Below are positions 1 to 36,407 of a stretch of 36,407 nt of DNA, piece after piece. Position 1 is the first letter of the stretch, and every line of letters starts with the position of its first letter. Source of the DNA: Acidobacteriota bacterium (GTDB lineage Bacteria > Acidobacteriota > Thermoanaerobaculia > Multivoradales > Multivoraceae); the NCBI GenBank assembly GCA_026708285.1, contig JAPOVF010000334.1:1-36407 (forward strand), read 5' to 3'. The notes under the pieces were generated by a model that saw nothing but the letters and a program-made list of their open reading frames with translations, made no database searches and was not told the DNA's origin. The position numbers and the translations under genes were made by a program.

Positions 1-464
1 TTGTCGAGCGCCTGCTGGGTCTCGATCATCGGGATGCAGTAGATCTGCTCGTTCGCTTCCTCGAGGTAGTTCCCGCCGTAGAGCAGACCGGCCCGGAACG
101 GACCGAAGCTGCGCTTCCCGCGCGGCGGGTACCGGCACGCGGCCGCCGCGGCCTCCGCCTCGGCGCGGCTGTTCACCATCGGGATGATGATCCCGTGAGC
201 GCCGGCGTCCAGCATCTTGCCGATGATCCCTGGCTCGTTCCAGGGCACCCGGACGATCGGCGTCGTGTCGGAGGCGGTCATCGCCTGCAGCATCTCGGTG
301 GCCCGCTGGTAGTCGACCAGGCCGTGCTGCATGTCGATCGTCGCCCAGTCGAAGCCGAGGCGCGACATGAGTTCGGCGCTGTGGGTGTCCGGGAACGCGA
401 GCCAGGCGCCGAGCACCGGCTCTCCCTTGTCGATCTTGTCGCGCAGACGGTTCTTCATCGGCAT
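1..464 (-). CDS. HpcH/HpaI-family aldolase (partial, C-terminus off the left edge)
   Basis: About 154 N-terminal residues are visible. The family comprises class II, metal-dependent pyruvate aldolases such as 2-keto-3-deoxy-sugar-acid or HpaI aldolases, which cleave or form C-C bonds with pyruvate in the cytoplasm. Visible signatures are GAWLAFPD near the start, FDWATIDMQHG (the His is at the position of the family's active-site base), TPIVRVPWNEP (the substrate carboxylate-binding Arg), GAHGIIIPMV, and CIPMIET (the metal-ligand Glu). The substrate cannot be told from this fragment. The ATG at 464 is preceded by an AAGAGG stretch; a second in-frame ATG lies two codons later. The gene lies 84 bases downstream of the M42 peptidase on the same strand, with a TAGTAT hexamer in that gap, so it may have its own promoter. 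It is truncated only by the window edge. Confidence 0.88.
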   Translation of the reverse strand, partial: MPMKNRLRDKIDKGEPVLGAWLAFPDTHSAELMSRLGFDWATIDMQHGLVDYQRATEMLQAMTASDTTPIVRVPWNEPGIIGKMLDAGAHGIIIPMVNSRAEAEAAAAACRYPPRGKRSFGPFRAGLLYGGNYLEEANEQIYCIPMIETQQALD

Positions 465-548
465 TGCCTCTTTGCCCCTTCCTTCGTGCTTTGCGGTGGT
501 GTGGCGGCGAATACTACGAGCTTGCGTCGCCGAGCGCACGAGACCGGC

Positions 549-1622
549 TCAGGGGATGAGCGATTCGTCCGGTTCGAGAGACGCTGCGAAGCCCGCGAGC
601 AGATCGGCCGAGTGATCGATGTCGTCCAGCGAGATCGTCTCGACGGCGCTGTGCATGTAGCGGTTCGGAACGCTGATCAGCCCCGTCGCGACGCCCGCCC
701 GGGTGATCTGGATCGAGTTCGCGTCGTTCGGCGCGGCTCGTCCCAGAGCCGCCAACTGGAATGGGATCTTCTCGGCTTCCGCGACTGCCTCCAGGCGGTC
801 GCTGACCTTCGGGTTCATGTTCGGGCCGCGCACGATGACCGGCCCGCCACCCAGGCTCAGATCGCCCTCCTGGCGCTTGCTGATCGTCGGACAGTCCGTC
901 GCGTGGGTGACGTCGACCGCGATGCCCACGTCGGGGTCGACGCCGTGGGTGCTGGTCCGGGCGCCACGCAGACCGATCTCTTCGCAAACCGTCGACACAG
1001 CGTAGACAGCGACCTTCGGTTTCTTCCTGGCAACGCGCCGCAATGCCTCGATGACCACCCACAGGCCGGTCGTGTTGTCCATCTTCGGGGCGTTCGCCAG
1101 GCCGTTGCGCATCTCCTGGAAGCCGAGGTCGAGCGTCACCGGATCGCCGACCCGCACCGCGCTCTTCGCGTCGTCGCCGTCCTTCGCGCCGATGTCGAGC
1201 CAGAGGTTCTCCATCTTGACCACCCGCTTGCGCTCCTCCATGTCGAGCAGGTGGATCGGCTTGCGGGCGATGACCGCTGGGACCGGCCCGTCCTTCGACC
1301 ACACCGTCATCCGCTGGCCGATCAGTTGCTGCGGATCCCAGCCGCCGATCGGCTGCACCCACAGGAAGCCCTTGTCGTCGATGTAGCTCACGATCAGGCC
1401 GATCTGGTCGCAGTGGCCCGCGAACAGTACGCGGCGACCGTCCGGCTTCTCGCCGGCCTCGACGTTCACCGCCGCGATCACGTTGCCGTGAACGTCGGTC
1501 GAAACGTCCTCGGCGAACCTGCCCGCGTAGGCTCGAACGACTTGCTGTACCGGCTCCTCGTGCCCCGAGGGGCTCGGCGCGGCCAACAGATCAACAAAGA
1601 ACTTGCGTGCTGTCTTGTTCAC
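549..1622 (-). CDS. M42-family metallo-aminopeptidase
   Basis: A 357-residue cytoplasmic peptidase of the M42 family (FrvX/PepA/'endoglucanase M' type), which forms large dodecameric shells and trims N-terminal residues from peptides. The di-zinc site reads well: His70 in AGHCDQIG, the bridging Asp182 in KMDNTTG, Glu214 (general base) and Glu215 in CEEIGLRGA, Asp237 in AVDVTHATD, and His324 in YMHSAVET. CDQIG replaces the commoner MDEIG, and the M42 cap domain lies between about residues 75 and 165. Length is normal for the family. The start is GTG at 1622, chosen because GGGAG lies 7-8 bases upstream. It is co-directional with the prenyltransferase upstream, but a strong stem-loop separates them. 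Confidence 0.93.
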   Translation of the reverse strand: MNKTARKFFVDLLAAPSPSGHEEPVQQVVRAYAGRFAEDVSTDVHGNVIAAVNVEAGEKPDGRRVLFAGHCDQIGLIVSYIDDKGFLWVQPIGGWDPQQLIGQRMTVWSKDGPVPAVIARKPIHLLDMEERKRVVKMENLWLDIGAKDGDDAKSAVRVGDPVTLDLGFQEMRNGLANAPKMDNTTGLWVVIEALRRVARKKPKVAVYAVSTVCEEIGLRGARTSTHGVDPDVGIAVDVTHATDCPTISKRQEGDLSLGGGPVIVRGPNMNPKVSDRLEAVAEAEKIPFQLAALGRAAPNDANSIQITRAGVATGLISVPNRYMHSAVETISLDDIDHSADLLAGFAASLEPDESLIP

Positions 1623-1643
1623 TTGCTACTCCCAGTCGCTACT

Positions 1644-1672
1644 TCGCCCGACCGCGCGTCACGGTCGGGCGA
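1644..1672 (-). terminator. Strong stem-loop between uppS-like gene and M42 peptidase
   Basis: An 11-bp perfect stem (1644-1654 with 1662-1672, arms TCGCCCGACCG and CGGTCGGGCGA) and a 7-base loop. It lies after the stop of the prenyltransferase at 1711 and before the GTG of the peptidase at 1622, both read leftward. No T-tract follows, so it may be a factor-assisted terminator, an mRNA-stabilising hairpin, or a leader element of the peptidase. The pairing is read directly; the role is inferred. Confidence 0.55.
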
Positions 1673-1710
1673 CTACCGCGGCTGTCCGGTGTTCCTGGTG
1701 TCCCCGATTC

Positions 1711-2574
1711 TCAACGTCCTCTGCGGCGCTGACGGCTGCTGTACGACCTCAGCGCGCGCAGGAGGTCGATCTTACGCAGAGCGGGCCAGTGCGTGTCGCA
1801 GAAGTAGTACTCCGAGTACGTGCTCTGCCAGAGCAGGAAGCCACTCAGGCGAACCTCTCCGCTGGTACGGAGGATCAGGTCGGGCTCGGGTTGACCGGAG
1901 GTGTAGAGGTAGCGCTCGATCGACGAGGCACTGAACTCGTCGACGACCTCGTCGAGGGACTTGCCGACCGCCGAGTTGTCCAGCAGGTAGTTGCGGAAGG
2001 CGCTCGCGATCTCCTCCCGACCGCCGTAGGCCATCGCGATGTTCAGCCGGTATCGGTCGTAGCCGCTGGTGGCCGCCTCCGCTTCGCGAATCGCGGTCTG
2101 GAGGCTCTCCGGCAGGAGTCCGATCTGTCCCAGAAAGCGCACGCGGATGCCTTTCTGATGGACATCGTCGTGGTTCGTGAGTTCCCGGGTCTTCTCCTCG
2201 AACAGGTCGAACAGCGCCTGCACTTCCTTGGCAGAGCGATTGAAGTTGTCGAGCGACATGCTCCACACCGTGACCGTCGAGACGTCCGCCTCGTAGCACC
2301 AGTTGAGAACTTCCCACAGCTTCTCGGCGCCCCGGAAGTGTCCCGCACTGACGTTGCCCAGCCCCTGCTGGCGCGCAAAGCGCCGGTTGCCGTCCATGAT
2401 CAGACCGATGTGCTGGGGCAGCCGCCAAGTCCGCACCTTGGACTCGAGCCGGCGCTGGTAGACGACGTAGAACGGCCACTTGATCAGGGCCTTGATACGC
2501 CGCCAGAGTTCGCTTGCAGGACGTGTTCCGCGTGCCGGAACGGCGCCGGACGGGGCGGAGTCGAAGACGCTCAC
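1711..2574 (-). CDS. uppS: Cis-prenyltransferase (UPP synthase family, DGNRR type)
   Basis: Polyprenyl diphosphate synthase that adds isopentenyl diphosphate units in cis, normally making the undecaprenyl carrier for cell-wall and surface glycans. Signatures include LPQHIGLIMDGNRRFARQQG (catalytic Asp61), SAGHFRGAEKL, WSMSLDNFNRSAKEV, and the C-terminal RTSGEVRLSGFLLWQSTYSEYYF block that binds diphosphate and forms the dimer edge. The start is placed at GTG 2574 (287 residues) because GGAGAAG precedes it by 6-7 bases; the frame stays open upstream to 2697, but that part has no family similarity. A basic, amphipathic N-terminal segment (IKWPFYVVYQRRLESKV) precedes the catalytic domain, as in mycobacterial and eukaryotic relatives. 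DGNRR replaces the DGNGR usual in housekeeping bacterial UppS, so chain length is uncertain. Confidence 0.9.
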   Translation of the reverse strand: MSVFDSAPSGAVPARGTRPASELWRRIKALIKWPFYVVYQRRLESKVRTWRLPQHIGLIMDGNRRFARQQGLGNVSAGHFRGAEKLWEVLNWCYEADVSTVTVWSMSLDNFNRSAKEVQALFDLFEEKTRELTNHDDVHQKGIRVRFLGQIGLLPESLQTAIREAEAATSGYDRYRLNIAMAYGGREEIASAFRNYLLDNSAVGKSLDEVVDEFSASSIERYLYTSGQPEPDLILRTSGEVRLSGFLLWQSTYSEYYFCDTHWPALRKIDLLRALRSYSSRQRRRGR

Positions 2575-2648
2575 AGGCAACTTCTCCGCCGGTCGGCGGG
2601 CTCGGCTGGCAAGCGACTGTTCACGCTCGAAGCTCTCTGTTTTCCGTG

Positions 2649-2657
2649 TGCTATTTT
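2649..2657 (+). promoter_or_regulatory. Candidate extended -10 for the outer-membrane barrel gene
   Basis: TGCTATTTT, a TG-N-TAnnnT element in the AT-richest part of the gap between two divergent genes. It would start transcription near 2664 and leave a leader of about 55 bases before ATG 2719. No convincing -35 hexamer is visible. Assigned by pattern only. Confidence 0.35.
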
Positions 2658-2718
2658 CCGTCGTCGCCCGCCCGCAGCCCGAAAGACACAATCGCAAGCC
2701 GCCCGAGGCCAGCCAACG

Positions 2719-4152
2719 ATGACACCGCGAGACTCACGGGAGTCGGCCCGGCATCATAGCGACCTTCCGGGGCCCGGGGACAACGTGACGGCAGGGGCCG
2801 CCCGCCATCGACAACGCCGCGTGAGGCACCCGATCTTCCCGGCTCTGGCGCTGTTCGCTCTCGCCAGCCTGGCCGGGCCTGCACCGGCACCAGCGCTCGA
2901 GACGACCGAGGGCACCGAGGCCCTGCGCCTGTTCCTCGACTGCGACTGGGGCTGCGACACAACCTTCCAGCGCAGCCAGATCACATACGTCAACTGGGTG
3001 CGCGATCGCCAGGATGCCGAGGTCCACGTGCTTGTGACGATCCAATCCGGCGGCAACTCCCGCGAGTACACGTTCAACTTCATCGGCCTCGAGCGCTTCG
3101 AAGGTGTCGATCAGAGGTTGATCTACACGTCGTCGTTCACCGACACGGACGACGAACGACGCCGCGGCGTGCAGCGCATGCTGGAGTTGGGTCTGGTGCG
3201 CTACGTGCTCGAGACGCCGCAGGCCGAAGGGCTCATCGTCGAGTTCGAGAACGGCGAGGGCGAGGGCGAGCCGCACCGCGGTCACTTCCATCCCGAGCCG
3301 AACACTCTCGTTGCCGACGCCGAAGACGATCCCTGGAACCACTGGGTCTACCGCCTTCGCCTGAACACCGACTTCCGAAGCGAGGATCGCAGAGACTCGC
3401 AGTCCTACCAGACGAGCGCTTCGGCGGGCCGTACGACGGACTTGTGGCGCATGGGAATGGGCGTCTTCTATTCCTACCGGGAGAGCAACTTCGAGTTCGA
3501 GGACGGCAGCACCTACAAGAACGTCTCCCGCAGCACGAGCTACTTCGGCCAGGTGATCCGCACCCTGGCCCCGCACTGGGGAGTAGGCGTCGGCGCCAGC
3601 AGCAGGCGCTCGACCTTCCTGAATCTCGACAACTCCTACCGCGCGGCGGCGGCCATCGAGTACAACTACTTCCCCTACAGCGAGTCGTCCGAGCGCGAGT
3701 TCACCTTCGCCTACTTCATCGGCGGCACGCGTCTCGACTACGAAGAGATCACGGTCTACGACAAGCTGGACGAGACCTTCACCGACCAGGGCGCATACAT
3801 CGCCTTCGGCATGGAGAGACCCTGGGGCGAGGCCCACCTCGACCTCCAGTACAGCCACTTCATCGACGATTTCGACCGCAGCCGGATCGAGTTCAACACG
3901 GACGTCGAGTACCACATCGTGCGCGGTCTGAGCTTCGACGTCTACGCCGGCGTATCGAGAATCAGGGATCAGATCTACCTGCCGAAGGGCGGAGCGACCG
4001 ACGCAGAGGTCCTCGTCGCCAGACGCCAATTGGAGACGGACCTCTCGTTCCGAGGCGGCGTTCAACTCCGCTACACCTTCGGCTCGATCTACAACAACGT
4101 GGTGAACTCCAGGCTGAGCAGCGAGAGCGGCGGCTTCTCGAGAATCTTCTAG
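2719..4152 (+). CDS. Predicted outer-membrane beta-barrel protein, function unknown
   Basis: A secreted protein with a hydrophobic signal segment (FPALALFALASLAGPAPAPALE) followed by a conserved-looking N-terminal part (RLFLDCDWGCDTTFQRSQITYVNWVRDR, ADVHVLV-like, LIYTSSFTDTDDERR). From about two-fifths of its length onward it has alternating aromatic and polar strands typical of an outer-membrane barrel, ending in a barrel-like strand, RGGVQLRYTF, shortly before the terminus. I recognise the type from environmental Acidobacteriota and Bacteroidota proteins but know no function. The start is uncertain: ATG 2719 has GAGG about ten bases upstream but gives a 33-residue polar leader before the signal peptide; in-frame GTG 2785 or GTG 2821 would give a cleaner signal peptide. 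It ends 30 bases before trkA. Confidence 0.75.
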   Translation: MTPRDSRESARHHSDLPGPGDNVTAGAARHRQRRVRHPIFPALALFALASLAGPAPAPALETTEGTEALRLFLDCDWGCDTTFQRSQITYVNWVRDRQDAEVHVLVTIQSGGNSREYTFNFIGLERFEGVDQRLIYTSSFTDTDDERRRGVQRMLELGLVRYVLETPQAEGLIVEFENGEGEGEPHRGHFHPEPNTLVADAEDDPWNHWVYRLRLNTDFRSEDRRDSQSYQTSASAGRTTDLWRMGMGVFYSYRESNFEFEDGSTYKNVSRSTSYFGQVIRTLAPHWGVGVGASSRRSTFLNLDNSYRAAAAIEYNYFPYSESSEREFTFAYFIGGTRLDYEEITVYDKLDETFTDQGAYIAFGMERPWGEAHLDLQYSHFIDDFDRSRIEFNTDVEYHIVRGLSFDVYAGVSRIRDQIYLPKGGATDAEVLVARRQLETDLSFRGGVQLRYTFGSIYNNVVNSRLSSESGGFSRIF

Positions 4153-4167
4153 ACGCAAGGACCGCTC

Positions 4168-4176
4168 CGCTATCGT
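4168..4176 (+). promoter_or_regulatory. Candidate -10 for leaderless trkA
   Basis: The hexamer TATCGT at 4171-4176 lies only six bases before ATG 4183, which has no Shine-Dalgarno sequence. Normal -10 to start-site spacing would put transcription at the A of the ATG. Same layout as the genes at 7046, 10152, 12714 and 27688. Confidence 0.4.
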
Positions 4177-4182
4177 CACGGG

Positions 4183-5535
4183 ATGACGGTCGTCATCGCG
4201 GGGGGCGGAGACATCGCATACCTGCTCGCGTCCTCGCTGGCACGCGATGAGGATGTCTTCGTCGTCGTGCCTACCGAGATGGACCGTGGCCGGTTCGAGA
4301 ACCTGGACCTGCAGATCACGGTCGGCCCGGCGGCAAGCCGCACCACGCTGAACCATGTCGGCCTCTCCGACGGGGACACGTTCATCGCCTGTGCGGACTC
4401 GGACGAGCGCAACATCATCGCCTGCCTGGCAGCCCGCGGCCGGTCGAAGGCGACGACCTACTGCTTCATCTCGCAGGACGAGCATCACGAGAGCTTCAAC
4501 GACCCGGAGCAGACGACCCTCGAAGAGGTCATCGACCACCTGATCTGGCCCCAGTGGTCATTGGCCAGGGAGATCGCGCGGATCGTGCTGGAGCCCCGGG
4601 CGCTCGATGTGGAGAACTTCCACCGAGGCAGGATCTGGCTGATGGAGTACCGCCTGCCGGCGGACTCCCCGCTGTGCGGGCCGACGCTTGCCGCGGCGCC
4701 CCTCCCCGGCAACACCCTCGTCGTCAGCCGGGTGAGGAACGGCGAGCTGATCATTCCGCGCGGGCAGGACCGCCTGGAAGCTGGCGACAAGGTCCTGTTC
4801 ATGGGTCGGCGCACCGCATTGCGGCAGGTTGCGAAGCAGTTCTTCGCCGCCCCCGAAACCGTCGTGCGCAGCGTGACGATCATCGGCGCCGGCCGCACGG
4901 GCAGGCTCCTGGCACAGGAGCTGACGCGGGGCCTCTGGCCCGAGGTGCGGATCATCGAGGTCTCGCGACGCCGTTGCGAGGACATCGCCGGACAGGTGGG
5001 CCGCGCGATCGTCTTCTGCGGCGACGGCACGGACCTGAAGGTCCTGGAGGAAGTCGGCGTCGCACGCAGCGACGCCCTGGTCGCCATGGCGGGCGACGAC
5101 CAGACGAATCTGCTCTGCTCCCTGATCGCCAAGCAACTCGGGATTCCGAAGGTCGTGACCGGCGTCAGTCAGGACACGAGCAGCGCACTGTTCGAACGGG
5201 TCGGCATCGACGTCACCCTGAACGCACGGGCCGCCGCCATCGCCGAGGTGCTGCACCAGATCCAGGCGCCACGCCTGGAGTACCGGGCCACGCTAGAGGA
5301 CGGGAGGGCGGAGGTGGTCGAAGTCGCCGTCCCGCCGGACTTCGAGACAACGCGGCTGCGCGAGATGGACATGCCGACCGGCGTCATCGTCGGCGCCGTC
5401 CTGCGGCAGTACAACACGATCGTTCCCGGTGGCGACGACGACGTGCGGCCCGGCGACCGCCTGCTGGTCGTCGCTACGCCCGAGGGCGCGGAGACCGTCG
5501 GTCCGGCCTTCGGCCTGACGCCGGACGATCGCTAG
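4183..5535 (+). CDS. trkA: Trk potassium uptake system peripheral subunit TrkA
   Basis: A 450-residue cytoplasmic NAD(H)-binding regulator that gates the TrkH K+ channel. Two RCK units are visible. The first nucleotide fold starts VVIAGGGDIAYLLA (about residues 3-16) and ends with the acidic hit VVPTEMD; the second starts VTIIGAGRTGRLLAQEL (about 230) with FCGDGTDLKVLEEVGV following. Each unit is followed by a TrkA-C domain: about 140-220 (GRIWLMEYRLPADSPLCGPTL) and about 360-445 (VVEVAVPPDF, DDVRPGDRLLVV). This tandem arrangement and length match proteobacterial TrkA rather than the half-size KtrA. No ribosome binding site precedes the ATG; see the adjacent promoter entry. It is followed at 11 bases by trkH, so the two are one operon. 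Confidence 0.95.
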   Translation: MTVVIAGGGDIAYLLASSLARDEDVFVVVPTEMDRGRFENLDLQITVGPAASRTTLNHVGLSDGDTFIACADSDERNIIACLAARGRSKATTYCFISQDEHHESFNDPEQTTLEEVIDHLIWPQWSLAREIARIVLEPRALDVENFHRGRIWLMEYRLPADSPLCGPTLAAAPLPGNTLVVSRVRNGELIIPRGQDRLEAGDKVLFMGRRTALRQVAKQFFAAPETVVRSVTIIGAGRTGRLLAQELTRGLWPEVRIIEVSRRRCEDIAGQVGRAIVFCGDGTDLKVLEEVGVARSDALVAMAGDDQTNLLCSLIAKQLGIPKVVTGVSQDTSSALFERVGIDVTLNARAAAIAEVLHQIQAPRLEYRATLEDGRAEVVEVAVPPDFETTRLREMDMPTGVIVGAVLRQYNTIVPGGDDDVRPGDRLLVVATPEGAETVGPAFGLTPDDR

Positions 5536-5546
5536 CGCCATCCCCA

Positions 5547-7025
5547 GTGCGCGTTTCCCTGGTCCTCCGCACGACGCTGGCCCTGGTCGGCTGCTTCGGG
5601 GCGGTTCTTCTGGCGCCGTCCGCGGTCGAGGCGGCCTACGGACACGGCCGCAGCGCGATCGCCTTTCTCGGCGCCGCCCTGCTCGCCATTCTGCTGGGGC
5701 TGGCTTCCAGGCTCCTGCCGGGGCGGGGGCTCGAGATGCGGAGGATGGAAGGTCTGGCGACCGTGGCCGTGGCCTGGCTGTTCCTGGTCCTGATCGGCGC
5801 CATCCCCTACTCCGTGAACGGCTTCGCTCCAGCCGACGCGCTCTTCGAGTCGATGTCGGGCCTGACCGGCACCGGCGCCACGATCCTCACCGACTTCGAG
5901 GCCGTGAGTGAAGGCGTCTTCCTGTGGCGCAGCCTGAGCGAGTGGGTGGGCAGCATGGGCATCATCGCCCTCTTCATCGCCGTGCTGCCGGCGCTGCGCA
6001 TCGCGGGTCGCCAGATGTTCTTCGCCGAAGCGCCCGGGCCCACCGAGGAGCGCCTGACGCCTCGTATCCGCAACACGGCGCTCTATCTGTACTCCCTCTA
6101 CGTCGGCCTGACCGCCCTGGAAGTCGGTCTCCTGATCCGGTTCGGCATGCCGCCCTTCGACGCCGTCTGCAACTCCCTCTCCACGGTGTCGGCCGGTGGC
6201 TTCTCTCCCAACCCGAGCAGCATCGGCGGCTACAGCAGCAGCCTGATCGAGTGGACCGTGATGGCCTTCATGCTCCTCGCCGGCGCGAACTACGCCTTTC
6301 AGTTCCAGGCTGTCCGGGGCCGTCCTCTGACCCTGCTGCGAAGCGAAGAGTTCCGGCTCTATCTCCTGATCGTCGCCGCCGCGACCCTGCTTCTGGCCTG
6401 CACCCTGAAGAGCGACGACGTCTCGATGCTGGATTGGATCGCCACGGACGCCCTGTCGGAGGACACCCTGCGGCGCGCCGGCTTCCAGGCCCTGACGATC
6501 ATCACGACGACCGGATTCGCGACCGAGGATTTCGCCCTCTGGGCTCAGGCGAGTCAGACGATCCTGCTGCTGCTCATGTTCTGCGGCGGCTGCGGCGGAT
6601 CGGCAGCAGGCGGTCCCAAGCTCGTGCGCGTCTGGCTGATCGCCAAGTCGACCCTGCTCGAACTGTTCCAGACCATCTTCCCGCGAGCCGTGCGACCGCT
6701 GCGCCTGGACGGCCGCAGAGTGCCCGGTGACGTGGTCCGCGCCGTCGTGTCCTTCCTCCTTCTCTACCTCGTGCTGTTCGCCGCGAGCGTCGGCGTCGTC
6801 GGGCTGGCAGGCACCGACATGCCCACCGCGGTGACCGCCAGCATCGCCACGCTGGGCAACATCGGCCCGGGCCTGGGCGAGGTCGGTCCGTTCGGCAGCT
6901 ACGCGCACTTCTCCGATCCAATCAAGGTCTATCTGTGCCTCAACATGTGGATCGGGCGGCTCGAGATCATCACCGTCCTGATCTTCCTGCACCCCGCCGC
7001 CTGGTTGGGGGTGCGCTGGCGGTAG
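5547..7025 (+). CDS. trkH: Trk/Ktr potassium channel-like transporter TrkH
   Basis: A 492-residue inner-membrane K+ translocating subunit. The four selectivity-filter loops are all present with their glycines: MSGLTGTGATIL, LSTVSAGGFSPN, TIITTTGFATEDF and ATLGNIGPGLG. The conserved CGGCGGSAAGGPKLVR element, equivalent to the gating-loop region, lies before the third and fourth repeats' helices, and the C-terminal LNMWIGRLEIITVLIF motif is typical. GTG 5547 is the start, placed just before the first hydrophobic helix; the reading frame is open far upstream, but that part is antisense-like noise overlapping trkA. It starts 11 bases after the trkA stop, so translation is probably coupled. The protein should act with TrkA in K+ homeostasis or osmoadaptation. 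Confidence 0.95.
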   Translation: MRVSLVLRTTLALVGCFGAVLLAPSAVEAAYGHGRSAIAFLGAALLAILLGLASRLLPGRGLEMRRMEGLATVAVAWLFLVLIGAIPYSVNGFAPADALFESMSGLTGTGATILTDFEAVSEGVFLWRSLSEWVGSMGIIALFIAVLPALRIAGRQMFFAEAPGPTEERLTPRIRNTALYLYSLYVGLTALEVGLLIRFGMPPFDAVCNSLSTVSAGGFSPNPSSIGGYSSSLIEWTVMAFMLLAGANYAFQFQAVRGRPLTLLRSEEFRLYLLIVAAATLLLACTLKSDDVSMLDWIATDALSEDTLRRAGFQALTIITTTGFATEDFALWAQASQTILLLLMFCGGCGGSAAGGPKLVRVWLIAKSTLLELFQTIFPRAVRPLRLDGRRVPGDVVRAVVSFLLLYLVLFAASVGVVGLAGTDMPTAVTASIATLGNIGPGLGEVGPFGSYAHFSDPIKVYLCLNMWIGRLEIITVLIFLHPAAWLGVRWR

Positions 7026-7027
7026 GT

Positions 7028-7036
7028 TGCTACAGT
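7028..7036 (+). promoter_or_regulatory. Extended -10 of a near-leaderless transcript (SMP-30 gene)
   Basis: TGCTACAGT immediately after the trkH stop. The hexamer TACAGT ends nine bases before ATG 7046, so transcription would begin within about three bases of the start codon. There is no Shine-Dalgarno sequence. The 15 bases TGCTACAGTGCGCGC recur exactly before the aminotransferase gene at 10133. Confidence 0.55.
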
Positions 7037-7045
7037 GCGCGCGCC

Positions 7046-7873
7046 ATGGAACTCCTGGCGTCCGGCTACACCCTGATCGAAGGACCCCGCGTCGACGCGG
7101 AGGACCGCCTCTACTTCAGCGACGTCCTGGACGGCGGTGTCTACCGGCGCAGCCCGGACGGCGCGATCGAAACCGTCGTGCCGAAGCGCCGCGGCGTCGG
7201 CGGCATCGCGCTCCACGCCGAGGGAGGCATCGTGTGCTCCGGCCGCAACATCTGCCACGTCCGGGACGGCGTGACGCGGATCCTGTTCGACCCGCCCGAG
7301 ACTCCCGGCTTCAACGACCTGTTCACCGACTCGCAAGGCCGCGTGATCACCGGCACGATGCGCACGAGTCCCTTCACCGGCGAGAAGGAACGGACACCCG
7401 GTGAATGCTGGCGGATCGAGGCGGAAGGCGAAGCGACCGAACTCTACGGCGACATCAGCCTGACCAACGGCATCGGCTTTTCACCGGACGACCGCACCCT
7501 TTACCACGCCGACACCGCCAGGGGCCACGTGGTCGCCCACGACGTGACGGACGACGGCCGCTGCGTCAACCGGCGGGCGATCGCCGAGCCCGACCGCGGC
7601 CGCCCCGACGGTCTAGCCGTCGACGAAGAGGGCTGCCTCTGGGTGGCCTGTGTCGCCGGAGGCTGCGTCACCCGTTTCGATCCCACCGGGCGGATTCTCA
7701 GCCACCTGGAGGTTCCCGCCAGGAACATCACCAGCGTCAGCTTCGGCGGCAGCGACCGGCGGGACCTCTACGTCGTCACCACCGGCGATCCGGACGAGCC
7801 TGGAAGCAGCGGCTCGATCTTCCGGACGCGGTCGCCGGTGGCGGGCCTACTCGTGCCGATGGCGACGATCTGA
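7046..7873 (+). CDS. SMP-30/gluconolactonase-family protein
   Basis: A 275-residue six-bladed beta-propeller of the SMP-30/gluconolactonase/regucalcin family, which hydrolyses sugar lactones or related esters with one divalent metal. The metal and catalytic set can be placed: Glu12 in LIEGPRVD, Asn90 in GFNDLFTDSQGR, Asn141 in LTNGIGFSPDDRTLYHADT, and Asp188 in GRPDGLAVDEEG. No signal peptide, so cytoplasmic. The ATG at 7046 is the only start that puts the first propeller strand at the N-terminus. It starts 20 bases after trkH but has its own -10-like element, so it may be transcribed separately. It converges with the PhoD-like gene, whose stop is five bases away. The exact lactone is unknown. 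Confidence 0.9.
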   Translation: MELLASGYTLIEGPRVDAEDRLYFSDVLDGGVYRRSPDGAIETVVPKRRGVGGIALHAEGGIVCSGRNICHVRDGVTRILFDPPETPGFNDLFTDSQGRVITGTMRTSPFTGEKERTPGECWRIEAEGEATELYGDISLTNGIGFSPDDRTLYHADTARGHVVAHDVTDDGRCVNRRAIAEPDRGRPDGLAVDEEGCLWVACVAGGCVTRFDPTGRILSHLEVPARNITSVSFGGSDRRDLYVVTTGDPDEPGSSGSIFRTRSPVAGLLVPMATI

Positions 7874-7877
7874 CGAG

Positions 7878-9317
7878 CTACGAACCCAGGCGCTCGACCT
7901 CGTAGACCACCCGGCCGGACACGTCGCGGTGCCGGAGGACGATCCGGGGCCGCTCGACGACCCAGTCGACGTCGACGCTGAGGAACCCGCCGCCGACCCG
8001 GTGGAAGCGGTGGTACTCGGGGTCTTCGCCCGGCGTGCCGCCGGCGTGGGCATCGCTGGCCGGGCCGACCGAGAACTCGTGCAGGCCCGTCTCCGGGTGG
8101 ACCGAGTGGTACTGCCAGTGGCGGTCGCCGACGATGACTAGGAAACTGTCGTCCAGGTTCCCGCGGAACCACTCGCGGACCGCGTCACCTTCGTGGCTGA
8201 AGGCCGCGTTGGCATGGTTGTCGGCCTTGTTGCTGCGGTCCGGTCCGACGATCGGCGTGGGCGAGACGAGGATCTTCCAGTCCGCGTCACTCGCGAGCAG
8301 CGAGTCCCGCAGCCAGCGCCACTGCTCGGCGCCCCAGATCGTCTTGCCGGGGCCGTCCGGCATGTCGTTGGGCGACCGGAAGTCGCGACCCTCGACCAGC
8401 CAGAGCTGCAGGCCCTTGCCCCAGCGGACGGTGCGGTACGGCAGTTCCGGTGCCGGCGTCTGTTCGACGAACACGGCCAGTCCCTCTTCGAAGGTCAGCG
8501 GCGCGGAGATGCCGGGTTGGATCTCCGGCCAGGAGTCGTTCAGGAGCAGGTCGTGGTCGTCCTTGAGCCAGTAACCGGGCACCGAGCGCAGGAAGGACGC
8601 GATCGCCGGCAGGGTGAACATCCGCTGCCAGTGATAGCGCGCCAGCTCGACCGAGGTCGCCCGAGGTGATTCGTTGTCGTAGTAGACGTTGTCGCCGATC
8701 GACAGGTAGAAGTCCGGCCGGCCGGCGGCCATCGACGGATAGATCTGGAAGCCGTCGGGCCGGTCACGCCGCCCGTAGTACTGGCAGGTCATCGCAGTGA
8801 AGCGAATCGGGCGCCGCTGGTCAGGTGTCGGCGCGGTTCGGAAGCTCGCAGTTTCGATGGCGCTCGTTGCCCCGTCAACGGCCGAGCGCGCTTCGACAGT
8901 GACCAGGTAGACGGTATCGGGCCTCAGCTCGTCGAAGACCACCTGGCGAGTGAAGTCTCGGTCGGAATCGGTCGGCAACCAGCCGGAGACTCGCACCGGA
9001 TGCCCGTCGCCGTTGTCGCCAGCCGGCTCGCCCTCACGTAGGGTGACCCGGACCTCCCCGTCCGCACCAGGAACGGCGCCCTCGAGCGACGAGACGTTCA
9101 CTCCAGCCGCAAGGGTGACCACCGGACGACCTGAAACTTCCCGCCCGGCTCGCCGCTGCGGTTCGGCCGTCGTCCGTGTCCAGACAACCGCCGAAGTCGC
9201 GCTCACTTCCCCGACCCGGGCGCCGCTGGCGAGAAACACGCCACCCGGATCGTCGCCAGCCGTCTGCCCGGCCACCGCACCGGCGGCGAGCAGTAGCGCC
9301 GCAGGGAAGGAGATCAA
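7878..9317 (-). CDS. PhoD-like metallophosphatase, exported
   Basis: A 479-residue secreted alkaline phosphatase D-type enzyme that would cleave phosphomonoesters or diesters in the periplasm. An N-terminal hydrophobic signal (ISFPAALLLAAGAVAGQ) is followed by the PhoD Fn3-like N-domain (GVFLASGARVGEVSATSAVVWTRT; VVFDELRPDTVYLVTV) and the metallophosphatase core: FTAMTCQYYG, YLSIGDNVYYDN, WLKDDHDLLLND, and the C-terminal VIVGDRHWQYHSVHP. DDHD replaces the common DDHE. No ATG is available; the best start is TTG 9317, whose last two bases form the TGA stop of the upstream SDR gene (overlap TTGA), implying translational coupling. The twin-arginine motif usual in PhoD is not evident, so export is probably by Sec. 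Confidence 0.85.
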   Translation of the reverse strand: MISFPAALLLAAGAVAGQTAGDDPGGVFLASGARVGEVSATSAVVWTRTTAEPQRRAGREVSGRPVVTLAAGVNVSSLEGAVPGADGEVRVTLREGEPAGDNGDGHPVRVSGWLPTDSDRDFTRQVVFDELRPDTVYLVTVEARSAVDGATSAIETASFRTAPTPDQRRPIRFTAMTCQYYGRRDRPDGFQIYPSMAAGRPDFYLSIGDNVYYDNESPRATSVELARYHWQRMFTLPAIASFLRSVPGYWLKDDHDLLLNDSWPEIQPGISAPLTFEEGLAVFVEQTPAPELPYRTVRWGKGLQLWLVEGRDFRSPNDMPDGPGKTIWGAEQWRWLRDSLLASDADWKILVSPTPIVGPDRSNKADNHANAAFSHEGDAVREWFRGNLDDSFLVIVGDRHWQYHSVHPETGLHEFSVGPASDAHAGGTPGEDPEYHRFHRVGGGFLSVDVDWVVERPRIVLRHRDVSGRVVYEVERLGS

Positions 9318-10081
9318 CCGCAGCCGACTACTCCGCCGTCGACGGTGAAGCTCTGGCCCGTGGTCCACGAGCCGGCACGTGAGGCGAGGTAGACCGCGAT
9401 GCCCGCACAGTCGACCGGCTCGCCGAGGCGCCGCAGCGGGGTTCTCGCGGCGACGGCCTGCTCCCGTTCCGGGTCCGCCCACAGGGCGCGGGCGAAGTCC
9501 GTCTTGACCAGGCCGGGGCAGATGCTGTTCACGCGGATGTTGTCGGGACCGAACTCCGCCGCCAGGTTCCGCGCGAGCTGCATGTCCGCGGCCTTGGAGA
9601 TCGCGTAGGCGCCGAGCACCGCGTTGCCACGGAAGCCGCCGACGGAGGACACGATGACGATCGACCCGTCCCTTCGCTCCTGCATCTCGGGAATCACCAT
9701 CTGGCACAGCCAGTGGACGCTACGGATGTTGACCTCCATCACCTTGTCGAAGGCCGAGTCAGGAATGCCCAGGCTCGATCCGTAGTACGGATTCACCGCA
9801 GCGTTGACGACCAGATTGTCGATCTTCCCCCAGCGCTCCCGGGTCGCCCCGACCAGCCGTTCCAACTGGTCCTTGTGACCGACGTGGCACGGATGCGCCA
9901 TCGCCTCGCCGCCGCTCTCGTTGATTGCCGCCGCGACCGCCTCGCAGGCGTCCGCCTTGCGGCTCGAGATGACGACCTTCGACCCGAAGGCCGCGAGCGC
10001 TTCGGCGATCGCCTTGCCGATTCCCTTGGTCGAGCCGGTGACTACGCTCACCTTGCCGGTGAGGTCGAAGAGATCCTTCAT
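9314..10081 (-). CDS. Short-chain dehydrogenase/reductase (SDR)
   Basis: A 255-residue classical SDR that interconverts alcohols and ketones with NAD(P)H. It shows TGSTKGIG (15-22), the NAA motif (93-95), Asn118, the catalytic Ser in IVSSVGG (145-146), Tyr159 and Lys163 in YAISK, and the PG motif in NSICPGLVKTDF. SSRK after the second strand suggests NADP preference. The overall sequence resembles DHRS4/peroxisomal-type reductases, but the substrate cannot be read. ATG 10081 is preceded by AAGGAG at a good distance; the frame is open upstream to 10279 without family similarity. The upstream TGTTACCCT element gives it a leader of about 30 bases. It is the first gene of a two-gene operon with the PhoD-like phosphatase. 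Confidence 0.92.
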   Translation of the reverse strand: MKDLFDLTGKVSVVTGSTKGIGKAIAEALAAFGSKVVISSRKADACEAVAAAINESGGEAMAHPCHVGHKDQLERLVGATRERWGKIDNLVVNAAVNPYYGSSLGIPDSAFDKVMEVNIRSVHWLCQMVIPEMQERRDGSIVIVSSVGGFRGNAVLGAYAISKAADMQLARNLAAEFGPDNIRVNSICPGLVKTDFARALWADPEREQAVAARTPLRRLGEPVDCAGIAVYLASRAGSWTTGQSFTVDGGVVGCG

Positions 10082-10119
10082 CGTGCGCTTCTCCTTGCCT
10101 AGCAGGTGTAAGGCGGCAG

Positions 10120-10141
10120 AGGGTAACACCGCTGCTACAGT
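10120..10141. promoter_or_regulatory. Back-to-back divergent -10 elements, SDR and aminotransferase
   Basis: On the minus strand, TGTTACCCT (10128 to 10120) faces the SDR gene. On the plus strand, TGCTACAGT (10133-10141) faces the aminotransferase. The two TG-N-TAnnnT elements are separated by four bases, leaving ten bases between the hexamers. The plus-strand hexamer ends ten bases before ATG 10152, predicting a leader of only a few bases; the minus-strand transcript has a leader of about 30 bases with a ribosome binding site. Confidence 0.5.
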
Positions 10142-10151
10142 GCGCGCCGCA

Positions 10152-11327
10152 ATGAGCGAACAAGGAACAGCGTCGGAAACGGCCACCGAGCAGATCCCGA
10201 TGCGGGTCGGCATGACCGCGCCCGAAGCCTTCCCGGCGGCCGAGATGGCCGAGGCGGCCGGCCGCGCCATCCTCGACATCGGGAAGGACTTCGCCTTCTA
10301 CCCCGGCGACCTGGGTCATCCCGGTCTGCGCGAGGTGCTGGCCCGGCGCGAAGCGGACCGCGAAGGCATGGACTTCGATCCCGACGAGATCGCGCTGACC
10401 AACGGTTCCATGCAGGCGGTGACGCTGGTTGGCAGGGTGCTGATGGAAGAGCCGGGCGACGTCGTGATCACGGAGGAGACGACCTACTCGGGCACCCTCG
10501 GCGCCTACCGCGGGCTCGGCTACCGGCTGGTCGGCGTGCCGGGCGACGAACAGGGAATGGACATCGCTGCCCTGCGCGGGACGCTCAGGAGCCTTGCGGC
10601 GGGCGGTCATAAGCCGCGCTTCATCTACACGCTGCCGACCTACCACAACCCGACCGGTGCCGTGATGCCTCGCGAGCGGCGTCTCGAGATGATCGAGGCC
10701 GCGCGCGAGTTCGACATCCTCCTGGTCGAGGACAACTGCTACGCCGACGTCCACTACGAGGACGCGCCGCGACCGCCGCAAAGCCTCTACACGCTGGCAA
10801 ACGGCGACGGCGTCGTCTACATCGGCTCGCTGTCCAAGATCCTCGGCGCGGGGGTCCGGATCGGCTACCTCGTCGCCAGGCAGCCGCTCCAGCAGCGCTT
10901 CCTCGACCAACGCTTCGACGCCGGACAGAGCACCCTGTCGTCCAGCATCGTGGCGGAACTGCTGCGGGGCCGTCTACCCGCCCAGATCGAGCGCAACAAC
11001 GCCGCCCTGCTACCGAAGCGTGACGCCTTGCTGGCCGCGCTCGCCGAGCAACTCGGCGGCATCTGCACCTGGCGCAAGCCCGCCGGCGCCATGTTCCTCT
11101 GGGTCGGCCTGCCCGAAGAAGTGGACCGCGAAGCGCTGTTCGCGCTGAGCGAGCAGCGCGGCCTTGAGTACGGCTACGGCGCCGCCTACCACGCCCGCGG
11201 CGACGACGTCCCGTTCCTGCGCCTGGCGTACGCCTGTCCTTCGATCGCCAGGATCCAGGAAGGAATCGACCTGCTGGCCGAGTGCCTGCGGGAACTCGTG
11301 CCGGAGCGTTTTCCTCAGTCCACGTAG
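10152..11327 (+). CDS. PLP-dependent aminotransferase, class I/II fold
   Basis: A 391-residue fold-type I aminotransferase related to 2-aminoadipate/MocR-type aminotransferases, without the GntR DNA-binding domain. The PLP-binding Lys229 sits in IGSLSKILGAGVRIGY, with NGSMQAV (84-90) for phosphate contact, TYHNPTG (163-169), Asp194 in VEDNCYADVHYE and Tyr197. The carboxylate-binding Arg is in PFLRLAYACP near the C-terminus. The amino acid substrate is unknown. The ATG at 10152 has no Shine-Dalgarno sequence and follows an extended -10 by ten bases. It is divergent from the SDR gene and overlaps the sulfatase-like gene tail to tail by 13 bases. Confidence 0.92.
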   Translation: MSEQGTASETATEQIPMRVGMTAPEAFPAAEMAEAAGRAILDIGKDFAFYPGDLGHPGLREVLARREADREGMDFDPDEIALTNGSMQAVTLVGRVLMEEPGDVVITEETTYSGTLGAYRGLGYRLVGVPGDEQGMDIAALRGTLRSLAAGGHKPRFIYTLPTYHNPTGAVMPRERRLEMIEAAREFDILLVEDNCYADVHYEDAPRPPQSLYTLANGDGVVYIGSLSKILGAGVRIGYLVARQPLQQRFLDQRFDAGQSTLSSSIVAELLRGRLPAQIERNNAALLPKRDALLAALAEQLGGICTWRKPAGAMFLWVGLPEEVDREALFALSEQRGLEYGYGAAYHARGDDVPFLRLAYACPSIARIQEGIDLLAECLRELVPERFPQST

Positions 11328-12670
11328 CCCAGCGCCCTCAGCCGCCGGCGCACGTCCTCGTCGATCTGATCGTCCTCGATCTCTTCGGCGGATGTGATTT
11401 CGCCGGCGAGATTCCGTTCGGCCAGCAGGCCGAGCATCCGCTCCACGACGTCCGGCCGGTGGGCTGCCAGGTCCTCCAGCTCGCCCGGATCCACTTCCAG
11501 GTCGAAGAGCATCGGCTCCGCTCCCTGGGACGGTGACTGCGGCAGCACGAGCTTGTAGCGGCCGCGGATCACGGAGGCGGCGCGGTGGCCGTCGACATCG
11601 AGGTGAGTGTAGACATCTGGCGGATCGTCGCCGCGGCGGCGGGGCGCAAGCAGGTCGCGTCCGTCAGTGGGCGGCGCCTCGATGCCGAGGTAGCCGAGCA
11701 GCGTCGGCAACACGTCGACGTGCTGAGCCGGCGCCTCGACGCGCCGCGGCGACACACCGGGGAGGCTCATGACGAGGGGTATCCGCAGCACTTCCTCGTA
11801 GAGCGAGAGCCCGTGCTCCCAGCGGCCGTGCTCCTGGAACTCCTCACCGTGGTCCGAGACGTAGACCACGGCAGTCTCCTCGGCCAGGCCGCGCGCCTCC
11901 AGGTCGTCGAGCAAGTCGCCGAAGACGCGGTCGTTCTGGGCCACCTCGGCGTCGTACAGCCGCGACATCGCCTCGGCTGTACCGGCATCCGGCTCGACCT
12001 CGCCGCGGTTCAGCCGGAGCAGATAGCGCACGGTCCGGTAGTGCGCAGGAGCGCCGCCGGCCTCGAACATCTCCTCGAACTCGGGCGCGGGATCGTAGGG
12101 CCCGTGGGGGTCGATCGCGTGCAGGAAGAGGAAGAAGGGCTGTTCGCTCCCTTCGCGCTCATCCAGCCACAGGCGAACACGGTCCAGCATCGTCTCGTCC
12201 CGGTCGCGGTCCTCGCTGCGGAAGCGGGCGAACCCCTGAGCGAAGCCGAACGCGCGGCTAACGTTCGGATTGCGGACCAGGCCCATCCCCTCGTAGCCGT
12301 TGGCGGTCAGGATCTCGGCCAGGGTTGTCGCGTCCTCGGGCAGCACGGAACGGCGGCCGACGGTGCGATGCGCCGGCGGCAGCAGACCGGTGAACAGGGA
12401 GGCCACGGCCGGCCGAGTCCACGAGGACTGGGCGTAGGCGTTCTCGAACAGGACCGCGCCCGCGGCGAAGGCGTCCAGTCGAGGCGATGTCGGCTTCTCG
12501 TAGCCATAGACGCCGAGCCGGTCGGCGCGGACGGTATCCACGACATAGAGAACGATGTTCGGCCGCCGCGCCTCGGACGTCCGGTCCGGCAGCCCGCCGC
12601 CGCAAGCGGCCAGAACGGCCGCCAACGCCGCTCCACACAGGAGGCGGAACATGGAACGAGCGTCGCTCAC
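11315..12670 (-). CDS. Sulfatase-like lipoprotein with Thr at the nucleophile position
   Basis: A 451-residue member of the alkaline phosphatase/sulfatase superfamily. The N-terminus MFRLLCGAALAAVLAACGGG is a lipoprotein signal with Cys23 as the lipidation site, so the enzyme is membrane anchored and periplasmic. Metal ligands are visible in NIVLYVVDTVRADRLG (Asp45) and VVYVSDHGEEF (Asp273, His274), and DPHGPY lies at 187-192. Where formylglycine sulfatases have C/S-x-P-x-R, this protein has SSWTRPAVASLFTG, with Thr85 at the nucleophile position. That suggests a phospho- or phosphoglycerol-type transferase/hydrolase rather than a sulfatase. The C-terminal RRRLRALGYVD is common in this subgroup. 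The start is GTG 12670, 11 bases after a TGCTACGGT element; ATG 12652 (MFRLL) is the alternative. Confidence 0.85.
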   Translation of the reverse strand: MSDARSMFRLLCGAALAAVLAACGGGLPDRTSEARRPNIVLYVVDTVRADRLGVYGYEKPTSPRLDAFAAGAVLFENAYAQSSWTRPAVASLFTGLLPPAHRTVGRRSVLPEDATTLAEILTANGYEGMGLVRNPNVSRAFGFAQGFARFRSEDRDRDETMLDRVRLWLDEREGSEQPFFLFLHAIDPHGPYDPAPEFEEMFEAGGAPAHYRTVRYLLRLNRGEVEPDAGTAEAMSRLYDAEVAQNDRVFGDLLDDLEARGLAEETAVVYVSDHGEEFQEHGRWEHGLSLYEEVLRIPLVMSLPGVSPRRVEAPAQHVDVLPTLLGYLGIEAPPTDGRDLLAPRRRGDDPPDVYTHLDVDGHRAASVIRGRYKLVLPQSPSQGAEPMLFDLEVDPGELEDLAAHRPDVVERMLGLLAERNLAGEITSAEEIEDDQIDEDVRRRLRALGYVD

Positions 12671-12681
12671 GAGGCAACCGA

Positions 12682-12704
12682 ACCGTAGCAAGTCCTGCTA
12701 CCCT
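12682..12704. promoter_or_regulatory. Back-to-back divergent -10 elements, sulfatase-like and DUF1499 genes
   Basis: Minus-strand TGCTACGGT (12690 to 12682) and plus-strand TGCTACCCT (12696-12704) form an imperfect inverted repeat (7 of 9 positions) with a five-base gap. The plus hexamer ends nine bases before ATG 12714; the minus hexamer ends 11 bases before GTG 12670. Neither start codon has a Shine-Dalgarno sequence, so both transcripts should be leaderless or nearly so. Confidence 0.55.
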
Positions 12705-12713
12705 CCGCCCCCC

Positions 12714-13448
12714 ATGAACTCAATCACGGCGCTCGCTTCCCCCCTCGTGGCCGGCCTCGCGCTGGTGACCGGCCTCGTCGGCGTACTCGGTGCCCGCATC
12801 GACCTGATCGATCCCCTTGCGGGCTTCCTCCTGTTCGCCTTCCTGATGCCCCTCGGCGCCGCGCTCGCCCTGATCCTCGGCCTGATCGGCGCACTACGGA
12901 CGAGGCCCCGGCAGCGCCGCGGGGGCGCTTCGCAGGCCTGGGGCGGCATCCTCCTCTCGACGGTGATCGTCGGCTGGGTCTTCGTGCTCGGCTACGACAC
13001 GACCCAGGCGCCGCCGATCCACGACATCACGACGAACATCGACGATCCGCCGACCTTCGTTGCGGCCGCCTCCGAGGACAGTCGCGGCGGAGGCTTCGCC
13101 TACCCGAGCGGCGGCGCGCAGGTCCCGGATCTCCAGCGGCAGGGCTATCCCGACCTCGGTACGCTGCACCTGGACATCTCACGGCAGGAAGCGCTCTGGC
13201 GCGTCCGGCACACGGCCGAAGACATGGGCTGGGAACTGCTCCGAGGCGACGACGAGAGCGGCGAGGTCGAGTTCGCCGACGCGACCCCGTGGTTCCACTT
13301 CGTCGACTTCGTCTCGGTCCGGGTCCGGGCCGAGGAGGCCGGAGCGGCCGTCGACGTGCGCTCCGTGTCCCAGGTCGGAGGCGGCGACCTGGGCGAGAAC
13401 GCGGACCGCATTCGACGCTTTCTCGACCGGCTCGGCCACGCTCACTGA
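12714..13448 (+). CDS. DUF1499 membrane protein
   Basis: A 244-residue protein with three predicted membrane helices in the N-terminal third (about residues 7-27, 36-60 and 78-94) and a periplasmic or cytoplasmic DUF1499 domain from about residue 98, introduced by the family hallmark PPIHDITTNIDDPPTF. No biochemical function is established for DUF1499. The C-terminal part (GTLHLDISRQEALWRVRHTAEDMGWELL, TPWFHFVDFVSVRVRAEE, RIRRFLDRLG) fits the domain throughout. ATG 12714 follows a -10-like element by nine bases with no ribosome binding site. It is followed by the FadB-like gene after 80 bases, with an inverted repeat starting in its stop codon. Confidence 0.88.
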   Translation: MNSITALASPLVAGLALVTGLVGVLGARIDLIDPLAGFLLFAFLMPLGAALALILGLIGALRTRPRQRRGGASQAWGGILLSTVIVGWVFVLGYDTTQAPPIHDITTNIDDPPTFVAAASEDSRGGGFAYPSGGAQVPDLQRQGYPDLGTLHLDISRQEALWRVRHTAEDMGWELLRGDDESGEVEFADATPWFHFVDFVSVRVRAEEAGAAVDVRSVSQVGGGDLGENADRIRRFLDRLGHAH

Positions 13449-13466
13449 GCGGCTACGATACCGCTC
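13447..13466 (+). promoter_or_regulatory. Inverted repeat around a -10 upstream of the FadB-like gene
   Basis: GAGCGG (13447-13452), eight bases, then CCGCTC (13461-13466). The eight-base centre contains TACGAT (13454-13459), a plausible -10 hexamer giving a leader of about 60 bases to ATG 13529. It could be a repressor operator covering the -10 or a hairpin marking the end of the DUF1499 transcript, whose stop codon it overlaps. Confidence 0.4.
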
Positions 13467-13528
13467 CCTTCCGCGCAACGATCCAACGTCAACACACCGG
13501 CGCGCCCGCGCCAGGAGAGAACATAGGC

Positions 13529-15619
13529 ATGACCCCACTCACCGACATGGTCGACTACGAAGTCCGCGGCGAGGTCGCCCTGATCGTGATCGACAACCCG
13601 CCCGTCAACGCGCTCAGCCACGGCGTGCGCGCCGGCATGGTCGAGGGACTGGCGAAGGCCGCGGCCGCCGACGAGGTGACCGCGGTGCTCCTGGTCTGCA
13701 GGGGCCGCACGTTCATCGCCGGCGCCGACATCACCGAGTTCGGCAAACCGATGAAGGAGCCAGGACTCAACGAGGCGATCGAGGCGATGGAGCACGCGAC
13801 AAAGCCCGTCGTGGCGGCGATCCACGGCACGGCTTTGGGCGGCGGTCTGGAGACGGCGATGGCCTGCCACTACCGCGTGGGCACAGCTACGGCCCGCTTC
13901 GGTCAGCCCGAGGTCAAGCTGGGGATTCTGCCGGGCGCGGGCGGCACGCAGCGGCTGCCCAGACTCGTCGGCTACCCGAAGGCGCTCGAAATGTGCGTGA
14001 TCGGCAACCCGATCGGCGCCAAGGAGGCCCTGGAAGGCGGTCTGATCGACGAGATCGTCGACGACGTGTTCGAGGGCGGCGTCGCCTTCGCCGAGAAGGT
14101 GATCGCCGAGGACCGGCCGCTCAAGAAGATCCGCGACCTGGACGCGAAGGTCAACGAGGCGCGGGCCAACCGCAAGGAGATCTTCGACGGCTTCCGGCGC
14201 AAGATCGCCCGCCGCACCCGCGGCTTCGAGGCGCCGGAAGCGAACGTGCGGGCGATCGAGGCCGGTCTCGACATGTCCTTCGACGACGCCCTGGACTACG
14301 AGCGGAAGCTGTTCGCCGAGCTCATGTCGGGCAAGCAGTCGATCGCCCAGCGCTACTACTTCTTCGCCGAGCGCCAGGCGGCCAAGGTGCCCGACGTGCC
14401 CCGAGACACCCCGATGCGGAAGATCGAGAAGGTCGGCGTGCTCGGCTGCGGCACGATGGGCGGCGGCATCTCGATGAACTTCGCCAACCGCGGCATCGGC
14501 GTGACGATCGTCGAGGCCGAGCAGAGCCGGCTCGACCACGGTTTCGGCGTCATCCGCAAGAACTACGAGCGGACTGCAAGCCGGGGCCGGATGACGATGG
14601 AACAGGTCGACCAGTGCATGGGCCTGCTCGACGGCGTGACCGACCGCGAGGCGCTCGCCGACTGCGACCTGGTGATCGAGGCCGTGTTCGAGAACATGGA
14701 CCTGAAGAAGGAGATCTTCGCCAGCCTCGACCGGATCGTGAAGCCGGGCGCCGTGCTGGCCACGAACACCTCTGCGCTCGACGTGAACGAGATCGCCGCC
14801 GCCACCAGCCGGCCCGAGGACGTGATCGGCATGCACTTCTTCTCGCCCGCCAACATCATGCGCCTGCTCGAGGTGGTACGCGGCGAGAAGACGGCGAAGG
14901 ACGTGATTCACACCGCGATGACGATTTCCAAGCAGATCGGCAAGGTTCCGGTGCTGGTCGGGGTCTGCCGCGGCTTCGTCGGCAACCGGATCCTGTTCCA
15001 GCGCCAGCAGCAGGCGCAGGCGATCATCCTCCAGGGCGCGAAGTACTACGACGTCGACCGCGTCCTCTACGACTTCGGCTTCCCGATGGGACCGTTCGCG
15101 ATGAGCGATCTCGCCGGTCTCGACATCGGCTGGAACGAGAAGGAGTCGGCGTCCCGGGACATCCGCGAGATCCTCTGCGAATCCGGGCGGCGCGGCCAGA
15201 AGAACGGCCGCGGTTACTACGTCTACGACCCGGAGACGCGCGCCTCCGCGCCCGACGCCGAGGTGGAGCAGATCATCAGCGACTTCGGTTCCGCCCAGGG
15301 CATCGAACAGCGCGAGGTCGGCGAGGAGGAGATCCTCGAACGCTGCCTCTACCCGATGGTCAATGAGGGCGCCAGGATCCTCGAGGAGGGGATCGCGATC
15401 CGACCCTCCGACATCGACGTGATCTGGGTCAACGGCTATGGCTGGCCGGTGTATCGCGGCGGCCCGATGCATTGGGGCGACAGTGTCGGTCTTTCGAAGA
15501 TCGTGGCTCGGATGCGCGAGTTCGCGGACGAGAGCGGTGACGGGTTCTGGCGGCCGACGGCGCTGCTCGCTGAGCTGGCCGACGCAGGCAAGAGCTTCAG
15601 CGACTGGAGAGCCGGCTGA
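13529..15619 (+). CDS. Bifunctional enoyl-CoA hydratase/3-hydroxyacyl-CoA dehydrogenase
   Basis: A 696-residue multifunctional beta-oxidation protein (FadB/FadJ/peroxisomal MFE-1 layout) carrying hydration of 2-enoyl-CoA and NAD-dependent oxidation of the 3-hydroxyacyl-CoA. The crotonase domain (about 10-190) has FIAGADITEF, GGGLETAMACHYRVG with Glu108, and GQPEVKLGILPGAGGTQRLPR with Glu128, the two catalytic glutamates. The NAD domain (about 300-475) starts KVGVLGCGTMGGG, with His436 in GMHFFSPANIMRLLEVV and Glu448 as the catalytic pair. Two C-terminal helical 3HCDH domains follow (about 480-570, FVGNRILF; about 600-690, YPMVNEGARILEEGIAIRPSDID). ATG 13529 follows AGGAGAG. No thiolase gene is in the window, so the complex partner must be elsewhere. 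Confidence 0.95.
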   Translation: MTPLTDMVDYEVRGEVALIVIDNPPVNALSHGVRAGMVEGLAKAAAADEVTAVLLVCRGRTFIAGADITEFGKPMKEPGLNEAIEAMEHATKPVVAAIHGTALGGGLETAMACHYRVGTATARFGQPEVKLGILPGAGGTQRLPRLVGYPKALEMCVIGNPIGAKEALEGGLIDEIVDDVFEGGVAFAEKVIAEDRPLKKIRDLDAKVNEARANRKEIFDGFRRKIARRTRGFEAPEANVRAIEAGLDMSFDDALDYERKLFAELMSGKQSIAQRYYFFAERQAAKVPDVPRDTPMRKIEKVGVLGCGTMGGGISMNFANRGIGVTIVEAEQSRLDHGFGVIRKNYERTASRGRMTMEQVDQCMGLLDGVTDREALADCDLVIEAVFENMDLKKEIFASLDRIVKPGAVLATNTSALDVNEIAAATSRPEDVIGMHFFSPANIMRLLEVVRGEKTAKDVIHTAMTISKQIGKVPVLVGVCRGFVGNRILFQRQQQAQAIILQGAKYYDVDRVLYDFGFPMGPFAMSDLAGLDIGWNEKESASRDIREILCESGRRGQKNGRGYYVYDPETRASAPDAEVEQIISDFGSAQGIEQREVGEEEILERCLYPMVNEGARILEEGIAIRPSDIDVIWVNGYGWPVYRGGPMHWGDSVGLSKIVARMREFADESGDGFWRPTALLAELADAGKSFSDWRAG

Positions 15620-16575
15620 AGGAGACGCGCGTCGAAATCGGGCTGACGCCCTGGGTGGACTACCTGGGAGATCAGGTGGGCGTGATCGCCGACCAGGCGG
15701 AGTTCGCCGACCGGCTCGGCTTCCACTCGCTCTTCCTGCCGGAAAGCCACTTCACCGGCGCCGCCGCCTGCCCATCGCCCATCGTCGTTCTTGCCGCAGC
15801 CGCCGCGAGAACGACGCACCTGCGGTTGGGGACGACGTCCTATCTGCTCCCGGTCCGCAACCCGTTCCAGGCCGCCGAAGAGGTCGCCGTTCTCGACCGC
15901 CTCTCGAACGGCCGGGTCATCCTCGGCCTCGGCCGCGGTTTCCGACCGGCCCTCTTCGCCGCCTTCGGCGTCGATCCACGCACCAAGCGCCAGCAGTTCG
16001 CCCGGTCCCTCGACCTGATGCTGCGGGCCTGGGCGGGCGAGGCGATCGAGGTCGGCGAGGGAGAGGCACGCCGTCCGATCCGGCTGGCCCCTCTACCGGT
16101 TCAGAAGCCGCACCCGGAACTCTGGGTCGCGGCCTTCGGTCCACTGGCACTCAAGCAGGCCGGCGAGCTGGGCCTGCCGTACCTGTCGTCGCCGCTCGAG
16201 ACGATCGACCGTCTCGTCCGGAACCACGAGCTCCACCGCGCCGCGTTGCCCGAAGGCGTTCCCCGGCCCATTGTGCCGGTCATGCGCACCGTGTTCATCT
16301 CGGACGACCGCCGGACATGCGAGCGCGTCAGCGCCGGCCTCGTCGCCCAGGCGGTTCGCATGGCACGCGCAGGCAGCCGCCTGGTGCCGGAACAGGAACT
16401 GGCCGAGATCGACAACTGGGCCATCGTCGGCAACCAGGACGAAGTCCGCGCCGACCTCGAGCGCTACCGGGAGCAGATCGGAATGACCCATGTCATCGCC
16501 CGCTGCGGAGTCCCCGAAGCGGCACTGGGGGAGGTCGAAGACTCAATCCGGCTGTTGGCGCAGCTCTATGGGTGA
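15616..16575 (+). CDS. Luciferase-like (LLM class) flavin-dependent oxidoreductase
   Basis: A TIM-barrel oxidoreductase of the bacterial luciferase family that uses FMN or F420. It shows EFADRLGFHSLFLPESHFTG, LRLGTTSYLLPVRNPFQAAEEVAVLDRLSNGRVILGLGRGF and LMLRAWAG, as in this family; the substrate is unknown. The start is a problem. The first conventional codon is GTG 15655, but the in-frame codons just before it read VEIGLTPW, which looks like barrel strand 1. The next candidates upstream are CTG codons, best CTG 15616, which overlaps the TGA stop of the FadB-like gene (CTGA). I give that longer form with low confidence in the exact start. Either way it is co-transcribed with, and translationally linked to, the beta-oxidation gene. 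It converges with the small secreted-protein gene at 16588. Confidence 0.85.
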   Translation: MKETRVEIGLTPWVDYLGDQVGVIADQAEFADRLGFHSLFLPESHFTGAAACPSPIVVLAAAAARTTHLRLGTTSYLLPVRNPFQAAEEVAVLDRLSNGRVILGLGRGFRPALFAAFGVDPRTKRQQFARSLDLMLRAWAGEAIEVGEGEARRPIRLAPLPVQKPHPELWVAAFGPLALKQAGELGLPYLSSPLETIDRLVRNHELHRAALPEGVPRPIVPVMRTVFISDDRRTCERVSAGLVAQAVRMARAGSRLVPEQELAEIDNWAIVGNQDEVRADLERYREQIGMTHVIARCGVPEAALGEVEDSIRLLAQLYG

Positions 16576-16587
16576 AGGCCGCTGGTG

Positions 16588-17136
16588 CTACGACTCGCAG
16601 GCATCGGGAAACGCGGAGGAGTCCGTGAGTGCCGGGTGCCCCTTTGCGAGAACATTCGCCTGATAGTCCTCATCCGACTCTCCGGGCATCTGAGCCCGCC
16701 TGCTATGCGGCGCGAAGGTGTAGGTCTTCGCGTTGACCTGCGTGTCCGGCAGGGTCGTATCCCGAACGACCAGTTCCATGCCGAGGTCGCTGGCCGAGGC
16801 CGCGTAGACCCAGTGATGACCGTTGAAGGTGCAGCCGTCCAGTACCTTCAGCAGCACCTCCCAATTGTTGTAGCTGAAGAAGTAGAACAGGCCGGAATCG
16901 CTGGTCCGGGGTCTCGCAACCTTGGCCTCGCCTGCCCTGCCATCGGGCGTCATCCACTCCAGCGTCGCTTCGTACCGCCCATCCTGCAGACACATCACCG
17001 TGTCGCTTTCGACACAACCGCCGCTCTGCGAACTGCTCGAGGCCTCGAGATCCGACGCCGGCACGTTCGCCTCGCCCGCCAGCACCGGACCCGCCAGCAA
17101 CAGGAACGAGATGATCGGAACCGTCACACCCAACAT
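16588..17136 (-). CDS. Small secreted protein of an unnamed family (DSGLFYFF type)
   Basis: A 182-residue exported protein with signal peptide MLGVTVPIISFLLLAGPVLAG. The mature part carries a compact domain: GGCVESDTVMCLQDGRYEATLEWMT, then TSDSGLFYFFSYNNWEVLLKVLDGCTFNGHHWVYAASASDLGMELVVRDT and a C-terminal HPALTDSSAFPDACES. Four cysteines in the mature domain (two close together near the N-terminus, one central, one near the end) suggest two disulfides. I recognise the pattern as a repeated extracellular beta-sandwich-like module of environmental bacteria but know no function. ATG 17136 is preferred because the signal peptide follows it directly; TTG 17163 lies in frame upstream. It is divergent from the carboxylesterase and convergent with the luciferase-like gene. 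Confidence 0.8.
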   Translation of the reverse strand: MLGVTVPIISFLLLAGPVLAGEANVPASDLEASSSSQSGGCVESDTVMCLQDGRYEATLEWMTPDGRAGEAKVARPRTSDSGLFYFFSYNNWEVLLKVLDGCTFNGHHWVYAASASDLGMELVVRDTTLPDTQVNAKTYTFAPHSRRAQMPGESDEDYQANVLAKGHPALTDSSAFPDACES

Positions 17137-17169
17137 CCTAGTGGCTGTCCGTTCCCGTGACAATTCGCC

Positions 17170-17188
17170 CTCATAGCTCCGCTAGGAT
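17170..17188. promoter_or_regulatory. Candidate divergent -10 pair, secreted protein and carboxylesterase
   Basis: Plus-strand TAGGAT (17183-17188, preceded by GC) would give a leader of about 75 bases to the carboxylesterase. Minus-strand TATGAG (17175 to 17170) would serve the small secreted-protein gene. They stand back to back with seven bases between, but the minus hexamer lacks the final T, so this is weaker than the pairs at 10120 and 12682. Confidence 0.3.
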
Positions 17189-17271
17189 GCCGTCTTCGTC
17201 ACCAAGCTGGCCGCGATCGCACATCGCGCCTTAGACCACGGCCCGCGTTCGGGCATCGCAAGGGAGAGATC

Positions 17272-18873
17272 ATGACCACTCACCGCTTCCGGGACGCCGC
17301 CTCCCTACTCGCCGCCACGAGCGTCCTCGCCGTCGGCTTCCTCATCGCTTCGAGTGCGAACGCCGCTGGCGGCTCTGCCGTCGTCGACATCGACACCGGT
17401 TCGCTCCGGGGCGAGGTCCTCGATGCGGCAAGCGGTTTGACCGTCTACCGCGGCATTCCGTTCGCGGCGCCCCCTGTCGGGGACCAGCGCTGGAAGGCGC
17501 CCCAGCCGGTGACGAAGTGGAGCGACGTCCGCGGCGCGACGGAGTTCGGATCGATCTGCCCGCAAAGCCCGGTTCTGGCCATGATGACCGGCGAGTCCCT
17601 GCCGGAGAGTTCCGAGGATTGCCTGTTCCTGAACGTCTGGACGGCGGCTGGGGAAGGCGACGATCCGCGGCCGGTGATGGTCTGGATCCACGGGGGAGGC
17701 CTGAGTCTCGGCTGGAGCAACCAGGTCGGCTATGACGGCTCCGCCTTCGCCAGGAAGGGCGTGGTCCTCGTATCGATCAACTACCGGCTCGGCCCGCTCG
17801 GCTACCTCGCGCACCCCGCGCTGTCCAGGGAGGCCGGCGGTGAATCCGGCAACTACGGCTTCCTCGATCAGATCGCGGCGCTCCAGTGGGTCGAGCGGAA
17901 CATCGCCAGCTTCGGCGGCGATCCGGACAACGTGACGATCTTCGGCGAGTCCGCCGGCGGCACCAGCGTTCACGCGCTGATGGCGAGCCCGTTGGCAGCC
18001 GGCCTGATCCACCGGGCGATCGCTGAGAGCCCCTGGGTGACGGACACGAACATCCGCCCGCTCAGGGGAGAAAACGGACTGCACGGTAGCGCCGAGGATG
18101 TCGGCGTCGCCTGGGCGGCGGCAATGCTCGGCGACGGCGCCAAGCAGACGGCCGAGGCGCTGCGCGCCCTGGACGCCGGCACGATCATCACCAGGACCGC
18201 CCAGGGCGGCGCGCTCGGCGGCTACGAACCGCACGTCACCTTCGGCACCGACTTCATGCCGCAGTCGAGCGAAGACCGGTACACGGCAGGGAAGCAGAAC
18301 GACATCCCCCTGATCGCAGGCACGAACCGCAACGAGGGAACGATGTTCATGGCCTTCCAGCCGCTCACCGAGCGGGCGGACTTCCTCGAGATGCTGAAGG
18401 GCGTCTACGGCGACCAGGCCGAGGAAGTGGCGAAGCTCTACCCCTCGAAGAGCGCCGAGGAACTCAAGGTGCAGCAGGACCGCTTCCTGACCGACACCTG
18501 GTTCCTCCGCGGCACGCGCCGGATGCTCCTCGGGATGGACGAGGTCTCCTCCCCCGCGTTCCAGTACTTCTTCACCCGCGTGAATCCCGAGAACCCTGCC
18601 TGGGGCGCCCACCACGCGGCCGAACTCGGCTACGTGTTCAACACGCTCCAGGGCGAGAGCTACAACGAGACGGACGACCGGTTGGCGGCGCTGATGATCG
18701 ACTACTGGGTCCAGTTCGCCCGCACCGGCGACCCGAACGGCAGCGGCCGGCCGGCCTGGCCGGAGTTCGATGGCGACAGGCAGGCGTATCTCGAACTCGG
18801 TGACGAAGTGAAGACCGGGACCGGGCTGGAACGGGAGATCAACGACCGACTCGAAGCGATCCGCGGACAGTAG
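17272..18873 (+). CDS. Type-B carboxylesterase, exported
   Basis: A 533-residue alpha/beta-hydrolase of the carboxylesterase/para-nitrobenzyl esterase family, hydrolysing carboxylic esters. An N-terminal signal peptide ending SSANAA indicates a periplasmic or secreted enzyme. It has the family opening VYRGIPFAAPPVGDQRWKAP, the SEDCLFLNVW signature (114-123), the oxyanion HGGG (140-143), the nucleophile Ser227 in FGESAGG, the acid Glu355 in GTNRNEGTMF and the base His448 in AHHAAELGYVF. The triad is therefore complete. ATG 17272 follows AGGGAGAG. It is followed at 41 bases by the MFS transporter and then the cupin, so the three may form one operon: extracytoplasmic ester cleavage, uptake of the product and a small cupin enzyme. 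The ester is not known. Confidence 0.94.
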   Translation: MTTHRFRDAASLLAATSVLAVGFLIASSANAAGGSAVVDIDTGSLRGEVLDAASGLTVYRGIPFAAPPVGDQRWKAPQPVTKWSDVRGATEFGSICPQSPVLAMMTGESLPESSEDCLFLNVWTAAGEGDDPRPVMVWIHGGGLSLGWSNQVGYDGSAFARKGVVLVSINYRLGPLGYLAHPALSREAGGESGNYGFLDQIAALQWVERNIASFGGDPDNVTIFGESAGGTSVHALMASPLAAGLIHRAIAESPWVTDTNIRPLRGENGLHGSAEDVGVAWAAAMLGDGAKQTAEALRALDAGTIITRTAQGGALGGYEPHVTFGTDFMPQSSEDRYTAGKQNDIPLIAGTNRNEGTMFMAFQPLTERADFLEMLKGVYGDQAEEVAKLYPSKSAEELKVQQDRFLTDTWFLRGTRRMLLGMDEVSSPAFQYFFTRVNPENPAWGAHHAAELGYVFNTLQGESYNETDDRLAALMIDYWVQFARTGDPNGSGRPAWPEFDGDRQAYLELGDEVKTGTGLEREINDRLEAIRGQ

Positions 18874-18914
18874 GCGACAAAGCGGACCAACCAGGCGAAG
18901 CGGTAGGAGCGGGA

Positions 18915-20189
18915 ATGACGAGCAACCCGCATCGCCCCTTCCTCGGTTGGAAGATGATCGGTCTCGGCTCGGTCTGCTACGGCCTCGCCATCTCGCCGAT
19001 GTACTACTGCTGGGGCTTCTTCCTGCCCGAGATGCAGGAAGACCTCGGCATGAACGACACCCAGGGCGGCCTGATCTTCAGCGCCTTCAGTTGGATCTAC
19101 CACGGGCTCGGGCCGGTGGCCGGCTACGCCATCGGACGCTGGGGCATCCGGTCCATGATGAGCCTCGGCGCCGTGGTCGCAGTCGTCGCTTTCTGGCTCA
19201 TGAGCCGGGTTGAGTCGTTCGCCGACGCCATGTTCGCGTACGCCGTGCTGGGCGGGATCGCGGTCGGCTTCGGCACGATCCTCGCGGCCCAGGCGCTGGC
19301 CTCGAACTGGTTCATCCGCTATCGCTCGCGGGCGATGGCCCTGATTCTCGCCGGCGGGGCGGTCGTCGGTTACTTCACGCTCAGGTACTTTGCTCCGGCA
19401 ATCCTCGAGTTCGCCGACTGGCGCACGGGCTGGCTGATCATCGCCTGCATCTCCGCCCTCGTAGCCGTCCTGGCCGCCGTGTTCATGCGCGGCGAGCCTG
19501 AGCGAATCGGGCAAGAACCGGATGGCGGCGTCAAGACCAATGAACCCGAGAGCGACGCTCCATCCGGCCCAACCGGCCACGGCGAATGGACCGCACCGCT
19601 CGCCCTGCGCACGTCCCAGTTCTACGTTCTGATCGGCCTGTCGATCGCCTACGGCGTGCCCTGGGGCATCATCGCCGTCTTCGGCCGCCACCATCTCGCT
19701 GCTCTCGGCTTCACCACCGCGATGGCGGGTTCGATCCTGGGCGCCCGGGTGCTGGTCAGCCTGTTCGGCCGTCTCAGCGCCTTCGCGGGCGACTTCATGA
19801 CGCCGCAGCGGCTGCTTGGCCTCGTCCTGATTCTGGAGGGTGTCGGCTGCGCGCTGTTCATCGTCGCGAACACCGAGCTGATCGCTTACCTGTCCATGGT
19901 CCTGATCGGGCTCGGCTTCGGCGCGGCCTACGTCTGTATCCCGGTCGTCTACTCGGCCTTCTACGGCCGCCGCGCGTTCGCCACGACGGTCGGCACCCGC
20001 TTTGCGATCACCGGTCTGATCTCCCCGGCGGCTCCGACCCTGGCCGGAATGCTCTCGGACTGGTCGGACTCCCACGTCCTGACCCTGTCGATCCTGTCCG
20101 GGCTCTGCTTCGTCGGATCCCTGGTCGCGTTCGGCCTGCGCGCGCCGGTCCTGGGAGCCAGGCCGATCACGCCGCCGGCCACAGGCTAG
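18915..20189 (+). CDS. MFS transporter (oxalate/formate antiporter-like)
   Basis: A 424-residue inner-membrane carrier with twelve predicted helices in two halves separated by a charged cytoplasmic loop (about residues 195-228, RGEPERIGQEPDGG onward). Family features include YGLAISPMYYCWGFFLPEMQEDLGMNDTQGGLIFSAFSW in helix 1-2, RWGIRSMMSLGAVVAVVAFWLMSR after helix 2, and NWFIRYRSRAMALILAGGAVVGY around helices 4-5. It most resembles the monocarboxylate/oxalate-formate branch, so an organic acid substrate is plausible but not shown. ATG 18915 has GGAGCGGG just upstream. It sits between the exported esterase and a cupin whose start lies two bases after its stop. Confidence 0.9.
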   Translation: MTSNPHRPFLGWKMIGLGSVCYGLAISPMYYCWGFFLPEMQEDLGMNDTQGGLIFSAFSWIYHGLGPVAGYAIGRWGIRSMMSLGAVVAVVAFWLMSRVESFADAMFAYAVLGGIAVGFGTILAAQALASNWFIRYRSRAMALILAGGAVVGYFTLRYFAPAILEFADWRTGWLIIACISALVAVLAAVFMRGEPERIGQEPDGGVKTNEPESDAPSGPTGHGEWTAPLALRTSQFYVLIGLSIAYGVPWGIIAVFGRHHLAALGFTTAMAGSILGARVLVSLFGRLSAFAGDFMTPQRLLGLVLILEGVGCALFIVANTELIAYLSMVLIGLGFGAAYVCIPVVYSAFYGRRAFATTVGTRFAITGLISPAAPTLAGMLSDWSDSHVLTLSILSGLCFVGSLVAFGLRAPVLGARPITPPATG

Positions 20190-20191
20190 GA

Positions 20192-20590
20192 ATGCGCAAA
20201 CGGGAGCCCGTCATCACCGACCAGGCGGACGTCGACTGGGAGGATTGGGCCGATCCGGCCAATAGCTCCGCGAGCGCCATTCGCTGGAAGCTCCTGATCA
20301 GCCGCGAGCGCAGTCCGAGCGGAGGGCTCGTCACCGGCGTGGCGAAGATCGAGCCGGGTGCCGCGCTTTCGCGACACCACCACGAGCCGGAGGAGACGTA
20401 CTACGTGCTCAGCGGCCGCGGTCGCATCGAGATCGAGAACACGCGACAGGAGATTGGCCCGGGAACGGCCATCTACATTCCGCCCAACGCCAGGCACGCC
20501 CTTCGCTGCACCGGCGCCGAACCGCTGGTCTTCATCTTCACGTTCCCGCGCGACCGATTCGAGGACATCGTCTACCACCTGGACGGGTAG
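20192..20590 (+). CDS. Single-domain cupin
   Basis: A 132-residue cupin-2 protein. Motif 1 reads SRHHHEPEETYYVLSGRGRIEI, with the His-x-His, Glu and later-His pattern for one metal; motif 2 reads IPPNARHALRCTG with its His. The length leaves room for one barrel only. Such proteins may be metal-dependent isomerases, lyases, dioxygenases or sugar-binding proteins, and no specific activity can be assigned. ATG 20192 lies two bases after the MFS stop, with GGCTAGGA spanning the junction, so translation is coupled. This makes it likely that the cupin acts on, or senses, what the transporter carries. Confidence 0.88.
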   Translation: MRKREPVITDQADVDWEDWADPANSSASAIRWKLLISRERSPSGGLVTGVAKIEPGAALSRHHHEPEETYYVLSGRGRIEIENTRQEIGPGTAIYIPPNARHALRCTGAEPLVFIFTFPRDRFEDIVYHLDG

Positions 20591-20600
20591 CCGCTACCGT

Positions 20601-20616
20601 CCGCAGTGTTCTGCGG
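20601..20616. terminator. Stem-loop between convergent genes (candidate bidirectional terminator)
   Basis: CCGCAG, loop TGTT, CTGCGG: a perfect 6-bp stem in the 35-base gap between the cupin stop (20590) and the DUF2911 stop (20626). No T-tract on either side. Confidence 0.45.
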
Positions 20617-20625
20617 CGCAGCCTC

Positions 20626-21297
20626 CTAGCCGGTGGCGGCGACCGTCGTCTGCCAGAGGTGTTCGCCCCAGGACAGCTTGAGCGTTCCGGGAGTGTCGCC
20701 TTCGGGCGGCTCGATCTCGATCGTCAGGCGCGGCTTCCCGCCCTCGACGATCGAGTGCTCAAGCCGGATCTCGCCCAGGTCCTTCGCCGGATCGTGCATC
20801 GTGCCCCAGACGTCGGGCTCGTGGTTCACGATCAGCGTCCACTGGCCGTCGTCGTCCAGGCGAAGCCACAGGCTGTACAGTCCCGCGAAGCCGGGTGAGA
20901 CGTTGCCCGCCGGCACCTCGAGGTCGCCGACCACGATGTCAGCCTCCGTGCGCAGCTTGATCGCGGCCGCGGTCTGAAACTCGAACAGACCCTGTTCGTG
21001 TTCCTGCAACGCCTCCCAGTCCACGCCGAGGAGCGGCAGCCTGCCGGCGTTCACCTCGACCATGCCGCCGCCGACCTCGGCCCTGTCGATTGAACGCGTC
21101 GCGTTGACCAGCAGCGCGAAAGCGTTGGTCAGGCCCGAGGCGTCGAGCTTGCGACCCTCTCCCTCCTTCGAGGGTTTCTCGATGACTTTCTCGGTCTCGG
21201 CGAACTGACCCGCCGCAGGCGCCCCAAACGCCGCTGCCGAGAGCAGCAGGACGGCGGCGACCGAAGGCAGCCGCCACCACCCGCGCAAACCGGTCAT
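20626..21297 (-). CDS. DUF2911-like secreted protein
   Basis: A 223-residue exported protein (hydrophobic segment VAAVLLLSAAAFGAPAAGQ). The C-terminal half carries the DUF2911 pattern: EADIVVGDLEVPAGNVSPGFAGLYSLWLRLDDDGQWTLIVNHEPDVWGTMHDPAKDLGEIRLEHSI, then IEIEPPEGDTPGTLKLSWGEHLWQTTV. DUF2911 has no established biochemical role. The N-terminal half (GLTNAFALLVNATRSIDRAEVGGGMVEVNAGRLPLLGVDWEAL) is unlike the rest and may be a separate region. ATG 21297 lies ten bases after the stop of the cytochrome c/PHM-like gene, so the two are one operon and probably act in the same extracytoplasmic compartment. Confidence 0.78.
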   Translation of the reverse strand: MTGLRGWWRLPSVAAVLLLSAAAFGAPAAGQFAETEKVIEKPSKEGEGRKLDASGLTNAFALLVNATRSIDRAEVGGGMVEVNAGRLPLLGVDWEALQEHEQGLFEFQTAAAIKLRTEADIVVGDLEVPAGNVSPGFAGLYSLWLRLDDDGQWTLIVNHEPDVWGTMHDPAKDLGEIRLEHSIVEGGKPRLTIEIEPPEGDTPGTLKLSWGEHLWQTTVAATG

Positions 21298-21307
21298 TCC
21301 CGCCTGC

Positions 21308-22639
21308 CTACTCCCCGCCGCCGGTGCTCTGAATCGAGGCGACTCCGAGCCGCAGCGCGATCGGATCGACCGGCTCGACGGGCGCCCAGGCGACGAAGCC
21401 GAGCATCATCTCGTCGGTGGTGGCCGTACCGTTCACCACGTTATCCGCCGGGTCGAAGCCGCGCTCCTCGCCGCGCTCGGGCGTGTTCTCAAACCACATC
21501 GAGACCTCGACCCGGGTGCCGGCAGGGATCGTCTTCGGCTTCTTGTACTGGTACGTCGTCTGCCATTCCTGGTCGTAGTTCGGCACGTCGAGAAGAACCT
21601 CGGTCGTGCCGTCGGGGTAGAAGGCGTCGTAGCGCACCGCGACCGACCGCAGGTGGGCGTGCGGCCACAGAGCCAGGATGTCCGTCTCGACCGGGAAGAC
21701 GCGCGCCGCACCGACCTTCCAGCGCTCGTGGCCGGGCGGAATCTCGAAGGTCAGATTGCCGATCGAATCGAACTTGACCTCGCGCAGCTCGCTCTCCGGA
21801 GCGTCGGCGAACACGAAGCCGATCTCGGACCGGTCATGGAAGCCGCTGCCCTCGCCGGCCTCCTTGTTGTAGTGCATCGAGAACTCGATCGTCGAACCCG
21901 GCTCGAGCTTCATCGCGTAGCCGGGTTCCATCAGGTGGCTCTCGGCGCCGAGCGCGATGCAGCCAATCGAGCTGTCGCTGAACTTGCCGAGCGCGGTGGC
22001 GCCGCCGGGCGGCCGAACGCTCGCGCACATGTGGTGAACGTCGCTGCCGCCGACCTTGAACTCGACGCCGCGCACCCAGACCGTCTCCGGCAGCATCTCT
22101 TCGGTGAGCTCGGTCTCGAAGTTGATGTTGATGTCGGCGATGTCGTCGGCCACCCAATAGTCCTCCGGCATCTGAACGACGAGGTCGGGACGCCCGAGCG
22201 ACCAGCCGCCGGAGCCCTCCTCGACGAACTTCTTCGGCGCCGGCGCCTCGGCCGCGTCGCCGGCGGGCGCGCCGCCGCGGACCCAGCCCAGAACCGTCTC
22301 GATCTCGTCGTCCGACATGACCCGCTCATGGTGGAACTGCCCGCGGGTCGCCTCGGTCGCGAACCAGGGCGGCATCGAGCGGTTCTCGACCGCCCGCGCG
22401 ATGGACCGCGCCCAGGGACGCGTCTGCTGGTACGTCATCAGCGGCATGGGCGCGATCATGCCGCCGATGTTCTCGCCCTCGCCGTCGGGCCGGTGACAGG
22501 TCTGGCAGTTTTCCTGCAGCACCGGAAGAACGTCGCCGTAGAAGGTGGGCGTGTCCGCGTCGGCCGCCAGACCAAGGCCGGGAACGGCAACGGCAGCGAC
22601 GAGCATGAGCAGGATGGGGCGAGAGGTCTGGGTCTTCAT
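21308..22639 (-). CDS. Cytochrome c domain fused to a PHM-like type II copper monooxygenase fold
   Basis: A 443-residue exported protein with signal peptide ending near LGLAAD. A short cytochrome c-like domain (about 30-125) has Cys45-x-x-Cys48-His49 and RSMPPW with a possible axial Met89. The remainder resembles the two-domain copper type II, ascorbate-dependent monooxygenase (peptidylglycine hydroxylase) fold. Possible CuH ligands are His202-His203 (SDVHHM) and His256 (SMHYN). Possible CuM ligands are His327 and His329 (LWPHAHLRS) and Met411 or Met412 (TTDEMMLGF). The spacings are close to those of mammalian PHM, so the copper sites look intact. The fused cytochrome could deliver electrons in place of ascorbate, which is inference. 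ATG 22639 follows GGGAG by about ten bases. The DUF2911 gene is downstream in the same operon. Confidence 0.82.
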   Translation of the reverse strand: MKTQTSRPILLMLVAAVAVPGLGLAADADTPTFYGDVLPVLQENCQTCHRPDGEGENIGGMIAPMPLMTYQQTRPWARSIARAVENRSMPPWFATEATRGQFHHERVMSDDEIETVLGWVRGGAPAGDAAEAPAPKKFVEEGSGGWSLGRPDLVVQMPEDYWVADDIADININFETELTEEMLPETVWVRGVEFKVGGSDVHHMCASVRPPGGATALGKFSDSSIGCIALGAESHLMEPGYAMKLEPGSTIEFSMHYNKEAGEGSGFHDRSEIGFVFADAPESELREVKFDSIGNLTFEIPPGHERWKVGAARVFPVETDILALWPHAHLRSVAVRYDAFYPDGTTEVLLDVPNYDQEWQTTYQYKKPKTIPAGTRVEVSMWFENTPERGEERGFDPADNVVNGTATTDEMMLGFVAWAPVEPVDPIALRLGVASIQSTGGGE

Positions 22640-22808
22640 CTTCGTGTGCTCCCGGTATCGCGGACCGCTACGTCCACCGTCGACGACCAGGGAACGCTTG
22701 CCGGCTCGGATCCTTGGTCGGTGCTCAGTAAGTGTACCCGAACGGGAGTGGCGTATGGTGGGTCACCGCACATCCATCGACGAGGTCAAGCGAACGGAGG
22801 CCACCAAC

Positions 22809-24629
22809 ATGCGGAAGGTGTTCGCCAACTCGGCCAGAACTCCGGGAACCACGATCTTCCTGACTCTCTGCGTCGCCGCCGCTGCGGCTGCCGGCGAGGC
22901 CGACCGAAGGGCCCTGTTCGGCGACCTGCACGTCCACACCCGCTACTCCTTCGACGCCTTCATCTTCGGCACCCGTAGCACGCCCGACGACGCCTACGAG
23001 TTCGCCAGGGGCAAGCCGATCGAGCACCCCGCCGGGTTCGACCTCCAGCTCGACCGGCCGCTCGATTTTCTCGCGGTAACCGACCACGCGTACTACCTCG
23101 GGATGCTGGAAGCGATGTCCCAGCCCGACCACCCGCTGTCGAAGCTCGACCGGGCCGCGGAGTTCACCCAGGCACGGACGATCGCCCAGAAGCGGAACGC
23201 CTTCCGCAGCGCCGCCTACGTCGGGGAACATAGCGACGCGGACGTCATCCGTTCGGCCTGGAAGCGGACGGTCGAGGCCGCCGAGCGCCACAACGACCCG
23301 GGCGTCTTCACCACCTTCGCCGCCTACGAGTACTCCGCGAGGCGCGAAGGCGGCAACCTGCACCGCAACGTGATCTTCCGCGGCGACGCGGTGCCGGACT
23401 ACCCTTACGGCCGCCTCGACTCGATCAACCCCGAGGACCTCTGGGCGTGGATGGATGACCTGCGATCGCAAGGGATCGAGGCCCTGGCCATCCCCCACAA
23501 CTCGAACGGCTCCGACGGCCACATGTTCCAGCTCGTGAACTTCGCCGGCGAGCCGATCGACGCGGCGTACGCCGAGACCAGGATGCGAAACGAACCCCTG
23601 GTCGAGGTCACCCAGGTCAAGGGCACCTCCGACACCCATCCCTTCCTTTCGCCCAACGACGAATGGGCCGATTTCGAGATCATGCCCTACCGCATCGGCC
23701 AGTGGAACAAGTCGAGGCCGCGCGGTTCCTACGTCCGCAATGCCTACCAGCGCGGCCTCAAGCTCCAGGCCGAAAGCGGCGTGAATCCCTACCGTTTCGG
23801 CCTGGTGGGCGCCAGCGACACCCACAACGGCGGCGCCTCGCTCGACGAATCGAACTTCGTCGCCAAGGTCGCCGTCCTGGACGCGACGGCCGAGCTGCGT
23901 GGCTCCGTGCCGATCGTGGCGGAGGAGGGCGTCAGGGCCTACAACGACACCTACTACAAGACCTGGAGCGCCTCCGGCCTGGCCGGCGTCTGGGCCGAGG
24001 AGAACACCCGCGACTCGATCTACGACGCCTTCCGCCGCAAGGAGACCTTCGCGACGAGCGGCCCCCGCATCGTCGTCCGTTTCTTTGCCGGCGTCTACCC
24101 GGACGACCTGGCCGAGCGCGACGACGCGGTCGACGTGGCCTATGCCCAGGGCGTGCCGATGGGCGGCGAGCTGCCGGCCGGCTCGGACGGCGCCGCGGCT
24201 CCCCGCTTCCTCGTCTGGGCGCTCCAGGACCCGCTCGGCACGCCGCTTCAACGGGTTCAGGTGATCAAGGGCTGGAGCGACGACGGACACGCGATGGAAC
24301 AGGTGTTCGACGTCGCCTGCTCGGACGGCCTGACTCCCGATCCCGAAACCCATCGCTGCCCCGACAACGGCGCCGAAGTGAATCTAAGCGACTGCAGCCT
24401 CACGCCCGACAGGGGGGCGTCGGAGCTCGTCACGCTCTGGCGGGATCCGACCTTCGAAGCCGGGCAGCACGCCTTCTACTACCTCCGGGCGCTGGAGAAC
24501 CCCACCTGCCGTTGGTCGACCTGGGACGCCGTCAAGGCCGGAGTCGATCCGAGGCCGGGTCTCCAGGCGACGATCCAGGAACGCGCCTGGTCGTCACCGA
24601 TCTGGGTCGGCGGCCCGCCGACCGAGTGA
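22809..24629 (+). CDS. DUF3604 protein (PHP-type metal hydrolase fold), exported
   Basis: A 606-residue secreted protein with N-terminal signal (TIFLTLCVAAAAAAGEA). DUF3604 begins LFGDLHVHTRYSFDAFIFGTRSTPDDAYEFARG, in which GDLHVHT supplies the first metal-binding histidines of a PHP-like (polymerase and histidinol phosphatase) site. Further candidates are LAVTDHAYYLG, AYEYS, ALAIPHNSNGSDGHMF and GLVGASDTHNGG. A C-terminal domain with several cysteines (VACSDGLTPDPETHRCPDN, LSDCSL, ENPTCRW) follows and is probably disulfide-bonded. The family is widespread in marine and soil bacteria but its substrate is unsettled; a phosphoesterase is plausible. ATG 22809 has CGGAGG about ten bases upstream. 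It is divergent from the copper protein and followed by a porin, with a candidate promoter in between. Confidence 0.9.
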   Translation: MRKVFANSARTPGTTIFLTLCVAAAAAAGEADRRALFGDLHVHTRYSFDAFIFGTRSTPDDAYEFARGKPIEHPAGFDLQLDRPLDFLAVTDHAYYLGMLEAMSQPDHPLSKLDRAAEFTQARTIAQKRNAFRSAAYVGEHSDADVIRSAWKRTVEAAERHNDPGVFTTFAAYEYSARREGGNLHRNVIFRGDAVPDYPYGRLDSINPEDLWAWMDDLRSQGIEALAIPHNSNGSDGHMFQLVNFAGEPIDAAYAETRMRNEPLVEVTQVKGTSDTHPFLSPNDEWADFEIMPYRIGQWNKSRPRGSYVRNAYQRGLKLQAESGVNPYRFGLVGASDTHNGGASLDESNFVAKVAVLDATAELRGSVPIVAEEGVRAYNDTYYKTWSASGLAGVWAEENTRDSIYDAFRRKETFATSGPRIVVRFFAGVYPDDLAERDDAVDVAYAQGVPMGGELPAGSDGAAAPRFLVWALQDPLGTPLQRVQVIKGWSDDGHAMEQVFDVACSDGLTPDPETHRCPDNGAEVNLSDCSLTPDRGASELVTLWRDPTFEAGQHAFYYLRALENPTCRWSTWDAVKAGVDPRPGLQATIQERAWSSPIWVGGPPTE

Positions 24630-24630
24630 G

Positions 24631-24645
24631 GGCAGGCGCACTGCC
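24631..24645 (+). terminator. Short stem-loop just after the DUF3604 stop
   Basis: GGCAG, loop GCGCA, CTGCC starts one base after the stop codon. The stem has only 5 bp and no T-tract follows, so this is a weak terminator candidate. The porin downstream has its own strong -10. Confidence 0.3.
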
Positions 24646-24668
24646 GGGGGACCCCTCAACAGGCGGCC

Positions 24669-24676
24669 TATATACT
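24669..24676 (+). promoter_or_regulatory. Strong -10 of the porin gene
   Basis: TATATACT, containing TATACT at 24671-24676 (5 of 6 to TATAAT), the best -10 in the window. Transcription would start near 24683, giving a leader of about 48 bases with no Shine-Dalgarno sequence before ATG 24731. No clear -35. Confidence 0.5.
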
Positions 24677-24678
24677 GC

Positions 24679-24693
24679 CGCCGGCTTCCGGCG
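24679..24693 (+). promoter_or_regulatory. Hairpin at the start of the porin leader
   Basis: CGCCGG, CTT, CCGGCG: a perfect 6-bp stem with a three-base loop directly downstream of the -10. If transcription starts near 24683 the transcript would begin inside the left arm, so the repeat may act as a DNA operator instead of an RNA hairpin. Confidence 0.35.
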
Positions 24694-24730
24694 ACTCCAG
24701 CTTCTTCTTCCCGAGTACCCGTACCCGATC

Positions 24731-25981
24731 ATGCGCAAGTGTCTGATTCCGCTCGCGCTGAGCATGACCGTCAGCATTTCGCCCGGTTTTGCGCAAGGCG
24801 ACGAGGAGAACGCTTCCCAGGAGCCGGCGACGCTCGGACAGGCCATCCGCGACGCGGACGTTTCGCTCGGTCTCCGCTACCGGGTCGAGCAATCCGACGA
24901 CGACGCCTTCGACGCTACTGCGCTCGCTTCGACCCTGCGGACCACGCTCAAGCTGCAGACGAAGGCCTTCCGCGGCTTCTCCTTCCTGCTCGAAGCGGAG
25001 GATGTGACCCCGGTCGGCAACGACCGCACCTACCGCAACCTCGGCTACGGCGGCCTCGACAACGGTGTCCGTGACCGGCCGATCATCGCTGATCCGGCGC
25101 TCACCGCGATCAACCAGGCGGCGGCTCGCCTGGAGCGGGGGCCGGTGGCCTTCACCCTCGGCCGGACCGAGCTTCTGATCGGCGACCAGCGCTTCGTCGG
25201 CGCGGTCGGCTGGCGTCAACACCACCAGGCCTTCGACGCGGCCGCCCTCGACGCGAAGCTACGCGCCGACTGGTCGCTGCGCTACGCCTTCCTGAACCGA
25301 GCCCACCGGATCACCGGCGCCGAGGAGCCGATGGGCTCCCACGTGATCTACGTTTCGGGCCCGGCGGGTCCCGGCAACCTGGCCCTCTTCGGCTACCTGC
25401 TGGACTACGACCGACCCGGAGCCGCGGCGAACTCGACCTCCAACTGGGGCGCCAGCTACAACGGTTCGCACGACGCCGGTGCGGCCTCCGTTCTGTGGGA
25501 ACTCCAGTACGCGGTCCAATCGGACTGGGCGGACCACCCGGGCAGCGTCGACCTCGACTACCAGAAAACCGGGATCGGCTTCACCCGGGGAGACGTCAGC
25601 GTGCGCGCCGTGCGTGAGGCCCTGGACGGCGACGGCACCTATGGGTTCCGCACGCCGCTCGCCACCCTGCACGGCTTCAACGGTTGGACCGACAAGTTCC
25701 TCGGCACTCCCGCCCACGGCCTGGTCGACCTGTACCTGCGCCTGGACCACAACCTGGACACCTGGAACTGGACGGTCCGCTGGCACCAGTTCCGCTCCGC
25801 GGTCGGCAGCATGGACTACGGCACCGAGATCGACGCGATGGCGGTGTGGAACACCCCCTGGAAGCAGGACTTCGGCATCAAGCTGGCGCAGTACAACGCG
25901 GACGAGTGGAGCACGGACACGTTCAAGGTCTGGGTCTGGACGTCCTGGACCGTCAACCTGCGATCCGCAGACGGCCGCTGA
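24731..25981 (+). CDS. Porin/alginate-export-like outer-membrane barrel
   Basis: A 416-residue outer-membrane protein with signal peptide MRKCLIPLALSMTVSISPGFAQG. The mature part is a long series of amphipathic strands (VSLGLRYRVEQSDDD, STLRTTLKLQTKAFRGFSFLLEAEDVTPVG, VAFTLGRTELLIGDQRFVGAVGWRQHHQAFDAA, DWSLRYAFLNRAHRITG) and ends in aromatic strands (IKLAQYNADEW, FKVWVWTSWTVNL). The N-terminal GLRYR, the 'GRTELLIGDQRFVG' block and the D-rich turns match the alginate-export/porin family of 16-18-stranded barrels. The transported solute is unknown. It follows the DUF3604 gene with an intervening strong -10 element, so it can be expressed independently. Its last 29 bases overlap the aconitase X small-subunit gene tail to tail. 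Confidence 0.82.
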   Translation: MRKCLIPLALSMTVSISPGFAQGDEENASQEPATLGQAIRDADVSLGLRYRVEQSDDDAFDATALASTLRTTLKLQTKAFRGFSFLLEAEDVTPVGNDRTYRNLGYGGLDNGVRDRPIIADPALTAINQAAARLERGPVAFTLGRTELLIGDQRFVGAVGWRQHHQAFDAAALDAKLRADWSLRYAFLNRAHRITGAEEPMGSHVIYVSGPAGPGNLALFGYLLDYDRPGAAANSTSNWGASYNGSHDAGAASVLWELQYAVQSDWADHPGSVDLDYQKTGIGFTRGDVSVRAVREALDGDGTYGFRTPLATLHGFNGWTDKFLGTPAHGLVDLYLRLDHNLDTWNWTVRWHQFRSAVGSMDYGTEIDAMAVWNTPWKQDFGIKLAQYNADEWSTDTFKVWVWTSWTVNLRSADGR

Positions 25982-26375
25982 CGTCGACCGAAGCCTCGGC
26001 TCCTTCCGGCGGAGCCTCCCAGTCCTCCGCGTCGAGCAGGATCACCGGCGGCGACCGCTCGTAGAGCTCGCGGGCCACGGCGGCGCCCAGCGCCAGAATG
26101 CCGTCGAGCTCGCGCAGCACGACGGCGGCCGGCGCCGTTCCCAAACGGACGCCCTCCAGCAGCACCGAGCTCGAACTGCTCGACCCACGCCCGTACGGCA
26201 TGACCAGAACGCGACCGGCGACACTCTCGGCGCAACGCGGATGGCGCCGGTCGATGATCGTCCCGGTGACCGGATCGACACCGCCCCAGAACGAAAGCGG
26301 CTCCTCGAGCCGGAGCACCCGCCCGGCGCCGGTCCCGGCCACCAAGACCCGCCCTTCAAGCTCCACGCCGCTCAC
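25953..26375 (-). CDS. Aconitase X small (swivel domain) subunit
   Basis: A 140-residue protein corresponding to the aconitase X swivel domain (formerly DUF126), which closes over the active site of the large subunit. Key features are GVELEGRVLVAGTGAGRVLRLEEPLSFWGGVDPVTGTIID, the Ser-rich GRGSSSSSSVLLEG loop that carries the catalytic Ser in this superfamily, and TAPAAVVLRELDGILALGAAVARELY. The start is GTG 26375, whose last bases form the TGA stop of the large-subunit gene (overlap GTGA), so the two are translationally coupled and should form one heteromeric enzyme. The frame extends upstream to 26429 inside the large-subunit gene without family similarity. It overlaps the porin tail by 29 bases. 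Confidence 0.9.
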   Translation of the reverse strand: MSGVELEGRVLVAGTGAGRVLRLEEPLSFWGGVDPVTGTIIDRRHPRCAESVAGRVLVMPYGRGSSSSSSVLLEGVRLGTAPAAVVLRELDGILALGAAVARELYERSPPVILLDAEDWEAPPEGAEASVDVSGRLRIAG

Positions 26376-27688
26376 GGCCACAACTCCGGGTCGCGCCAGA
26401 GCCGGCCGGCCTGGGCTGAACGAACGCACTCGGCCAGGCTGCCAAAGACGACATCGAAGCCGACGTTGCCGGGCGCGTAGTGGGCGAACTTGCCAGAGTT
26501 CGTCATCAGCACGCCCCCGGCCGGCGTGCGCAGGATCGGCGCCACGACGACGCAGGTGTCGACGACCACGCGGACACCGAAGGCGCGCAGCCGCTCCAGA
26601 GCCCCTTCCCGTTCCAGGAAGTCGAGCGAAAGCCGGTTGGTGCAGACGACGAACTCGACTCCAGCCGAGGGCGGATGACGCTCGACGAGCGGCAGCAGCT
26701 CAGCGAACTCTCGCGGAGAGAAGTGAGGGCTGCCCAGGGCCACGACATCGATCGCCAGGTCTCCGCCGACGCCGGGACTCGAAGCCGCAGCCGCGGGGAC
26801 CGTCGACAGACTGCACAGCCCGGCGTGCAGATCATCCACCGTGATCTCGATCCACTCCTCGGCTTCGCGACCGCCGAGCGCCGCATCCAGAGTCGGTGCC
26901 TCCGGCGTGATGCCGACCGCGTGAAAGAGCGCCACCGCGCCCGACGAGGCCGCAGCCGCGCCCAGCGCCTTCAGGCCGTCCTCGTCCGCTTCCTCCAGGC
27001 CGAGCAGCACGGGCACCCGATTGCCGCAGCGTTCGCCCACCAGGTAGCCGATCGCCGGCAGCAGCCAGGCCGCGGACCGGAGAGCCCGCGGCAACGACCG
27101 CAGATCGAAGACGATCTGGCCGCGCCGGTTCTCCTCCAGGTGCAATCCCACCGCCGGCGCCCGCCCGGTGAGCGCCGCGCAGATGTCGATGAAGTCGCCG
27201 TAGCGGTGGGTGCGCGCACCGAGCACCGAGTTCGCGAACACGATCGCGTTGCTCTCCGCCCAGGCGACCTGCTGCCCGAACGCCGGTCGCGGCGTCGTCT
27301 GGTAGGGGGCGCAGGTCCAGATGGTGCGGCAGCCCATTTCGTCGTAGCACTCCATCAATCGCAACGCCTTGGCCCGGCGCTCGGCCGTTCCCGCGAACTC
27401 GTCAGGGTGCAGCAGATCGAGACCGCCCACGTTCAACGTCGTCGGCACGCACACCCGGGCGCCGCCCGCCACCAGCAACTCCGCGAAGTCGACTCCGGAA
27501 TCGCCGTGGTAGAGGCAACCGTCGATGTGGGCGCCCTCGATATCCAGGAGACGTTCGGCGCCGTAGACCCCCGCCATCGTGACCAGGATGCGCATGGCGA
27601 CCGCCGTTGCTGCACCATGGTCGCCCGCAAGCATCGCACGGTCGCGGACCGTCAGCGCGACGGTTTCGGGCGGCGCTCCGGCGGGCAT
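26372..27688 (-). CDS. Aconitase X large (catalytic) subunit
   Basis: A 438-residue member of the aconitase X family (formerly DUF521), iron-sulfur hydro-lyases that include archaeal phosphomevalonate dehydratase and bacterial cis-3-hydroxy-L-proline dehydratase. Conserved segments: LTVRDRAMLAGDHGAATAVAMRILV, GAHIDGCLYHGDSGVDFAELL (Glu/Asp/His cluster near 53-70), TCAPYQTTPRPAFGQQVAWAESNAIVFANSVLGARTHRYGDFIDI with Cys126, ALGSPHFSPREF, Cys379 in VDTCVVVAP, and LMTNSGKFAHYAPGNVG. Cys126, Cys349 and Cys379 are the candidate cluster ligands. The substrate is undetermined; no proline-catabolism or mevalonate gene is nearby. ATG 27688 follows a TACACT hexamer by eight bases, without a Shine-Dalgarno sequence. 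Confidence 0.92.
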   Translation of the reverse strand: MPAGAPPETVALTVRDRAMLAGDHGAATAVAMRILVTMAGVYGAERLLDIEGAHIDGCLYHGDSGVDFAELLVAGGARVCVPTTLNVGGLDLLHPDEFAGTAERRAKALRLMECYDEMGCRTIWTCAPYQTTPRPAFGQQVAWAESNAIVFANSVLGARTHRYGDFIDICAALTGRAPAVGLHLEENRRGQIVFDLRSLPRALRSAAWLLPAIGYLVGERCGNRVPVLLGLEEADEDGLKALGAAAASSGAVALFHAVGITPEAPTLDAALGGREAEEWIEITVDDLHAGLCSLSTVPAAAASSPGVGGDLAIDVVALGSPHFSPREFAELLPLVERHPPSAGVEFVVCTNRLSLDFLEREGALERLRAFGVRVVVDTCVVVAPILRTPAGGVLMTNSGKFAHYAPGNVGFDVVFGSLAECVRSAQAGRLWRDPELWP

Positions 27689-27696
27689 GGGCGGTC

Positions 27697-27717
27697 AGTG
27701 TAGCTAGGGGCTACACT
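27697..27717. promoter_or_regulatory. Perfect inverted repeat holding both divergent -10s (acnX and acyl-CoA synthetase)
   Basis: AGTGTAGC (27697-27704), TAGGG, GCTACACT (27710-27717): an 8-bp perfect inverted repeat. Each arm contains TACACT pointing outward, as -10 hexamers for acnX (minus, ending eight bases before ATG 27688) and for the acyl-CoA synthetase run (plus, leader of about 80 bases with a ribosome binding site). It could equally be an operator for a dimeric regulator; both roles are compatible. Confidence 0.55.
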
Positions 27718-27802
27718 CCCCGCTCCGAGCCTCCGCAACCGACGACTCAAGGAACCAGCGACAAGCGGTGCCGGCATTGCCGGCACCGACGGAGAGGGCC
27801 GC

Positions 27803-29383
27803 ATGGCGATCGACCTCGAACTACAGGAACGACTGATGGCGGCAGCGCCCTACGGCATGGGCTTCGCGGTGCACGCCGAGCGGGCTCCCGAACGAATGGC
27901 GGTGCTGTCGAAGTTCGGCGGCCGCACGCTCGGCGAACTGAACGCCAACGCCAACCGTCTGGCCCGGGTGCTGCGGGTGCAGGGCGTCGGTCCCGACGTC
28001 GGCGTCGCCCTGCTGTGCCGGAACCGGCCGGAGTTCATCGAAACGGTCGTCGCCTGCCAGCGATCCGGCGGACGCATGACGCCGATCAACTGGCACCTCT
28101 CGCCACCCGAGGTCGCCTACATCGTCGACAACTGCGAGGCCCTCGTGTTGATCGCCGACGAGGCCTTCGCGCCGGCCGTCGCCGCCGCCCAAGCCGCTTC
28201 CAGCCGCTTACGGCTGACTCTCGCCGTCGGCGGCGAGATCGAGGGCGCCGAGTCCTATGACGAAGCGCTCGCAGCGGAAGACGGCTCGAACATCGACAAC
28301 CCGATCCTCGGCGCGCCGATGCTCTACACGTCCGGCACCACCGGCCACCCCAAGGGCGTCTACCGCAAGGCGGACGCGACGCCGACGCCGTTCCTGCTGG
28401 CAGTTCGCGAGTCGGGCGACTTCGAGCCGGACACGGACTGCTCGCTCGTCACCGGTCCGCTCTACCACGCCGCACCGCTGGGGCTGAACCTGGCGATGCC
28501 GATGGGCGCCGGCGTCGGTTCCGTGTTGATGGACAAGTGGGACGCGGAAGAGACCCTGGCGCTCATCGACCGCCACCGGATCACGCACACGCACATGGTG
28601 GCGACGATGTTCCACCGCATGCTGGCGCTGCCGCCGGATGTCCGAGAACGCTACGACGTCTCGTCGATGCGCTGGCTCTGCCACGGCGCGGCGCCGACGC
28701 CGGTCCACGTCAAGCACAAGATCATCGACTGGTTCGGCCCCGTGGTCTGGGAGTACTACGCCGCCACCGAAGGCGGCACGTTCTGGGTCGACTCGAAGGA
28801 GTGGCTGGAGAAGCCCGGCAGCGTCGGCCGCACCGTCGAAGGAACGAAGTACAAGGTGCTCGACGACGACGGCGATCCGGTGCCGAGCGGAACCACCGGC
28901 ACGGTGTTCTTCGAGGCGGCCGAGAATCGCTTCGTCTACTTCAAGGCGCCCGACAAGACCGCCTCCGCGTACCGCGACGGCTACTTCACGATGGGCGACA
29001 TGGGCTACGTCGATGAGGACGGCTACCTGTTCCTGACCGGCCGGTCGGCGGAGACGATCATCGCCGGCGGCGTGAACATCTACCCGCAGGAGATCGACGA
29101 CGTGCTCCAGCAGCATCCCGCGGTCTACGAGGTCTGCACCGTCGGCGTGCCCCACGAGGAGTGGGGCGAAAGCGTCAAGTCGGTCGTCGAGGTCGACGAA
29201 GGCTTCGAGCCGGGCGAGGACCTCGCAGAGGAACTCCTCGCCTGGTGCCGCGAGAACCTGCCCGACTTCAAGAGGCCGCGCTCGATCGACTTCGCCACCG
29301 ACCTGCCGAGGATGCCCACCGGCAAGATCCAGCGCGGCCTGGTCCGGGCGCCGTACTGGAAGGGCCGCGAGCGGCAGATCTGA
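27803..29383 (+). CDS. Acyl-CoA synthetase (AMP-forming)
   Basis: A 526-residue ANL-superfamily ligase that activates a carboxylic acid with ATP to its CoA thioester. Motifs in order: YTSGTTGHPKGV (P-loop, about 175-186), VATMFHRMLALP, LCHGAAPTPVHVKH, YYAATEGG (A5 motif), YFTMGDMGYVDEDGYLFLTGRSAETI (A7/A8 hinge), and PTGKIQRG with catalytic Lys508. The length and the 'PLYHAAPLGLNLAMPMGAG' segment fit the medium/long-chain or bile-acid/steroid-type acyl-CoA ligase branch; the acid is not known. ATG 27803 follows GGAGAGGG. It begins a run of four same-strand genes with gaps of 36, 25 and 5 bases. Confidence 0.93.
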   Translation: MAIDLELQERLMAAAPYGMGFAVHAERAPERMAVLSKFGGRTLGELNANANRLARVLRVQGVGPDVGVALLCRNRPEFIETVVACQRSGGRMTPINWHLSPPEVAYIVDNCEALVLIADEAFAPAVAAAQAASSRLRLTLAVGGEIEGAESYDEALAAEDGSNIDNPILGAPMLYTSGTTGHPKGVYRKADATPTPFLLAVRESGDFEPDTDCSLVTGPLYHAAPLGLNLAMPMGAGVGSVLMDKWDAEETLALIDRHRITHTHMVATMFHRMLALPPDVRERYDVSSMRWLCHGAAPTPVHVKHKIIDWFGPVVWEYYAATEGGTFWVDSKEWLEKPGSVGRTVEGTKYKVLDDDGDPVPSGTTGTVFFEAAENRFVYFKAPDKTASAYRDGYFTMGDMGYVDEDGYLFLTGRSAETIIAGGVNIYPQEIDDVLQQHPAVYEVCTVGVPHEEWGESVKSVVEVDEGFEPGEDLAEELLAWCRENLPDFKRPRSIDFATDLPRMPTGKIQRGLVRAPYWKGRERQI

Positions 29384-29419
29384 CAGCCAGCTTCCGCAAA
29401 CTACATCTCAGAGGCAACC

Positions 29420-30397
29420 ATGAAGGCAGTTGTATGCAGCGCGTTCGGCCCCCCGGAGAACCTGACGATCGAGGAACTCCCCGATCCGGCACCGGGGCCG
29501 GGCGAGGTCGTCGTCGACATCCGCGCGGCGGCGATCACCTGGCCCGACACCCTGATCATCGAGAACCGGTACCAGTTCCGGGGAGAGCCGCCCTTCGTCG
29601 TCGGCGGTGAGGTGGGCGGCAGGGTCGCGGCCGTCGGGCCCGATGTGGACGGCCTTGCAGTCGGCGACGACGTGGTCGGCGGCGGCGGCACCGGCGGCTT
29701 CGCCGAGCAGGTGCTGCTCAAGGCGTCCCAGGTGCGCAAGCTGCCGCAGGGCCTCGGCCACGCGGAGGCCACGGGCTACGGCTACGCCTACGGCACCGGC
29801 CACTACGCGCTGAAGTACCGCGGCAACCTGAAGCCGGGGGAGACGCTCCTCGTGCTCGGCGCCGCCGGCGGCGTCGGCCTCGCCGCCCTGGAGCTGGGCA
29901 AGGTGATGGGCGCGCGGGTGATCGCCGCCGCTTCGAGCGAGGAGAAGCTGGCGCTCTGCCGCGAACGCGGCGCCGACGAGACGATCAACTACGCCGAAGA
30001 GGATCTGAAGAACCGGGCCAAGGAACTGACCGACGGCAAGGGCGTCGACCTCGTCTACGACGCGGTCGGCGGCGACTACGCCGAGGCGGCGCTCCGCGCC
30101 ACGAACTGGCGCGGCCGGTTCCTGGTGATCGGCTTCACCGCCGGCATTCCGCGCATGCCGCTCAATCTCACCCTGCTCAAGGGCTGCAACATCGTCGGCG
30201 TGTTCTGGGGCGCCTCCAGGATGCGCGAGCCGGAGATCTTCGAGGCGACCCGGGTCGAAACGGAAGCTCTCGCCGCCTCCGGCAAGATCCAGCCCTACAT
30301 CTCGCGCCGCTATCCCCTGGAAGAGGTGCCGCAGGCGCTTCGCGACATGATGGACCGCAAGGTCATCGGCAAGATGGTCATGCAGCGCGGCGCCTAG
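29420..30397 (+). CDS. Zinc-independent quinone/enone oxidoreductase (MDR superfamily)
   Basis: A 325-residue medium-chain reductase of the NADPH:quinone oxidoreductase type. The GroES-like N-domain (about 1-115, EELPDPAPGPGEVVVDIRAAAITWPDTLIIENRYQFRGEPPFVVGGEVGGRVAAVG) has no zinc-binding Cys/His set. The Rossmann domain has VLGAAGGVGLAALELGKVMGARVIAAASSEEK and the NADP-contacting region, then VYDAVGGDYAEAALRATNWRGRFLVIGFTAGIPRMPLNL. It would reduce the double bond of quinones, enones or enoyl thioesters. ATG 29420 has GAGG at a suitable distance. Its position between an acyl-CoA synthetase and a flavin enzyme suggests an intermediate step in the breakdown or modification of an activated acid. 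Confidence 0.93.
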   Translation: MKAVVCSAFGPPENLTIEELPDPAPGPGEVVVDIRAAAITWPDTLIIENRYQFRGEPPFVVGGEVGGRVAAVGPDVDGLAVGDDVVGGGGTGGFAEQVLLKASQVRKLPQGLGHAEATGYGYAYGTGHYALKYRGNLKPGETLLVLGAAGGVGLAALELGKVMGARVIAAASSEEKLALCRERGADETINYAEEDLKNRAKELTDGKGVDLVYDAVGGDYAEAALRATNWRGRFLVIGFTAGIPRMPLNLTLLKGCNIVGVFWGASRMREPEIFEATRVETEALAASGKIQPYISRRYPLEEVPQALRDMMDRKVIGKMVMQRGA

Positions 30398-30422
30398 CGT
30401 CGCAGCAGGAGAGGAGCACAAC

Positions 30423-31349
30423 ATGAAGTTCGGCGCGCAGGTCACCGTCTACCGCAACACCTGGGACAGCGTCCGGGACGTGGCCGAGCTGCTCGACCAG
30501 GGCCCCTGGGACAGCATCTGGTACGCCGACCACTACCTGCCGCCCCCGGGACTCAAGGAAGAGGAGCACCTCGCGGCGCAGGAGGCCTTTACCGTCGCCG
30601 CGGCCACCGCGAGCATCACGAAGAACCTGAAGATCGGCCACCTGGTTCTCGGCAACACGTACCGGAATCCCGGTCTGGTCGCCAAGATGGCAGGCACCCT
30701 GGACCACATCTCCCACGGCCGCTTCGTGCTCGGGATCGGCGCGGCCTGGTTCAAGCGGGAGCACGAGGCCTACGGCTGGACATTCCCCTCGATGAAGGAG
30801 CGCCAGGACCGCTTCGAGGAGGCGGTCGAGCTGCTCCGCGCCCTGTTCCGCTCGAACGAGCCGGTCGACTTCAGGGGCGAGTACTACGACCTCGACTCCG
30901 CGCCCCTCTCGCCCGGCTGCTACGACGAACCCATCCCCATCCTGGTCGGCGGCACCGGCGAGAAGCGGACGCTGCGCACCCTGGCGCGGCACGGCGACGT
31001 GATGAACCTCGACGGCTGGGCGCGCGGCCCGATGACCCGGGAGTACTTCCGGCACAAGGTCGCCGTCGTCAACCGGCACTGCGAGGACGCGGGCCGGGAC
31101 CCGGGCGAGATCCGGCACACGGTGCTGATGCCGACCTTCGTGACCGACGACGAGGCCGCCGCCGGGCGCTTCATCGCAGCCCGGGGCCTCGGCGAAGGTA
31201 CGGCGGCGGGCCCGAAGAGCTACGTCATCGACCGGATCGGCGAGATGATCGACGCCGGCGCCCACGAGATCATGATCGGCGGCATTCCGACGCACCGTCT
31301 CGACCACTATCAGATGGTCGCGGAAGAGATCATCCCCGCCTTCGACTGA
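30423..31349 (+). CDS. Luciferase-like (LLM class, F420-type) oxidoreductase
   Basis: A 308-residue luciferase-like monooxygenase/oxidoreductase using a deazaflavin or flavin. Features: MKFGAQVTVYRNTWDSV (barrel strand 1), WDSIWYADHYLPP, LKIGHLVLGNTYRNPGLVAKMAGTLDHISHGRFVLGIGAAWFKREHEAYGW, ERQDRFEEAVELLRALF, and PIPILVGGTGEKRTLRTLARHGDVMNLDG. The GAAWFKREHEAYGW element is characteristic of the F420-dependent group, but the cofactor is inferred. ATG 30423 has an excellent GGAGAGGAG upstream. It is the third gene of the acyl-CoA synthetase run and only distantly similar to the luciferase-like gene at 15616. Confidence 0.92.
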   Translation: MKFGAQVTVYRNTWDSVRDVAELLDQGPWDSIWYADHYLPPPGLKEEEHLAAQEAFTVAAATASITKNLKIGHLVLGNTYRNPGLVAKMAGTLDHISHGRFVLGIGAAWFKREHEAYGWTFPSMKERQDRFEEAVELLRALFRSNEPVDFRGEYYDLDSAPLSPGCYDEPIPILVGGTGEKRTLRTLARHGDVMNLDGWARGPMTREYFRHKVAVVNRHCEDAGRDPGEIRHTVLMPTFVTDDEAAAGRFIAARGLGEGTAAGPKSYVIDRIGEMIDAGAHEIMIGGIPTHRLDHYQMVAEEIIPAFD

Positions 31350-31354
31350 GGCGG

Positions 31355-33403
31355 ATGTCCGGCGAGGCTCAGCCGGCACCCGCGGCGGCGCTCCTTGGCG
31401 CCGCACTTCTCCTGCCGGGCGTTGCCCAGATCCGGGCACAGGACACGGACTGGCCGACGATCACGGGCGGCAACGACGCAGGCCGCTACGCCGCGCTCGA
31501 CCAGATCGACGCCTCGAACTTCGCTCGCCTCGAACCGGCGTGGCGCTGGCGATTGCCGGACAACGAGCTGATGGCGAATGACCCGCGCTTCGAAGACCGG
31601 TCGATGAAGCAGCGCACGCACGTCACGACGCCGATCAAGATCGGCGAGCGGCTCTACGTCGTCACGGGCTACGGCATCGCCGCCGCCGTCGATCCGGCAA
31701 CGGGCGCCACGGTCTGGCAGCACGATCCGCAGAGCTACGGCCACGGCCGGCCGACGAACCACGGCTTCACCCACAAGGGTCCCAGCTTCTGGCGCGATCC
31801 GGAACGGCCGGACGCTCCTGGCCGCCTGATCTACGCCAGCACGGATGCCATCCTGCGCGCCGTCTACGCCGACGAAGGCACGCCGGTGCGGTCCTTCGGC
31901 AACCACGGCGGCGTCGATCTGACCACCGGCCTGCACCGGGCCGTCGAACGCCGCAAGTACACCGTCAGCTCGCCGGCGACCATCTGCCGCGATGTCGCGA
32001 TCGTCGGTTCGTCCATCTCGGACGGTCCGCTCGGCCCCGACGACGGACCGCCGGGCGACGTGCGCGGCTTCGACGTGCGCACCGGCCGGCAGCTCTGGAC
32101 CTTCCATACCGTGCCCCAGGAGGGCGAGCACGGCACGGACACCTGGGAGGACGAATCCTGGCGGATCACCGGCGGAGCGAACGTCTGGGGCCTGATGAGC
32201 GCCGACGAGGAACTCGGCCTCGCCTACCTGCCGACCAGCACGCCGACGAACGACTGGTACGGCGGCCATCGCCGGGGCGACAACCTCTACGCGGAGAGCC
32301 TGGTCGCCGTCGATTGCGAGACGGGGGAGCGCCGCTGGCACTTCCAGGCGATCCACCACGGCCTCTGGGACTACGACTTCGCCGCACCGGCCGTGCTGGG
32401 CGACATCGTCGTCGGCGGGCGCACCGTCAAGGCGGCCATGCTGCCCAGCAAGCAGGCGTTCCTCTACGTCTTCGACCGGGAGACCGGAGAACCGGTCTGG
32501 CCCATCGAGGAACGGCAGGTCCCCCAGACCGGCATCCCCGGCGAGCAGACCTCGGCCACCCAGCCATTCCCCACCCGACCGCCGCCATTCGACCGCCAGG
32601 GCATGCAGCTCGCCGACGTGATCGACTTCACGCACGGGATCCGCGCCGAGGCGGAACGCATCCTGACCTCGCACCAGTACGGGCCGATCTACACGCCACC
32701 CAGCGAACGCGGCACTGTCGCCATGCCCGGCTTCGAGGGCGGCGCGAGTTGGCCCGGCGGCGCCTTCGACCCGGACGCTGGCCAGCTCTACGTGCCGTCC
32801 TTCACGGCGCCGATCCTGATCACGCTCCGGCGTCCCGACCCGAACCGCTCCTCCTTCGACTTCGTGGCCAGGGTGTCGGGCTTCCACGGCCCCTTCGACC
32901 TGCCGATCTCGAAGCCGCCCTATTCGCGGATCACCGCCTACGACATGAGCCGCGGCGAAATCGCCTGGCAGGTGCCGCTCGGCGAGGGGCCGCGGCGGCA
33001 CCCCCGGCTCGCCGGCCTCGAACTGCCGCTCCTGGGCTCAGGCGTCCGCGGCCACGCCCTGGTCACGAAGACGCTGCTCATCGTGAGTTCCGGCCATTCC
33101 CGTTCGTTCCGGTACCAGGAGGCGAAGGCGGAGCGGGAGTGGAACGAACAGCCCGAGGACGTCACCGGCGGCCTCGCCTGGACCAATCCGCGGTCGGCGG
33201 CGCGCGAAGACTGGCGCTACACCGTGCCGGCGCTCCGCGCCTTCGACAAGGCGACCGGAGAGCTGCTCGCCGAGGTCGAACTGCCGGCCCACTCCGACGG
33301 CAGCCCGATCACGTACCTGCACCGCGGCGTGCAGTACGTCGTGATCTCCATCGGCGGCCGCGGCGAGCCCTTCGAGCTGATCGCGTACCGGTTGCCGGGC
33401 TAG
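31355..33403 (+). CDS. PQQ-dependent membrane/periplasmic dehydrogenase without heme domain
   Basis: A 682-residue quinoprotein of the eight-bladed propeller type (glucose/quinate/alcohol dehydrogenase family) that oxidises alcohols or sugars in the periplasm. After a short signal (AALLGAALLLPGVAQIRAQ) it begins with the family opening WPTITGGNDAGRYAALDQIDASNFARLEPAWRWRLPD. Propeller W-motifs follow (GYGIAAAVDPATGATVWQHDP, GFDVRTGRQLWTFHTVPQEGEHGTDTWEDESW, AVDCETGERRWHFQAIHHGLWDYDFAAPAVL, DRETGEPVWPIEERQVP). No CxxCH, so electrons go to a separate acceptor or quinone. No PQQ biosynthesis genes are in the window. ATG 31355 starts five bases after the luciferase-like gene. Its stop shares the bases CTAG with the opposite-strand gene. 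Confidence 0.92.
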   Translation: MSGEAQPAPAAALLGAALLLPGVAQIRAQDTDWPTITGGNDAGRYAALDQIDASNFARLEPAWRWRLPDNELMANDPRFEDRSMKQRTHVTTPIKIGERLYVVTGYGIAAAVDPATGATVWQHDPQSYGHGRPTNHGFTHKGPSFWRDPERPDAPGRLIYASTDAILRAVYADEGTPVRSFGNHGGVDLTTGLHRAVERRKYTVSSPATICRDVAIVGSSISDGPLGPDDGPPGDVRGFDVRTGRQLWTFHTVPQEGEHGTDTWEDESWRITGGANVWGLMSADEELGLAYLPTSTPTNDWYGGHRRGDNLYAESLVAVDCETGERRWHFQAIHHGLWDYDFAAPAVLGDIVVGGRTVKAAMLPSKQAFLYVFDRETGEPVWPIEERQVPQTGIPGEQTSATQPFPTRPPPFDRQGMQLADVIDFTHGIRAEAERILTSHQYGPIYTPPSERGTVAMPGFEGGASWPGGAFDPDAGQLYVPSFTAPILITLRRPDPNRSSFDFVARVSGFHGPFDLPISKPPYSRITAYDMSRGEIAWQVPLGEGPRRHPRLAGLELPLLGSGVRGHALVTKTLLIVSSGHSRSFRYQEAKAEREWNEQPEDVTGGLAWTNPRSAAREDWRYTVPALRAFDKATGELLAEVELPAHSDGSPITYLHRGVQYVVISIGGRGEPFELIAYRLPG

Positions 33404-34638
33404 TCCGAAGGCCAGGGGGTGCCCAGGTCCTCCTCCGGCACCGCGCGCATCCCCAGGTTGACGAACTTCTGCAGCCGCTTCCCCTCGTAGGTCTCCGTCG
33501 TGTAGATGTTGCCCTTCGAGTCCGTGGCGATGGAGTGGACGGCGAAGAACTGGCCCGGCTGGCGGCCGCCGTCGCCGAAGGCGTAGAGCACCTCCATGCT
33601 CGCGCGCTCGATCACGTAGACCTTCATGTTCTGGCCGTCGGCGAGGTAGAGGAACTTCTGCTCCTCGTCCGGCGAGAAAGCGACGTCCCACGTCGAGCCC
33701 TGAGACAGGGTCTCGGGCGCGATGAAGACCTCGTTCACGAAGGTGCCGTCGGCCTGGAACACCTGGATCCGGTCGGCGGCGCGGTCGCAGACGTAGAGCA
33801 GGCCGTCGGCCGAGATGTCGGCGCAGTGGATCGGACCGCGGAACTGGGTCGCCGGCGGATCGCCGGGGACGTACTGCCCCAGGTCCAGTTCGTCGTCGGG
33901 CGCCTCGCCGTAGGCGCCCCAGTAGCGCTTGAACTCGCCGGTGTCGGCGTCGATCACGACGACCCGGCGGTTGAAGTAGCCGTCGGCGACGTAGATCTCG
34001 TTCGCTTCCGGGTCGACCGAGAGCTTCGCAACCCGGCCGAAGTTCTCCATGTCGTGGCTGTTGCGCACGAACCGCGGCTCGTCCTCGCCGGCGCCCTCGT
34101 TGACGAGGGCGTTCGCCTTGCCCACCTGCATGAGGAACTGACCGTCCCGGGTGAACTTCAGTGTGTGGGAATCACCGCCGCCGTTGCCGCCGATCCAGAC
34201 GTTGTCCATGTGGTCGACGAGGATCCCGTGGTTCGACGCCGGCCACTCGTACTCGCCGGTCTCGCTGGGCCCTCCCCAATGGCCGACCAGGTTGCCGTCC
34301 GGATCGAACTCCAGCACCGGCGGCGCCGGGATGCAGCACTCGGAGAGCGGCGGATCCTGCGCCGCGCCGATCTCGTTGATCGCGCCGAAGGCGTTCGGCG
34401 TGTTCCGATGAACGATCCAGACGTGGTCGCGGGAGTCGACCGTCACGCCGATCGCGGGGCCCAGGATCCAGTGGTTCGGCAACGGCTGCGGCCAGAAGGG
34501 ATCGACCTCGAAACGTGGCGCCATCGGTCCGTCGCCGGCGGCATCGTCGCCGCCGTAGCCGCCACCACCGCAGGCGGCGAGGAGGAAAGCAAGGGCTGCC
34601 ACGCAGCCGAGTACGGAGTACGAACGCTTCGATCTCAT
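33400..34638 (-). CDS. NHL-repeat beta-propeller lipoprotein
   Basis: A 412-residue lipoprotein with signal MRSKRSYSVLGCVAALAFLLAAC, lipidated at Cys23, followed by a Gly/Asp-rich linker. The mature domain is an NHL-type six-bladed propeller similar to the peptidyl-alpha-hydroxyglycine alpha-amidating lyase (PAL) fold: IGVTVDSRDHVWIVHRNTPNAFG, PVLEFDPDGNLVGHWGGPSETGEYEWPASNHGILVDHMDNVWIGGNGGGDSHTLKFTRDGQFLMQVG, RVAKLSVDPEANEIYVADGYFNRRVVVIDADTGEFKRYWG, and ADISADGLLYVCDRAADRIQVFQADGTFV. It may be an enzyme or only a binding scaffold. ATG 34638 is chosen from the signal peptide. It overlaps the PQQ dehydrogenase by four bases at the stop codons. Confidence 0.88.
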   Translation of the reverse strand: MRSKRSYSVLGCVAALAFLLAACGGGGYGGDDAAGDGPMAPRFEVDPFWPQPLPNHWILGPAIGVTVDSRDHVWIVHRNTPNAFGAINEIGAAQDPPLSECCIPAPPVLEFDPDGNLVGHWGGPSETGEYEWPASNHGILVDHMDNVWIGGNGGGDSHTLKFTRDGQFLMQVGKANALVNEGAGEDEPRFVRNSHDMENFGRVAKLSVDPEANEIYVADGYFNRRVVVIDADTGEFKRYWGAYGEAPDDELDLGQYVPGDPPATQFRGPIHCADISADGLLYVCDRAADRIQVFQADGTFVNEVFIAPETLSQGSTWDVAFSPDEEQKFLYLADGQNMKVYVIERASMEVLYAFGDGGRQPGQFFAVHSIATDSKGNIYTTETYEGKRLQKFVNLGMRAVPEEDLGTPWPSD

Positions 34639-34716
34639 CGTCGGTCCATCCAGTCGTTGGAATCCGTCGTCTTCCGCGCCATTGGCGGCTGCTGCAACAC
34701 TAGGGAGGTGCGGTCA

Positions 34717-36066
34717 GTGTACAACGCGCCTGACACCCTCCTCGGCGCCTTTCTCGCCGCGGCCTTGCTCTTCCTTGCCGGCGAGCCCGCGGCCGCCCAC
34801 GAGGTGCCCGGCAGCGTCACGGTCCAGGTACTGGTCAAACAGCAGGGCGACCGGCTCCAGGTGCTCGTGCGCACGCCGCTCGAAGCGATGCAGGAGATGC
34901 AGTTCCCGGTCGACTACCGGGGCATCCTGGACCTCGAGGAGCTACGCGCCGGCGGCCTGCTCGCGGAAGCCGCCAACCGCTGGATCACGCCCAACCTCGA
35001 CCTGTACGCCGGCCGCGACCAGTTGCCGACGACGACCGTTCAGGCGGTCCGGCTGTCCATCCCGTCCGACCGGTCCTTCACCGACTTCGACCGCGCCCTT
35101 GCCCACATCCGCGGAGCACCCCTGCCGGCGACAACACAGCTCGTCTGGCGACAGGCGCTGCTCGACGTCCACCTCGAGACGGCGCTCGGTGCTCATAGCG
35201 CCAGCGAACGACCCCGGTTCTCGATCGACCCCCGTTTCGGTCGCCTGGGCCTGCAGGTGCTCACGGTCATTCGCTACGAGTCGTCCGACGGCGATGCGCG
35301 AGCGCTTCAGCTCGCCGCCGAACCCGGCAGGGTCCGCCTCGACCCGAACTGGGCGCAGGCTTCGATCCACTTCATCGCGATGGGCTTCGAACACATCCTG
35401 AGCGGCCTCGATCACCTGCTCTTCCTCGTCTGCCTGGTCGCGCCGCTTCGCCGGCTGCGCCAGCTCGTGCTCGTCGTGACCTCGTTCACGGTGGCCCACT
35501 CGATTACCCTGATCGCGTCCGCCGCAGGACTCGCGCCACGCGCGCTGTGGTTCCCCACTCTGGTCGAAGTCCTGATCGCGCTTTCCATCGTCTACATGGC
35601 CTTCGAGAACATCCTCGGAGTCGGCCAGGAGCGCCGCTGGACCGCCGCCTTCGGCTTCGGCCTCGTCCATGGCTTCGGCTTCTCATTTGCCCTAAGCGAA
35701 TCCCTCCAATTCGCGGGTTCGCATCTCGTCACCTCGCTGCTCGCCTTCAACGTCGGCGTCGAACTCGGCCAACTCCTCGTCCTGCTGCTGCTGATTCCGC
35801 TGCTCGACTTCGTCTTCCGCCGCCTGCCGAACGAGCGCCTGGGGGTCGTCCTCGTCTCGGCCCTGATCGTTCATACGGCCTGGCACTGGACCGGGGAGCG
35901 GGGCTCCGACCTGCTCCAGTATCGCCCCCTTGCGCCGCTGCTGGATCCTGTGCCCGAGGGCGTTCTGCCGTGGGTTCTGGTGGTTGCGGCGGCCGCAGTC
36001 CCCACAAGCCAGTGGCTCCGACGACGACGATCTTCAAGTCCTGCGGGCGAGTCGCGATCCGCGTGA
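34717..36066 (+). CDS. HupE/UreJ-type membrane protein with large exported N-domain
   Basis: A 449-residue protein with a signal peptide (LLGAFLAAALLFLAGEPAAA, mature start at HEVP). It has a soluble extracytoplasmic region of about 190 residues and about seven C-terminal membrane helices. The membrane part matches the HupE/UreJ_2 family: HFIAMGFEHILSGLDHLLFLVCLV, VTSFTVAHSITLIASA, VEVLIALSIVYMAFENIL, FGFGLVHGFGFSFALSE, LLAFNVGVELGQL. HupE/UreJ relatives are nickel or cobalt permeases; metal transport here is inferred. The His residues in EHxxxGxDH, AHS and HGF resemble the family's metal motif. Start GTG 34717 has AGGGAGG at eight bases; GTG 34708 is possible but would overlap that site. Confidence 0.85.
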   Translation: MYNAPDTLLGAFLAAALLFLAGEPAAAHEVPGSVTVQVLVKQQGDRLQVLVRTPLEAMQEMQFPVDYRGILDLEELRAGGLLAEAANRWITPNLDLYAGRDQLPTTTVQAVRLSIPSDRSFTDFDRALAHIRGAPLPATTQLVWRQALLDVHLETALGAHSASERPRFSIDPRFGRLGLQVLTVIRYESSDGDARALQLAAEPGRVRLDPNWAQASIHFIAMGFEHILSGLDHLLFLVCLVAPLRRLRQLVLVVTSFTVAHSITLIASAAGLAPRALWFPTLVEVLIALSIVYMAFENILGVGQERRWTAAFGFGLVHGFGFSFALSESLQFAGSHLVTSLLAFNVGVELGQLLVLLLLIPLLDFVFRRLPNERLGVVLVSALIVHTAWHWTGERGSDLLQYRPLAPLLDPVPEGVLPWVLVVAAAAVPTSQWLRRRRSSSPAGESRSA

Positions 36067-36101
36067 TGACGTCCCGCCCGGATTCACCGGAATGGCTCGT
36101 T

Positions 36102-36131
36102 TTGGACAAAGTGGCCATTTCGCACTATTCT
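36102..36131 (+). promoter_or_regulatory. Promoter and candidate operator of the antitoxin gene
   Basis: TTGGAC (36102-36107), an 18-base spacer and TATTCT (36126-36131) make a recognisable promoter. Overlapping the -35 is TGGACA, AAG, TGGCCA (36103-36117), an inverted repeat with one mismatch. Phd/YefM proteins usually repress their own operon through such palindromes, so autoregulation is likely. Confidence 0.5.
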
Positions 36132-36157
36132 CGGCGTTGTGAAGGAGGTGTGTGACC

Positions 36158-36407
36158 GTGAAAATCGTCAGCGCGACCGAAGCAAAGCGGAGATTCGCGG
36201 CGATCCTCGACGCGGCTCAGCACGAGCCCATCATGGTCCGGCGGCAGAAGCGCGAAGTGGCCGTGGTGCTGTCGCCGCGAGACTACGAGCGCCTGCGCGC
36301 ACTGAACCTGCGGGAGCTCGACGAGTACTGCCAGCGCATCGGGGCACAGGCTGCCGAGCGAGGGCTGACCGAGGAGAAACTCGCCGAGATCCTGGACGAT
36401 GGCGACG
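36158..36407 (+). CDS. Phd/YefM-type antitoxin (partial, cut by the right edge)
   Basis: 83 codons are visible. The protein begins MKIVSATEAKRRFAAILDAAQ and continues EPIMVRRQKREVAVVLSPRDYERLR, the classical N-terminal DNA-binding and dimerisation fold of Phd/YefM antitoxins. After it comes LNLRELDEYCQRIGAQAAERGLTEEKLAEILDDGD, a charged, helix-rich C-terminal toxin-binding tail. The start is GTG 36158, because GGAGG (36144-36148) then sits nine bases upstream; GTG 36152 in the same frame would be only three bases away. A toxin gene (PIN or RelE/Doc type) should follow just outside the window. The gene has its own promoter with a probable autoregulatory operator. Confidence 0.85.
   Translation, partial: MKIVSATEAKRRFAAILDAAQHEPIMVRRQKREVAVVLSPRDYERLRALNLRELDEYCQRIGAQAAERGLTEEKLAEILDDGD

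Follow-up and report, generated by a model that had tools for sequence, protein, structure and literature searches.

A c-type cytochrome fused to a PHM/DBH-like copper core in Acidobacteriota and other bacteria

The window (the whole analysed stretch of 36,407 nucleotides, contig JAPOVF010000334.1 of an Acidobacteriota bacterium) carries on its minus strand a gene for a 443-residue protein, in which an N-terminal cytochrome c-like domain precedes a copper core related to PHM and DBH. The gene for a small secreted DUF2911 protein lies directly downstream. The features of this gene pair are as follows, with CuH and CuM denoting the two copper sites.

20626–21297, minus strand: DUF2911 secreted partner, 223 aa (PF11138, 36.1 bits against a cut-off of 27; conserved neighbour)
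21308–22639, minus strand: cytochrome c–PHM-like, predicted dicopper monooxygenase, 443 aa (open reading frame with ATG start; PHM/DBH homology and fold)
22562–22639, minus strand: probable Sec signal peptide, approximately residues 1–26 (hydrophobic stretch LLMLVAAVAVPGLGLA, then ADA; read from the sequence)
22493–22507, minus strand: CQTCH, residues 45–49, heme c attachment and proximal His49 (169 of 169 rows of the large alignment)
22373–22375, minus strand: Met89 in an MPPW motif, likely distal heme ligand (169 of 169 rows; between predicted helices 70–85 and 110–121)
22031–22036, minus strand: His202-His203, CuH ligands (invariant in the 41-row alignment; align with HH of PHM)
21872–21874, minus strand: His256, CuH ligand (invariant in the 41-row alignment; aligns with the HY motif of PHM)
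21653–21661, minus strand: His327-Ala-His329 (HAH), CuM ligands (invariant in the 41-row alignment; align with HTH of PHM)
21407–21409, minus strand: Met411 in a TTDEM motif, CuM ligand (invariant in the 41-row alignment; aligns with SSDEM of PHM)

A signal peptide would be consistent with a protein that acquires its heme c and its copper in the periplasm. In the AlphaFold model of the protein (pLDDT 85.3, pTM 0.83), residues 1–22 of this region have a pLDDT below 50. The N-terminal domain is a class-I-like cytochrome c, a small helical domain (predicted helices 33–44, 70–85, and 110–121) that combines a CxxCH motif with the likely distal ligand Met89. A reading made from the sequence only had described a cytochrome c joined to a PHM-like core with an apparently complete ligand set, and CQTCH at residues 45–49, HH at 202–203, His256, and HAH at 327–329 were all found. 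Both halves of the protein score below the Pfam cut-offs, Cu2_monoox_C (PF03712) with 14.1 bits against a gathering cut-off of 23 and Cytochrom_C with 21.1 bits, just under 21.3, so that routine annotation would miss the protein. In a set of 41 relatives, PF03712 matches 14 members at E ≤0.01, and PF01082 (Cu2_monooxygen) matches one.

Among the sequence searches, the relation to PHM and DBH was recovered by a profile only. A phmmer search of the PDB with the single window protein found neither enzyme, and its sole match was a glucose dehydrogenase subunit (cytochrome part, E 0.35). When all PDB sequences were searched with a profile built from the 41 relatives, each of which comes from a bacterial record, PHM was matched at E ∼8e-10 and DBH at E 4e-7; the remaining matches up to E 5 were three weak matches to heme proteins (E 0.011–2). 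In the alignments of the profile with PHM, all six copper ligands are in register (HH, HY, HxH, and (T/S)DEM). The structure prediction that had been proposed as a check returned the PHM/DBH fold: the model superposes on DBH (4zel_A) with Z 22.4 and a Foldseek E of 5e-13, and on PHM (6ala_A) with Z 21.8 and a Foldseek E of 2e-11. Across 26 PHM and DBH entries, Z ranges from 16.8 to 22.4 (16.8–21.8 for PHM chains) over ∼250 residues, and the next fold, PNGase F, follows at ∼9. The fold, the sequence profile, and the full set of six ligands together identify the protein as homologous to the copper core of PHM and DBH.

With PHM (PDB codes 1phm, 1opm, and 6ala), the window protein shares the fold, the HH...H and HxH...M ligands, and the surroundings of the methionine ligand (TTDEM and SSDEM, respectively), whereas sequence identity is ∼14% and the N-terminal cytochrome c is a feature of the window protein. 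PHM carries R240, a peptide-binding arginine two residues before HTH that contacts the peptide carboxylate. The aligned position is Trp325 in the window protein and Leu in the profile consensus. With Trp325 in place of R240, peptidylglycine is an unlikely substrate.

The likeness to DBH (PDB code 4zel) includes the fold, the same six-ligand pattern, and an additional domain that precedes the copper core. The copper ligands of DBH are H262, H263, and H333 together with H412, H414, and M487, as given in the accessible part of PMC4846438. The corresponding spacings in DBH, derived from these ligand numbers, are 70, 79, and 73 residues, against 53 (H203–H256), 71 (H256–H327), and 82 (H329–M411) in the window protein. 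The sequence-only reading had called the spacings close to those of the PHM copper sites, and set against DBH we also judge them close. The extra domains differ. That of DBH is a DOMON domain in which, according to the accessible part of PMC4846438, the typical heme ligands are absent in the crystal structure, whereas that of the window protein is an unrelated c-type cytochrome. After the copper core of the window protein, no dimerisation domain was noticed.

Conservation of the ligands was followed through three alignments. When 84,980 species genomes were scanned, 54 loci emerged from Acidobacteriota, Hydrogenedentota, Rhodothermota, and Gammaproteobacteria, and one further, very short match on a deltaproteobacterial contig. 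In a first alignment of 76 rows, histidine occupies the positions of H202, H203, H256, H327, and H329 in 72, 71, 71, 71, and 70 rows, and methionine that of M411 in 71; the non-matching rows are gaps or a few diverged copies. Residues 411 and 412 of the 443-residue protein form a Met-Met pair, and either had been considered as the CuM ligand. The first of the two stands, being invariant and aligned with SSDEM of PHM, and M412 falls away, as its position holds methionine in only 45 of the 76 rows. The 41-row alignment covers relatives with 28–93% identity to the query, two ligand-less copies being left out, and C45, C48, H49, M89, H202, H203, H256, H327, H329, and M411 are all invariant in it. 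For the large alignment, four sets of loci from other genomes were added, giving 169 full-length rows from 168 genes (the window protein is present twice). C45, C48, H49, and M89 are kept in all 169 rows and all six copper ligands in 163, or 162 of the 168 genes, in counts that come from searches seeded with the cytochrome c–PHM family and include many near-identical orthologues. Thus, the copper ligands are conserved among the homologues, and the motifs read from the sequence are no chance occurrences. The same 169 rows contain cysteine at both C205 and C227 in 32 cases, at neither in 137, and never at one singly; from this perfect co-variation, we predict a disulfide bond that some members of the family possess and the others lack.

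To avoid circularity, we searched 199 Acidobacteriota genomes with PF03712 alone. At E ≤0.001, 27 of these genomes and none of 14 control genomes gave a match, and 25 of the 199 have a copper domain above the PF03712 cut-off. A CxxCH motif lies directly upstream of the copper domain in all 30 loci fetched in this way, in frame in 28 and in disrupted frames in two (L237 and L222). L222 had been considered as a copper domain without heme and was rejected as a disrupted copy, because its CxxCH sits just upstream in another frame. Judged from these sequences, the fusion of cytochrome c and copper core is apparently obligate. The heme motif at every copper domain examined and the joint invariance of heme and copper ligands suggest that the heme donates electrons to CuH.

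Not every copy retains its copper ligands. In three gammaproteobacterial copies (L142:1480–3270, minus strand; L160:5639–7357, plus strand; L167:1268–3028, minus strand), each located in a stretch with two complete copies, the sequence R-M-N replaces the HxH of CuM, and H202, H203, H256, M411, and the heme are kept. Another lineage, represented by L075 in the window's genome and by L038:1646–4435, L199:145–2955, and L204:1001–2635 in Hydrogenedentota, has lost the copper ligands and kept CxxCH. These variants could be pseudo-enzymes or electron relays. Since the heme persists in paralogues devoid of copper ligands, it may serve a function that does not involve copper.

The family is patchy across genomes and often present in many copies. 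The genome of the window contains 25 matches that merge to 20 genes (three genes are split in two pieces, and two short matches to the cytochrome part were not counted), and 19 of the 20 have all copper ligands. With split matches included, 19 matches occur in the near-complete genome of a relative with three contigs (G108), 16 in that of a single-contig relative (G184), and 15 in that of a relative from the same taxonomic family (G152). Outside Acidobacteriota, six genomes (two Hydrogenedentota, one Rhodothermota, and three Gammaproteobacteria) gave 12–28 raw matches each. The family was found in 41 of the 199 Acidobacteriota genomes, a survey in which copy counts are lower bounds, since about nine candidates were scored per genome. 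It is rare in the class of one gammaproteobacterial carrier, where it occurs in 2 of 143 genomes including the carrier itself.

The DUF2911 gene starts 10 nt after the stop codon of the cytochrome c–PHM gene on the same strand; the sequence-only reading had called the two operonic. On a tree of the family, 34 of the 82 rows have a co-oriented DUF2911 gene no more than 500 nt downstream, and this trait requires 3 changes compared with 26.4 for shuffled labels. One clade shows adjacency in 30 of its 31 rows, with the odd one out (L021) located near a contig end, and a Hydrogenedentota/Rhodothermota clade shows it in all four of its rows; in some other rows, absence is less certain because of short flanks. 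The partner protein belongs to a branch of DUF2911 found beside the cytochrome c–PHM gene. Six other DUF2911 matches in the window's genome have other arrangements, one of them (C52) divergent from a tandem pair of family copies. Co-occurrence at the genome level is weak, with DUF2911 in 29 of 41 genomes with the family versus 84 of 158 without it among the 199 genomes, and was therefore dropped as evidence, with adjacency used in its place. The suggested partnership of the two families is real but confined to a subclade, and the frequency of DUF2911 in genomes lacking the family speaks against a general one.

Nine genes of the window were checked for a conserved neighbourhood, and the loci of close orthologues retain all or most of them side by side. 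At loci of lower identity (L017–L028, L038, L041, L042, L044, L096, and L097), the sole window genes are the cytochrome c–PHM gene and, in its subclade, DUF2911. At one locus of G184 (L047:6001–6258), all that is left of the cytochrome c–PHM gene is a match covering the final 86 codons; DUF2911 was not found at this locus and the neighbours remain, which amounts to one joint loss. Comparison of a DUF2911 model (pLDDT 76.8) with the PDB gave no match worth naming (best Foldseek E 0.05, best VIA Z 4.2). A role of DUF2911 as a metal site is unsupported, as its alignment contains no invariant His, Cys, or Met. DUF2911 is rarely named in the literature searched.

Next to the gene pair lie a divergent DUF3604 gene (22809–24629, plus strand, 744 bits) and an aconitase X gene (26372–27688, minus strand). 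This neighbourhood is kept only in close orthologues, and DUF3604 is missing from some of them. Elsewhere in the window, positions 16588–17163 (minus strand) encode a 191-residue protein with a probable signal peptide, as read from its sequence, and without a Pfam match at E ≤1. A gene for a PQQ alcohol dehydrogenase–cytochrome c protein lies directly downstream of three other copies of the family in three genomes and two phyla: one in the window's genome (C394) and one locus each in two gammaproteobacterial genomes. The three dehydrogenase genes are at L120:3328–5541, L132 from 2690, and L151 from 11776. A monooxygenase followed by an alcohol dehydrogenase fits an alcohol product. Further neighbours of other copies include TonB-dependent receptors, a thioredoxin–ankyrin protein, and a multicopper oxidase; apart from the alcohol dehydrogenase, the neighbours examined do not suggest a common pathway. 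One Hydrogenedentota contig (L200:1–20000) holds, within 20 kb, five copies (one without copper ligands), DUF2911, COX1, and a cytochrome c with two matched stretches.

The homology, both copper ligand sets, the heme fusion, and the many copies are results of computation, whereas the activity of the protein, the donor role of its heme, its substrate, and the role of DUF2911 are inferred. We consider it fairly probable that the protein is a periplasmic, PHM/DBH-type, non-coupled dicopper monooxygenase in which the fused heme c, not ascorbate, feeds CuH. The heme, ligated by His49 and Met89, would be reduced by the respiratory chain or by a different c-type donor in the periplasm and pass the electrons on to CuH (His202, His203, and His256). 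CuM (His327, His329, and Met411) would bind O2 and hydroxylate a C–H bond of the bound substrate. Since the heme would supply the electrons, ascorbate would not be needed. The copies of the family may have diverged for different substrates. In the DUF2911 subclade, the small secreted protein from the same operon would act as a dedicated accessory, perhaps in substrate delivery or assembly.

Electrons might also flow in the opposite direction, from substrate to copper, heme, and a terminal oxidase, in a dehydrogenase-like enzyme or oxidase with the heme as acceptor. Quinoprotein dehydrogenases typically have a cytochrome c fused to them, and such an enzyme is encoded directly downstream of the L120 paralogue, and the Hydrogenedentota cluster has both its two-stretch cytochrome c and COX1 nearby. 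This direction is nonetheless unlikely, because the protein shares its fold and its six copper ligands with PHM and DBH, enzymes that activate O2 and must be supplied with electrons, as stated in the accessible part of PMC4846438. The retention of heme in paralogues without copper ligands would agree with a PHM-like monooxygenase that draws on a small-molecule reductant and uses its cytochrome c for docking, peroxide handling, or sensing; PHM and DBH themselves work with ascorbate, according to the accessible parts of PMC6123673 and PMC4846438. Such an arrangement is likewise unlikely in our view, given that invariance extends to the heme ligands, Met89 among them, just as it does to the copper ligands, and that a heme motif directly precedes every copper domain examined.

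Both mononuclear sites are kept with the exact ligand set of PHM down to 28% identity, and it is hard to see why a storage protein should retain precisely these ligands. We therefore regard it as very improbable that the protein merely binds copper and heme for copper storage, sensing, or delivery, even though copper ligands are lost in some copies and the family is not known to act on any substrate. That the protein is a hydrolase of PNGase F-like fold and has no copper chemistry seems hardly credible: the fold is shared more distantly with PNGase F (Z ∼9), but the Z-scores of 17–22 for PHM and DBH are far higher, the profile matches PHM and DBH and no PNGase at E ≤5, and the copper ligands are invariant in the 41-row alignment. 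The heme-fed dicopper monooxygenase is the reading we prefer.

PHM and DBH have been studied as animal enzymes, which produce amidated peptides and noradrenaline and need ascorbate (vitamin C). How electrons arrive at the two widely separated coppers of these enzymes, and how they pass between them, is a matter of long-standing debate. Some database annotation of bacterial architectures such as the one described here probably exists. The literature searched, from which most subscription journals and bioRxiv were outside the scope, contained no description of a cytochrome c–PHM fusion, and the strings "bacteri" and "prokaryot" do not occur in the accessible part of PMC6529398.

Tentatively, at least four phyla may hold a large and mostly overlooked class of PHM/DBH-type enzymes that is driven by heme c and independent of ascorbate, with a dozen or more copies per genome oxidising many periplasmic compounds. 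This class might include paralogues with a division of labour, in which CuM or both copper sites are dropped and the heme is kept, as well as a subclade with an obligate DUF2911 partner. DUF2911 would gain its first concrete partner. A bacterial form with a built-in donor could be expressed, and heme spectroscopy would make the electron route directly testable. If the copies differ in substrate, they would represent a large reservoir of unassigned bacterial C–H oxidation chemistry. The family may thus represent a self-powered variant within an enzyme class whose known members depend on vitamin C.
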